From Clostridia bacterium (GTDB taxonomy: Bacteria > Bacillota > Clostridia > Oscillospirales > CAG-272), in contig JAFTNU010000053.1 in assembly GCA_017451735.1 (NCBI GenBank), forward strand, positions 1-51,573: DNA of 51,573 nt, read 5' to 3'. A program made the translations under genes and the position numbers. This document shows positions 1 to 51,573 of the stretch, one piece after another. Within the stretch, counting starts at the first letter, position 1; each line of letters starts with the position of its first letter. The notes beneath the pieces were generated by a model that saw nothing but the letters and a program-made list of their open reading frames with translations, searched no databases and was not told the DNA's origin.

Positions 1-30
1 AGAGCACCCCGCTTGGGGTGCTCTTTCGTT
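1..30 (+). terminator. Rho-independent terminator
   Basis: AGAGCACCCC (1-10) pairs perfectly with GGGGTGCTCT (15-24) around a GCTT loop and is followed by TTCGTTTT. It probably ends a plus-strand gene lying just outside the window. Confidence 0.85.
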
Positions 31-35
31 TTGGA

Positions 36-178
36 GGCGCCACCCTTTCGAATCGGCTCCGCAAGCCGTAGGCGTAGCGGAATCCGGTTCGGTTACCTCG
101 CTCGAAGATCGACAAGCTCGCTTGTCAGGCGCAGAGCGAGGCATTTTCGCGCAAAGCGCGAATGAAGGGTGGCGTTTC
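36..178. repeat. Multi-hairpin noncoding element
   Basis: Outer arms CGCCACCCTT (38-47) and AAGGGTGGCG (165-174) are perfect inverted repeats. Inside them are CCTCGCTC/GAGCGAGG (96-103 and 134-141), GACAAGC/GCTTGTC (111-126) and TTCGCGC/GCGCGAA (146-162). The layout is a multibranched fold, as expected of a small non-autonomous repeat or a structured RNA. No coding sense was found across it. Whether it recurs elsewhere in the genome cannot be seen here. Confidence 0.5.
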
Positions 179-197
179 ACTCGGATTCGGACAATCG

Positions 198-223
198 AAA
201 AACCCGAGATTTTCTCGGGTTTT
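198..223. terminator. Bidirectional terminator
   Basis: AAAACCCGAGA (199-209) pairs with TCTCGGGTTTT (213-223) around a TTT loop, with T-runs on both strands. It can serve the minus-strand AraC gene. The stretch 224-440 holds nothing else I can support; the open frame on the minus strand there has no recognisable features. Confidence 0.7.
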
Positions 224-440
224 CTTCGTTTTTCGCCGTTTTCCGGCACTTTGTATGCAAAGTGCGGCTTTTCTTAAAATTCGGATTTTAGTGAAAATAA
301 AAAGATGCCAATCGGCATTTTCGAACAAGGGGTAGAAGTGAACCTTTAACTTGCTTTTTGGAGGAGATATTTGTGATTTTTCATCGCAGACTCTTCCCTT
401 TTGGTGTTGTCCGTATAATTTGAGGCAGTTCATGCACGGC

Positions 441-1273
441 TCAAGCCTTTTCTAATATTGACTTTTTTTGTTCTGCGTATTTTTTAGGAGTTTGCTTCAT
501 GAACTGCTTGAATATTTTGATGAAATAAGAAGGGGCATAATAACCGCATTTTTCTGCGCATTCCTCCACCGAATAGCCCGACACAAGCAGTGTGCAGGCG
601 TGGTTGATGCGAATGGCGTTCACAAACTCACTGAAGCTGACACCGGTGTGACGGCGGATCCATTTGCAAAAATAATATTTGTTATATCCAAAATATGCGG
701 CCGCTTCCGCAACGGTCAGCCGCTCAGAAAAATGCTGCTCGATCCAACTGACCAAGCGCGCGGTCTCCTCTCCGCCTTGGAGAGAATAGGATTCGTCGGT
801 GCCGCTTTGGCAGATCAGCTCAAACAGACAGATTAAATACCGCAGTGCACGCGAGGTTGAGGATTTTCCTTTCAAAATGGATTGAATGCAGCCTTGGATC
901 TCATCAAAATTCTTGCAGACAGTAGGTAATGTCAAAAGAGAGTGTGATCCATGCCAAGCAGTCGCTCAATATCCAAAACAGGGCGTATTGCTTCTGTATT
1001 GATATGAAAGGCGGCGATCACATCTTCCGGATTTTTGCCGCCCGCGCGAAAGGTGGCAGCGTGTAGCATTCTTGGCGGAATCACAAATACGCGCTTGTCC
1101 TTAACTTGAAAGGATTTGCCATTGATGATCATTTCGCCTTCAATGCCGCATGTCAGAACGATCTCAAGCGTATCACCGTAGTGCAAAGGAGAAAGCACGG
1201 TAGAGCCTTGCCGATCGGGCATGGGTGTGTGGTCCAGTATCCACATTTGTCGGCGCAGATGTTCCTTAAACAT
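441..1273 (-). pseudogene. AraC-family regulator, frameshifted
   Basis: This is a two-domain AraC/XylS regulator split over two frames. Residues 1-113, read from 1273, form a cupin-like sugar-sensing domain. The second part (935-441, about 160 aa) carries two helix-turn-helix motifs, with ARLVSWIEQHFSERLTVAEA and GYYAPSYFIKIFKQ typical of the family. The first frame stops at 932-934, directly after a TTTT run, and the second continues in the -1 frame from the same run, so one missing T explains the break. It is divergent from a GH38 gene and was probably its activator. The break may be real decay, a sequencing or assembly error, or less likely programmed slippage; the run is short for that and lacks a classic heptamer. 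Confidence 0.75.
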
Positions 1274-1294
1274 CCCATCATCTCCGTTGGCAAT

Positions 1295-1323
1295 ATATTA
1301 CCATAATTTTATGAAATCGTCAA
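1295..1323 (-). promoter_or_regulatory. Promoter of the AraC gene
   Basis: On the minus strand, -35 TTGACG (1323-1318) and -10 TAATAT (1300-1295) are separated by 17 bp. The tandem GTCAATTGTCAATT at 1319-1332 overlaps the -35 and is a possible operator shared with the divergent GH38 gene. Confidence 0.5.
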
Positions 1324-1374
1324 TTGTCAATTCCCAAAAATCAGAATATTACCATTTTAGCGCAATAGATTACA

Positions 1375-1403
1375 TTGCTTTTATGGGTCTCGCTTTTTAT
1401 AAT
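1375..1403 (+). promoter_or_regulatory. Promoter of the GH38 gene
   Basis: -35 TTGCTT (1375-1380), a 17-bp spacer and a perfect -10 TATAAT (1398-1403). An AAAGGAGG ribosome binding site (1421-1428) follows, just before ATG 1435. Confidence 0.6.
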
Positions 1404-1434
1404 GAAATCAAGATCAATTCAAAGGAGGCCAACT

Positions 1435-3505
1435 ATGAAACGAAAGGTTGTTGCGGTGGTGGAAAACCACTTTGATCAGATCTGGCGCAGGTGCTTCAAA
1501 AAGGATATTATCTACAAGGGCGAACGCTTTATCTCTTATGAAAAGATTGAGAGATTTTATATCGAAAAAAAATTTGGAACTTGCAAGGGAGCAAACGGGT
1601 TATCGCTTTCAAATCGAGTCACCTTGCGCGGTGGAGACCTTTTTAGAGCGTTTCCCGGAAAAAGAAGAAGAGATCAAAGCGCTTTATCGAAACGGCATTT
1701 TGAAAACCACCAACACCGGCTACGTGGTGTTAGATAGCAATATGATCAGCCCCGAGGCGATGATTCGCAATTATCTGATCTCCGATGCATTTTTCAAAAA
1801 ATTCTTGGGTGAAACACCCCAAATCGCCAACCGAAGCGATGCCTTCGGAAACAGCGCACAGGTGGAGCAGGGTGATTTCACCGGCCTCAAGGTGCGCAGC
1901 AGTCCCGAATTCAATCCCAACACCACGGGCGGTTACGTAACACGCATTCGCACCAAGCAAAGACTTGCCGATGCTGAAAACAAGCTGCTTGCAGGGGAAA
2001 CCTTGGCCGCCATGGCGCGCGTTAACGGTCAGGAATTCTTTTCTTATAACCGTATATGGCGAAATTTTCTGCTTTGCGCCTTTCACGATGCCGCATACGG
2101 CACTATTGTGGATGCGGGCTATGACGAAATGATGGAGCTTTATGATAAAGTGGATGCAGTCTGTCGCGCTCGATATTTGAGAGATGGCGATGGGGAGTTA
2201 TATTTGTTTAACCCCACGTCCGTGCCCTTTAACGGCTTGTACCGTACTGCTGACGGCAGATTGGCACGGGTTTGCGACCTGCCGCCTTATACCGTAAAGC
2301 CGATCCAATGCCTGCCGCCCCCAAAGATCATTCTATCAAAGGAGCAAAAGAAATCGGCTTTGCTGGAAACAGTCCTTACGGGTAAGGAAGAAATCTTTTG
2401 CCGCTTAGATGACGGTGAAGCCTTTGGTGTGGAAAATGAATATTTTAAGCTGGAAGCAGATGAAAAAGGGGTTCGCCGTGTCATAGACAAACGGTTTGGA
2501 GTGATTGCGGATACGGTAAACGGCGGGCGACCCTTTGAATGGATCCTGCAAAGTGATGTCGGATCGCCTTGGGCCACACTGGAGCCGCCTCAAGTTACCA
2601 TGCCTCTTGCAGAACAGACTACGCTTTACCGCGTCGAACGCGGAGAAGCATATACGCGTATTTGTTATAAAACCCAAATATCTATGCAGAATACAGGTGA
2701 AGTATTTGCTCCCGCTGTGTGCTGGTCGGTTATGCTGATCGACGGTTGTGACCGAATTCGGCTCGAGGCAGATGCCAAATGGGGCACCTTCAATCGACGT
2801 CTGATGGTTCGCTTTCCTTTGACCGTGGAAAACGGCCGCGATATTTACGGCATTCCCGGAGGATGGCTGCACCGTGAGCCTTATCTACCGCGCTATGAAT
2901 GGAACGGTGCCAACGGAGATTGGCCGGCATTCCGCTTTGGCGGTTTGGAAAGCGAGCAAAAAAGCGTGGCGATCCTCAACTGCGGTACGCCCGCTTACCG
3001 TATTGTCGAGGAGAACGGCTGTAAGCATCTATATGTGTCTGTACTACGCAGTCCTGCTTATCCCGTCTGCCTACACGAGCCCGAAAGCTATACGATGCTT
3101 GAATATGACGGGATGCGTGACGAGGGTGAGCACCGTTTTCGCCTTGAAATGGTTGCTTACGGAAGCACCTTTGGAAGATCGCGCATCTTTGCCGATGCTG
3201 AGCAGGTTTCAAGGTCCCCGCTTCCAATCGACCGCGCACTCCCGACGGCTGAAATGCCACTGGTCCTCAGCGGAACCGCCCTGGTTACACACGCCAAGCT
3301 CGCCGAGGATGGTAAAAGCATCGTTATACGCGTCACTGAGCACAGCGGGCAGGACGGAGAGATTTGCCTGTCGGTACCGGATTGGGTTACCAACATTTGC
3401 AAATCGGATATGCCCGAGCAAGGGGCAGATAAGATCTCCTTTGGCAAAACGGTCTTTGTGCAACTACGTGGCTTTGAGATCGCCACTTTGAAGTTTTTCG
3501 CATAA
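1435..3505 (+). pseudogene. GH38 alpha-mannosidase-like, frameshifted and internally deleted
   Basis: The product resembles glycoside hydrolase family 38, retaining zinc-dependent alpha-mannosidases. The best start is ATG 1435 after AAAGGAGG; its N-terminus carries the family-type motif NHFDQIW. The frame breaks in a run of eight A (1565-1572): removing one A joins YIEK to NLELAREQTGYRFQIE and reads through to 3505. The nucleophile-region motif RSDAFGNSAQ is present near residue 140. However, the sequence passes almost directly to the region TGGYVTRIRTKQ, which in full-length members lies well over 100 residues further on, so an in-frame loss including the zinc/acid-base region is likely. The C-terminal beta domains look complete. 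About 690 aa remain, against 850-1000 usual. Probably inactive. The family call is firm; the exact extent of the deletion is inferred from memory of homologues. Confidence 0.75.
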
Positions 3506-3555
3506 TGTTTTGATGTATGTTGTTCGGGAACGAATAGCCGCAACGCGGCGTCCGG

Positions 3556-3711
3556 GTGGCAACTACCCTCACCCCATCGAGGGGTGAGGGTAGTTCTTCG
3601 CGGGGGTTTTGCTTTTGCAAATGAAGCGCACCTGCGGCGCATGAAGCGAGTTGCGAAGCAACTCATATGAAGCAGGGCTTCGGCCTATGAAGCGAGCCTT
3701 CGGCTCACGGA
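3556..3711. repeat. Hairpin array with ATGAAGC linkers
   Basis: A 15-bp perfect hairpin, AACTACCCTCACCCC (3561-3575) with its complement at 3581-3595, is followed by four copies of ATGAAGC at 3621, 3641, 3667 and 3687 (spacing 20, 26, 20). Each copy precedes a short palindrome; the clearest are GAGTTGC/GCAACTC and GAGCC/GGCTC. ATATGAAGCAG (3665-3675) is inverted as CTGCTTCATAT at 3731-3741. The first hairpin may also terminate the GH38 transcript. The rest looks like an intergenic repeat of unknown role. Confidence 0.55.
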
Positions 3712-3762
3712 GAGGAAACGCCGCCGCTTTCTGCTTCATATTCGTCAACGGCGAACGCCTCA

Positions 3763-3791
3763 TTGACGAATCAATGATTTTATGCTATACT
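3763..3791 (+). promoter_or_regulatory. Promoter of the PHP gene
   Basis: -35 TTGACG (3763-3768), a 17-bp spacer and -10 TATACT (3786-3791). The -35 sits in the right arm of the inverted repeat ATTCGTCAA (3740-3748) / TTGACGAAT (3763-3771), so a regulator or a DNA hairpin could control it. Confidence 0.65.
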
Positions 3792-3811
3792 AAACTCGGA
3801 AAGGCAGCGAT

Positions 3812-4492
3812 ATTACGAAACCTTATTTATATGAAACCCATTTACATACCTATCCCGTGAGTAAATGTGCAAAGGCAGACGTCAAAGAGTCCCTTGAGTT
3901 TTACAAAAAACTGGAATATGCGGGCGTATTTATTACGAATCACTTTCTTGACGGAAATATAAATTATGATAAAGCTGCTCCGTATGAGGAACGTATAGAG
4001 TTCTATTTCTCCGATTATGAAGAAGGAGCTGAAATAGGAAAAAATATGGGAATTTCTGTTTTTCTTGGAGTCGAGAGTTCCTATAAGGGAACAGATTTTC
4101 TGATTTACGGTCTTGATAAAGCGTGGTTTTTGAAGCATCCTGAAATCGAGGCCATGAAAAAATCGCAAATGTTGACCTTCATGGCAGAGGAAGGAGCATT
4201 TATTGTTCAAGCACACCCATTCCGAGATATTGACCACATCAGACTTTTCCCCCGTCACGTACATGGCGTGGAGATCTATAACGCCGGCCGCACAGAATTC
4301 GAAAACTCTATGGCGGAGCATTACGCAAAGCATTATGGGTTGATCCCCTTTGCCGGATCTGATAATCACGTTGCGGAAAAACAGGCTTCGCTTGGCGGTA
4401 TGCAATCCGAAACACCTATTCTTGACGAGCTTGATTTTATCAGGCAAGTGAAAAACGGCGAAATGACACCGTTTCACCACGATTTTGGTTAA
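3812..4492 (+). CDS. PHP-domain metal-dependent phosphoesterase
   Basis: A PHP (polymerase and histidinol phosphatase) family hydrolase of about 226 aa. The first metal motif HLH, in YETHLHTYPVSKC, is encoded at 3830-3862, upstream of the first GTG (3857), so the true start must be earlier. The frame opens after TAA at 3791-3793 and has no ATG, GTG or TTG before the motif. ATT 3812 lies 7 nt after AAAGG (3800-3804) and is the best-placed candidate. Further family signs are HPFRDIDHIR and GSDNHV, both likely metal ligands. The substrate is unknown; relatives act on phosphate esters in histidine or nucleotide metabolism. It stands alone between a hairpin array and a terminator. A mutated start codon (ATG to ATT) is the alternative, which would silence it. 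Confidence 0.7.
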   Translation: MTKPYLYETHLHTYPVSKCAKADVKESLEFYKKLEYAGVFITNHFLDGNINYDKAAPYEERIEFYFSDYEEGAEIGKNMGISVFLGVESSYKGTDFLIYGLDKAWFLKHPEIEAMKKSQMLTFMAEEGAFIVQAHPFRDIDHIRLFPRHVHGVEIYNAGRTEFENSMAEHYAKHYGLIPFAGSDNHVAEKQASLGGMQSETPILDELDFIRQVKNGEMTPFHHDFG

Positions 4493-4549
4493 TATCACTT
4501 TTAACAAGTCATCTTTTCTGAATGAAACAAGCCGTTTTCCTTTTACACA

Positions 4550-4578
4550 AAGAGCCTCCCGGATCGGGAGGCTCTTTT
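4550..4578. terminator. Bidirectional terminator
   Basis: AAAGAGCCTCCC and GGGAGGCTCTTTT form a perfect stem around GGATC, with T-rich tracts on both strands. It serves the convergent PHP gene (plus) and dehydrogenase gene (minus). Confidence 0.85.
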
Positions 4579-4594
4579 CTCCTTTTTCGCCTGG

Positions 4595-5656
4595 CTACGC
4601 ATTCACCAATACGATCTTTCCTTTGACGGCACCCGGCGTTTTGTAAAGGGCAAACGCCTCGGCTGCACGGCTCATAGGGAGCACGCGGTCGATCAGAGCG
4701 TCGTCAAATTTCAACTGCCCCGTACCGAAATAATGGGCGGTCAGCTCCCATTCCCTCCCCGGGAAGGGTGCCGAATAGCTCATCCAGGAGCCCTTCAGGC
4801 AAAGCTCCTTACGGTTGATCTGCTCCCATTCGCGCGGCGTGAATTCCACATTTTTGGTGGGTGTACCGATAAAACAGACGATCGCACTGTTGGCGGCAAC
4901 CTCAAAGGCCATTTTCAAGGTCACGGGAGAGCCTGCGGTTTCGAAAACCCGCCCAAAGCCCCTACCATCGGTCAACTCCGCCACACGGGCGGCGACATCC
5001 TCCTCACGGGTGTTAATGACCCCATCGGCGCCCAGACGCTTTGCCAGCTCCAGGCGTTCGGGTACGATATCGAATACCACAACCCGTTCTGCCCCGAAAA
5101 TTTTCGCCCACTGCATGGTGAACATTCCCACGGTTCCGCCGCCGAGAATAGCAACACATTCCCCGCCCCGATAATCGGACTTCAACAGCCCGTGCACCGC
5201 CACGGTGGAGGGCTCAAACAGTGCCGCCTGCACAAAGGACACCGAAGGGTCGTATTTGATTGCACTCACAGCAGGGATCACCACATAGTCGGCAAAGGCC
5301 CCCTGCTGGCGGGAACCGATAAAGCTGTAGTGACGACAAAGGGCGTAATTACCCGTGCGGCAGTCGCGGCACTCCATGCACGGCACTAAGGGTGCCGCCG
5401 AAACGGTATCCCCGATTGCAAGACCCGTAACCCCTTCTCCCACGGCATCGATCGTACCCGAAAACTCATGCCCCAGAACCACGGGATAAAAATGCGCACC
5501 GTGACTCAAAACACGCGGGATATCCGAGCCGCAAATGCCCACCGCCCGTACGTGCACCCGCACCGTACCGGGCAACAGCGCAGGCATGGGATAATCCTCA
5601 TATCTCAGATCCTCGTTGGCGTGCAGGACTGCCGCCTTCATGCTTCTTTTTTCCAT
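4595..5656 (-). CDS. Zinc-dependent polyol (phosphate) dehydrogenase, GatD-like
   Basis: A medium-chain zinc alcohol dehydrogenase of about 353 aa. Catalytic zinc ligands lie in GICGSD and GHEFSG; the four-cysteine structural zinc loop is CMECRDCRTGNYALC; the NAD-binding glycine motif is LGGGTVGMF. Overall it is closest to galactitol-1-phosphate 5-dehydrogenase or sorbitol dehydrogenase, which oxidise a polyol carbon to a ketone. ATG 5656 is chosen because GGAAAGG lies 10 nt upstream, within the end of the aldolase gene; ATG 5641 is an alternative. It follows the aldolase gene in one operon, 5 nt after its stop. A DeoR repressor is divergent. That set fits polyol oxidation followed by aldol cleavage, but no kinase or PTS gene is nearby, so the substrate is uncertain. 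Confidence 0.8.
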   Translation of the reverse strand: MEKRSMKAAVLHANEDLRYEDYPMPALLPGTVRVHVRAVGICGSDIPRVLSHGAHFYPVVLGHEFSGTIDAVGEGVTGLAIGDTVSAAPLVPCMECRDCRTGNYALCRHYSFIGSRQQGAFADYVVIPAVSAIKYDPSVSFVQAALFEPSTVAVHGLLKSDYRGGECVAILGGGTVGMFTMQWAKIFGAERVVVFDIVPERLELAKRLGADGVINTREEDVAARVAELTDGRGFGRVFETAGSPVTLKMAFEVAANSAIVCFIGTPTKNVEFTPREWEQINRKELCLKGSWMSYSAPFPGREWELTAHYFGTGQLKFDDALIDRVLPMSRAAEAFALYKTPGAVKGKIVLVNA

Positions 5657-5661
5657 ACCGT

Positions 5662-6507
5662 TCACGCCTTTCCGCTACATCCGCAGACCTTGATGCGGCT
5701 CTTAACCACTTCACGCACGCAAGCCTGTGCAGCTTTTCCATAAAACTTAGGATCAAAAACCTCCGCGTCGGCGGCAAGGGTCTCCCGTACGCCCTTGGTA
5801 TAGGCGATGCGGAGCTCGGTGGCAAAATTGACCTTACAGATCCCCCGAGCGATACATGCGCGAATGCTCTCGTCGCTCAGCCCTGAGGCACCGTGCAATA
5901 CCAACGGTACCGAAACGACCTTGCGGATGGCGGCCAGTCTTTCCACATCCAGCTTCGGGGTGCTTTTATAGACACCGTGCGCCGTGCCGATGGCAACGGC
6001 CAGAGAGGAAACGCCTGTTCGTTCCGCGAAGGCGGCGGCTTCCTCGGGGAGCGTACAGCCGTCCCCCGCCTCCATATCGTCCTCCTTACCACCCACCGTA
6101 CCGAGCTCACCCTCTACGGGGATACCCATACCTGCTGCGGCCCGCACCACCGAACGGGTCAGTGTAATATTATCCTCAAAGGCTTCACGGGAGCCGTCGA
6201 TCATCACCGAGGTGTACCCCGTGCGCAATGCCGCCATGGCAAGCTCAAAGCAATTACCATGGTCCAGATGCAACGCTACGGGAATGGGGGCGCGCTCCGC
6301 AACGGCGCGGACATTGGCCAGATAAAGCTCCAATCCCGCATATTTGACGGTGGAAGGAGTGGTCTGCAGGATCACGGGAGCGTTCAGCTCGGTAGCGGCA
6401 TCGATCACCGCCATGACCATCTCCATATTTTCCACATTAAAGGCGCCCACGGCGTAACCGCCCCTTTGCGCCTCCTCCAACATTGTTTTACTTGTCACCA
6501 ATGCCAT
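5662..6507 (-). CDS. Class II fructose/tagatose-bisphosphate aldolase
   Basis: A zinc-dependent class II aldolase of 281 aa, the usual length. Zinc ligands and the catalytic aspartate are seen in ALHLDHGNC; further zinc ligands are in EGELGTVGG, GTAHGVYK and VLHGASGL. These enzymes cleave ketose-1,6-bisphosphates, fructose or tagatose, to dihydroxyacetone phosphate and an aldehyde. Sequence alone does not separate FbaA from GatY/KbaY. The downstream GatD-like dehydrogenase and divergent DeoR repressor argue for a catabolic tagatose-type role. It is the first gene of the operon, transcribed from a minus-strand promoter in the 6508-6662 intergenic region. Confidence 0.85.
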   Translation of the reverse strand: MALVTSKTMLEEAQRGGYAVGAFNVENMEMVMAVIDAATELNAPVILQTTPSTVKYAGLELYLANVRAVAERAPIPVALHLDHGNCFELAMAALRTGYTSVMIDGSREAFEDNITLTRSVVRAAAGMGIPVEGELGTVGGKEDDMEAGDGCTLPEEAAAFAERTGVSSLAVAIGTAHGVYKSTPKLDVERLAAIRKVVSVPLVLHGASGLSDESIRACIARGICKVNFATELRIAYTKGVRETLAADAEVFDPKFYGKAAQACVREVVKSRIKVCGCSGKA

Positions 6508-6553
6508 ACTTCACCTATCCCGATCCTTTTGAATTTTACCCGGGGCTTTTCTC

Positions 6554-6582
6554 TTGACAAAGTCCCTCGGTACTGATACAAT
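6554..6582 (+). promoter_or_regulatory. Promoter of the deoR-type gene
   Basis: TTGACA (6554-6559), 17 bp, TACAAT (6577-6582). Its -10 overlaps the -10 of the divergent aldolase promoter, so one bound repressor could block both. Confidence 0.7.
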
Positions 6583-6648
6583 CATAGTAAATTCTCAACA
6601 ATATTTCAAGAAGGTTCCCGATTTTTCAAATTTCTCAACATTTCTCAA
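6581..6648 (-). promoter_or_regulatory. Aldolase-operon promoter with TTTC(T)CAA operator array
   Basis: On the minus strand, -35 TTGAAA (6609-6604), 17 bp, -10 TATGAT (6586-6581). Five TTTCAA or TTCTCAA units, at 6592, 6604, 6624, 6632 and 6642, cover this -35 and the 5' leader of the regulator gene. DeoR-family repressors commonly bind repeated short sites, so this is the likely operator for both directions. Confidence 0.55.
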
Positions 6649-6662
6649 GCAAGGAGCACAGG

Positions 6663-7424
6663 ATGTTTCAAAAGGAACGCATGGAAAAAATCCTCTCGAT
6701 ATTGAAATGCCACGGATATGTGACCGTAAAATATCTGACAGAGGAGCTGCATTACAGCACCGCCACCGTCAATCGTGATCTCAATGTACTGCAACAGATG
6801 AAGGAGATCAAGCGCACCTACGGCGGTGTGGAATTGAATACACAACCCACCGTACCCGTGATGTTCCGCTATGAGCAATGCAAGCCCGAAAAAAAGCGGA
6901 TCGCCAAGCGAGCCGCAGAGCTGGTGGAGGATGGAGATACCCTCTTTATGGACGGCAGTACCACCGTGCAGTATATGGGAGAGTATCTTCTGGAAAAGAA
7001 GAACATCACGGTACTGACCAATAATACTGCCCTTTCTGCCTTTCTTGCCGAATACGGGATCGATGTGATCGTGTTGGGCGGCAGGGTGATGGAGCCCCCC
7101 TACATGCTGGCAGGAAACGAAACGGTAGAGGCGGCCTCTCACTACAAGGCCGATAAATGCTTTTTCTCCACGGCCTTCGTCAGCCGCGGGGGCGAGATGG
7201 CCTATACGGGGGACATTTATTTTTCCATGCACAGGACCATGATGCGTAACTCCAAAAAGGTATTCTATCTGGCAGATGCCGGAAAGCTGGACCGTTCGGG
7301 GGGTAAAATGGTATTGGGCGACTTTTCACTGGTCGATTGTGTGATCAGCGACCACAGATTTGAAGACGATGCGGGCAAGCAATTCCCTGCCGTTGAATAC
7401 ATCTGCGTCGGTGAGGATTCCTAA
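6663..7424 (+). CDS. DeoR-family sugar-phosphate-responsive repressor
   Basis: A DeoR/GlpR-type repressor of 253 aa, the usual length. Residues 1-55 are the winged helix-turn-helix, with the family signature around TATVNRDLNVLQQMKEI. Residues 75-230 are the sugar-phosphate sensor domain, with the typical MDGSTTVQYM and LTNNTALS ligand-site segments. ATG 6663 follows AAGGAG. It is divergent from the aldolase-dehydrogenase operon and most probably represses it and itself until a sugar phosphate binds. The repeated TTTC(T)CAA sites between them are its likely target. Confidence 0.88.
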   Translation: MFQKERMEKILSILKCHGYVTVKYLTEELHYSTATVNRDLNVLQQMKEIKRTYGGVELNTQPTVPVMFRYEQCKPEKKRIAKRAAELVEDGDTLFMDGSTTVQYMGEYLLEKKNITVLTNNTALSAFLAEYGIDVIVLGGRVMEPPYMLAGNETVEAASHYKADKCFFSTAFVSRGGEMAYTGDIYFSMHRTMMRNSKKVFYLADAGKLDRSGGKMVLGDFSLVDCVISDHRFEDDAGKQFPAVEYICVGEDS

Positions 7425-7481
7425 AGGGGTTGATTCATTTAGCGCCGAACAAAAACACACAAATCAAAAATGAATAAAACG

Positions 7482-7524
7482 AAGCCGCTTTGTCATTAAA
7501 AAAATAATGGCGAAGCGGCTTTTA
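7482..7524. terminator. Strong imperfect terminator hairpin
   Basis: AAGCCGCTTTGTCATTA pairs with TAATGGCGAAGCGGCTT (17 bp, two mismatches) followed by TT. It ends the deoR-type transcript. Further out, AAAACACAC (about 7453) and GTGTGTTTT (about 7556) are also complementary. Confidence 0.75.
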
Positions 7525-7576
7525 AGGTAGAAATTCTTGCGAATTTCAATTTTAATGTGTGTTTTTTAGACGCGCT

Positions 7577-7616
7577 CTCGGCACTCGACGTACACTTGTA
7601 CGCCTGTCATGCCGAG
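7577..7616. other. Nested inverted repeat
   Basis: CTCGGCA (7577-7583) pairs with TGCCGAG (7610-7616) and encloses CGTACA/TGTACG (7589-7602). It lies just downstream of the minus-strand PocR/AraC gene and may help end its transcript, though there is no clear T-run. Confidence 0.4.
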
Positions 7617-7641
7617 ATCACGCCTTCTGCATCTAAATGAC

Positions 7642-8490
7642 TCATCCCCCATTTTTCTCATTGTGAAGGCGGTAAGCAGTCGGGGACATGCCGTATTGCT
7701 TCTGAAAGATCCTGTTGAAATACGAAACATTGTCAAATCCGCATTCCATGGCGATGTCCAGAACCTTGTCGGCGGTGCTTTTCAGCATACCCGCGGCCTT
7801 TTCCAAGCGCAATCGGTTGCAATATTCACGAAAACCGACTCCGGTCTCCTTTTTGAACAAACGTCCCATATATTTTTCGTTTTTATGATAGATGCGGGCA
7901 AGCTGCCGCAGGGAAAGCTCCGTGCAATACGCATCCTCGGCGTGGCGCTTGAGCAATGAGACCAACCAGTGCGTATCGGCGGTCCTCGGCGTTTTCTCAC
8001 AGATCATTTTCAAATAATCGCAAACGATCTCGGCCAGGCGTTCCACCTCCTGCGGGTCATCCAAATACTCGCACTCCTCGATCTCGCGGCAAAGCGCATC
8101 GGCATCCACCCCGGTATGTCGACAGCTTTTTTTGATACGCGAGAGGGTGTAGGCTCTGTCGATAACGCTGTTTCCCACATATACGATGGCGGCAACGGTA
8201 TCACCGATCAAAACGGGGCGGGCGGCCTCGTAAAGCCCCCAGGGGCAATGCCCCGCAAAGGGCATTTTCCCGGTAGTACCCCTGGCATTGGCCAAGGCCT
8301 TGCAATGCAGGCAAAGGCGGTATCCTTTGTCGGTGGACTTTGCCATATCGCAAAAATGCTTGGAATGTATCACATTTCCAAAGGAGATTCGGGTCATGGG
8401 CGTATGCAAAATACCGCTGAGATCCAGAATACTGATATGCAACCGTCTCCCCTTGGTCAACAGATCCAAAAATGTCTGCAGATCCTGCAT
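7642..8490 (-). CDS. PocR-domain AraC-family regulator
   Basis: A transcription factor of 282 aa. Residues 10-160 resemble the PocR ligand-binding domain, with the conserved cysteines in RLCLHCKALA and AGHCPWGL that probably bind metal or ligand. Residues 180-280 are the AraC DNA-binding domain with two helix-turn-helix motifs, ending GFDNVSYFNRIFQKQYGMSP. Known PocR domains respond to small hydrocarbon or polyol derivatives such as propanediol, so the inducer may be a sugar or polyol product. ATG 8490 follows AGGAGGTGC. It is divergent from the first FAD oxidoreductase gene, its most likely target. Confidence 0.82.
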   Translation of the reverse strand: MQDLQTFLDLLTKGRRLHISILDLSGILHTPMTRISFGNVIHSKHFCDMAKSTDKGYRLCLHCKALANARGTTGKMPFAGHCPWGLYEAARPVLIGDTVAAIVYVGNSVIDRAYTLSRIKKSCRHTGVDADALCREIEECEYLDDPQEVERLAEIVCDYLKMICEKTPRTADTHWLVSLLKRHAEDAYCTELSLRQLARIYHKNEKYMGRLFKKETGVGFREYCNRLRLEKAAGMLKSTADKVLDIAMECGFDNVSYFNRIFQKQYGMSPTAYRLHNEKNGG

Positions 8491-8521
8491 TCAGCACCTC
8501 CTAAAGATATCTTTTTCACAA

Positions 8522-8550
8522 ATTATAGCATATATGTTTCCTTTATGCAA
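8522..8550 (-). promoter_or_regulatory. Promoter of the PocR/AraC gene
   Basis: On the minus strand, TTGCAT (8550-8545), 17 bp, extended -10 TGCTATAAT with TATAAT at 8527-8522. Confidence 0.65.
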
Positions 8551-8570
8551 GTATTTGCTATCTTTTGTAT

Positions 8571-8599
8571 AAGACAAATCCCCGAACCGATGCTATAAT
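8571..8599 (+). promoter_or_regulatory. Promoter of the first FAD oxidoreductase gene
   Basis: Weak -35 AAGACA (8571-8576), 17 bp, extended -10 TGCTATAAT with TATAAT at 8594-8599. A poor -35 with a strong -10 suits activation by the divergent AraC regulator. Confidence 0.55.
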
Positions 8600-8627
8600 A
8601 AAGAAAAAGCAATCAAGGAGCATAGCT

Positions 8628-9878
8628 ATGAAAAAATACGATCTTGCCGTCATCGGTGGCGGCTTTGCGGGTGTGTCTGCGGCGTTGGCCGCGGCCAGAG
8701 CGGGCGCAAGGGTCATCATCATCGAAAAATCCAACTGTCTTGGCGGTGCCGCCGTCAACTGCCTGGTCAATCCCTTTATGACCTATTGGACAGAGATAGA
8801 CGGGCAACGGGTAGACCTTGCGGCAGGTATTTTCGGAGAGATCATCCAAAAGCTGAAGGAGCGCAACGCCATAGACGGCAAGCGCTTTCTGGAGGAGGAG
8901 CTGAAATACATCCTCAATCGGATGGTGACGGAGGAAAAGGTGGATCTGCTCTACCATGCCTATATTTTCAAGACGCTGAAAAACGAAGGAAGGATCACCG
9001 CCGTATCGATCGCTACCAGAAGCGGTGAGATGACCGTGGAGGCCGACTACTTCATCGATGCCACGGGGGATGCCCAGGTGGCATATCTGGCAGGCTGTCC
9101 CACAGTCCTGGGGCGGGAGCCCGACCATCTCTGCCAGCCCATGACCCTTTGCTTCCGCGTGGGTAATGTGGATGTGGAGAAATTTTATGAAAGCAAGCCC
9201 CGCCTCAAGGAGGCACATGCCAAAAGCCTTGCGGCAGGGGAGCTGCAAAATCCCAGAGAAAATATTCTGGTGTTCAGAACCCCCATTTCCAATGTCCTGC
9301 ATTTCAACACCACCCGTGTGGTCAGAAAGGATCCCACCTCCCCCGAGGATGTGACCCAAGCCGAGCTTATCGCGCGGGAGCAAGTCTACGAGATCTATGA
9401 GTTTATGAAAAAGCACGCAGACGGTATGGAAAACAGCTTTTTGATGATGACCGCCGCCGAAATCGGCGTGCGGGAAAGCCGCATGATTGTGGGGGATTAC
9501 ATCCTGACCGAAAGCGATTGCAAAAGCTGTGTGAAATTTGACGATGCCGTGGTTGCCTGTAACTATGACATCGACATCCACAACCCGGAAGGATCGGGCA
9601 CCAGTCACTACTATTTCGCACCCGGCACCTACTATACCATTCCCTATCGCAGTCTGATCCCCAAGAATGCCGACAATTTGCTGGTGGCGGGCAGATGCAT
9701 CTCCTCCGACCACGGTGCCCAGGCCTCCTATCGCATCATGCCCGTGGTCTGCTGTATCGGTGAAGCCGCAGGAAGCGCCATGGGATTGGCCATCCGAAAT
9801 AAAACCACCGTGCGTGAGGTCAATGTCAAGCAGCTGCAAGACGTCCTGAAGCAAAACAACGCCTTCATCGGTATATGA
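8628..9878 (+). CDS. FAD-dependent oxidoreductase (FAD_oxidored type)
   Basis: A flavoprotein of 416 aa. The N-terminal Rossmann motif GGGFAGVSAALAAARAG with a following acidic IIIEK binds the ADP part of FAD. DATGDAQVAYLAGCP and the C-terminal LLVAGRCISSDHGAQASYR are family blocks. The start is ATG 8628, 7 nt after AAGGAG (8615-8620). No signal peptide is visible, so it is cytoplasmic. The family includes many enzymes next to glycan-use genes but few with proven substrates. It neighbours a PocR/AraC regulator, a second larger relative and a galactose-type transporter, so oxidation of a sugar or sugar-derived compound is a reasonable guess only. Confidence 0.8.
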   Translation: MKKYDLAVIGGGFAGVSAALAAARAGARVIIIEKSNCLGGAAVNCLVNPFMTYWTEIDGQRVDLAAGIFGEIIQKLKERNAIDGKRFLEEELKYILNRMVTEEKVDLLYHAYIFKTLKNEGRITAVSIATRSGEMTVEADYFIDATGDAQVAYLAGCPTVLGREPDHLCQPMTLCFRVGNVDVEKFYESKPRLKEAHAKSLAAGELQNPRENILVFRTPISNVLHFNTTRVVRKDPTSPEDVTQAELIAREQVYEIYEFMKKHADGMENSFLMMTAAEIGVRESRMIVGDYILTESDCKSCVKFDDAVVACNYDIDIHNPEGSGTSHYYFAPGTYYTIPYRSLIPKNADNLLVAGRCISSDHGAQASYRIMPVVCCIGEAAGSAMGLAIRNKTTVREVNVKQLQDVLKQNNAFIGI

Positions 9879-9959
9879 CCCCGCATAACTAAGTTTGCTC
9901 ACCGTTCGCTTTGCGAATGTAACGGGCGAAGTGAAGCTTACTGCGTGACTTCACTAACA

Positions 9960-10003
9960 GAAAAGAGAGGACATTTCGGCTAACCGATTTGTTCTCTCTT
10001 TCG
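9960..10003 (+). terminator. Terminator after the first FAD oxidoreductase gene
   Basis: AAAGAGAGGACA pairs with TGTTCTCTCTTT, enclosing a second small stem TCGG/CCGA, and a T-tract follows. A further GTGAAG/CTTCAC stem lies at about 9930-9955. Confidence 0.65.
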
Positions 10004-10125
10004 GTAGTCAGGCAAAAGGTCACAAATCAAACATTTCCGTCACAAAAGCGGTAGTTTTTTTTATTTTGCTCTGTTACAATGAATACAAGCACAAAAGCCG
10101 CATCCTGCGGCGAAAGGAGCAAACA

Positions 10126-11952
10126 ATGAACGAAAGAAATACCATCCGCAAGCAAGAGCACGAGGTCGATTTTTGTGTCATCGGCGGAGGACTGGCGGGG
10201 ACGCTTGCGGCCATCGCCGCCGCGCGGCACGGTGCCAAGGTGGCATTGATTCAGGATCGCCCCATGCTGGGGGGGAATTCCTCCTCCGAGATCCGCATGT
10301 GGGTATCGGGTGCGGGTAGCCGTGTGCGACACTTGCAGGAAACCGGTATTATGGAGGAGATCCTTCTGGAAAATATGTACCGCAATCCCACCCGCAATTT
10401 TTCGGTCTGGGACTCCATCCTTTACGAAAAAGTACGGTTTGAGCCCAATATCTCCCTTTTCCTCAACTGCACCTGCTGTGATGCCGAAATGAACAAGGAC
10501 CGTATCGTATCGGTCACAGGCTTTCAGTTGACCACCTACACCTGGCATACCGTCAAGGCCAAGCTCTTTGCCGACTGCTCGGGCGACAGCATTCTGGCCG
10601 ATCTGACGGGGGCGGAATATATGGTCGGTCGGGAATCGAAGGAGGTCTTCGGCGAGAGCATGGCGGCAGACGTGACCGACCGCAAGACCATGGGAATGAG
10701 CCTGATGATCCAGGCGCACGAGACCGATCATCCCGTCCCCTTCACGCCTCCCGCCTTTGCCTATACCTTTGCCACCGACGAGGACATGAAAAACAAGCCG
10801 CATGATTGCCTTTCTAAGATCAACACCAACTTCTACTGGATCGAGCTGGGCGGTGAGCAGGATTCGATCCATGACACCGAGGAGATCAGAGATGAGCTTC
10901 TGAAGATTGCCTTCGGCGTTTGGGATCACATCAAGAATCAGGGCGACCACGGTGCCGAGAACTGGGAATTGGATTTTATCGGATTTCTGCCCGGCAAACG
11001 GGAAAGCCGCCGCTATGTGGGGGATGTCATCCTGACGCAGGACGATGTGATCGGTGCAAGGCGCTTTCCCGATGCGGTGGCCTATGGCGGTTGGCAGATC
11101 GACAACCATCTGCCGGGCGGCTTCCGCATGAGCGGCAAGGACGGGGCCCACCTGCAAAAGGTGAGACTGAACGAGCCCTATACCATTCCCTTCCGTGCGC
11201 TATACTCCAAGAATATTGACAACCTGCTCTTTGCGGGACGCAACATCAGCACGTCTCATCTTGCCTTCGCCTCGGTACGGGTCATGGCCACCTGCGGCAT
11301 TATGGGTCAGGCCATCGGTACTGCGGCGGCGTTGGCTGTCCGAAAAGGCTTTCTCCCACGCGAGCTGGGTGAGAACTGCATCGGCGAATTGCAGGATATT
11401 CTGATGGAGGACGACTGCTTCCTGCCGGGATTCACCCGTAAGCCGTCAGCGCTCGCGTCCGAGGCAATGCTCGAGGCCGATTACGGAGACGCCACCAATC
11501 TGTTGAACGGCATCGACCGTAAGATCTGGGGGCGGGACAACGGCTATTTCGGCATCTGCAACCGCCCCATCACCTACCGTTTTGACAAAAAAAAGCAAGT
11601 ACGTTCCTTCCGTTTGGTGACAGACAGTGATCTGGACCGGGAGTTTGTGGAGGGCAATCCCGACGGGCTCAACATCTCGGCCGTGCTCTTCCGCCGCCGC
11701 GATTACAACTTTACCACCTTCGGCTTTCCCAAATGCATGCTCAAATCCTTCTCTGTGGAGGTCCTGGAGGACGACGGCACATGGCGGCGGGTCTATCACA
11801 CCGACGACAACCGTCAGCGTCTGATCCGTGCCGAGATCCATGCCGAAACCACCGCTGTGCGGCTGATCCCTCACAGCACCTATTTTTCCGAATCCCTGTG
11901 GAATACCTACGGCAGTGCCGAAGCACATATTTTCGCCTTTGAGGTGCGGTAA
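10126..11952 (+). CDS. FAD-dependent oxidoreductase with C-terminal discoidin-like domain
   Basis: A flavoprotein of 608 aa. Residues 10-460 form the FAD_oxidored domain: Rossmann motif GGGLAGTLAAIAAARHG, then GGNSSSEIRMW and C-terminal LLFAGRNISTSHLAFASVR. Residues 470-608 look like a beta-sandwich related to F5/8 type C domains, ending in VRLIPHSTY and HIFAFEVR; these usually bind carbohydrate. The start is ATG 10126 after AAAGGAG. It has no secretion signal. The substrate is unknown. The putative carbohydrate-binding domain, the PocR/AraC and AraC regulators on either side and the sugar transporter downstream suggest a role in sugar or glycoside oxidation. Confidence 0.78.
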   Translation: MNERNTIRKQEHEVDFCVIGGGLAGTLAAIAAARHGAKVALIQDRPMLGGNSSSEIRMWVSGAGSRVRHLQETGIMEEILLENMYRNPTRNFSVWDSILYEKVRFEPNISLFLNCTCCDAEMNKDRIVSVTGFQLTTYTWHTVKAKLFADCSGDSILADLTGAEYMVGRESKEVFGESMAADVTDRKTMGMSLMIQAHETDHPVPFTPPAFAYTFATDEDMKNKPHDCLSKINTNFYWIELGGEQDSIHDTEEIRDELLKIAFGVWDHIKNQGDHGAENWELDFIGFLPGKRESRRYVGDVILTQDDVIGARRFPDAVAYGGWQIDNHLPGGFRMSGKDGAHLQKVRLNEPYTIPFRALYSKNIDNLLFAGRNISTSHLAFASVRVMATCGIMGQAIGTAAALAVRKGFLPRELGENCIGELQDILMEDDCFLPGFTRKPSALASEAMLEADYGDATNLLNGIDRKIWGRDNGYFGICNRPITYRFDKKKQVRSFRLVTDSDLDREFVEGNPDGLNISAVLFRRRDYNFTTFGFPKCMLKSFSVEVLEDDGTWRRVYHTDDNRQRLIRAEIHAETTAVRLIPHSTYFSESLWNTYGSAEAHIFAFEVR

Positions 11953-11979
11953 GACGACAGGTGCGGAGCCATTTCCGCA

Positions 11980-12008
11980 TTGACAAGCTGCAATCGCGGC
12001 GGTATAAT
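11980..12008 (+). promoter_or_regulatory. Consensus promoter of the AraC gene
   Basis: Perfect TTGACA (11980-11985), 17 bp, perfect TATAAT (12003-12008). The gene should be expressed without an activator. Confidence 0.85.
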
Positions 12009-12031
12009 GATGATCGAAAGGGAGGTGCCAT

Positions 12032-12934
12032 ATGGAGCAATATATTCGCAACCACATTGCAGGCAATATCTATATTGATCCCATACAAAGCGCCTCCGCC
12101 TATCAAAGCAGGGCCGGTTGGGTGGATCACCGCATCGGCCCTCACCTGCTCTATTCCCACCGCAGGAACGACTACACCAAGGCAACCTTTGACGAGACCC
12201 TGCATTTTCATGAATACTATGAATTGGTTCTTTATCTGAGGGGGGATGTGGACTATGTCTGCGGGCAGTCTCTCCTCTCTCCCCACCCTATGGCCGCCGT
12301 CCATTTCCCGCCGGGGGAGCTTCACAACACCCGTCTGAACACCCCCTCCCATTATGAGCGGCACGTATTTTATTTCCGTGAGGATGCCTTTCGCTATGGA
12401 GAGAAAACATACCCGTTGTGGGATTTTTTGAAGCGATCTGCCACCACCGCCTTTGAGATCCCCGAACAGAGACAGCCCGAGCTCATTTCGCTTCTGGCCC
12501 GTCTGGAGGGCACGCTTTCATCAGCCACCGCAAACGGTCTGCTGCCCTTTGCACTGACGGTGGAGTTATTCTCCCTTCTGGAGGAATGCCATACAACCGC
12601 AGAGACCGATACAACCGCGGCACTGCCCGCCCGTATGCTGGAGCTCAAATCCTATATCGACGAGCATTATGCCTCCATCAGATCGGTCACCGACCTGGCG
12701 GCCCGCCTCTTTTACAGCCGTGAGTATATTTCCCGATTGTTTCGTCGCTATTACAATACATCCGTGGCGGGATATCTTGCCCGCTATCGGGTCCGGAAAA
12801 GTCTTTCCCTGCTGGAAAAGGGTTTCCCCGTCACACAGGTCGCCTTTGATGTGGGATTTGGCAGTATGTCCGCTTATATTTCGGCTTTCAAAAAATATAT
12901 GGGAATTGTGCCATCCGCTTGGCACAAAAAATAA
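12032..12934 (+). CDS. AraC-family regulator with cupin sensor
   Basis: A 300-aa AraC/XylS regulator. Residues 1-150 are a cupin-type sensor domain with the HFHEYYELVLYLRG segment usual for the start of the sugar-binding barrel. Residues 200-300 hold two helix-turn-helix motifs (SVTDLAARLFYSREYISRLF and VAFDVGFGSMSAYISAFKKY). GGGAGGTG precedes ATG 12032. It lies between an FAD oxidoreductase gene and mglBAC, and is read from its own consensus promoter. It probably activates the transporter operon downstream, the oxidoreductase upstream, or both. Confidence 0.88.
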   Translation: MEQYIRNHIAGNIYIDPIQSASAYQSRAGWVDHRIGPHLLYSHRRNDYTKATFDETLHFHEYYELVLYLRGDVDYVCGQSLLSPHPMAAVHFPPGELHNTRLNTPSHYERHVFYFREDAFRYGEKTYPLWDFLKRSATTAFEIPEQRQPELISLLARLEGTLSSATANGLLPFALTVELFSLLEECHTTAETDTTAALPARMLELKSYIDEHYASIRSVTDLAARLFYSREYISRLFRRYYNTSVAGYLARYRVRKSLSLLEKGFPVTQVAFDVGFGSMSAYISAFKKYMGIVPSAWHKK

Positions 12935-12954
12935 AATAACCGATAACGGTATCC

Positions 12955-12996
12955 AAAATCCGTGCAGATCACACGATCTGCGCGGATTTTCTTTTT
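12955..12996 (+). terminator. Terminator after the AraC gene
   Basis: AAAATCCG-GCAGATC and GATCTGC-CGGATTTT form a long stem with one mismatch and an ACAC loop, followed by CTTTTTTC. Confidence 0.85.
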
Positions 12997-13020
12997 TCTC
13001 TTTCATTTTTGAAAATCGGT

Positions 13021-13050
13021 TTCATAAAGCCGCATACAACGTGACATAAT
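13021..13050 (+). promoter_or_regulatory. Possible mglB promoter
   Basis: Weak -35 TTCATA (13021-13026), 18 bp, -10 CATAAT (13045-13050). It is poor enough to need an activator. The leader has a small AAAGCC/GGCTTT hairpin before the GGCAGGAG ribosome binding site. Confidence 0.35.
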
Positions 13051-13130
13051 AACACCAAAGAAACGCGGCAAATGCGGCGTTCATCATAAAAAGCCATATC
13101 GGCTTTCAATATAAAAGGCAGGAGAACGAT

Positions 13131-14198
13131 ATGAAAAGACGTTTGTTTGCCATCTTATTGGCACTTCTGCTCGTTTCGGGCAGTCTCACCGCCTGCGGCG
13201 GTCGAGGCAACGCGGACGTGCACGTATTTTATTACACCTTCAGTGACACCTATGTTTCCTCGGTACGCAGTACCCTTGACAGTCAGCTGACCGCCGCAGG
13301 TCTTTCCTATCAAGACTATGACGGAAACGGCAACCAGACCACCCAGACCGAGCAGATCCGCACCGCCATCACAAAGGGCGCCCGTGCTCTTCTGGTGAAT
13401 ATCGTCAACACCGGCTCGGATGATGCGGCCAACGAGATCGTAGGGCTGGCACGGGATGCGGGGATCTCTCTGATCTTTTTTAACCGCGAGGTCAGTGACA
13501 GTGTGATCTCAAGCTATGATAACTGCGCCTTTGTGGGCACCCGCGCCGAGGAGGCAGGGCTGCTGCAGGGCGAAATGGTCGGTGAATATCTGTTGGAGCA
13601 CTACAGCGATATCGACCTGAACAACGACGGTGTGATCTCTTATATTCTTTTCAAAGGCGAAGAGGGCAACAATGAGGCAATCTACCGCACCAAGTACAGC
13701 GTGGAAAAGGCAAACGAGCTTCTGATGGCGGCAGGAAAAAAGCCTCTGCGCTTCTATGACACCTCCAACAGCAACGGCTATCTGGTCGACCAGAACGGAC
13801 AGTGGTCCTCCGCCGCCGCCAATGATTATATGAATACCGTTCTCGCCTCTCACAACACGACCAACGGTAATATGGTCGAGCTGGTCATCTGCAACAACGA
13901 CAGCATGGCCGAGGGAGCTGTTTCGGCTCTGAATGCGGCAGGCTACAACAAGGGGGGTACCTCCACGACCATCCCCGTTTTCGGTGTAGATGCCACCGAG
14001 GCGGCCAAAACGCTGATCAAGGACGGCAAGATGGTGGGTACGGTGCAGCAGGATGCCACCGGTATGGCACAGGCACTTTCCCTTCTGACCGCCAACGCTT
14101 TGGATGATACCAAAACCCTGATGGACGGCACGGGCGACATGGCAGTGGACGAAAATGTCAGAAAGATCCGTATCCCCTATGCAAAATATTTTGGTTAA
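13131..14198 (+). CDS. mglB: Galactose-type ABC transporter substrate-binding lipoprotein
   Basis: A periplasmic-binding-protein-like lipoprotein of 355 aa. A lysine/arginine start and hydrophobic stretch lead to the lipobox LTAC with Cys22, so it is anchored outside the membrane. The calcium-binding loop DLNNDGVISY is characteristic of galactose/glucose-binding MglB and rare in ribose-type relatives. The segments NNDSMAEGAVSAL and GVDATEAAKTLIKDGKMVGTV are ligand-cleft blocks. It is the first gene of mglBAC and overlaps the start of mglA by 20 nt. Galactose, glucose or methyl-galactoside is the likely ligand. Confidence 0.88.
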   Translation: MKRRLFAILLALLLVSGSLTACGGRGNADVHVFYYTFSDTYVSSVRSTLDSQLTAAGLSYQDYDGNGNQTTQTEQIRTAITKGARALLVNIVNTGSDDAANEIVGLARDAGISLIFFNREVSDSVISSYDNCAFVGTRAEEAGLLQGEMVGEYLLEHYSDIDLNNDGVISYILFKGEEGNNEAIYRTKYSVEKANELLMAAGKKPLRFYDTSNSNGYLVDQNGQWSSAAANDYMNTVLASHNTTNGNMVELVICNNDSMAEGAVSALNAAGYNKGGTSTTIPVFGVDATEAAKTLIKDGKMVGTVQQDATGMAQALSLLTANALDDTKTLMDGTGDMAVDENVRKIRIPYAKYFG

Positions 14199-15699
14199 CG
14201 AGCACGAAAAGCGTCCCCTGCTCCAGATGCGCGGCATCGTCAAGGAGTTCCCCGGTGTACGGGCACTGGATCGGGTGGATCTGACCGTCCGCGCAGGCAC
14301 CGTTCACGCCCTGATGGGCGAGAACGGTGCGGGAAAATCCACCTTGATGAAATGCTTGTTCGGCATTTATGAGAAGGATGCGGGTGAGATCTTATTCGAA
14401 GGGGAGCCGGTAGAATTCAAAAACCCCCGACACGCTCTGGATAAGGGGGTGGCCATGGTGCACCAGGAGCTGAACCAAGCCCTCAAGCGCAGTGTGATGG
14501 ATAACATCTGGCTGGGCCGTTATCCCACCCGCTTTGGCTTTACCTCCGAACGGCAAATGGAGCAAAAAACCAGAGACGTATTTAAGGATCTCGGACTATC
14601 CATCGATCCAAAGCGCATCATGGGCACCATGTCGGTGGCCCAGCGGCAGATGGCCGAGATCGCCAAAGCGGTCTCTTACAACGCCCGCATCATCGTACTG
14701 GACGAGCCCACCTCGTCTCTCACGGAGGAGGAGGTGGGGCACCTCTTTCGCATCATCCGTACCCTGCGGGAACGTGGGTGCGGCATCATTTATATCTCCC
14801 ACAAAATGGAGGAGATCCTGCAGATCTCCGATGAGATCACCGTCATGCGTGACGGCACTCACGTTATCACCGAGCCCGCCGCCAACATGACCATGGAAAA
14901 GATCATCCGACTGATGGTGGGGCGGGAGCTTTCCAACCGTTTCCCGCCCAAGATCTCCACCCCCGGGGAAACGATATTCGAAACCCGAGGACTCACCTCC
15001 CGCTATGCCAAGGTCAAGGATGTCTCCATCGAGGTGCGCAAGGGCGAGATCGTGGGGCTTGCAGGACTTGCGGGGGCGGGACGAAGCGAGCTGCTGGAAA
15101 ATATTTTCGGTATTTCGGCCCGGGAATCGGGAGAACTGTATCTTGGCGGTAAGCGGATCTATAACCGCACACCCCGTGAGGCCATTCGGAACGGCTTTGC
15201 CTTTCTCACCGAGGAGCGGCGTGCCACCGGCATCTTCGGCATTCTCAACATCACCGAGAATACCACCATCACGGCACTGCGCAAATATCGCAGGTGGAGA
15301 CTGCTCCTCTCCGATCGTGCCCGCCGTATGGATACCGACAAGATGATCGGGCGACTGGCAGTCAAGACCGCCTCGCGGGATACCCAGATCCGCACTCTTT
15401 CGGGGGGAAATCAGCAAAAGGTGATTCTTTCCCGCTGGTTGCTCACCACTCCCTCCATCCTGCTTTTGGACGAGCCCACCCGCGGCATCGATGTGGGTGC
15501 CAAATACGAAATCTACCAACTCATGGAAGAACTGGCGGCCGACGGCAAGTCGATTCTGATGGTTTCGGGCGAGTTACCCGAGCTCCTGGGTGTGTGTCAC
15601 CGCATTTACGTCATGTCCGGGGGCGAGATCACCGGCGTGGTCAATGCCGCCGATACCACCCAGGAGGAGATCATGACCCTTGCCGCCAAAAACGTGTAG
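14179..15699 (+). CDS. mglA: Galactose-type ABC transporter ATP-binding protein
   Basis: A sugar ABC ATPase of 506 aa with two fused nucleotide-binding domains. The first has Walker A GENGAGKST and Walker B IIVLDEPTSSL. The second has the degenerate Walker A GLAGAGRSE normal in MglA/RbsA/XylG, signature LSGGNQQ and Walker B LLLDEPTRGID. ATG 14179 is used, inside the mglB end; the next in-frame start is TTG 14191. The overlap implies translational coupling. It powers import through MglC. Confidence 0.92.
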   Translation: MQNILVNEHEKRPLLQMRGIVKEFPGVRALDRVDLTVRAGTVHALMGENGAGKSTLMKCLFGIYEKDAGEILFEGEPVEFKNPRHALDKGVAMVHQELNQALKRSVMDNIWLGRYPTRFGFTSERQMEQKTRDVFKDLGLSIDPKRIMGTMSVAQRQMAEIAKAVSYNARIIVLDEPTSSLTEEEVGHLFRIIRTLRERGCGIIYISHKMEEILQISDEITVMRDGTHVITEPAANMTMEKIIRLMVGRELSNRFPPKISTPGETIFETRGLTSRYAKVKDVSIEVRKGEIVGLAGLAGAGRSELLENIFGISARESGELYLGGKRIYNRTPREAIRNGFAFLTEERRATGIFGILNITENTTITALRKYRRWRLLLSDRARRMDTDKMIGRLAVKTASRDTQIRTLSGGNQQKVILSRWLLTTPSILLLDEPTRGIDVGAKYEIYQLMEELAADGKSILMVSGELPELLGVCHRIYVMSGGEITGVVNAADTTQEEIMTLAAKNV

Positions 15700-15738
15700 G
15701 GACGTGGGCAGTTTTTCGATACAAAGGAGTCTTTCCAA

Positions 15739-16794
15739 ATGAAAATCAAAGTCATAGAAAAGTTCAAGGCCATGGAGGGACGGGAACGAAAGGCCTATCT
15801 CAGCGAATTGCTCATTAACAATTCCCTTTATATCTTTCTTATCGCCACCATCATTCTCATCCAGTGTCTCAATCCCCGCTTTCTCTCCTGGCCCTCCATC
15901 ATCAATATCATTTCGCTCTCCGCCGCCAACCTGCCCATTGCCTTAGGGATAGCGGGTGCCATTATTCTCACCGGCACCGACCTTTCGGCAGGACGTATCG
16001 TGGGACTTGTGGCCTGTGTCTCGGCGGCACTGTTGCAAAGCAGCAACTATGCGGGAAAAATGTTTCCAAATCTTGATACGTTGCCCATTTTTGTGGTCTT
16101 TCTCATCGCCATTGCCATTGGTGCGCTAGTGGGCGCCATCAACGGCTTTTGCACCGCGACCTTTCATTTGCATCCCTTTATTGTAACGCTTTCCACTCAG
16201 CTCATTGCTTACGGTGCTCTGCTTCTGTTTCTCATGATCGGCAACAACAACGGGCAATCGCTTTCGGGGCTTGATCCCACCTACACCAACTTCATTAAGG
16301 GCAGTGCCATTTCCCTTGGCGGCACGCCGATCCCCAACTATGTTTGGTATGTGCTGGTCATTACGGCTATCATGTGGGTGGTGTGGAACAAGACCACCTT
16401 CGGAAAAAACATGTTTGCCGTGGGCTCCAATCCCGATGCCGCCAACGTATCGGGCGTCAACGTCAAGCGCGTGATCATTCTGGTCTTTATGCTGGCAGGT
16501 CTGCTTTACGGTGTTACAGGCTTTATCGAGGCGGCACGCATCGGTTCCAACTCGGCGGCTACGGGTCTTAACTATGAGCTGGACGCCATTGCCGCCTGCG
16601 TCATCGGGGGCGTCTCTTTTGTGGGCGGTACCGGCAAGATCGGCGGCGTGATCTTAGGCGTAGTGCTGTTGCGTCTGATCTTTGTGGGCCTCACCTTTCT
16701 TGGTATCGACGCCAACATGCAATATATCATCAAGGGCCTCATCATCCTCATTGCCTGCGCCATTGATATGCGCAAATATCTGGTTCGCCGCTGA
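15739..16794 (+). CDS. mglC: Galactose-type ABC transporter permease
   Basis: A membrane permease of 351 aa with about ten hydrophobic segments, of the BPD_transp_2 family (MglC/RbsC). Typical blocks are GTDLSAGRIVGLVA, TTFGKNMFAVGSNPDAANVSG and CVIGGVSFVGGTGKIGG. AAAGGAG precedes ATG 15739. It lies 39 bp after mglA and completes the transporter. The next gene, of the agmatine pathway, starts only 21 bp after its stop, with no terminator between. Confidence 0.92.
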   Translation: MKIKVIEKFKAMEGRERKAYLSELLINNSLYIFLIATIILIQCLNPRFLSWPSIINIISLSAANLPIALGIAGAIILTGTDLSAGRIVGLVACVSAALLQSSNYAGKMFPNLDTLPIFVVFLIAIAIGALVGAINGFCTATFHLHPFIVTLSTQLIAYGALLLFLMIGNNNGQSLSGLDPTYTNFIKGSAISLGGTPIPNYVWYVLVITAIMWVVWNKTTFGKNMFAVGSNPDAANVSGVNVKRVIILVFMLAGLLYGVTGFIEAARIGSNSAATGLNYELDAIAACVIGGVSFVGGTGKIGGVILGVVLLRLIFVGLTFLGIDANMQYIIKGLIILIACAIDMRKYLVRR

Positions 16795-16815
16795 GTGGAC
16801 CCAAAGGAGTTAATT

Positions 16816-17826
16816 ATGAAAGTAAAAGATCTCATTACCACCGAGGACTATACCAAAGAAGAGCTGCTTGACATCATCGAGCTGTCCCTGACACTCAAAA
16901 AATGCGTCAAGCAGGGGTACTATCCCCCCTTGCTCAAAAACCGCACCTTAGGCATGATCTTCGAGCAAAGCTCTACCCGCACCCGTGTTTCCTTTGAGAC
17001 TGCCATGGAGCAGCTGGGCGGCCATGCCCAGTATTTGGCCCCGGGACAGATACAATTGGGCGGACACGAGACCATGGAGGATACCGCCCGCGTTCTCTCC
17101 CGCCTGGTAGACATCGTCATGGCCCGCGTGGACGCGCACGCCACCGTGGCAAATCTTGCCCGTACCGCCGCCATCCCCGTGATCAACGGCATGTCCGACT
17201 ATAATCACCCCACACAGGAGCTGGGCGATGCCATCACCATGTTTGAGCATCTGCCCGACGGGAAATATATCGAGGACTGCAAGATCGTTTTCGTGGGTGA
17301 CGCCACCCAGGTCTGCGCCTCGACCATGATGATGACCACAAAGCTGGGGATGCAGTTCGTTCATTTCGGCCCCGAGGGGCATCAGCTCTCTGCCGAGATG
17401 CAACGCATCGGCCAGGAAAACTGCCGCATTTCGGGCGGTAGCATCACCGTTACCGACAATGAGGATGAGGCATTGGCCGACGCCGATTTTGTATACACTG
17501 ATGTGTGGTACGGTCTTTACAACGCAGAGCTTTCCAAGGAAGAGCGTCATGCCATCTTTATGCCGAAATATCAGGTGGATAACGACATGATGTCGAAGGC
17601 CGCCCCCCATGTCAAGTTTCTGCACTGTCTGCCCGCCACCCGCGGTGAGGAGGTCCTGGACGAGGTTTTGGACGGCCCTGCCTCCATTGCTTTCGATCAG
17701 GCAGAAAACCGTCTTTCCGCCATGCGCGGCATCCTTGTCTATCTGTTACGTGACCGTATTTCCGAGGAGATCCGTCACGGGGCGGCAAAAGCGGCGCTTT
17801 TAGCCGATTTGTTTGAAATTTTATAA
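16816..17826 (+). CDS. ptcA: Putrescine carbamoyltransferase
   Basis: A carbamoyltransferase of 336 aa. SSTRTR binds carbamoyl phosphate, NHPTQ (in [10 protein letters not shown]) and HCLPA are family blocks. The [10 protein letters not shown] segment in place of the ornithine carbamoyltransferase version, and the neighbours, point to putrescine carbamoyltransferase, which releases putrescine and carbamoyl phosphate from N-carbamoylputrescine. ATG 16816 follows AAAGGAGT; the ORF could begin 21 nt earlier, but without a site. It leads the order carbamoyltransferase, antiporter, agmatine deiminase, carbamate kinase. Ornithine carbamoyltransferase is the alternative by sequence alone. Confidence 0.85.
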
Positions 17827-17841
17827 ACGGGGGCGTTTTTT

Positions 17842-19233
17842 ATGAACCAAAAGGCAAAAAAATTCCGCCTGTTTGACGCGGTACTGGCGGCGGTCTGCAT
17901 CGTGCTGGTGGTCGAATCCTCGGCCCCCGCCGCCGCCATCGGCAACGCTCAGTTCTTCTGGTGGATCTTTCTGCTCATCGGCTTCTTTCTCCCCTACGGG
18001 CTCATCTCCGCCGAGCTGGGCACCACGTATGAGGGTGAGGGCGGCATATACGACTGGGTGGAGCGCGCCTTCGGCAAGCGCTGGGGCAGCCGTGTGGCGT
18101 GGTACTATTATATCAACTTTTCCCTGTGGATGGGATCCCTTGCCGTACTCTTTACCGACATCATCAGTACCCTGACGGGTAGAGGAATGTCCGTTTGGCT
18201 CTCTCTTTTGTTGCAGCTGGCCTTTATCTGGATCGTGGTACTCATGAGCAACTATAAGATCAGTGAAAGCAAGTGGATTCTGAATATCGCCGCCATTCTC
18301 AAGGCCTTTCTGATGCTGACCATCGGCGGGCTTGGTATCTACGTGGCGATCACAAGAGGCTCGGCAAACGCATTCACCCCCGCCTCCTTCCTGCCCTCCT
18401 TTACCTCGGGCGGACTCTCTTACGTGTCGGTCATCATGTTTAATTTTCTCGGCTTTGAGGTGGTAACCACCTTTGCCTCCGAGATGCAGAATCCCCGCCG
18501 CGAGATCCCCCGCGCCATCGTTCTGGGCGGTGTGATCATTGCCTTCTTCTATCTGCTTTCTGCCTTCGGCATCGGCGTGGCAGTTCCTGCCGACGAGCTT
18601 TCGGCGTCGGGCGGTATTTTGGACAGCTTCCATCTGTTGCTTGGCGGAAACGGCGGTATTTTCCTTACCGTTGTGGGGTTAATTTTCCTTTATACCTTGG
18701 TGGCAAACCTGCTTTCCTGGTCGCTGGGTGTTAACAATGTGGCGTGCTACGCCGCCGAGCGCAACGCGCTCCCCTCCTTTCTTGGCAAGCGGGATTCCCG
18801 CGGCATGCCCGTGGGTGCCAACCTGACCAACGGCATCATCGCCTCGGCGATCGTGCTGATCGCGCCCTTCATCCCAAGCGAGGACGTGTTCTGGAGCTTC
18901 TTTGCACTGAATATGATCACACTTTTGCTCTCCTACGTGATGCTGTTCCCCGCATTTCTGAAGCTGCGGCGCACAGAGCCCGATATCGAGCGTCCCTTCC
19001 GCGTGGGCGGCGGTAAAATTCGCCTTACGCTGATGACCTACGTGCCCATGATCCTGCTGATCTTGGCCATCGTCTTCAGCATTATCCCCATGAACGGGGC
19101 CGAAATCCCCGAGAAAATGCCTCTGCTCATCGGCACACTGATTGCCGTGGCCATCGGTGAGATCATTGCGACGGGTGCCGCTGGCAAAAAGGGACGGCAA
19201 AACAGACCAAGGCGCATCACTGAAAGCGAATAA
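17842..19233 (+). CDS. aguD: Agmatine/putrescine antiporter, APC family
   Basis: An amino acid-polyamine-organocation transporter of 463 aa with about twelve hydrophobic segments. The start has the APC-type helix 1 block [13 protein letters not shown], and [16 protein letters not shown] matches helix 6. The position between putrescine carbamoyltransferase and agmatine deiminase genes, 15 and 14 bp away, indicates exchange of external agmatine for internal putrescine across the cytoplasmic membrane. The substrate is inferred from context; the transporter family is clear. Confidence 0.82.
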
Positions 19234-19247
19234 AAAGAGGTAACGGT

Positions 19248-20345
19248 ATGAAAAGATTGCAAGGAACGCCCCGCATCGACGGTTTTCGGATGCCCGGGGA
19301 ATTTGAGCCCCATCGGGGCACCTATATGATCTGGCCCGAGCGTCCCGACAACTGGCGTTTGGGCGCCAAGCCCGCCCAGCGGGTCTTTGCCGAGGTGGCG
19401 ACCGCCATCGCGGCATTTGAGCCGATCACGGTCTGCGTCAGCGGCAACCAATTTGCCAACGCACGGCAGATGTTACCCCCCGAGGTGCGGGTGGTGGAAA
19501 TGTCCAATAACGATGCCTGGGTGCGGGACTGTGGACCCACTTTTGTGACAAACGGTCATGAAATTCGCGGTATCGACTGGCGCTTCAACGCCTGGGGCGG
19601 TCTTGTGGACGGTCTCTACTTTCCCTGGGACAAGGATGACGCCGTAGCGCAGAAGATCTGCGAGCTGGAGGGCGCCGACAGCTATCGCACCGGCGGCTTT
19701 GTGCTGGAGGGTGGCTCAATCCACACCGACGGTGACGGCACCGCGGTGGTCACCGAGGAATGTCTGCTCAGCGAAGGGCGCAATCCTCATTTTTCCAAGG
19801 AGCAGATCGAGCAATTGCTCTGCGATTATCTGAATGTGGAAAAAGTCATCTGGCTCAAGCGCGGCATCTATCTGGATGAGACCAACGGTCATGTAGACAA
19901 TATCTTTACCTTTGCCCGCCCCGGGGAGGCGCTGCTTGCCTGGTGCGAAGATGAAAGCGACCCCCAATATGAGATCAGCGCCGAGAATCTGAAAATTTTG
20001 GAGAACGAGACCGATGCCAAGGGCAGACAGATCAAGGTGCACAAGCTGGTGCTCCCCTCCCCCGTGCTCATCACCGAGGAGGAAAGCGGCGGCGTGGACG
20101 CCATCGAGGGCACGCTCCCCCGCAACGAGGGCGACCGCCTGGCCGCCTCCTACGCCAACTTCTATCTGGTCAACGGCGGCGTGATCTTCCCGCTGTTTGG
20201 TGACAAAAATGACGAGCGTGCACGGGAAACGCTGGAAAAGGTCTTTCCCGACCGGCAGGTGGTGGGGATCTACGCCCGCGAGATCTTGCTGGGAGGCGGC
20301 AATATCCACTGTATCACTCAGCAAATCCCCTGTGAGGCGAACTGA
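19248..20345 (+). CDS. aguA: Agmatine deiminase
   Basis: A 365-aa agmatine deiminase of the guanidine-modifying fold; it converts agmatine to N-carbamoylputrescine and ammonia. All catalytic parts are visible: [11 protein letters not shown], the acidic residue in [10 protein letters not shown], histidine in ETNGHVDN and nucleophile cysteine in [13 protein letters not shown] near the C-terminus. Length is normal. It overlaps the carbamate kinase start by one base (TGATG), so translation is coupled. Confidence 0.95.
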
Positions 20346-21337
20346 TGGAGCCCCGCATCGTCATTGCCCTTGGAGGGAACGCTTTGGGCAAGACTCCCGA
20401 AGAGCAGAAGGCACGCATCGATGAAGTGTCGGGCGCTTTGGTAGGACTGATCGAGAAGGGTTATGAGATCATCGTGACCCACGGCAACGGCCCCCAGGTG
20501 GGAATGATCCGCTTGGCCTTCGGTGCAGGTGCGACGGCCGATCCCCATGTGCCCTCCATGCCCCTTGCCGAATGCACCGCCATGAGCGAAGGCTATATCG
20601 GCTACCATTTACAGACGGGGATCTTACGGGAGCTGCGCCGTCGGGGCATGCCCTGGGAGGTGGCCACACTGGTCACACAAGTGGAGGTAGACCCCGCCGA
20701 CAGGGCCTTTCGGGAACCTACCAAGCCGATCGGCGCCTTCTACACTGCGGATGAGGTGGAGCTTCTGCGTGAGAAGGAGCCCGACGCGGTATTTGCCGCC
20801 GACGCCGGGCGCGGCTATCGCCGTATGGTGGCCAGTCCGAAGCCCAAGCACATCGTGGAGATCCGATCGATCAAAAATTTGCTGGATAACGAATTTGTGG
20901 TCATCGCCTGCGGGGGCGGTGGTATCCCCGTGGTACGTCGAAGCGAAGGCGACTATATCGGGGTGGAGGCGGTGATCGACAAGGATCTTGCCGCAGAAAA
21001 GCTGGCGGAGGAAGTAGGGGCCGATCACCTCTTTATTCTGACGGCAGTAGAGCGAGTGGCTCTGCACTTCGGCACGCCTGAGCAAAAGGAGCTTTCCGCT
21101 ATGACTGTCACCGAGGCGGAGCAATATTGCCGCGAGGGGCATTTTGCCCCCGGCAGTATGCTCCCCAAGGTGCAGGCGGCAATGGCCTTTGCCAGAAGTG
21201 CACCCGGGCGACGTGCGGTCATCTGCTCACTTGAAAAAGCGCCCTTAGCCATTGACGGTCGCTCGGGTACCGTGGTCGTAGGCGATGCGGTGCCCACCAT
21301 GGCAGACAGGGACGCACGGAGTTATAGTGAAAAATAA
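20345..21337 (+). CDS. arcC: Carbamate kinase
   Basis: A 330-aa amino acid kinase-family enzyme that makes ATP from carbamoyl phosphate, releasing ammonia and carbon dioxide. ALGGNALG, VTHGNGPQVG, ACGGGGIPVV and DKDLAAEKLAEEVGAD are carbamate kinase blocks. It ends the agmatine pathway and gives the net ATP. It is slightly longer than the usual 310 aa at the C-terminus. A perfect 18-bp terminator begins at its stop codon. Confidence 0.93.
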   Translation: MEPRIVIALGGNALGKTPEEQKARIDEVSGALVGLIEKGYEIIVTHGNGPQVGMIRLAFGAGATADPHVPSMPLAECTAMSEGYIGYHLQTGILRELRRRGMPWEVATLVTQVEVDPADRAFREPTKPIGAFYTADEVELLREKEPDAVFAADAGRGYRRMVASPKPKHIVEIRSIKNLLDNEFVVIACGGGGIPVVRRSEGDYIGVEAVIDKDLAAEKLAEEVGADHLFILTAVERVALHFGTPEQKELSAMTVTEAEQYCREGHFAPGSMLPKVQAAMAFARSAPGRRAVICSLEKAPLAIDGRSGTVVVGDAVPTMADRDARSYSEK

Positions 21338-21369
21338 GAAAAGCGGTCAATACCGCTTTTCTTATTTTT
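21330..21369 (+). terminator. Terminator of the agmatine operon
   Basis: AAAAATAAGAAAAGCGGT (21330-21347) and its exact complement (21352-21369) around CAAT, ending in TTTTT. It is the first terminator seen after mglB. Confidence 0.95.
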
Positions 21370-21484
21370 GATTTCGTTTTTCCAATTTTGATTCTAGGTT
21401 TTTCTGAATTTAAGCTTATTCTTTCCCGCTTTTTCGCCGAGTTATTTTAAAATTTGGCATTCGGTTCTTTTTTATATTCCGTCA

Positions 21485-21513
21485 TTGCTTTTTACCAAGA
21501 AAGGTGCTATAAT
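21485..21513 (+). promoter_or_regulatory. Promoter of nadE
   Basis: TTGCTT (21485-21490), 17 bp, extended -10 TGCTATAAT with TATAAT at 21508-21513. Confidence 0.65.
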
Positions 21514-21549
21514 AAAAAAGTAAGCTTTACATCCTGCGGAGGTATGAAA

Positions 21550-23412
21550 ATGAAAGATATTCTGCGCGCGGCAGTAGCCGTGCCCGCCCTGAAGGTAGCG
21601 GATATTTCCTATAATAAAAATGCCATACTGGAGCGCATGAAGGAGGCTCATGAAGCAGGGGCCGCCTTGCTGGTCACCCCCGAGCTGTCGCTGACGGGTG
21701 CTACCTGCGGCGATCTGTTTTTCTCCGATCTGTTGCTGGAGCAGACGCTCATTGCTCTGCACCGGTTGGCAGAAGCCTCCCCTAAGGACATGCTCACCCT
21801 GGTAGGTGCACCGATCAAGGCAAGCGGGCGCGTTTACAACTGTGCCTGCCTGATTGGTGACGGAGACATTCAAGCCATTGTTGCGAAATGCCATCTCACC
21901 GTTGCCGAGCAACGCTATTTTGCCTCCGGTGCGGATATCGCGGAGGGCGGTGTCTACACTGCCGATGGGATTCCCCTTTACGGCACCTTGAATTTTGAAA
22001 CCGCTGACGGTACCACACTGTCCATTGCCATCGGTCGGGATCTGTCGGACAAGCAGACGGATGCCGAGGTCATTCTGAATCCCGCCGCCGGAAATGCCAT
22101 GGTGGGGGCCGGAGAGCGCCGCAGGCGCGCCGTACTGGAGCAGTCTGCCAGAGACATGGCCGCCTGCCTCTCGGTCAACGCAGGTGAGCAGGAATCCGCC
22201 TCGGATCTGATCTATTCCGGCCACGGCATGATCGCCATGAACGGCAAGCTGATCGCCGAAAATAAGAATTACACCGACAGTGACTACATGATGATCTCCG
22301 ACCTGGATCTGGGAACCATTCGCTACGACCGTCGCAAGGCTCCTGCATGCGACCGCACCGAGGCGCTCTGCCTCCCTGTGTCGCTTCCCGCTTCCGACGG
22401 TGCGCTCCTCAAGATCAGACGCCTGCCCTTCATTCCCGATGAAAAGAAGGCCCGCACCGAGCGTTGCATGGAAATTTTCGAGATGCAAGCCGCGGCCCTT
22501 TCCCGCCGTCTTTCGATCACAGGGGGCAAGCTGACCCTGGGTATATCGGGCGGTCTGGATTCCACCCTCGCTCTTTTGGTGGCCATCCGCGCCATGGAAA
22601 AGCTGAAGCTCCCCCGCACCAACATCACTGCGGTGACCATGCCCTGCTTCGGCACCTCTGACGAGACCCTTGCCAATGCGTTAACGCTCATGCAGAATCT
22701 TGGCGTGACCTCCCGCACGGTCTCGATCAAGGAGGCTGTGCTTCAACACTTCAAGGACATCGGTCACGACCCGACGGATTATTCCGTAACCTATGAAAAT
22801 GCACAGGCGCGCGAGCGCACCCAGGTACTGATGGACATTGCCAATCAGGTGGGGGGCATCGTGCTTGGCACGGGCGACCTCTCGGAAATGGCCCTTGGCT
22901 GGTGCACCTACAACGGCGACCATATGAGCATGTACGGCGTCAACGCCGATGTCCCCAAGACTCTGGTTCGCTGGATCGTGACAAGCATTGCCGAAAGCGA
23001 CCTGCTGCCCGAGGCAAGTGAGGTGCTGCTGCGGGTGGTGGATACCCCCATTAGTCCCGAGCTTTTGCCCCCCGATGCGGTGGGCAAGATCGCCCAGAAA
23101 ACCGAGGATATCGTGGGTCCTTACGCCCTGCACGACTTCTTCCTCTACTGGGCCGTGCGCTATCAGTATACCCCCTCCAAGATCTTTGCCCTGGCCCAAA
23201 AAGCCTTTGACGGCATTTTTGACGGTGCCACCATCAAGAAATGGCTGACCGTCTTCTGGCGCCGATTCTTCAACCAGCAGTTCAAGCGCAACTGCGTTCC
23301 CGACGGTGTGAAGGTGGGCTCTGTCGGCCTTTCGCCCCGCGGCGATTGGCAGATGCCCTCCGATGCATCCTGTGCCCTGTGGCTTGCCGAGATCGAGACC
23401 ATCGAGCCATGA
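21550..23412 (+). CDS. nadE: NAD synthetase with degenerate glutaminase domain
   Basis: A two-domain NAD+ synthetase of 620 aa. Residues 1-270 are a nitrilase-type glutaminase domain and residues 320-610 the synthetase domain, with P-loop SGGLDS near 333, LGTGDLSEMALGWCTY and SVGLSPRGDWQMP. The synthetase converts deamido-NAD, ATP and ammonia to NAD. In the glutaminase triad, Glu45 (TPELSLTG) and Lys113 (AKCHL) remain. The nucleophile cysteine, expected in the ICEDLW-type block, is Gly162 in IAIGRDLSD (codon GGT, 22033-22035). Glutamine hydrolysis should be lost, leaving ammonia as the nitrogen source. ATG 21550 is chosen because GGAGG (21538-21542) is 7 nt upstream; ATG 21544 is too close. 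Confidence 0.92.
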   Translation: MKDILRAAVAVPALKVADISYNKNAILERMKEAHEAGAALLVTPELSLTGATCGDLFFSDLLLEQTLIALHRLAEASPKDMLTLVGAPIKASGRVYNCACLIGDGDIQAIVAKCHLTVAEQRYFASGADIAEGGVYTADGIPLYGTLNFETADGTTLSIAIGRDLSDKQTDAEVILNPAAGNAMVGAGERRRRAVLEQSARDMAACLSVNAGEQESASDLIYSGHGMIAMNGKLIAENKNYTDSDYMMISDLDLGTIRYDRRKAPACDRTEALCLPVSLPASDGALLKIRRLPFIPDEKKARTERCMEIFEMQAAALSRRLSITGGKLTLGISGGLDSTLALLVAIRAMEKLKLPRTNITAVTMPCFGTSDETLANALTLMQNLGVTSRTVSIKEAVLQHFKDIGHDPTDYSVTYENAQARERTQVLMDIANQVGGIVLGTGDLSEMALGWCTYNGDHMSMYGVNADVPKTLVRWIVTSIAESDLLPEASEVLLRVVDTPISPELLPPDAVGKIAQKTEDIVGPYALHDFFLYWAVRYQYTPSKIFALAQKAFDGIFDGATIKKWLTVFWRRFFNQQFKRNCVPDGVKVGSVGLSPRGDWQMPSDASCALWLAEIETIEP

Positions 23413-23422
23413 AAGCAACCCC

Positions 23423-23467
23423 AAAAAAGCAAAACGGTATCAAAAAATGATACCGTTTTGCTTTTTT
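23423..23467. terminator. Bidirectional terminator
   Basis: A perfect 20-bp stem, 23423-23442 with 23448-23467, AAAAA loop and T-runs on both strands, between the convergent nadE and phosphatase-family genes. Confidence 0.95.
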
Positions 23468-23480
23468 AGTTCAAACTTCC

Positions 23481-24341
23481 TCAGATCTCCACATCGATCC
23501 ACACGGGAATGTGGTCGGACAAGGGCATGTAGTAATCGGGGGCATAGCGATCGTAGGCGCGCACCGCATCCTGTTCAAAGCCACGCACCAGGATGTGATC
23601 AATGGCATCGGCGGCGGCGCGGGGGCAGTAGGGCTGATATCCGGCAACTCCGCAAGGATGATGGCCGTTCCCCTCATCGCGGTGCTCGACCGCCACATCA
23701 TAGGCATGAGTGAACCCGCGGGCCAGCGCAGTCTGAACACAGGGCTTTGTCCGTGCGTCATTCATATCACCCATGATGACCGCAGGACAATTGTATTTTG
23801 CCTGATATTTGTCCAGGCAATCGATGGCAAGACCGATCTGATAGGCTCTGGCCTCGTCGGAAAACGGGCGGAAATTGCGGGCATTGCGGGCATTGGGGTC
23901 ACCGGTGCCCCGCATCCACCACAGATGTGTGGTCATCAGAATCAAGAGCTTTCCACTCTCCTTGATGCGGAACACACCCAGGTTGTAGGATTTGGTCATG
24001 CTATTGTTAAAGCTACCCTCATGCCCCGGGAATTCCTCGGGATAGACAAGAAAGGTCGAATCCACCAGTTCAAAAAGATCGGTACGGTAGATGATGGGAG
24101 TATCCCTTCCCCACAAGAGAGCATAAGGGAGCCCCTCCTCGGAAAACAGACGCATCAGCTTATCCGCCATTTTGGCGGTGACCTCCTGGAGGCCCAGAAT
24201 GTCGGGCTTGGTCTCCAGATAATACTTCAAAAAGCCGGACATACGGGCAGAATAGGAGCAGTCCAAGCCATGCTCCTCCCACCAGGGCTGATTCTTGTCG
24301 CAGGCCCACTGATTGGTGCTCATCAATCTCAATTTTTTCAT
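23481..24341 (-). CDS. Endonuclease/exonuclease/phosphatase family protein
   Basis: A 286-aa member of the EEP superfamily of metal-dependent phosphodiesterases. The start has STNQW for the usual asparagine block; ILGLQEV has the metal-binding glutamate; VIMGDMND and the end PLSDHIPVWIDV hold the catalytic aspartate, asparagine and histidine. No signal peptide, so cytoplasmic. Members act on nucleic acids, inositol phosphates or other phosphodiesters; the target here is unknown. It lies 95 bp downstream of an AraC gene but has its own promoter. Confidence 0.85.
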   Translation of the reverse strand: MKKLRLMSTNQWACDKNQPWWEEHGLDCSYSARMSGFLKYYLETKPDILGLQEVTAKMADKLMRLFSEEGLPYALLWGRDTPIIYRTDLFELVDSTFLVYPEEFPGHEGSFNNSMTKSYNLGVFRIKESGKLLILMTTHLWWMRGTGDPNARNARNFRPFSDEARAYQIGLAIDCLDKYQAKYNCPAVIMGDMNDARTKPCVQTALARGFTHAYDVAVEHRDEGNGHHPCGVAGYQPYCPRAAADAIDHILVRGFEQDAVRAYDRYAPDYYMPLSDHIPVWIDVEI

Positions 24342-24390
24342 GGCAGTTCATCCTTTCTTTCCCACAAGCAGAGATCGAGCTCTTGAGGAC

Positions 24391-24419
24391 AGTATAGCAC
24401 ATACAAAAGCAATTTGCAA
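24391..24419 (-). promoter_or_regulatory. Promoter of the EEP gene
   Basis: On the minus strand, TTGCAA (24419-24414), 17 bp, TATACT (24396-24391), preceded by TGTGC. Confidence 0.6.
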
Positions 24420-24436
24420 GAGAGAAACCGAGATTT

Positions 24437-25306
24437 TTACGGGTTTCTTCGGCATTGCTGACGGTATTTGAGGGGTGTCATGCCATAGGCTTTTTTGAAC
24501 AAGGAATAGAAATAATTTTCCGATCCCAGATTCACCTGTGACGCAATATCACCGATCTTCATGTCGGTGCTGCGGATCAGCATCTGGGCCGAGGCCAGCT
24601 TTTTCTGAATCACCAGCTGAGAAAGTGTACAGCCGTATTCCTGTTGCAGAATCCGCGAGACCTGACGGGTGCTGAGATAGACCTGCTTTGCCACATCGGA
24701 AAGCGTGATGCGGTGATGAAAATTGGCGTTGATATAGGTCTCGATGGCACCGTGTCGGGCATCGGTCTTTTTCAGAGTCTGCACCTCCTCCTCGGGAGAA
24801 AGCAGGCGCATCAGCTCATGAAAGACAAGGGCGGAGAGCAGCTCCGCATCTCTTTCCGCGGCGGGAGTATTTTCCTCGCTTTTGCGGGCAATGGCACGAA
24901 TATAATAGTCCACATCGCCTGACAGGGGCAGCTCGCAAATCCCCTCCTGCAAACGCTTTTGAATGTGCGCCGCAGTGCTCGCGTGCTTTTTGCCCATGTC
25001 AAAAGAAAACAGCAAGCAAAAGCTGCCGTCGGGTGGCGGAAGCGTGTAATGACCCACACGGGGCGGAATGATTACGACCCTCCTCTCATAGGTCCGCCGC
25101 TCCCCCTCGGTCACCAGCTCCAGCTTGCCCGCAGTGATAAAAAATGCCTCATAGGTAAAGTGGGAATGAATGCGCCGCACCGCCTGACTGTCGCCAACCG
25201 GAGCACGGCCGCCCCCAAGACGAGGCGATTTTCCCACTCGAATGACCTTTAAACGCAGGCCGCAGACATCCACGGTCAGCGTTGGTTTATTTTTTTGATA
25301 TTCCAT
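24437..25306 (-). CDS. AraC-family regulator
   Basis: A 289-aa AraC/XylS regulator. Residues 25-130 are a cupin-type sensor (FTYEAFFITAGKLELV, RVVIIPPRVGHYT). Residues 190-285 are two helix-turn-helix motifs (ITLSDVAKQVYLSTRQVSRIL and IASQVNLGSENYFYSLFKKA). ATG 25306 (MEYQKN) is preferred over the longer reading because conserved sequence begins there. It is divergent from the GH51 gene, its likely target. Confidence 0.85.
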   Translation of the reverse strand: MEYQKNKPTLTVDVCGLRLKVIRVGKSPRLGGGRAPVGDSQAVRRIHSHFTYEAFFITAGKLELVTEGERRTYERRVVIIPPRVGHYTLPPPDGSFCLLFSFDMGKKHASTAAHIQKRLQEGICELPLSGDVDYYIRAIARKSEENTPAAERDAELLSALVFHELMRLLSPEEEVQTLKKTDARHGAIETYINANFHHRITLSDVAKQVYLSTRQVSRILQQEYGCTLSQLVIQKKLASAQMLIRSTDMKIGDIASQVNLGSENYFYSLFKKAYGMTPLKYRQQCRRNP

Positions 25307-25393
25307 ATGGCCAGTGTAGCACAAAACGCAAAAAAAATCAACCAAAAACTATAAAATCAAGACATAAAAATCAAAAATTGTCTGTCTGATTCA

Positions 25394-25439
25394 TTGATTT
25401 TCCGATGGATGAAGCATTAGAATAGAAGCAATCGGAAAA
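25394..25439 (+). promoter_or_regulatory. GH51 promoter and overlapping inverted repeat
   Basis: TTGATT (25394-25399), 18 bp, TAGAAT (25418-25423). TTTTCCGAT (25398-25406) and ATCGGAAAA (25431-25439) are perfect inverted repeats flanking the -10, the second touching the AAGGAGG site. This may be an operator for the divergent AraC protein. Confidence 0.5.
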
Positions 25440-25451
25440 GGAGGATCTTAT

Positions 25452-26921
25452 ATGACAACCGTAAAGATCAACACAACAGAAAAGCACACGATCTCGCCGT
25501 ATCTCTATATGCAGTTCATGGAGCCCTTGGGGGTTGCCGACCCTTCGGTGGATACCGCCTGGGATTTTGTAGAAAATCAGTGGTTCCCGGAGGTGATCGA
25601 CAAGGTGCGAGAGCTCTCCCCCACCATGGTCCGCTTTGGAGGCTGCTTTGCCTCCTATTACCATTGGAAGGAGGCCATCGGCCCCATGGAGCGGCGTGTG
25701 CCCATGATCAATCACGCCTGGAGCGGTATCTATCACAATCGGGTGGGCACCCACGAATTCATTGATTTTTGCAGACAGGTCAACGCCGAGCCCTTCCTTG
25801 TGGCAAATATGGAGTCCGAGGGGCTGGATTTCTGGCAGAGGCCGAAGAATGATACCGTCCGCATGGGAACCGCCGCAGAGGCCGCCGAATGGGTGGATTA
25901 CTGTAACAATCCCGATAACGCTCTGCGCATTGCCAACGGTGCGGAAAAGCCCTTCGCTGTAAAATATTGGCAGATCGGCAACGAAACCTCCTACAGAACA
26001 ATAGGCTACCGCAATACCGAGCGGCATTACGGCTTCACCGCCGAGCAATGCCGTGAGACCAGCCTGCGCTTTGCCGACGCTATGAAAAAGGTGGATCCCA
26101 ACATTCGTTTGGTTGGTTGGGGCGACATCAAGGGGGCGCACGACAAGGCCAACTGGTGCAAGACCATGAGCGACGCCGACGGCATTGATATGCTGGCATT
26201 CCATCACCATTTCGGATCGGGTCTGGAAAACTCTCCTCTGACCGGCACCAAATATAGGGATAATTACGAATGCACCTGGATCCATCTGATGCATGCCCAC
26301 AAATCCCTGGAGAACCACATTCAGATGATGCGCGCTGATTGCGGCAGTAAGCGGCTTGCCATGACCGAGGGACATTTTTCGCTCCCCGGCAGAAATCGCA
26401 ACGAGGTACTTTCCTCCTGGGGCGCCGGCGTTGCCTACGCCAGATGCCTCAATACCATCATGCGTCACAGCGACATTCTGGAGATCGCCACCATGGCAGA
26501 TTTCTTCGGCAATGTATGGCAGGTCAACGCCTTGATGGTGCCCGGCCCTATCCGTGCCGGCGTACCCTATCTCCAGCCCGTGGGCGCGGTCATGAGTCTG
26601 TTTGGCCGCCATCAAGGCAAAAATGCTTTGGATATCACCTATAAGGGCGCTCTGGACGCGGTCGCCTCCAGAACCGGCAATACCGTCTATCTTCATGCTG
26701 CCAACACCGATATGAAGGAGGCACAGCAATTGCTGCTGGAGCTTGAGGGTGGGCAGATCGAATCGGCGCGGATGTATTACATCGCCGCCAAGCCCGAGAC
26801 CGAGATCACCCCCGTCAACACCGACTGCTTTGCGGTACGGGAGGCGACTGTAGAGGGCGGCACCGTTCTCCTGCCTCCTGCCGCCGTGGCCGCCATCGAG
26901 ATCGTTTTAAAAGAGCATTGA
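25452..26921 (+). CDS. GH51-type alpha-L-arabinofuranosidase-like enzyme
   Basis: A 489-aa clan-A glycoside hydrolase. WQIGNETSY holds the acid/base Glu178 and AMTEGHFSL the nucleophile Glu306; MVRFGGCFASYY matches the early GH51 block. The C-terminal 100 residues form a beta domain. It is cytoplasmic (no signal), like most GH51 enzymes, and probably removes arabinofuranosyl units from imported oligosaccharides. An AraC regulator is divergent and a strong terminator follows. The family is close to GH51, but the exact subfamily and sugar are unproven. Confidence 0.82.
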   Translation: MTTVKINTTEKHTISPYLYMQFMEPLGVADPSVDTAWDFVENQWFPEVIDKVRELSPTMVRFGGCFASYYHWKEAIGPMERRVPMINHAWSGIYHNRVGTHEFIDFCRQVNAEPFLVANMESEGLDFWQRPKNDTVRMGTAAEAAEWVDYCNNPDNALRIANGAEKPFAVKYWQIGNETSYRTIGYRNTERHYGFTAEQCRETSLRFADAMKKVDPNIRLVGWGDIKGAHDKANWCKTMSDADGIDMLAFHHHFGSGLENSPLTGTKYRDNYECTWIHLMHAHKSLENHIQMMRADCGSKRLAMTEGHFSLPGRNRNEVLSSWGAGVAYARCLNTIMRHSDILEIATMADFFGNVWQVNALMVPGPIRAGVPYLQPVGAVMSLFGRHQGKNALDITYKGALDAVASRTGNTVYLHAANTDMKEAQQLLLELEGGQIESARMYYIAAKPETEITPVNTDCFAVREATVEGGTVLLPPAAVAAIEIVLKEH

Positions 26922-26934
26922 CCATCCATTCAAC

Positions 26935-26976
26935 AAAAATAGCGTAGCAGTGAACATTCACTGCTACGCTATTTTT
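26935..26976. terminator. Bidirectional terminator
   Basis: A perfect 20-bp stem (26935-26954 with 26957-26976) with A- and T-runs, between the convergent GH51 and repeat-protein genes. Confidence 0.95.
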
Positions 26977-26992
26977 ATGAAATGGGATTGGA

Positions 26993-29900
26993 TCAGGTCT
27001 GATCGTCACCGATGTCGTCGTTGTCCTCGCCGGGGGTGGGAACGGGAGCAGGTGTCTCGGGCTCCTCAAACCCTTCGGCGTATGCATTCAACACCTCTAC
27101 GACCTCGTCGTTAAGCCCCGCCACAAAGGTCTCGTCGGCCAGGAGGTAATATGCGGCCTCCTGAAGAGACACGGCATCCTCGACGTCATAGTCGGCGTAG
27201 TAGATGTACGTAACGGTCTGCTCGGTGTCGCCCACATTGTCACCGTCGGTGTCTACCTTAATGGTACAGGTAGCCTTGAAGTAACCGACTGCCACAAAGG
27301 CGCGATCCCAATTTTCCTCCAGAATAGAGGTGATCGCCGCGGTATAAGAGACCGTATCCTCGCCGTCATTCGCATCATACTTTGTGGCCACAACGTCCAG
27401 ATACTTCAAGCCTGCCGCATCAAGTGTTGCATGGTCAAAGCTTGCGCCCTCACCCAAGCGCTCCAGATAATCCACGGGAACGATCAGCGTACCGAATTCC
27501 TGGGCACCCTCAGATACGATATCACCAGAAATATTGCCTTCAAACCATTTCTCAAGCTCATTGAGGTTCATGGTAGTGGTAAAGCTCAGACCGCCGGCAT
27601 AAACATTCTTGGTCTCATTGGCCTTTCCGGTCTCGAGCTCAACCTTCTCCAGCCGGAGAGCGGCCTTCTCGGTATAGCCCTTTACGGTAATCTCGCGCTC
27701 CTCACCATAGGTGTAGACGTGGTAAGTGGCATTCTCCAGAGTCACGACCAGATCGGTGGACTTCACAGGAATCTCCTCGGGATCGGTAATCCCCTTCATG
27801 GCGCCGTTGCTCTGGAAGTAATACTTCTGGTTCTCCCCTGCCAGGAAGGTACCGCCCGTGATGGTGACCACAGAGGCAGGATTGACCTTGTTGATTATGC
27901 GCTCGCCGATCAGGCTGTTGCTGATAAAGGTACCGCCCGTAATGTTGAGCCAACCATAGGAGCTTCCACCACCCGCACGGATGACCGCATCCTCGATGGT
28001 GTTGGCAGCATTGGCACTGCGGATCTCGTTCTTATCCAGAACAAACAGACCGCCGTTGATGTTAAGAACCGCATCGGATTCCTTGGTGATGGTAAACTGG
28101 GTAATATCGGAGAGAGCACTGCTACAGGTACCGCCGTAAGGACGTGCCACGCAAACGCCCTTGGAGTAGAAGTAACCGGCATTGATGGTCAACGTGCCGC
28201 CCGCAACACTGATGCAGGCGTCTACATTTTCATTATACATGTAAAAGCTGCCGCCATTGATGGTATAGGTACCCTTCAGACCTGCGCTCATGTAGATCAC
28301 ATAGTTGGTCACGCCCAGAGGCTTGATAAAGGTGCCGCCCGTAATGGTCATCTTGGCGCCCTCCCCTGCCTGGGTCAGGTATAGGACGGGATCGGTGCTG
28401 TTGTTTGCGATAAAGGTACCGCCCTCGATGGTGATCTGTACATCACCGCTTGTGCTGACCTCCATCACAGACTGCTTATCGTTGAGGAAGCTACCGCCCT
28501 TGATGGTCAGCACCTGTGCAGCGGAGGAAGAGAAATTAATAATATCGGAGCCGATATTGACATAGAAAACGCCATCGTGAATGGTAAAGGGATGTGTGCC
28601 GCCGTCAAACTTGATCAGACGGGAGGAGTTATCCTGATAGAAATAACCGTCGTAGATGTTGAGTGCAGTGTTGCCCTTGTTGGCATAGATCACGTTACTG
28701 GCACCCCAGTTAAGGTACTTGCCGCCGTAAACATTCAGCGTGCCGTCATCGCTGCTCACATTGAAGATCTGGTTGGAGCTGCGCAGATTGACCACAGGGC
28801 CGTTAGAGACCTCGGCATCCACACCGTCGGCCGTTTCCTGAGTGCCGGCAACACCCATGGTGATGGTCGATTTGGCACCCACGGAGCAGAAGTTGCCCTT
28901 GACCTCAAAGCTACCGCCGGTCACGGTCAGGTTTAAGCCCTCGCCGGAGGCAAAGACACCGCCGGCCGCACTGAAGCTACCACCCGTGACGGTGATCTTC
29001 TCATTCTTACCGGTGGCGAACATAGCACCGGTGCCCGAGGCCACAAACTCACCGTCCGTAATGGTCAGATCCATCACGCAGGCATCATCGGTACCGATGT
29101 TGAACATCGGCTTGCTTCCTTGGAAGGTAAGGCTACCATCGTTGATGATGATTTTGGTACCTTCGGCACATTGGGTCACGCAGAAGAGGCCATCTGTGTC
29201 ATTTGCGGCACAAAGCTCGCCGCCGTTGATGGTGATCCGGGGGGTTCCGGTGGTCTCGAGATTCATCACGGACTGTACGGTACTCTGATTGGTAAAGCTA
29301 CCGCCCTCGATGGTCAGATCCACCGAAGTGGAGCCGTCCAGCGAGAACACATCGCTGGCATCCAAGGTATTGACAAAGTTGCCGCCGTAGAAGGTCACCG
29401 CATAGGTGCCATCCGAGAAATTGAACATGCGGGAGCCGCCAACCTGGGTAAAGCTACCGCCGTAAACATCAACGGTACCGCTGCCCTTGCCCAGATAAAT
29501 GCAGTTGTTACCTGCATTTTGGGTGATATGACCGCCATAAACGATCAGTTTCCAGTCGGTAGAGGCATCGTTATCATTGGGGAAGATGTTACCGCCCCAA
29601 GAAACCAATGTGGGGCCTACATCCGAGCCCTCGTCCTCACCGATGATGATGGTGCCGTTTGCTACCTTAGAATACATCATACCGGCCTTGGCGTATCCGT
29701 AACCGCTGACAAAGTTGATCGCAGAGCCCGCAACGCTCAGCACAAGCAGGGAGGATTTGGTATTGACCAGACCCAGATCCTCTACACGCAAGCAACCGCC
29801 GGCCACATACATCAAGGGGCCGGAAACGGTGGCAGTCATCGTATAATAGCCATCCACCGCGGAACTGTTGAGAGTGATCACCGAGCTGTTGGGTCTGTAA

Positions 29901-31270
29901 CGGGAGGCCAGAGACGAGTCGATGCTCACGGTGGTATTCTTGGTCAGGGTCAATGTGCCGCCGTTGCCCACATGATAGAGGGCACGCTCCAGCTCAAAGC
30001 TATAGTAATAGGTAGGCTCGGGATCCTGCCCGTTGGTCACACGCCAGGTTGCGCCCTCGGCAATATAACCGTTCGCCTCCAGGTAATCTTGGTCATAAAC
30101 CACGGACTGGCAGTAGGAGAAGCCCATTTTCTCCACATCCGCAATGGCGGTGGTAGCGGGACGGCGGGTCGGGTTTGTATATGTATCGGTCACCACTTGA
30201 TAAGGTGCGTCGATCTTCATACCGTAGTGCAGGGCCAGGCCTGCGGCGGTGGTAAACGTACCCGACATGGTCTTGTTCTCGATCATGGGGGCGTTATCGC
30301 TCTCAGGCTCATCCACATAGTAGTTGGAGTAGAACTGACCGCCCCAGATGCGGTAATAGCCAACAGTCACATCCTCATAACCCAACACAGAGGTGGAATC
30401 GCCGGGGTTATAGAAGATACCGCCCAGGATCGTAACATAACCGGCACCATTCACGGCATTCAGTACGGTGTTGGCATCACCTGCCACGGCAAACTCACCG
30501 TCTACGATCACCGCATGACCGTTCGCACCCACTGCGACAGCACTGCCGCCGTCGTTGGAATAGAAGGCACCGCCGTACACGGTAACGGTGGAACCGGTCG
30601 TATCCGACGCTCCTTGGATATCCAGAACGTGATCGGAGGACTCGTAGTAGCCGCCGTAAATATCGACAAAGCCGCCGGCACAAGCCACGGCATGGGAAAC
30701 GCCGTAAACACAGCAGTCGATCAAAGTCACCGCCGCACTGTCGGCAGTGCCGTCTCCACTTACGCTGATGCCGATGTCGCCAAGCTTGACATCAACCGAA
30801 AGATTCACGATCGTGATATCGGTGCTCTTCCCCACTACGTTCATCCAGGGAGAAGCATTCTTCCCTGCCTCGGTAGTCAAGGTCTTGCCGTTGCCATCCA
30901 GCGTCCAGGATCCTCTCAGAGTCACGGGGGAGCTGAGCGTGATGTCCTCCAGCAGCGTCACGGTGCCGCCCTCGGGAACAAGGGATACGGCAAGAGCAAG
31001 ATCGTCCACGATCACCGTATTGACGGGACCGGTCACCTCGATCTTGGTGCCCTCTTCAACACCGTCGGGCAATTCGATGGACTCCGAACCTCCTCCGATG
31101 TCGGGACTATACACACCCCCACCGGACGTTCCGCCGCCGATAACGGAGGATACGTCCCCGCCTCCAACGGTGCCCGAAGTCGTCTCGGAGGTCATGGCTG
31201 AGAGCACGGTGGCAGGCACAAGCACGACCACCATCATAGTCGCCAATAACAATGCAAGCAATTTCTTCAT
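26993..31270 (-). CDS. Large secreted beta-helix-type repeat protein
   Basis: A secreted protein of 1425 aa. ATG 31270 (MKKLLALLLATMMV) starts a clear signal peptide; the reading could extend 26 codons upstream without a signal. Residues 60-1200 contain about 23 copies of a strand-turn unit of the form (V/I)T(V/I)xGGxF, for example VTGGSFSAAGG, IEGGSFTNQST and ITGGTFIKPLG, spaced mostly 25-45 residues. This predicts a right-handed beta-helix as in pectate lyase-like adhesins. The last 200 residues are a separate domain shared with the other large protein at 32444-35590. It ends in an acidic proline-rich tail with no LPXTG or S-layer motif, so how it is retained is unknown. Function unknown; adhesion or glycan binding are guesses. 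Confidence 0.8.
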   Translation of the reverse strand: MKKLLALLLATMMVVVLVPATVLSAMTSETTSGTVGGGDVSSVIGGGTSGGGVYSPDIGGGSESIELPDGVEEGTKIEVTGPVNTVIVDDLALAVSLVPEGGTVTLLEDITLSSPVTLRGSWTLDGNGKTLTTEAGKNASPWMNVVGKSTDITIVNLSVDVKLGDIGISVSGDGTADSAAVTLIDCCVYGVSHAVACAGGFVDIYGGYYESSDHVLDIQGASDTTGSTVTVYGGAFYSNDGGSAVAVGANGHAVIVDGEFAVAGDANTVLNAVNGAGYVTILGGIFYNPGDSTSVLGYEDVTVGYYRIWGGQFYSNYYVDEPESDNAPMIENKTMSGTFTTAAGLALHYGMKIDAPYQVVTDTYTNPTRRPATTAIADVEKMGFSYCQSVVYDQDYLEANGYIAEGATWRVTNGQDPEPTYYYSFELERALYHVGNGGTLTLTKNTTVSIDSSLASRYRPNSSVITLNSSAVDGYYTMTATVSGPLMYVAGGCLRVEDLGLVNTKSSLLVLSVAGSAINFVSGYGYAKAGMMYSKVANGTIIIGEDEGSDVGPTLVSWGGNIFPNDNDASTDWKLIVYGGHITQNAGNNCIYLGKGSGTVDVYGGSFTQVGGSRMFNFSDGTYAVTFYGGNFVNTLDASDVFSLDGSTSVDLTIEGGSFTNQSTVQSVMNLETTGTPRITINGGELCAANDTDGLFCVTQCAEGTKIIINDGSLTFQGSKPMFNIGTDDACVMDLTITDGEFVASGTGAMFATGKNEKITVTGGSFSAAGGVFASGEGLNLTVTGGSFEVKGNFCSVGAKSTITMGVAGTQETADGVDAEVSNGPVVNLRSSNQIFNVSSDDGTLNVYGGKYLNWGASNVIYANKGNTALNIYDGYFYQDNSSRLIKFDGGTHPFTIHDGVFYVNIGSDIINFSSSAAQVLTIKGGSFLNDKQSVMEVSTSGDVQITIEGGTFIANNSTDPVLYLTQAGEGAKMTITGGTFIKPLGVTNYVIYMSAGLKGTYTINGGSFYMYNENVDACISVAGGTLTINAGYFYSKGVCVARPYGGTCSSALSDITQFTITKESDAVLNINGGLFVLDKNEIRSANAANTIEDAVIRAGGGSSYGWLNITGGTFISNSLIGERIINKVNPASVVTITGGTFLAGENQKYYFQSNGAMKGITDPEEIPVKSTDLVVTLENATYHVYTYGEEREITVKGYTEKAALRLEKVELETGKANETKNVYAGGLSFTTTMNLNELEKWFEGNISGDIVSEGAQEFGTLIVPVDYLERLGEGASFDHATLDAAGLKYLDVVATKYDANDGEDTVSYTAAITSILEENWDRAFVAVGYFKATCTIKVDTDGDNVGDTEQTVTYIYYADYDVEDAVSLQEAAYYLLADETFVAGLNDEVVEVLNAYAEGFEEPETPAPVPTPGEDNDDIGDDQT

Positions 31271-31354
31271 GGTACTTCTCCTTTTCGGTGAAATATCTTG
31301 GGGGAGACGATGGCCATTCGCCCCTCCCGGGGAAAGCGAGCGTTTCATAAGTTA

Positions 31355-31383
31355 ATTATATAATAATTATTAAAAAAGGTCAA
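31355..31383 (-). promoter_or_regulatory. Promoter of the beta-helix gene
   Basis: On the minus strand, TTGACC (31383-31378), 17 bp of AT-rich DNA, TATAAT (31360-31355). Near-perfect and probably strong. Confidence 0.75.
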
Positions 31384-31427
31384 GATTTTATCAGAAAGAT
31401 TTTACACTTTCTCGTTTTTGCCCAACG

Positions 31428-31702
31428 GGTGCTCCGCGCGCGCATCGCGCATGGGGTTCAGAGCACCGAAAACTCACCCCGTTCCCCATCATTTACATTT
31501 TGTTAAATTGCACAAAGAAGAGATTAGGCAAGAAAATGTGGAGTCGGAAATGTATTGTATTGCCGCAAGACATATCTCGCGGGCGCATCACAATGCGCCA
31601 TGGGATGTTGGCCGCATTCCCTTCGTAGAGGAGGTGCCGTCCACGGCCTTTGGTCGTTCGCGACCTTCGGTCACCCCTCCCGTATCCGCGATTCACAATG
31701 GA
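31428..31702. other. Structured intergenic region
   Basis: The 450-bp gap between the beta-helix gene and rnhA has no gene but many hairpins: GGTGCTC/GAGCACC (31428-31434 and 31461-31467), GGCGCAT-CACA-ATGCGCC (31582-31599), GGTCG-TTCG-CGACC (31652-31665), and GGAGGTG (31630-31636) with CACCCCTCC (31672-31680) enclosing the last one and CCGTCCACGG. It resembles the multibranched element at 36-178 in style, not in sequence. Confidence 0.4.
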
Positions 31703-31804
31703 TTAACGCACAAGCCCGTAGAGGACAGCGCCAAAGAATCGCGTGTAATACGGAGCATACGCAAAAGGTGCACACATGCAGCAAAAACGCATTTTGCATT
31801 TCTC

Positions 31805-31833
31805 TTGACACCTCTTTTGTTATGGTGTATAAT
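31805..31833 (+). promoter_or_regulatory. Perfect consensus promoter of rnhA
   Basis: TTGACA (31805-31810), exactly 17 bp, TATAAT (31828-31833). Confidence 0.9.
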
Positions 31834-31881
31834 ATAAAAGTCCCGCAACGGGGCAAGAAAGCGGAAGGATGCGATGTACCG

Positions 31882-32331
31882 ATGAAGCATGTGGATATTT
31901 ACACCGACGGCGCTTGCCGCGGCAATCCCGGCCCCGGGGGATGGGGTGCGATCCTGGTTTACGGAGGACACGAGCGCGAGCTTTCGGGGGGAGAGCCCCA
32001 CACCACCAACAACCGTATGGAGCTCAGCGGTGTGATCGCCGCGCTTTCGGCTTTGAAAGAACCCTGCGAGGTCACTCTGACCACAGATTCCAAATATGTG
32101 GCCGACGCCGTCAACAATGGTTGGGCGGTCGGCTGGCGCGCCCGAGGGTGGCGTAAAGGAGATAAATCCCCTGCCCTCAATCCCGATCTGTGGGAGCGGT
32201 TATTGGAGCTTCTGGAGCAACACAGGGTCACCTTTGTCTGGGTCAAGGGTCATGCGGGCCACCCCTACAATGAGCGTTGCGACCAGCTGGCCACATCCTT
32301 TGCGGATACCTTTTCAACATCGAATCATTGA
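31882..32331 (+). CDS. rnhA: Ribonuclease HI
   Basis: RNase HI of 149 aa; it cuts RNA in RNA-DNA hybrids during replication and repair. Catalytic carboxylates are seen in order: Asp9 in [14 protein letters not shown], Glu in NNRMEL, Asp in TTDSKY and Asp in ERCDQLA; the basic handle region [13 protein letters not shown] is present. The frame extends upstream to 31555, but the family start is ATG 31882, just downstream of the consensus promoter and GGAAGGATG. It is a lone housekeeping gene between two large surface-protein genes on the other strand. Confidence 0.95.
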
Positions 32332-32343
32332 AACATTCACATC

Positions 32344-32371
32344 AAAAAAGCCGGGAACCCTCGGCTTTTTT
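32344..32371. terminator. rnhA terminator
   Basis: AAAAAAGCCG (32344-32353) pairs with CGGCTTTTTT (32362-32371). Confidence 0.85.
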
Positions 32372-32395
32372 CAATTCTCCCGTTCGCAGTTTATC

Positions 32396-32428
32396 AAAAA
32401 AGAACCGCCTGCAGGCGGTTCCTTTTTT
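32396..32428. terminator. Terminator of the 1048-aa surface protein gene
   Basis: AAAAAAG-AACCGCC pairs with GGCGGTT-CTTTTTT around TGCA; T-runs occur on both strands. It lies just past the stop of the minus-strand gene. Confidence 0.9.
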
Positions 32429-32443
32429 GATTGTTATTCGGAA

Positions 32444-35400
32444 TCAATAGAATTCCTCGGAATACTCGGAGAAGCCGATCAGGTAAACAACTGTACCGTC
32501 ATCCAACTCAAAGGCAGTTGCATCATAGGTAACACCATCCAGGAGGACGCCGCCTACCGTTGTGACACCCTCGGGGGGAAGGATCATGCAAACGGTATCG
32601 ATATTGTTGTCTCCCAAAACGGCAGCCAAGCCGCTCCAGGTGAGAATATCAACATAGAGCATATTGGTTTCGGGATCGGGTGCACCGGGATAGAAGATGT
32701 CATTCAGCGAATCGGAGCCGCCGCCGGAAAGGGTGTATACCTCCCAGCCCGCATTGACATCATAATACTCGGCTTGGGTCAGCTCGGCGGTGGTGTAGCC
32801 GTCGGCATCCACCGTTACAAGAGATACCACATTCTGCACATAGGACTTGAGGATTGCTCTCTGGTCCAGCGTGTAGGGGGAGTAAAGCCCGGCCTTATAC
32901 TCGATCATATGATCGGCATCCTGCTCTGTGGTGCAGTCATTCAGGGCCTGCTCGGCCAACTCGTAAACCGCGGCACCAACCTTGCCGCCGTTCTCGGCGT
33001 AGATGTAATACGCTTCGCCGTCAACAGTCAGCTTTGCGTAACCTCTTGCAGTAAACTGTCTGGTGTTATTCTGGGCAAGAATGTTGCTGATAGAGCCTGC
33101 AATATAGCCGATTCCGGTTTCGTCATCATACTCATACCAAACCAGATTGCCATCAGCATCCAGTGCTATCTGACACGCAACATCCAGATTCTCCAAGCTC
33201 GCCTGTGTCAAAGCGTCATGCGTCAGCTGACCATTCAAAGCATCCATATAATCATAAGGAATGATCAACGTACCCATCGAGATCGATGCATTCTGCAGCT
33301 GACCGGCATCGATCATAGCCAGAATGTTCAAGTAATCACTCTCGGAAACACCGGAAAGGAAGCGCAGACCGCTGGTCGCCACACTGCCACCCATGCGAAG
33401 AGTGGGATCCTCTACCTGCACCATATCAAAGGTCAAGGGCTCGAATTCGCCTACATCGCCCTTTGCAAAGGTTACCTTCTCTCCAACGCGGATCAGCATG
33501 GTCTCAGTTGCAGTTCCGTTGGTCACGGTACCGTACCATCCAAAAACATTATCCGAAGAAATGGCACCGGGCACGCGAGGCACCGAAATGGTACGATCGT
33601 TTGCGGAGGTACCGATCATCGCCACGGTATCTTCATCGTTCAAGAACTTGACACCGACGGCGTCATCAATGGAAACACCGCCGAAATTCTGGTAAGAAGT
33701 ACCGATGGAGGTCTCCAACCAAGGCAAAAGCAGGCGATGTGCCAAAGCATTCATGCCGTTTACATCGGTGTAAGGAGCACCGGACAGTGCAGGCAACTGA
33801 CTGTAAGCGATCACGCAGGCACGGTCGTTATGCATTTCCTCCACATCGGCCACCAGATCGGTGTTTTCGGTAAAGAAGACACACAGGGCGTTGGGATAAT
33901 AGGTAAGGAGCTCATCCACGCTCTCTGCGTCGATCTGATCGGAATACTCGGAAGGAACAAAGAAGAGAATAATGTTTGCGGTAGCCAGCTCGTCATTCTC
34001 TTCATTCTCGACGGCGGTCATATCCACATAGGTCATGCCATAGCGAGCGGCGAAAAGCGATGTCCAGGTATCACCGACAAAGGGAGAACCAAAGTGGTCA
34101 TTTTCACCGATGCTGATGATCTTCAAGCCTTCCAAAATATTATAATACGTGTTGTTGGGCGCGCTGATGTAAATAATGGGAGCCACAAAGCCGCCGTTAA
34201 CGGTATTACCCGTGGTGGCAAGAGAAACGCGGATGTACTCCATAGCCTCGGTGGTGGTGTAGGTGTAAACGCGCTTGCCGTCCTTGACAGCCGCAGAGCG
34301 ATCCTCTTCACCGGTGATACCGTCTGCAACGGCGTCGTCATACGACGTACCGTCGAACTTGGCGATCACATACGCATCGTCTCCGGCGAAATTATCTTCA
34401 CCCGCCTCGGTATCGTTCATCACATCCACAACGGTGATCTTGGTACCGACACCGTAAACGGAAAGCACATCGCTGAATTTGTAAACGGAGCTGCCGAGAA
34501 CGATCTTATTGCTGTTTTCACTGATCAGACCGTTGGTCCAGTTGGACAGAAAGATCTCACCGGCAATCGTGGGATCATAGCCGGCCGCCGCCAGAATGGG
34601 AGCGCAATTGGCCGCATTGTTTTCCACATAAGTAACCGCCGGGGCCTCACCGACGACGCTGATACGGATGATCTCGTTATCATAAGTGGTGGTGTAGGAA
34701 TAGGTCTTAACGGTTTCTTCCTCGACCTCGGTCACGGTGGTCCAGGCATTGGACTGCTCACTGCCGGCACAGCCGTAGATCATCTCCAGGCGGCCGTCAT
34801 CGGCAGCTCGCCATGCGGAAATCACGTAGCAATCCTCATCGCACTCACCGGAGAAAGAAACGGTGGTACCCGCGTTGGGCACGCTGATGGGCATGGAAGT
34901 AACGAAATCGCCATCAACCACAAAGCCCTTGTCGGCATCCATATAGCCGCCGAACCATGCAATACCGTCGACCGCGCCCTCGGCGAAGGAGGCATTGTAA
35001 GCGTAGACCGTCGGGCATTCCTCGGGGCTTGAGGAAATCTCACCGTTCTCGTTGCCGCCGAAGCAAGCCAGACGTACTGTCTCGTTCTCGGCGGTGGTGG
35101 TGTAAGTATAAGTCACATAACCCTTGGTTGTGTCACTTTCCTCATCATATACCTCGGTGTAGATCTGATTGGCATTGTCGTTCTTGCCGTCGGCGATCAG
35201 GTTTGTCCCTGCAGGATCGATCTCCCAGCGGTTCTCCCCTACCTGCTTCCAGGAAGTCAAGAAGAAGTACGCATCGGTCAACGCACCTGCCTCGACACAC
35301 TCGGTCCATACCAGGGTGGTGTAGGCCTTAGGCACCGTGATGATCTCGGAAAGGCGGTAGGCGCCGTTCCACTGCTTGACGACCTGCCAGGCCTCATCGC

Positions 35401-35590
35401 CGTTCTGATAGGGGGAAGCGATATAGCCGATCTCCCAATCCAGATCCTCGATCACGCCGTCCGTGCCGACCGTAATGTCGGTAACGATTGCGGTTTCGGC
35501 TCCTGCGGAAAGGGCCGCAAAGGGCACCAGTCCGATCCCCATTGTCAAAACAAGGAGAAAGGCAAGGAGTCTTTTCTTGAAGTGCTTCAT
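32444..35590 (-). CDS. Secreted repeat protein with degenerate SGNH-like domain
   Basis: A secreted protein of 1048 aa. ATG 35590 (MKHFKKRLLAFLL) begins a signal peptide with a likely AGA-type cleavage site near residue 30. Residues 35-480 hold three related units of about 120-140 aa, each with a GTxVxF-like strand, a DxYVIxxW-like strand and a YTYTTT..E.IR.S end, probably beta-sandwiches. Residues 500-660 align by eye with SGNH hydrolases (LKIISIGENDHFG, WTSLFAARYGMTYVDM), but the GDS nucleophile block reads GEN and the other catalytic blocks are also gone. Residues 760-950 match the C-terminal domain of the beta-helix protein (GTLIIPYDYMD, SNILAQNNTRQFTARGYAKL). There is no sorting signal. 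Function unknown; a non-enzymatic surface role is likely. Confidence 0.75.
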   Translation of the reverse strand: MKHFKKRLLAFLLVLTMGIGLVPFAALSAGAETAIVTDITVGTDGVIEDLDWEIGYIASPYQNGDEAWQVVKQWNGAYRLSEIITVPKAYTTLVWTECVEAGALTDAYFFLTSWKQVGENRWEIDPAGTNLIADGKNDNANQIYTEVYDEESDTTKGYVTYTYTTTAENETVRLACFGGNENGEISSSPEECPTVYAYNASFAEGAVDGIAWFGGYMDADKGFVVDGDFVTSMPISVPNAGTTVSFSGECDEDCYVISAWRAADDGRLEMIYGCAGSEQSNAWTTVTEVEEETVKTYSYTTTYDNEIIRISVVGEAPAVTYVENNAANCAPILAAAGYDPTIAGEIFLSNWTNGLISENSNKIVLGSSVYKFSDVLSVYGVGTKITVVDVMNDTEAGEDNFAGDDAYVIAKFDGTSYDDAVADGITGEEDRSAAVKDGKRVYTYTTTEAMEYIRVSLATTGNTVNGGFVAPIIYISAPNNTYYNILEGLKIISIGENDHFGSPFVGDTWTSLFAARYGMTYVDMTAVENEENDELATANIILFFVPSEYSDQIDAESVDELLTYYPNALCVFFTENTDLVADVEEMHNDRACVIAYSQLPALSGAPYTDVNGMNALAHRLLLPWLETSIGTSYQNFGGVSIDDAVGVKFLNDEDTVAMIGTSANDRTISVPRVPGAISSDNVFGWYGTVTNGTATETMLIRVGEKVTFAKGDVGEFEPLTFDMVQVEDPTLRMGGSVATSGLRFLSGVSESDYLNILAMIDAGQLQNASISMGTLIIPYDYMDALNGQLTHDALTQASLENLDVACQIALDADGNLVWYEYDDETGIGYIAGSISNILAQNNTRQFTARGYAKLTVDGEAYYIYAENGGKVGAAVYELAEQALNDCTTEQDADHMIEYKAGLYSPYTLDQRAILKSYVQNVVSLVTVDADGYTTAELTQAEYYDVNAGWEVYTLSGGGSDSLNDIFYPGAPDPETNMLYVDILTWSGLAAVLGDNNIDTVCMILPPEGVTTVGGVLLDGVTYDATAFELDDGTVVYLIGFSEYSEEFY

Positions 35591-35647
35591 GAATGTAACC
35601 TCCATAAGCAATTTTCGGCACGCGTCCGTGCCTCATGAACAGACCAC

Positions 35648-35696
35648 AGTATAGCGGTCACACAATCATTGTAACATACCAACCCAAAAAAGTAAA
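35648..35696 (-). promoter_or_regulatory. Promoter region of the surface protein gene
   Basis: Two overlapping minus-strand candidates: TTTACT (35696-35691) with TACAAT (35673-35668), and TGTTAC (35676-35671) with TATACT (35653-35648), both with 17-bp spacers. Confidence 0.45.
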
Positions 35697-35751
35697 TAGT
35701 TTTTTTACACAAAATTACACAAAAAATATATATAATATGCAAAAAAGAATC

Positions 35752-35775
35752 GGGCTCCGTCCGTAGACGGAGCCC
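35752..35775 (-). terminator. Terminator of the flavin reductase-rubredoxin gene
   Basis: GGGCTCCGTC (35752-35761) pairs with GACGGAGCCC (35766-35775); on the minus strand the stem is followed by GATTCTTTTTT. Confidence 0.8.
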
Positions 35776-35869
35776 TGTTCCCGCGAATATTTGCAAGCCC
35801 TTTGACACAGCATTGACATGATTTTCGGGCTCCGGATCGGGTTCCTATTATTTTCGCTTGGCTAGCCGG

Positions 35870-36574
35870 TTACAAGGGCTCAAAATCGGCGGCTCCGTGC
35901 AAACACAGGGGGCAAACAAAGCTTTCCGGCAGCTCTTCCCCTTCATACACGTAGCCGCAGACCCGACAGACAAAGCCCTTCCTCTCTTTTTTCTCGGGGC
36001 GGGGCTTGATCCGTGTCCGATAGTCATCATAGGTCACGGTCGGCAGATCTTGCAGCACCTGCGCCTCGGTCACGGCGCAAAGGAACATGCCGTGGGTACC
36101 GAGATCCGCATACTGTTCGACCTTCAGTGAGAAAAAAGCATTGGAAAAGCCGGGCAGAAAAGCAACACCGTTTGCGGAGCGTACCATCTCCAAATCGCGG
36201 AATTTCTCTACCGTTTTGCCGCTTTTCATACCAAACAGCTCAAAAATCGAATAGGGCGTCTTAACGGTCAGGCAGCTTACGTTCATCACGCCCGTGTGCA
36301 GGATCATATCGTGAGTCAGTGCCGATTTGTGCACGGTCACCGCCACTCGGTTGGGCGTATTGGTCACCTGTACCACGGTATTAACGATCAGTCCGTTGTC
36401 CTTCTCCCCCTCCCGCGCACTGACCAGATACAGTCCGTAGCCGATGCGAAACAGTGCCGTCGGATCCACGGCATCTTCCTTGATTCCGATATAGCCTTTG
36501 GCGGAAAACACAGGGAAATCGCATACCGTTTTGCGGTGAATCTCTTCCTCTTGAAGCTTTTGCGTTTGATCCAT
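35870..36574 (-). CDS. Flavin reductase-rubredoxin fusion (Hrb-like)
   Basis: A 234-aa electron carrier. Residues 20-175 are a flavin reductase-like FMN-binding domain (NTVVQVTNTPNRVAVTVHKS, MNVSCLT). Residues 200-234 are a short rubredoxin with iron ligands Cys203, Cys206, Cys221 and Cys224 (CRVCGYVYEG and CPLC). Similar fusions in anaerobic clostridia, called high-molecular-weight rubredoxin, pass electrons from NADH to oxygen- or NO-reducing flavoproteins. The second knuckle reads CPLCL instead of the usual CPxCG. ATG 36574 (MDQTQK) is chosen, as AGGAGG lies 13 nt upstream and conserved sequence starts after it. Monocistronic. Confidence 0.85.
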   Translation of the reverse strand: MDQTQKLQEEEIHRKTVCDFPVFSAKGYIGIKEDAVDPTALFRIGYGLYLVSAREGEKDNGLIVNTVVQVTNTPNRVAVTVHKSALTHDMILHTGVMNVSCLTVKTPYSIFELFGMKSGKTVEKFRDLEMVRSANGVAFLPGFSNAFFSLKVEQYADLGTHGMFLCAVTEAQVLQDLPTVTYDDYRTRIKPRPEKKERKGFVCRVCGYVYEGEELPESFVCPLCLHGAADFEPL

Positions 36575-36644
36575 GGTTATGATAACCCCTCCTGAAAAGC
36601 ATTGATCAAGGTTAGTTTTACCACGTTTTCCTCCCTTCAAACGC

Positions 36645-36676
36645 AAATGAGGGAAAACCGTTGTTTTCCCTCATTT
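36645..36676. terminator. Terminator between redox genes
   Basis: AAATGAGGGAAAAC pairs perfectly with GTTTTCCCTCATTT around CGTT. It ends the quinone oxidoreductase transcript on the minus strand. Confidence 0.85.
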
Positions 36677-36687
36677 AAAATTTGTTT

Positions 36688-37683
36688 TTACTCTCCGCCG
36701 ACCTCTAAAACGACCTTACCCACACTCTCGCTGTTTTCAAGCAAGGCATGTGCCGTCTCGGCCTCGGTGATCGGCAGTACCTTATAAATGGTGGGGCGAA
36801 GCGTTCCGTCCTCCACCTTGCCCCAGACATCACGCACCAGCTTACAAAGGATCTCGGCCTTCATGGCAGGGGTGCGGGAGCGGAGGGTGGAGCCGATGAT
36901 GCGTACGTTGCGCACATAAACATTTTTCAGATCCAGATCGGTATGGATGCCGCCCAGGGCCGCGATCATGATCCAACGGGCACCATGGGCAAGATATCGC
37001 AGGCATTCTCCCATGCCCTCACCCCCCACGCAGTCAATAGCCACGTCCACGGGGCGACCTGCCTCCAGCTCTTTTTTCAACACATCGGCAAGGCTTTCCT
37101 TCTTGGTGTTAACGATCAGATCGGCACCGAGGGGAGCGATGGCCTTGGCTTTTTCATCGGAGCGTACCGTGGTGATCACACGAATGCCAAAGGCCTTGGC
37201 CATGGGGATGATCACGCTGGCAAGGCCGCTGGCGCCTGCGGTGACCAGCAGGGTGTTCCCCTCCTTGATCCCCCCTTCAATGAACAGATTGAGATAAGCG
37301 GTGGCAAAGGCCTCGGGGATAGCCGCCGCCTCGATCATGCTTGTGTTTTTGGGAATGGGCATGCACATACCGTAAGGTACGGCAACATACTCGGCATAGC
37401 CGCCGCCCCCGAGGAGGGCGCAGACCTTGTCACCGATTTTGAAGTCGGACCGTTCTGCCGCCTCGTCTCCCATGGAGACGATCTCGCCCGAAACCTCCAG
37501 CCCCATCCAATCGGGGCAACCGGGAGGAGGCGGGTAATCTCCCGCTCTTTGCATCAGATCGGCGCGGTTCAGTGCGGCGTATGCCACCTTTACAACCACC
37601 TCGTCGGATTTTGCCACAGCGTCCGGCACATCGGACCAGGTGAGCGTCTTTCTTTCATCATTTTGGATCAGTATTGCTTTCAC
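36688..37683 (-). CDS. NAD(P)H:quinone oxidoreductase, zinc-independent MDR type
   Basis: A 331-aa medium-chain reductase of the quinone oxidoreductase (PIG3) group. Blocks are ALNRADLMQRAGDYPPPPG, GLEVSGEI, LVTAGASGLASVIIPMAKAFG for NADP binding and the C-terminal SVGKVVLEV. The zinc ligands of true alcohol dehydrogenases are absent. It reduces quinones or enones with NAD(P)H in the cytoplasm. The gene stands alone, 40 bp after the dehydrogenase-like gene upstream and separated from the next by a terminator. Confidence 0.87.
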   Translation of the reverse strand: MKAILIQNDERKTLTWSDVPDAVAKSDEVVVKVAYAALNRADLMQRAGDYPPPPGCPDWMGLEVSGEIVSMGDEAAERSDFKIGDKVCALLGGGGYAEYVAVPYGMCMPIPKNTSMIEAAAIPEAFATAYLNLFIEGGIKEGNTLLVTAGASGLASVIIPMAKAFGIRVITTVRSDEKAKAIAPLGADLIVNTKKESLADVLKKELEAGRPVDVAIDCVGGEGMGECLRYLAHGARWIMIAALGGIHTDLDLKNVYVRNVRIIGSTLRSRTPAMKAEILCKLVRDVWGKVEDGTLRPTIYKVLPITEAETAHALLENSESVGKVVLEVGGE

Positions 37684-37722
37684 GGTTTTTATCCTTTCAA
37701 AGGTTATGTTCTTTTAAATTGC

Positions 37723-38712
37723 TCATATTACTCCGCAGGAGCGCATGACAAAGCTGTTCAGCGCCAGCTCATAATCGGGCGTGTAGGGATTCTTCTTTTC
37801 GCCCCGAACCATAGCGGCAAAGCTCTCCATCATGGTGCGGTAACGGTGAAAGCCGTCAAAGCGCACGGTCTCTCCCCGCGCCGCCCAGGCGGTATCGTTG
37901 GTAAAGGTGAAATCGGAGAACATCAGACCGTTATCACCGCCCGACTCCAGGGGGCAGATCTCAACGGTGCCCTTGCTGCCCACCACCACCAGCTGACGGC
38001 GCTGAAAGCCGCCGCACTCGTCATCGGTGGCCTTGGCAAAGGAAACGCCCGTGGGATATTTGTAGATTGCCATACCGAAATCCTCACCGTCGGTTACGGT
38101 GACGGGTTGGCTCATGGGGATCACCTCAAGGGGCTCACCCTGCAGGCGGTAGATAAAGTCGATCATATGACATCCCAGGAAAAAGAGCATGCCACCGGGA
38201 AAATTGCCCATCCAATGGCGCTTGTGCTCCTTGTGCCAGCAGTTCATCTGGGCCTCAACATGCAGAATGTCGCCCAGCTCGCCCTGCTTTACCAGCTCGT
38301 ACATCCGCAAAACGGCGGGGTTGTAGCGGTACATATAGCCGGTGTGGAACACCAGATCCTTTTCTTTGACGATATCAATCATTTTTTTGAAATCCGCATG
38401 CTCCACGCCGCCGGGCTTATCCATGTGAACGGGCAGACCCAGCTCAAGAGCGAAGGTGGCGTATTTGGTCAGGTTGCGCTCAAAGGTCTCGATGGTGGCG
38501 CAATCGATGGTCTTATCGTCGGCAATCTGCTCCAAGGTCAGCCTGGGATATGCCAGATAGATCTCCTCCAAGGGCTTGGTGCGGACAGGCTCATCCTCGG
38601 GAATGCAGTAGCCCACGATCTCAAAAATCTCGGGCAGCTGCGCCATGGTCTTAAAAACAGCAGAGGCGTGATCGTGGTTGACGCCGATCTGTACAACGCG
38701 CAATTTTTTCAT
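37723..38712 (-). CDS. Gfo/Idh/MocA family oxidoreductase
   Basis: A 329-aa NAD(P)-dependent sugar or cyclitol dehydrogenase relative. Residues 1-120 are a Rossmann fold; the usual GxGxxG is altered to GVNHDHA, as in one subgroup of the family. HMDKPGGV corresponds to the EKP-type block, and FHTGYMYRYNP follows it. It is paired with the zinc dehydrogenase gene 17 bp upstream, and an AraC regulator is divergent from the pair. Together they may oxidise a sugar or polyol, but the substrate is not evident. Confidence 0.83.
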   Translation of the reverse strand: MKKLRVVQIGVNHDHASAVFKTMAQLPEIFEIVGYCIPEDEPVRTKPLEEIYLAYPRLTLEQIADDKTIDCATIETFERNLTKYATFALELGLPVHMDKPGGVEHADFKKMIDIVKEKDLVFHTGYMYRYNPAVLRMYELVKQGELGDILHVEAQMNCWHKEHKRHWMGNFPGGMLFFLGCHMIDFIYRLQGEPLEVIPMSQPVTVTDGEDFGMAIYKYPTGVSFAKATDDECGGFQRRQLVVVGSKGTVEICPLESGGDNGLMFSDFTFTNDTAWAARGETVRFDGFHRYRTMMESFAAMVRGEKKNPYTPDYELALNSFVMRSCGVI

Positions 38713-38729
38713 ACCGTTATCTCCTTTTC

Positions 38730-39743
38730 TTACAATTTGCGCCAGTCAAACTGTGCCACCGTGGGGAAGGAACGGTCGTTGATGATCCGCTCGAAGACTG
38801 CTTCGCATTCGGCGGGGCTGTAGCTGTCGTTCAGCATGCTCTTCAGCGACAGTCTGCCGCCCACGATCAGATTCAGCACAGCATTGATATCGTCTCTGTG
38901 AGTGAAGTAGCCGGGGTAGGAGGTATCCGTGGGGCGGGCGTTGGTATGAGCGCCGATCATGGTGATACCGGGGCAATGGACCTTACGGTAATAGTCAATG
39001 GTAAAGTTCTTGTCGCGGGTACAGCCGAGCAGCGCCACACGGCCGAATCTGGCCATGCAGTCAAGGGCCCCGTCAAGGCCGGCCCCGACACCGGTGACCT
39101 CGATGCAGACCTTGGCACCGCCGCCTGTCACGGCCTTCACGCTGTCGGCAAAGCCCTCTGCAAAGGGATCAAACACATAGTCGGCGCCCCCCTGCCTAGC
39201 CTCGTCTCTGCGGGATGCCACAGGATCCACGCCGATAACGGGATAGGCCCCTGCGGCACGCAGCAATCGAATGGCAAGCTGCCCCAAGAGTCCCAGACCC
39301 ATGACCATGGCGGACTCGCCGAGCTCCAGGCGCGTCTTGCGGATGGCCGCCAGAGGGAAGGTGGCAATGAAGGGCAGTGCCGCTTCTTCAAAGGAGATCT
39401 CATCGGGAATTCGCACCACCCGCTCCTCCGGAACGATATTATAGTCCTGATGCTTTCCCCAATAGACGATCACACGGTCGCCGGGCTTGACGGAGGTCAC
39501 CGCCTCACCCACCTCCACCACGGTACCGGCAGAGCTATACCCCACCGAACGGGGAAAGGTGGTGTCGGGGGCCCTTTTGCCTGCCACATTGGGGTCACCG
39601 GTGATATTGGCCCGCTCGGTGCCGGGGCTGATGGTGCTGACCGCAGTCTTGACCACCACATCCAAGGGGCTCTTGGGAGATTTTTCGGTTTCGATCAATT
39701 CCGCGCAGTTGGGGCGCGGGAAAATGATTTGCTTGACCTTCAT
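38730..39743 (-). CDS. Zinc-type medium-chain dehydrogenase
   Basis: A 337-aa medium-chain dehydrogenase/reductase. STISPGTERANI, VGYSSAGTVVEVG and MGLGLLGQLAIRLLRAAGA (NAD-binding) define it. The first zinc ligand position reads SPGTE, not CGTD or CGSD, and no four-cysteine structural loop is present, so zinc may not be bound; this variant is seen in sugar-dehydrogenase-like members that sit beside Gfo/Idh/MocA genes. ATG 39743 (MKVKQI) is preferred to the longer reading. First gene of a two-gene operon controlled from the divergent intergenic region. Confidence 0.8.
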   Translation of the reverse strand: MKVKQIIFPRPNCAELIETEKSPKSPLDVVVKTAVSTISPGTERANITGDPNVAGKRAPDTTFPRSVGYSSAGTVVEVGEAVTSVKPGDRVIVYWGKHQDYNIVPEERVVRIPDEISFEEAALPFIATFPLAAIRKTRLELGESAMVMGLGLLGQLAIRLLRAAGAYPVIGVDPVASRRDEARQGGADYVFDPFAEGFADSVKAVTGGGAKVCIEVTGVGAGLDGALDCMARFGRVALLGCTRDKNFTIDYYRKVHCPGITMIGAHTNARPTDTSYPGYFTHRDDINAVLNLIVGGRLSLKSMLNDSYSPAECEAVFERIINDRSFPTVAQFDWRKL

Positions 39744-39788
39744 GAAATGCTCGCCTCCATTTTCAGTTGCTGGTTTCATTATACTCTA

Positions 39789-39817
39789 TTGACAGCTTGA
39801 AATCAAGGTGCTATACT
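39789..39817 (+). promoter_or_regulatory. AraC-gene promoter with palindrome in spacer
   Basis: Perfect TTGACA (39789-39794), 17 bp, TATACT (39812-39817). The spacer contains CTTGAAATCAAG, a 12-bp palindrome with only its central pair unmatched, well placed for repression or shared control with the divergent dehydrogenase operon. Confidence 0.7.
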
Positions 39818-39856
39818 GGTGTAAAATAGCACGATTCTATGATACGGAGGCTTTTC

Positions 39857-40705
39857 ATGTCCGATCTTCCTCTGCTTGCGGAATATCACATCCGCCATTT
39901 TATCCACCGGGGTGTTCACACCACGGGAAAGCTGATCACCTTTGCCCGCCCCTGCATCGGCTATTTACTGCAGGGCAGTGCCGAGATCCTTTTGAACGGT
40001 CAGACCTATACCGCAGGTGTGGGAGACCTCATTTACATCGCCGCGGAAACCGAGTATTACTCAGTGTGGAGCGGGGACCCGCAGGTGGATTGGTACTCGG
40101 TGGATTTTGCCTTTACCGATCCTCTGGCCTTCTCCCAATTCCGTTTTCAGATCCTGCGGGGATACCCGGGCGAGCGATTGCGATTGATGTTTGAGACCTA
40201 TGAGACCGACCCGATGCGTTCGATCTCCGAGCTCTATGCCCTGCTCTCTCACCTGTACGGTCACAGGATGGAGCAGAGCGACTATGTTCCGAAGTATTCC
40301 AAGATCCACCCCGCAGTGGAATACCTGAAGGCCCATTGCACCGAGCCTGTACGGATCGCCGACCTGGCGGCGCTGTGCGGCTATAGCGAAGCGCATTTTT
40401 ACACGCTGTTCCAAGGCCTGATGCGGGTCTCGCCCATCACCTATAAGACCAACATTCTGATGCAGAAGGCCATCCGTGAGCTGTTGGAGACCGATGACTC
40501 CGTCGACATCATCGCGGCGCGGTTGGGATTTTCCTCTGCCAATTACTTTTGCCGTGTTTTCACCAAAACCGTAAAAAAAACTCCCGGCGAGATCCGCCGC
40601 TCCGGCAAATTGCCCTCTCCCGCACCCATGGCGGAGCACCACCCCTGCGCTCATCCCGAACGGCATGCTTACGACGACCCGGACGAGCATCCTTGCGGGG
40701 AATAA
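39857..40705 (+). CDS. AraC-family regulator
   Basis: A 282-aa AraC/XylS regulator. Residues 1-110 are a cupin sensor (RPCIGYLLQGSAEILLNGQTY, GDLIYIAAETEYYSV). Residues 155-255 contain two helix-turn-helix motifs (IADLAALCGYSEAHFYTLF and IIAARLGFSSANYFCRVFTK). The C-terminal tail after residue 255 is rich in histidine and proline and looks unstructured. ATG 39857 is chosen because GGAGG (39846-39850) is 6 nt upstream; ATG 39839 lacks a site. It probably controls the divergent dehydrogenase pair. Confidence 0.87.
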   Translation: MSDLPLLAEYHIRHFIHRGVHTTGKLITFARPCIGYLLQGSAEILLNGQTYTAGVGDLIYIAAETEYYSVWSGDPQVDWYSVDFAFTDPLAFSQFRFQILRGYPGERLRLMFETYETDPMRSISELYALLSHLYGHRMEQSDYVPKYSKIHPAVEYLKAHCTEPVRIADLAALCGYSEAHFYTLFQGLMRVSPITYKTNILMQKAIRELLETDDSVDIIAARLGFSSANYFCRVFTKTVKKTPGEIRRSGKLPSPAPMAEHHPCAHPERHAYDDPDEHPCGE

Positions 40706-40720
40706 AAACATCAATGCCGC

Positions 40721-40767
40721 AAAAAACATGCCCGTGTGCGAAATTTTCGCACACGGGCATGTTTTTT
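40721..40767. terminator. Bidirectional terminator
   Basis: A perfect 22-bp stem (40721-40742 with 40746-40767), ATT loop, six-T tails on both strands, between the convergent AraC and YhaN-like genes. Confidence 0.95.
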
Positions 40768-40790
40768 GCAAAATGGCAGGTCACTGCTCA

Positions 40791-43067
40791 TCAGGCCAAG
40801 CTGATGCACTTGACCGTATCATCGTTTGACAGGAATGCCCCTTCTCTTGTATGGCAGGTAAAGAGCAGGCATTGTCCGCCGTCACGGCAATAATTTTGCA
40901 GGACACTCAACAGATTTTGAGTCCGGCTGTCGTCAAGACGGGCAAAGGCCTCGTCAAAAAATAAGGGCAACCGTTCTTTGGAAAGCGTATGCAAAAGAGC
41001 CAGCCGCAAGGACAGATGCGCCGCGTCACGGCATCCCGCACTGAAGTGAGAGATCGAACGCGGAACGCCCTCCCCCTCCAAGGTCATAGAAAAATCCGCA
41101 CCCAGGCGTAATTCCCCGTGGACGCCGTCGGTCAGATCGGCAAAAATACGGGAGGCCTCCTCGCGCAAGCGGGGCGTGATTCCCCTGCGAAGATCATCGC
41201 TTGCTTTCTCCAGAGCCTCCAAAGCCAGACGGATGGCGGCCAGGCGGCGGCGAGCCGCCACCAGCGCGTCGGACACAGCCAAACGCTCCCGCTCCAACAA
41301 TTGCGGATCTCTGGCCGTGGCGGCCAAGGCCGATTCGGCCCGCTCGGTATCGGCCCGCTTTTGCTCCAGAGCGGCAACAGATTGCTCAAGCAGGGTCTGC
41401 TTTGTCCGCAAGGCTTCAAGATCTTCATTCGGGACGGACACTGCGGCGCGGCGGGCACGAAGGCCCTGCTCGTCCTCCCCCTCCAGACGGCGGGAAAGCG
41501 CTTCGGTCGCACTCCTTGCCCGCTCATAAGCAATGGTGGACTCTGCCACTGCAGCCTGCAACGCCTCCTTCCGGTTGGCCAGCGTGTGTAGAAAGCGCTC
41601 GGCTGTCTCGGTGGCATCGGCCAGCTCCGGGTGTCCGATGGCAGAAAATTCGTTCCGCATCTGCTCTCTTGCCCTGTCGACCTTCTGCTGAGCCGCTTCC
41701 AACTGCTCGGTGGCGATCCGCTTGCGCTCCCGATGGGCAAGATAAGATTCCTCCTCCCGTCGGCACTGCTCCAAATGGGTACGCATCATCTGCATATCGA
41801 TGCCTCCCAGGTCGCCGATCAGCCTTTTGATCTTATGACGGCAAAGGGCTCCACCCAAAAAAGCAAACAACGAGATCAGGAGCATCACGGCGGCACCTGC
41901 CGCCGCATACAAAAAATAAGTGGGGAGCAATACTGCCGACAAAGCGGCTGCGGCGGCCAGGACAAGACATATCATGCCCGTTATGCGGCGCCTTTTCGCC
42001 TTCCTTTCGTTTTTGGAAACGGCCCCCATCAACGCCTCGGTGCCTCCCTTTTCCCGCAGGGCCCTGGCGCCGTTCAGCAGAGCTTCGTCATACTTCACCT
42101 GCTCCAATTGCTCGACCACGGGGCACAACTGCGCCACCGTCGCCTCTGCCGTCCGCACATCGTGTAAGGCCAACTCGGTGCGAGCCGTAAAGCTCCGATC
42201 AGGCAATTCGGTCACCAGCCGCTCCTGCAGATCCTCCAATGCAGTTCGGCACCGGGCTTCTTCGTTCAATGCACGGGCGCGGTCGTCAAAAAGAGACAGC
42301 GTACGGTCAATATCGGCACATTCGAAAGCCGCCGCCACCTCGGACAAGGCCTTCCGTTTTTCCTCGATCCCCTCGCGATAGCGCCTGGCATCGGCACGCA
42401 GATCGGCCAAACGTGCGCCATCCTCTCTGGCGCGGGCAAGCGCCCCGTCCAAAGCCGCCAATTCATCCTCCAGGTCGGCAATCCTTCCGCCTCGGCCCTT
42501 GAGATGCTGCAGATCCCGCCGTGCCTGCTGCAGCTTGTTCTCGGCCTCTTCGGCAGAAAAGGCCGATTCCCCCGCAAACAGCAGATTCCCCACCGCTTCT
42601 CCCATGCCGGGGGCCGAAACGCGCTCTGCCCCCGATTGGGCAAGACAAAGACTGCCGTCATAAAGCTCGGCGGGCAATCCCAGAAAATACTCGCCGGGGG
42701 TCTTTCCGTCCAAGGGGACCTCCTCTCCTTCGGGCAAGCGGATCACCGAAAGCTCCTCGCTGAAGCTTTCTCTCCCGGTACTGCCCCGCGCTATGCAACG
42801 GCGCGTGATCCGATAGATCACACCCGCCGATTCCACCTCCAGACGTCCCACCGCACGGCGGGAGCGCCAGGAAAGACGCTTGTCCCGTTCCTCACCGTCG
42901 GGGCCGCCCCGTCGGGGAAAGCCATAAAAGGCAAAACGCAGAAAAGCAAGCAGCGTGCTCTTACCCGATTCGTTCTCCCCCTCGATCAGGGTGATCCCCG
43001 TTCCCGGCTCCAGCACAAAATCGGCCAGCTTGCCGAATTCCTCAATTTCGATTCTGACGATCTTCAT
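40791..43067 (-). CDS. yhaN: SbcC/YhaN-like AAA ATPase
   Basis: An SMC-like ATPase of 758 aa. Walker A GENESGKST at residues 30-38, an Rad50-type LCLAQSGAERV segment, long coiled coils either side of residues 390-430, and Walker B LFFDEAFARLDD near the end. The centre holds two hydrophobic segments, as in Bacillus YhaN, which may place it at the membrane. With the SbcD-like nuclease encoded 1 bp upstream it probably forms a DNA-end processing complex. GGGAGGTG precedes ATG 43067. It is shorter than SbcC (about 1000 aa), matching YhaN-type proteins. Confidence 0.82.
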   Translation of the reverse strand: MKIVRIEIEEFGKLADFVLEPGTGITLIEGENESGKSTLLAFLRFAFYGFPRRGGPDGEERDKRLSWRSRRAVGRLEVESAGVIYRITRRCIARGSTGRESFSEELSVIRLPEGEEVPLDGKTPGEYFLGLPAELYDGSLCLAQSGAERVSAPGMGEAVGNLLFAGESAFSAEEAENKLQQARRDLQHLKGRGGRIADLEDELAALDGALARAREDGARLADLRADARRYREGIEEKRKALSEVAAAFECADIDRTLSLFDDRARALNEEARCRTALEDLQERLVTELPDRSFTARTELALHDVRTAEATVAQLCPVVEQLEQVKYDEALLNGARALREKGGTEALMGAVSKNERKAKRRRITGMICLVLAAAAALSAVLLPTYFLYAAAGAAVMLLISLFAFLGGALCRHKIKRLIGDLGGIDMQMMRTHLEQCRREEESYLAHRERKRIATEQLEAAQQKVDRAREQMRNEFSAIGHPELADATETAERFLHTLANRKEALQAAVAESTIAYERARSATEALSRRLEGEDEQGLRARRAAVSVPNEDLEALRTKQTLLEQSVAALEQKRADTERAESALAATARDPQLLERERLAVSDALVAARRRLAAIRLALEALEKASDDLRRGITPRLREEASRIFADLTDGVHGELRLGADFSMTLEGEGVPRSISHFSAGCRDAAHLSLRLALLHTLSKERLPLFFDEAFARLDDSRTQNLLSVLQNYCRDGGQCLLFTCHTREGAFLSNDDTVKCISLA

Positions 43068-43068
43068 A

Positions 43069-44175
43069 TCACACCTCCCTGCCCGACAGTGCGGCAAAGC
43101 CGAGCCGCAACGCCTCGGCGGCAAGAGAACGGGTCTCTTCGTCCCCGTCGGTCAGTTGGGGCAACAATGCCCGATAGAATGCCCCCCGCAGGGTGGGATC
43201 CTTGGCAAGATACGCACCGTCAAAGATGGGTACTGTCATATCCCGCACCTCAAAAAGCGCAAATCCCTCTCCCAATGCACCGAGCGCCACGGGATCGGGC
43301 CGGCAGGAAAGCCCCACATGCCCCGTCAGACAAAGCCGCAGCGCGGTCTCGTTACCGATGGCCTCGCTCAGCAGGAAATCGCGGACGCGGGCTCTGACCT
43401 CCTCGCCGTTCTGCGCACCGGTACAATCCAATTCCCGCACCTGAAAGGTGTCGGCGGTGCTTGCCAGCACCGTGGTGCCGACGTGCTCCCCCTCGATCTC
43501 TACCAAAAGGGCTTGGCCCGCACCCACCTCGTCAAAGCCGCGCCCCGCAAAAAAGCCACTGTAAGCCGCAAGTGTTCTGCCGTACTGCCTTGGGGGCGTA
43601 GGGTTATGAATGTGCCCCAGGGCCGCATAGGCAAAGCCCGAAAGCTCCAGCTGTCCCCCGCCGATGGGGGCATAGGGCGACAGAGGAGAAAGCAGATCGC
43701 CGTGCGCCAACAGGATCGAGATACGGTCCGGCAACAGATCCGAGGCCAACCCCAGGGTAGGTGCTTGCGCCGTCTCGGCAGTAAAGGCATAGCCATAGAC
43801 CGCCGTGCCGAGGGTGGGAAAATCAATACAGGAAAGCTTGGGGCTGTCGAAAAGATAGACATTATCGGGCAGGGCATGCCGTTGCCAGACGCCCCCCTCC
43901 CTGAGATAGTCATGATTGCCCGGTGAGATGAGCACAGGCACGGGCTGTTCCTTGAGAATCGATAAAAAGCGGGCCGCCCCGTCCTCATCGGGAGTGGGAC
44001 TATCAAACACATCACCTGCAAGCAGGATCATCTGCGCGCCGCGATCGACGGCATCGGCAAAAAGCCCCTCCAGGGCGATGAATTGCCGCTCACGGCGGCG
44101 TGCCGCCGTACGGGGTGCAAACTGTGCCAGAGGACTGCACAAATGCAGATCCCCTGCGTGTAAAAAGCGTAACAT
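43069..44175 (-). CDS. yhaO: SbcD/YhaO-like metallophosphoesterase
   Basis: A 368-aa calcineurin-like phosphoesterase with all metal motifs: HAGDLHL, LAGDVFDS, SPGNHDYLR, LAHGDL and LGHIHNP. It is the nuclease partner of the YhaN-like ATPase; stop and next start are one base apart (TGATATG). ATG 44175 is chosen as GGAGG lies 5 nt upstream; the longer reading starts upstream of that site. The leader contains a terminator-like hairpin, so expression may be attenuated. Confidence 0.87.
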   Translation of the reverse strand: MLRFLHAGDLHLCSPLAQFAPRTAARRRERQFIALEGLFADAVDRGAQMILLAGDVFDSPTPDEDGAARFLSILKEQPVPVLISPGNHDYLREGGVWQRHALPDNVYLFDSPKLSCIDFPTLGTAVYGYAFTAETAQAPTLGLASDLLPDRISILLAHGDLLSPLSPYAPIGGGQLELSGFAYAALGHIHNPTPPRQYGRTLAAYSGFFAGRGFDEVGAGQALLVEIEGEHVGTTVLASTADTFQVRELDCTGAQNGEEVRARVRDFLLSEAIGNETALRLCLTGHVGLSCRPDPVALGALGEGFALFEVRDMTVPIFDGAYLAKDPTLRGAFYRALLPQLTDGDEETRSLAAEALRLGFAALSGREV

Positions 44176-44215
44176 ATCAACCTCCATGGGGAACAAATTC
44201 CCTCTGCGTCATACA

Positions 44216-44256
44216 AAAAACGAGAAAACGGGGCGCCCCTATTCGTCGGGGCGCCT
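44216..44256 (-). promoter_or_regulatory. Terminator-like hairpin in the yhaO leader
   Basis: On the minus strand GGCGCCCC and GGGGCGCC form a stem followed by GTTTTCTCGTTTTTT. It lies between a likely promoter (TTGCAC 44349-44344, 17 bp, TATACT 44326-44321) and the yhaO start, so it would stop the transcript before the gene unless read through. A CGGCAA/TTGCCG stem lies upstream and GGGAA/TTCCC just before the ribosome binding site. Confidence 0.45.
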
Positions 44257-44384
44257 TCACGCCTGCGGCGGCAAGCCTTGCCGTATACCCGAATCCGACC
44301 CGCCCCTGTCCTTATTATTCAGTATACCACATCCGACCGCACCGTGCAAGAGCTTCCCGCAGGACATTTTCTCTGTTTACCCTC

Positions 44385-44413
44385 TTGATTTTCAGCCAAG
44401 CTTATGCTATAAT
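44385..44413 (+). promoter_or_regulatory. Promoter of the DUF445-glyA operon
   Basis: TTGATT (44385-44390), 17 bp, extended -10 TGCTATAAT with TATAAT at 44408-44413. Confidence 0.7.
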
Positions 44414-44445
44414 TGATTTGATTTTATTTCTCAATAAAAAAGGAG

Positions 44446-45330
44446 ATGGACTCTCTGGAAATTGCAAAGATTCTCATTACGCTGGCTATGAGCGCCATTA
44501 TCGGTATATTTACCAACTATATCGCCGTAAAAATGCTCTTTCGGCCCTATCGCCCCAAATATATCGGTAAATTTCAGATCCCCTTCACCCCCGGCATCAT
44601 GCCCCGCAGGCAAGGCGCATTGGCCAAGGCCTTGGGGCGTATGATCAGTGAATCGCTGGTGCGCACCGAAGACCTCAAGAAAGCACTGCTTTCCGATGAG
44701 ATCTCCGAGACCATCGCCAAAGGTATTCTTGCTTTCCCCTCCATTCGCGTATCGGGGGAATCCTTATTCGGCGAAAAATACGACGAAAAACGGGACGTAG
44801 CCGTAGATCTCCTGACCGACAAAATTCTTGGGGGGATTCTTTCCATGAATGTGGGTGAGATCATCGCAACCGAGGCTTCGTCCACCGTGCGGGAATTTGC
44901 CGCACGCAACCCATTGGTGGGGATGTTTGTTACCGATGCTATGATCACCCAGCTCTCCGCCCCCATCGGTGAGAAGGTCACCGAGTTCCTGCACGGTGAG
45001 GGACGGGAAAAACTGCGTGAGGCTCTCTCGGCCGAGCTGGATGCCGCCGAGAACAAGCCTGTAGCCGAATGGGTCACCGATACCGAGGGCTTCAAGCGGG
45101 TGGTCATCGGCCTTTACCGCCGATTGGTGGATAAATACGCCGGCTCTATCGCCTCTCAGTTCCACATCGCCGAGATCGTAGAAGAAAAGGTCAACGCCAT
45201 GCCCCCCGAGGCACTGGAGGAATTGATGCTGTCGGTTATGAAAAAGGAACTCAACGCCATCATCTGGCTGGGGGGAGCGATCGGTCTTTTGCTCGGCCTT
45301 GTCAGTGTGCTGGCTAATTTCATCTTTTAA
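44446..45330 (+). CDS. DUF445 family membrane protein
   Basis: A DUF445 (YheB-like) protein of 291-294 aa. A hydrophobic helix and the block GIFTNYIAVKMLFRPYRPKY at the N-terminus, FTPGIMPRRQGALAKALG, and a C-terminal hydrophobic helix (residues 270-294) identify it. The family is membrane-associated and of unknown role. The start is doubtful: ATG 44446 abuts the AGGAG site (44441-44445) with no spacer, whereas CTG 44455 is 9 nt away and aligns with the usual family start (M-E-hydrophobic). I keep the ATG coordinates but consider CTG more likely. glyA follows after 34 bp without a promoter. Confidence 0.83.
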   Translation: MDSLEIAKILITLAMSAIIGIFTNYIAVKMLFRPYRPKYIGKFQIPFTPGIMPRRQGALAKALGRMISESLVRTEDLKKALLSDEISETIAKGILAFPSIRVSGESLFGEKYDEKRDVAVDLLTDKILGGILSMNVGEIIATEASSTVREFAARNPLVGMFVTDAMITQLSAPIGEKVTEFLHGEGREKLREALSAELDAAENKPVAEWVTDTEGFKRVVIGLYRRLVDKYAGSIASQFHIAEIVEEKVNAMPPEALEELMLSVMKKELNAIIWLGGAIGLLLGLVSVLANFIF

Positions 45331-45364
45331 ATTCTGAATACAAAAACCAAGGAGGTTTGCAAAT

Positions 45365-46603
45365 ATGTTTTTTAATGAATTGGAGCAGTATGACAGTGAG
45401 GTTTTCGCCGCCTGCGGCAGAGAGCTTACCCGTCAGCAAAACAACATCGAGCTGATCGCTTCCGAAAACATCGTTTCCAAGGCGGTGTTGCTTGCGGCCG
45501 GCACCGTCCTGACCAATAAATACGCCGAGGGATACCCCGGCAAACGCTACTACGGCGGTTGTGTCTATGTGGACGAGGTAGAGGAGATTGCCCGCGAACG
45601 CGCCAAAAAGCTGTTCGGTGCGGAGCACGCCAATGTTCAGCCTCACAGCGGTGCCAATGCAAACCTGGCCGTTTTCTTTGCCCTGCTGAATCCCGGCGAT
45701 ACCGTCCTTTCCATGAATCTGGCTCACGGCGGTCATCTGTCTCACGGTTCCCCCGTCAACATTTCGGGCAAGTACTTCCATATTGTGCCCTACGGTGTCT
45801 CTGACGATACCGAGGTCATTGACTATGACAAGGTCCGCGAGATCGCCCTGGAGTGCAAGCCCAAGATGATCCTGGCCGGTGCCAGCGCATATCCCCGTGT
45901 GATCGATTTCAAGAGATTCCGCGAGATCGCCGACGAGGTGGGCGCTTACTTCATGGTGGATATGGCTCACATTGCGGGACTTGTTGCCGCAGGCGTGCAC
46001 CCCTCCCCCGTTCCTTACGCCGATGTGGTGACCACCACCACCCACAAAACATTGCGCGGCCCCCGCGGCGGCATGATCCTGTGCCGTGAGGAACTGGCAA
46101 AGCAGATCGACAAGGCCGTATTCCCCGGTACCCAGGGCGGCCCTCTCATGCACATCATTGCCGCCAAGGCTGTGGCATTGGGTGAAGCACTGACCGACGA
46201 ATTCAAGGATTATCAGCGCCGTATCGTAGAGAATGCCGCGGCACTGGCCAAGGGTCTGACCGACCGTGGATTCCATCTGGTCTCCGGCGGCACCGACAAC
46301 CATCTGATGCTGCTTGACCTGCGCGGCCTGGAGCTGACCGGCAAGGAGCTGGAGCATCGCCTGGATGAGGTGCACATCACCGCCAACAAGAATGCCGTTC
46401 CCAACGATCCTCGCAGTCCCTTCATCACCAGCGGCGTGCGTATCGGTACCCCCGCCGTCACCTCCCGCGGCTTCGGCGTTGCCGAGATGGATAAGATCGC
46501 CGGCTGGATCTATGATGTTGTCCACGATTTTGAAAGCTCCAAGGAACGCATCACCGCCGAGGTCATCGACCTTTGCAAGAAGTTCCCCATTTACGACAAG
46601 TAA
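45365..46603 (+). CDS. glyA: Serine hydroxymethyltransferase
   Basis: A 412-aa PLP enzyme that interconverts serine and glycine, loading one-carbon units on tetrahydrofolate. Family blocks: [37 protein letters not shown]-like [25 protein letters not shown] and the PLP lysine in [14 protein letters not shown]. Length is normal. AAGGAGG precedes ATG 45365. It is probably co-transcribed with the DUF445 gene. Confidence 0.97.
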
Positions 46604-46609
46604 AGCACA

Positions 46610-46637
46610 CAGGGAGCACCCCTTTGGGTGCTCCCTG
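46610..46637 (+). terminator. glyA terminator
   Basis: CAGGGAGCACCC and GGGTGCTCCCTG form a perfect stem around CTTT, followed by TCCTTATATTTTT. Confidence 0.9.
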
Positions 46638-46650
46638 TCCTTATATTTTT

Positions 46651-46685
46651 AAGCCCGTTGGTGCGTTTTACGCACCAACGGGCTT
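46651..46685. terminator. Terminator of the CNNM-DtxR operon
   Basis: AAGCCCGTTGGTGCGT pairs perfectly with ACGCACCAACGGGCTT around TTT. It lies just past the minus-strand regulator gene. Confidence 0.9.
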
Positions 46686-46688
46686 TTG

Positions 46689-47057
46689 TTATTCCGTTTT
46701 TCCGAGGTAACCCCGGATCTTGAGAAAGGTCTCGTCGCTGATATCATGCTCGATCTTACAGGCATCGGCCAGCGCCACATCGTGGGTGACCCCCAGCTTC
46801 ATCAGCAGCTCGGCAATGATACAATGGCGCGCATACATCCGCTTGGCCACGCTTTCACCCTTTTCGGTAAGAGCAAGCCCGCCGTTATCGGCAGTGGTCA
46901 CAAATCCGTCGGCGCGGAGCTCCCGCAGCATCACGCTGACGGTGGGACGGGAAAACCCCAATGCCGTGCACAGATCCACCGCACGGACCTTTTCTTTTTC
47001 CCGTGACAGCATGTAGATCTGCTCGAGATAATTTTCCCCCGATTCATGGATCGACAA
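46689..47057 (-). CDS. DtxR/MntR-family metal-dependent repressor
   Basis: A 122-aa metalloregulator: winged helix at residues 1-65 (VRAVDLCTALGFSRPTVSVML) and dimerisation/metal domain at 66-122. Metal residues include His in YARHCI and the block ACKIEH. That block has the cysteine, glutamate, histidine pattern of iron-sensing DtxR (ACRWEH), not the VEGIEH of Bacillus MntR. The first helix reads ENYLEQIY, where MntR has an aspartate ligand in the place of Asn. No SH3 domain, so it is the short type. It is the third gene of an operon with two CNNM transporters, 19 bp after them, suggesting metal control of that operon. Iron or manganese sensing is undecided. Confidence 0.85.
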   Translation of the reverse strand: MSIHESGENYLEQIYMLSREKEKVRAVDLCTALGFSRPTVSVMLRELRADGFVTTADNGGLALTEKGESVAKRMYARHCIIAELLMKLGVTHDVALADACKIEHDISDETFLKIRGYLGKTE

Positions 47058-47076
47058 AACGGTTCTCCCCCCTTTC

Positions 47077-48384
47077 TCAAATTTCTTCTTCCTCTTTCTC
47101 TTCCTTAGGCTCTACAAGAACGGTCAGCTTGGTCACACGCTCCTCGTCCATCTGAGCCACGATCACAAACAGATTGTTATAGTGGAAGCTGTCACCCACA
47201 TGGGGGTTGGCCTCCAGCATCTCGATGGCCCATCCGCCCATGGTGGAATACTCACAGGCAAAATCCTCGGGCTTGGTAAATTCCAGCTCCTCAAAGCAAT
47301 CGTCGATGTTCATATCGCCCGATACTTCAAAGGTGTTTTCGCCGGTGGAACGGCATTCGGTCACGATCACGTCGGTGTCGTCCCAGATATCACCCACCAG
47401 CTCCTCGAGGATGTCCTCCATCGTCACCACGCCCAACGTCCCGCCAAACTCATCAATGACGATGGCCAGGTGCATCTTGACCTCCCGCATCTTTGCCAGA
47501 GCCGCAGGGAGCTTCATGGTCTTATGAAGTTTGCAGGGCTTGAGCAGCAGGGCGCGGATATCGGGATCCTCCTGATCCAGCGTTGCCTTATAATAACGGG
47601 TCAGGGACAGGATACCGATGATATTGTCAATGCTATCCTCGTAAACAGGCAGACGGGAGAACTGGGTGGTATCAGAAAGCAGAGCGTGGATCTTCTCCTC
47701 GTCTCCGTCGATATCCAGTGCTGTCATATCGATACGGGGGGTCATGATCTCCTCCACGGTGGTGGTATGGAAATCCAGCGTGGATTGGAGCAGCTCGCCC
47801 TGATCCTCGTCGATGACGCCCTCCTCCTCGACCGTGTCGATGATGGAGACCAGTTCCTCCTCGGTAACGGTAGCATCGGATTTATCGATTCCCCACAGCT
47901 TCCGCAGGCCTGCCAGCAGAAGCATGACAATACCCACGATGGGACTGAGAATAAAGGTCAGAACGCGTGTGGGAATCGCGACCCAGCGCACCACCGTGTC
48001 GGCATGCTGCTTGGAAAGCGTTTTGGGCACGATCTCACCGCAGATCAGGATCACGATGGTCACCAGAATAGTGGCAAGCGTAGAGGCCAGGCCCACATTC
48101 CCGGGGAACAGATCCATAACGATCAGGGTGGTACAGGTAGAAACGGCAATATTGGCAAGGTTGTTGCCAATGAGGATAGCCGAGAGTGAAACAGTAAACT
48201 TTTCGGTAATACGGTATGCGATTTTTGCGGTTTTGGAGCCGTTTTCGGCGGCGCGGCGCAATCGCATTTTATTGGAAGCGTTAAAGGCGATCTCGGAGGC
48301 CGAGAAGTAAGCGGAAAGGCAAATCATGACCAAAATGACCACATAAGCCCACCACATGGAGGAAAAATGCTGTTGGAATGTCAT
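47077..48384 (-). CDS. CNNM/CorC-family transporter (second copy)
   Basis: A 435-aa membrane protein of the CNNM (UPF0053, HlyC/CorC) family. Residues 1-190 are the transmembrane DUF21 domain (ASEIAFNASNKMRLRRAA, ILIGNNLANIAVST, GEIVPKTLSKQHAD). Residues 205-330 are two CBS domains, with ATP/Mg-type segments IMTPRIDMTALD and DEFGGTLGVVTMEDILEELVGDIWD. The last 80 residues are a CorC_HlyC domain. Such proteins export magnesium or other divalent metals. Its start overlaps the end of the first copy by four bases, so translation is coupled. Confidence 0.9.
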   Translation of the reverse strand: MTFQQHFSSMWWAYVVILVMICLSAYFSASEIAFNASNKMRLRRAAENGSKTAKIAYRITEKFTVSLSAILIGNNLANIAVSTCTTLIVMDLFPGNVGLASTLATILVTIVILICGEIVPKTLSKQHADTVVRWVAIPTRVLTFILSPIVGIVMLLLAGLRKLWGIDKSDATVTEEELVSIIDTVEEEGVIDEDQGELLQSTLDFHTTTVEEIMTPRIDMTALDIDGDEEKIHALLSDTTQFSRLPVYEDSIDNIIGILSLTRYYKATLDQEDPDIRALLLKPCKLHKTMKLPAALAKMREVKMHLAIVIDEFGGTLGVVTMEDILEELVGDIWDDTDVIVTECRSTGENTFEVSGDMNIDDCFEELEFTKPEDFACEYSTMGGWAIEMLEANPHVGDSFHYNNLFVIVAQMDEERVTKLTVLVEPKEEKEEEEI

Positions 48385-49712
48385 GCCTCCACCTCCTCGC
48401 TCCGGGCGGCGGTGCGCGCGGCCAGATCGTCCTCGTCAAGAATATGGATCACGACCTCGGAAACACGGTTTTCTTCTACCGTTTTGGCGGTAATTTCCAG
48501 ATTGCCGTAAAGGAAGCTTTCCTCCTCCGCAGGCAAATGCCCCAGAGTCTCCAGCATGAAGGACAGAATGGGCTTGGCGGCGATGGCGCGGGGTGCGACA
48601 CCAAGGCCCATGCGCTCATAGGCATTGCCCATCAGCATATGTGTATTGATCAGATACTTGTTACCGCCAAGAGTCTGGAAATTCTGGTCGACCACATCCT
48701 CTTCGTCGAAGATCTCGCCCACCAATTCCTCCAGAATATCCTCTATGGTCACAAGTCCTACCGTCTTTTTCTCCTCATCCTGCACGATGGCCATATGACG
48801 CTTATGCTGACGCATATCGGTCAGCAGATCGTCGATCTTGGCATCCTCCCGCACAAAATAGGGCGGGACCATAACAGAACGGACCTTTACCTTGGGATTG
48901 CGTTGATACTCAGTGAGAAAATTGCGGATCCGCAATGTGCCCACAATCCGATCCCCCGATGCGGAGCAAACGGGAATGCGTGAGTGATTGGTATTGCGGA
49001 TAGCCTCAAGGATCTCATCGGTATTGGCATTTACATTCAGCATTTCGATATCCTTTGCCATGGTCATGATATCACTGACCACGGTGGTGCCGAATTCCAG
49101 AGCCGATTTGAGCATATCGCCCTGTTCTTCATCCACAATGCCCTCTTCCTCAACGGTATCGAGGATCTCCATCAACTCATCCTCGGTGATCGAGGGCTCG
49201 GCCTCCTTGCTTGCAAACAAGCGGGAAGCGGCTTTGGAGATCAGGCCGAAAAATGCGGAGATCGGGGTCAGAACGCGCATGAGCACGCGCAAGGAGCCCT
49301 GAAAGAACATGGATACCGTTTGACTGCGGTCATTGGCAAAGCTTTTGGGGATCATCTCACTGAACAGGAAGATGATAGCCGTGCTTGTGGCACTGCAAGC
49401 AATGGAAAATCCAAAGGAGTTGATGAAATCCTGCCCTTTTCCATACTGCTCGGTCATAATGCGGGTGGCAATGACGGTAAAGACCGACGCGCCCGCGATC
49501 TTGGTGACATTGTTGCCTACCAAAAGGGTTGTCAACGCTTTGTCGAATCGGTTGAGGATGTACATAACGCCGCGGGCACGCCTGTTGCCGTCATCAGCCA
49601 AGGTCTTGACCTTGATCTTGTTGACTGCCGAAAAGGAGCTTTCGGTAGCGGCGAAATAAGCACCTAAAATGACGCAAGTTGCAAATGCGACCCATAAGGG
49701 TATACTGTCCAT
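48381..49712 (-). CDS. CNNM/CorC-family transporter (first copy)
   Basis: A 443-aa paralogue of the next gene with the same plan: DUF21 membrane domain (AATESSFSAVNKIKVKTLAD, LLVGNNVTKIAG, SEMIPKSFANDRSQ), a CBS pair (IMTMAKDIEMLNV and DEEKKTVGLVTIEDILEELVGEIFDEED) and CorC_HlyC tail. It is the promoter-proximal gene. The two copies differ strongly, so the duplication is old and they may form a heterodimer or carry different metals. Confidence 0.9.
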   Translation of the reverse strand: MDSIPLWVAFATCVILGAYFAATESSFSAVNKIKVKTLADDGNRRARGVMYILNRFDKALTTLLVGNNVTKIAGASVFTVIATRIMTEQYGKGQDFINSFGFSIACSATSTAIIFLFSEMIPKSFANDRSQTVSMFFQGSLRVLMRVLTPISAFFGLISKAASRLFASKEAEPSITEDELMEILDTVEEEGIVDEEQGDMLKSALEFGTTVVSDIMTMAKDIEMLNVNANTDEILEAIRNTNHSRIPVCSASGDRIVGTLRIRNFLTEYQRNPKVKVRSVMVPPYFVREDAKIDDLLTDMRQHKRHMAIVQDEEKKTVGLVTIEDILEELVGEIFDEEDVVDQNFQTLGGNKYLINTHMLMGNAYERMGLGVAPRAIAAKPILSFMLETLGHLPAEEESFLYGNLEITAKTVEENRVSEVVIHILDEDDLAARTAARSEEVEA

Positions 49713-49746
49713 GAGAAAAAAACCAACTCCTTACCTCTTTTTTATG

Positions 49747-49801
49747 CTATCTGCAAGATAGTATTAATATTGATTATATCACCTTTGGCGATCATTGTCA
49801 A
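49747..49801 (-). promoter_or_regulatory. Perfect promoter and dyad of the CNNM-DtxR operon
   Basis: On the minus strand TTGACA (49801-49796), 17 bp, TATAAT (49778-49773). The dyad CTATCT-GCA-AGATAG (49747-49761) lies just after the expected transcription start and is a candidate site for the operon's own DtxR-type repressor. Confidence 0.75.
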
Positions 49802-49833
49802 GGGTGGGGAGGAAAAAGGAGCTATATGTAATA

Positions 49834-49857
49834 TTTGAAGGCCCCGCCCGCATGCGG
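49834..49857. terminator. GC-rich palindrome, probable terminator
   Basis: A 24-bp perfect palindrome (GCCCCGCCCGCA and its complement) after the leucine-rich-repeat gene. The T-tract on the minus strand is weak, so termination there is uncertain. Confidence 0.5.
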
Positions 49858-49920
49858 GCGGGGCTCACTTTTGGAAATCACCTTTTACCGCACCGGGTAA
49901 TAAAAGTCGATCGCCAACGG

Positions 49921-51573
49921 TCAAATTCCCTTTGCGATCTGCTTCATCGTTTTGCGCGCGGCAACGGTGTGATGCTTGAGAACTGCTTTGATGTAAGGAC
50001 CGGCATCCACCGATCGCAGACTGTCGCAATCCTCGAACACATCAAGGGCAAAGTATTTCACGCTCGCAGGAATACGAATGCTTTTCAGATGGCCATTGCC
50101 GGCAAAAGCGTGATTTTCGATCCGCTCCAACGAATCGGGCAGATCCACCTGCTCCAGAACGCTCCCAAAAAAGGCGCCGTATTGGATAACGCTGACCCCC
50201 CGGGGGACCGTGATACGACGGAGCAGATGAGTATTCCGAAAAGCATATGCCGAAAGCACCTTTAACCCTTTAGGCAACCGCACCTCCTGCAAGGAATAGC
50301 AACAGTCAAAGGCTTCCTTTCTCAATTCCCTGACACTATCGGGGAGCGAGATCGCCGCCAACCGCTCACAATGTGCAAAAGCTCCCGCGCCAATAAGGCG
50401 CACCCCGTTGGGAATGCGAATGGATGTAAACCGACAACCCTGAAACGCCTCCTCGCCGATCACCTGCAGGCCCTCCGGCAACTCAACCGCCTCCAGATTG
50501 CCACACAACCCAAACGCACCCGCCCCGATGGTTTTAACACCCTTGGGAATCACCACTCGCTTGAGCTCGTTGAAGCCGGAAAAAACATAGGCGGGGACTG
50601 CCGTGATCCCGTTGCCGAAGGTATATTCGGCGGGCATGGACTGCCCCTTGAAATAATGCTCTGACTTCTCCCCGCTTGAGGGCACCGACATGGCATTATG
50701 AAACACGATCTTCATCCAATCGTCAACCGTTCCCGCGTATTTCACCACGGGAATTCCGGCGCTGAACACATCCCTTTCGATCTCCCGCAGGCTGAGCGGC
50801 AGTGTCAGACTACCTTCACCAAAGGCAGCATCGAAGGCCTCCTCGCAAATGCGCTCCACGCCCTCGCCGATGGATACCTCGGTCAGATCCCAGCAACCGC
50901 TGAAGCAACGCTTGGGAATAACCTTGACACTGCCCGGAATATGCACGGATTTGAGCTGAGCGCAATCCTCAAAAGCACCTTCACCGATGGTGTGAAGGCT
51001 ATCGGGTAACGTAAGCTCCGACACATCGCACCCACTGAAGGCATGTGCATCGATCTCTTCAATTTCCGCGGGGATCTTAACGATCCGCACACTTCTGTTG
51101 CAAGAGATCAGCTTTTTTCCCTTGACCGTCAGCCCCAGCTTTTTCATCCTTTCCTCAAAGGTGGGCTCGGGAGCGGGCTTGGGCTTTTCCTGCACGGCAG
51201 AAGCCGGCTTAGTGGGCGCCGCAGGCTTGACCGATACCGTGGACTTGGGCGCTACTGCAGGCTTCGGGGTGATCTTGGGCGAAGGTGGTGCGGTCTGAAT
51301 GGCCTTGGGCGCCACAGTAGTTGCAGCTGCCGCCCTATATCTGCTACCGCAGGCATCACACAAATAAAGATCTCCCTCACGGCGAAGAGTATACGCACAA
51401 TTGGGACACTTGGGATCGGCATCCACAAGAGAGGTCGGTGCCGCAGTCCTTGGCGCAGGCGCCGGTGCGGGCGTGGGTGCGGTTGTCTGCGCCTTTTTCA
51501 GTGCCTCCAGCTGCTCCTTGAACAACCGCTGCTGCTCCTCGTTCTGCCGTTGCTGCTCCTCATTGCGGCGGCG
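49921..51573 (-). CDS. Zinc-ribbon leucine-rich-repeat protein, 5' end cut by the window
   Basis: At least 550 aa; the frame is open to the window edge and has no ATG, so the start lies outside (an internal TTG at 51525 is not convincing). In order: a glutamine/glutamate-rich coiled coil (EEQQRQNEEQQRLF), a proline/alanine-rich stretch, a zinc ribbon (CPNCAYTLRREG and CDACGSRY), a long proline/lysine/alanine linker, then from about residue 160 of the visible part roughly twelve BspA-like LRR_5 repeats (for example IPKGVKTIGAGAFGLCGNL and LPDSLERIENHAFAGNGHL). No signal peptide is visible in the part seen. BspA-like repeats mediate binding; the zinc ribbon suggests a cytoplasmic or membrane-linked protein. 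Function unknown. Confidence 0.82.
   Translation of the reverse strand, partial: RRRNEEQQRQNEEQQRLFKEQLEALKKAQTTAPTPAPAPAPRTAAPTSLVDADPKCPNCAYTLRREGDLYLCDACGSRYRAAAATTVAPKAIQTAPPSPKITPKPAVAPKSTVSVKPAAPTKPASAVQEKPKPAPEPTFEERMKKLGLTVKGKKLISCNRSVRIVKIPAEIEEIDAHAFSGCDVSELTLPDSLHTIGEGAFEDCAQLKSVHIPGSVKVIPKRCFSGCWDLTEVSIGEGVERICEEAFDAAFGEGSLTLPLSLREIERDVFSAGIPVVKYAGTVDDWMKIVFHNAMSVPSSGEKSEHYFKGQSMPAEYTFGNGITAVPAYVFSGFNELKRVVIPKGVKTIGAGAFGLCGNLEAVELPEGLQVIGEEAFQGCRFTSIRIPNGVRLIGAGAFAHCERLAAISLPDSVRELRKEAFDCCYSLQEVRLPKGLKVLSAYAFRNTHLLRRITVPRGVSVIQYGAFFGSVLEQVDLPDSLERIENHAFAGNGHLKSIRIPASVKYFALDVFEDCDSLRSVDAGPYIKAVLKHHTVAARKTMKQIAKGI

Follow-up and report, generated by a model that had tools for sequence, protein, structure and literature searches.

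The question raised by this locus is how a two-domain NAD synthetase that lacks the catalytic cysteine of its glutaminase domain makes NAD, and why that domain is kept. The window, as we call the whole stretch of 51,573 nucleotides analyzed here, carries nadE on its forward strand (21550..23412), running from an ATG at 21550 to a TGA at 23410-23412 without interruption and preceded by GGAGG just 5' of the start. In one account of the family, an NAD synthetase has either two domains or a single one, the latter form working alone or with a glutaminase as a distinct subunit, and the spread of these forms is explained by transfer and gene loss (PMC3376133, excerpt). The 620-aa product of the window gene matches NCBIfam NF002730 over residues 3-618 (688.6 bits; cut-off 473), Pfam PF00795 (CN_hydrolase) over residues 7-258 (34.8 bits; cut-off 23.2), and Pfam PF02540 (NAD_synthase; 93.7 bits). 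Its nearest solved structures are those of Mycobacterium tuberculosis NadE (3dla; phmmer E 4.1e-102). The glutaminase-like domain spans about residues 1-280 and the synthetase domain about residues 300-620; detection of the CN_hydrolase domain sets the protein apart from single-domain NadE, which has no glutaminase domain. By these matches, the product is an NAD synthetase of the same type as that of M. tuberculosis, with both domains present in full.

An earlier sequence-only reading of this DNA had proposed that Gly162 replaces the catalytic cysteine while Glu45 and Lys113 of the triad are retained, and the alignments bear out both statements. The phmmer alignment places the window motif IAIGRD on VEICED of 3dla, so that Gly162 (GGT, 22033..22035, forward strand) occupies the position of M. 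tuberculosis Cys176 (residues of this enzyme are prefixed tb below), and the two residues again share one column when the tb sequence is added to our multiple alignment. Glu45 (GAG, 21682..21684) and Lys113 (AAA, 21886..21888), both on the forward strand, stand in the columns of tb Glu52 and tb Lys121, which are retained in 22/22 and 21/22, respectively, of the aligned sequences without the cysteine (Cys-less rows). The segment after Lys113, previously described only as atypical, proved to contain a deletion of four residues of the YRE loop, with tb Tyr127-Phe130 absent between Val118 and Ala119 (21901..21906, forward strand). In characterized enzymes, the YRE loop is in contact with glutamine, constitutes the main tunnel bottleneck, and signals to the synthetase site (PMC6946656, excerpt). 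Further along the forward strand, Arg163 (22036..22038) stands at the position of tb Glu177, which touches the glutamine site and whose human counterpart acts as a gate, and Ala51 (21700..21702) at that of tb Tyr58, a part of constriction 1 of the ammonia tunnel (PMC6946656, excerpt). Window Glu120 is aligned with tb Glu132, but this placement borders the loop deletion.

Alignment with the characterized enzyme and with relatives revealed no substitute cysteine shared by the Cys-less rows in any glutaminase-domain column. In 19 columns, Cys is confined to Cys-less rows and occurs in one to three of the 22; one such column is that of window Cys206, where L007 and L022 also have Cys. At the tb 78 and tb 151 columns, Cys is commoner among Cys-less rows, yet it also occurs in Cys-bearing congeners. 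With no Cys-less-only column exceeding 3/22 rows, no other shared cysteine was found to serve as the nucleophile, although one specific to the window protein is conceivable. A sequencing or assembly error was rejected, as was chance, because 10/19 full-length copies in the genus have Gly at this position through varied codons, other species of the genus among them. Loop and pocket residues are altered together with the nucleophile in Cys-less rows. A general loss of nucleophiles in the window's genome bin was also ruled out, since the Cys motif is present in all six class I amidotransferases found there; three of the six sit on contig C63, which is discussed below.

The genus sample comprised 21 genomes, 19 of which contained a full-length NadE, with Gly at the nucleophile position in 10 (the window's included) and Cys in nine. 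Outside the genus, Cys-less forms amounted to 1/11 relatives (11 of the 16 full-length matches outside the genus), 3/79 loci, 8/104 proteins from the order (24 loci and 80 further matches taken roughly by rank, with many listed matches left out, four with an internal stop among them), and 0/24 further proteins from the phylum. Over all samples, which lean to proteins most similar to the window NadE and are no random draw, 22 of 237 two-domain NadE rows (235 of them distinct) lack the cysteine, 21 having Gly and one Ser. The serine, encoded by TCT in L171 (G073), is the sole non-Gly replacement seen. Before the count, L038 and L254 were removed as duplicates of L009 and L155, respectively, and the identical pairs still among the 237 (L076/L145 and L251/L252) all have Cys.

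A synthetase-domain tree of 213 rows, made with a quick method and no bootstrap, requires at least 15 changes of state, or 11 when starred (well-supported) branches alone are counted, and distributes the 22 Cys-less rows over 16 groups; a more careful tree of 42 rows gives eight changes, at least six of them forced. Within the genus, four changes are needed by the synthetase tree and four by the glutaminase tree, from which the pocket columns were omitted and in which the starred branches alone force only two. Neither domain is compatible with a single Cys-less clade in the genus (p-AU 8e-7 and 4.9e-5), and the two domain trees rule out both one ancestral loss and the spread of one dead domain by recombination within the genus. 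Although change counts do not tell loss from gain, we read the changes as losses because regain of the nucleophile is unlikely. Judged by these trees, the nucleophile has been lost repeatedly, and in the same way, among related bacteria.

The near uniformity of the replacement calls for its own explanation. The codons at this position in the 22 Cys-less rows are GGC (10), GGT (7), GGA (3), GGG (1), and TCT (1, Ser), and the varying third base argues that Gly has been held through synonymous change. All 191 Cys codons are TGC or TGT, and a single base change in these can yield any of six other residues. The probability of at least 15 Gly in 16 groups is 3e-11 if six replacements are equally likely and 8e-7 at a one-in-three chance, both values being rough, as the 16 groups were taken as independent and may not all be. 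In nitrilase-like proteins, the nucleophile caps a tight elbow and adopts an unfavorable conformation (PMC4812014, excerpt), and most likely Gly is almost universal because, once catalysis is gone, it would ease the strain at this elbow.

Of the glutaminase-domain columns, 45 are conserved in 93% or more of Cys-bearing rows, and 13 of these are retained in fewer than 70% of Cys-less rows, namely tb Tyr58, Asn105, Pro125, Glu129, Glu174, Cys176, Glu177, Phe180, Pro185, Asn199, Ser201, Arg209, and Leu216, of which Tyr58, Glu129, Cys176, Glu177, and Phe180 are active-site, gate, or tunnel residues (PMC6946656, excerpt). The other 32, Glu52 and Lys121 included, are retained. The window protein keeps 31/45 of these columns, and the median is 34 in Cys-less rows versus 45 in Cys-bearing rows. 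As for the order of changes, seven of the nine Cys-bearing congeners already lack three or four of seven scored glutamine-site and loop positions, whereas in L133 and L165 the nucleophile is Gly and six of the seven remain intact. An intermediate, L010 (G005), keeps the cysteine (ICAD) with the YRE loop deleted in the same way as in the window protein, and clusters with the window's clade in trees. Since both Cys-retaining proteins of the L010 type and the otherwise nearly intact L133 and L165 exist, the cysteine may go first or late.

The synthetase half presents a different picture. The SGGLDS motif (22546..22563, forward strand), which we take to be a synthetase motif, is present, and the window protein keeps 124/126 conserved columns of this half, one of the two altered being that of tb Arg658, occupied by Gln601 (23350..23352, forward strand); the previous description of this half as intact thus stands. 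Cys-less rows keep a median of 123/126 such columns versus 125 in Cys-bearing rows, and only three columns, tb Leu486, Asp656, and Arg658, presumably placed at the tunnel, are retained in fewer than 70% of Cys-less rows. Median omega (pairwise dN/dS, rough values because synonymous distances are large and pairs overlap) was 0.21 for the dead domain in nine chosen Cys-less pairs versus 0.10 in 16 Cys-bearing pairs, and 0.06 versus 0.05, respectively, for the synthetase half. The dead glutaminase domain thus evolves faster and is relaxed, yet it remains under purifying selection.

In 18 of the 22 genomes with a Cys-less form, no other NadE was found over the family cut-off (G001, G002, G004, G008, G013, G015, G017, G019, G055, the genomes of L052, L104, and L116, and six more), several of these genomes being incomplete and the eight genus members among them only 78-88% complete. 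The exceptions, each with another NadE gene or fragment, are the window's bin (G000), G006 (a sub-threshold fragment of 51 bits), and G076 and G281 (a second NadE over the cut-off). If a cell has no NadE besides the Cys-less protein, this protein must make NAD, and ammonia would be the remaining nitrogen donor. Two-domain NAD synthetases do take free ammonia (PMC6946656, excerpt), and the human NADSYN1 variant C175Y shows near-complete loss of activity with glutamine and, according to the discussion of the report, near wild-type activity with ammonia, whereas its results describe all variants as significantly reduced with excess ammonia (PMC10866660, excerpt). The state of the sequence, its recurrence, the pattern of losses, the purifying selection, and the lack of another NadE over the cut-off in most of these genomes are direct observations. 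Together with the human Cys175 variant, the repeated losses and the 18 genomes favor the earlier view of an ammonia-dependent enzyme whose dead domain is kept for structure. We consider it quite probable, from sequence comparison, that the window NadE is an ammonia-only NAD synthetase with a pseudo-glutaminase retained as a scaffold.

In such an enzyme, the synthetase half would adenylate deamido-NAD with ATP, and free ammonia would attack the adenylate. The nitrilase-like half, having no cysteine, could form no glutamyl thioester, and the YRE loop and other glutamine-site residues are gone; this half would be retained because the protein depends on its fold and interface to stay together. Ammonia use, the scaffold role, and strain relief are the parts of this explanation that we infer. 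Beyond the lowered ammonia activity described for the human variants, the other NadE genes or fragments of four genomes, and the incompleteness of several of the 18, two facts count against it. Retention of Glu52 and Lys121 exceeds the obvious need of a bare scaffold. Furthermore, the human enzyme has a high Km for ammonia, 42 mM (PMC6946656, excerpt), and cells would therefore need much ammonia or an adapted enzyme.

A search of the bin for a separate nadE, which the sequence-only reading had called for, yielded a single-domain NadE of 247 aa on contig C63 (L273, L274), whose membership in the genome is doubtful. The same contig encodes a full-length GMP synthetase (GuaA) and putative PyrG and CarA. 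The gene beside its nadE, a putative LL-diaminopimelate aminotransferase, is no more than 29% identical to its matches in other genomes of the genus. The GuaA of C63 has one full-length match there, at 61% identity, in G010, a genome that contains the short form (see below) as well; a 34-residue GuaA piece in G006 is 71% identical to the C63 protein. The short GuaA typical of the genus is also present in the window's bin, in pieces on contigs C39 and C36. Gene content thus suggests that C63 is a contaminant. Its tetranucleotide profile matches the window at 0.85 (first 20-kb piece) and 0.78 (second 9-kb piece), compared with 0.83 between two pieces of the window itself, and since its base composition fits, it is possibly a lineage-specific acquisition.

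The neighborhood of nadE bears on a possible ammonia source. Upstream on the forward strand lie genes for an mglBAC-like sugar ABC transporter (13131..16794; all three below the Mgl cut-offs) and an agmatine block, comprising putrescine carbamoyltransferase, an antiporter-like permease, agmatine deiminase, and carbamate kinase (16795..21337), which we judge to lie outside the mechanism. Between carbamate kinase and nadE, a terminator-like hairpin of 18 pairs (21330..21369, forward strand; -24.6 kcal/mol, z -8.8) was identified, the search finding one such hairpin versus 0.7 expected in shuffles. An mglC-like gene occurs near nadE in 16/19 loci, nearly all of which have mglA- and mglB-like genes farther out (names at other loci being taken from the window's copies); in 12 of the 16, no other shared gene lies closer to nadE. 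The agmatine block lies between the mglC-like gene and nadE in three genus genomes (G000, G005, and G013), and G016 has one carbamoyltransferase-like gene there. On the reverse strand of the window, 26993-31348 encodes a 1451-aa protein with a signal-like start by reading and no Pfam match at 1e-5, members of whose cluster are found near nadE in 12/19 genomes.

Proximity of the agmatine block had led to the speculation that the agmatine pathway serves NadE as a local ammonia source. This pathway frees ammonia at two steps, and the block does adjoin nadE in three genomes of the genus. However, the terminator-like hairpin separates the two units, the mglC-like gene is the more usual nearest neighbor, and agmatine deiminase was found in only 4/21 genus genomes, all counts here being from incomplete genomes: it was present in two of the 10 with Cys-less NadE and not found in the other eight. 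Moreover, one of the three adjacent cases, G005 (L010), keeps its cysteine. Given the hairpin, the rarity of the deiminase, and the G005 cysteine, we dropped the agmatine link, which is almost certainly wrong, and hairpin, rare deiminase, and neighborhood rule it out as a general explanation. It is very improbable, too, that nadE is decaying because its function has passed to a single-domain NadE encoded elsewhere in the genome: although the 247-aa protein on C63 and the second NadE of G076 and G281 would fit such a takeover, the synthetase half is the best-kept part of the protein by both omega and conserved columns, in most genomes that carry a Cys-less protein nothing else scores as NadE above the cut-off, and C63 may be foreign, though its composition matches. 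Scarcely more attractive is the idea that another protein provides the glutaminase activity in trans, or that some other residue of the domain acts as nucleophile, which we regard as highly unlikely. Two-subunit NAD synthetases exist in other bacteria (PMC3376133, excerpt), and the window protein has Cys114 adjoining Lys113 as well as Cys206; but the latter is shared by only three Cys-less rows, as many as any Cys-less-only cysteine column reaches, the recurrent neighbors of nadE are sugar-transporter genes and two kinds of large protein, and the dead domain would still fill the docking place of a partner.

A more elaborate alternative holds that the glutaminase pocket now serves as an inlet for ammonia: the Cys-to-Gly change, the replacement of Tyr58, and the loss of the YRE loop would have stripped side chains from constriction 1, easing the passage of free ammonia into the old tunnel, with Glu52 and Lys121 left to handle ammonium. 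Residues assigned to constriction 1 are indeed among those lost, namely tb Tyr58, tb Phe130, and the positions equivalent to human Cys175 and Glu176 (PMC6946656, excerpt). Where Tyr58 is lost, in 14 Cys-less rows, it is replaced by small residues only (Ala in nine, Ser in four, Cys in one), the Glu177 and Phe180 positions drift widely, and Glu52 (22/22), Lys121 (21/22), and the tunnel-end Asp497 (22/22) are retained. Nevertheless, a buried Glu-Lys ion pair would explain this retention without a new function, Tyr58 is kept in 8/22 rows and the loop is full length in several, Glu132, another constriction-1 residue, is kept in 16/22 by alignment, and the rows share ancestry, so that 14 losses of Tyr58 are not 14 events. 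The columns of tb Leu486, Asp656, and Arg658, to which we ascribe a place at the tunnel, are eroding as well. We therefore think the inlet rather unlikely, and we remain doubtful, to much the same degree, about its broader version, in which repeated, convergent Cys-to-Gly replacement and gate removal in Clostridia and relatives would open an ammonia inlet, in the window's genus as part of a wider shift to ammonia that includes GuaA.

Other amidotransferases of the genus bear on this broader version. In 20/21 genomes, counting the pieces in the window's bin, GuaA matches the synthetase half only. The short copies examined are about 335 residues long (for example, L288 4933-5937, L292 4916-5929, and L293 4935-5939, with more among L283-L302), and NCBIfam still labels them glutamine-hydrolyzing. 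A search of 20 loci around the gene, reaching up to about 5 kb on either side and some of them cut by contig ends, revealed no GuaA-type glutaminase domain. In 75% of G020, a 1.53-Mb congener (L303-L360) whose NadE retains Cys, no match was obtained for CarA, PyrG, TrpG, HisH, or PdxT, and the same part contains a 1230-aa frame that is PurL-like by motifs. The short GuaA and the absences in G020 would fit a lineage moving to direct ammonia use; the traces of full-length GuaA in G010 and G006 lower the odds of this wider reading.

Returning to the ammonia-only enzyme with a scaffold domain, no report of a naturally nucleophile-less two-domain NadE was found among the open-licence PMC matches listed, subscription papers lying outside that scope. 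Our comparison suggests a further state of the family, in which two-domain NadE would have gone back to ammonia many times with the domain retained. If this holds, architecture alone would misassign the nitrogen donor in 22/237 rows. The Cys-bearing, Cys-less, and intermediate members of one genus offer a natural series for the order in which glutamine use is lost, and this series also bears on the possible conversion of a dead glutaminase pocket into an entry for ammonia.

Among known systems, human carbamoyl phosphate synthetase 1 has a glutaminase-like domain without its nucleophile, uses ammonia, and keeps the dead domain; it differs from NadE in belonging to an unrelated glutaminase class and in having undergone, as far as is known, one old loss, not many. 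The window protein resembles the octameric M. tuberculosis NadE (3dla, NF002730) in its two full-length domains, intact synthetase half, and retained Glu and Lys, but, unlike that enzyme, it lacks the nucleophile, the YRE loop, and other glutamine-site residues and is predicted not to use glutamine. In its predicted restriction to ammonia, it is like the single-domain NadE of the Escherichia coli type (PMC3376133, excerpt); in contrast to these proteins, which have no glutaminase domain, it keeps about 280 residues of one, and the two-domain model scores best. A further parallel concerns the same position, changed in human NADSYN1 C175Y, in which glutamine use is nearly lost and ammonia use kept (PMC10866660, excerpt); whereas this disease allele differs by one change only, the bacterial proteins have additional changes and almost always Gly.
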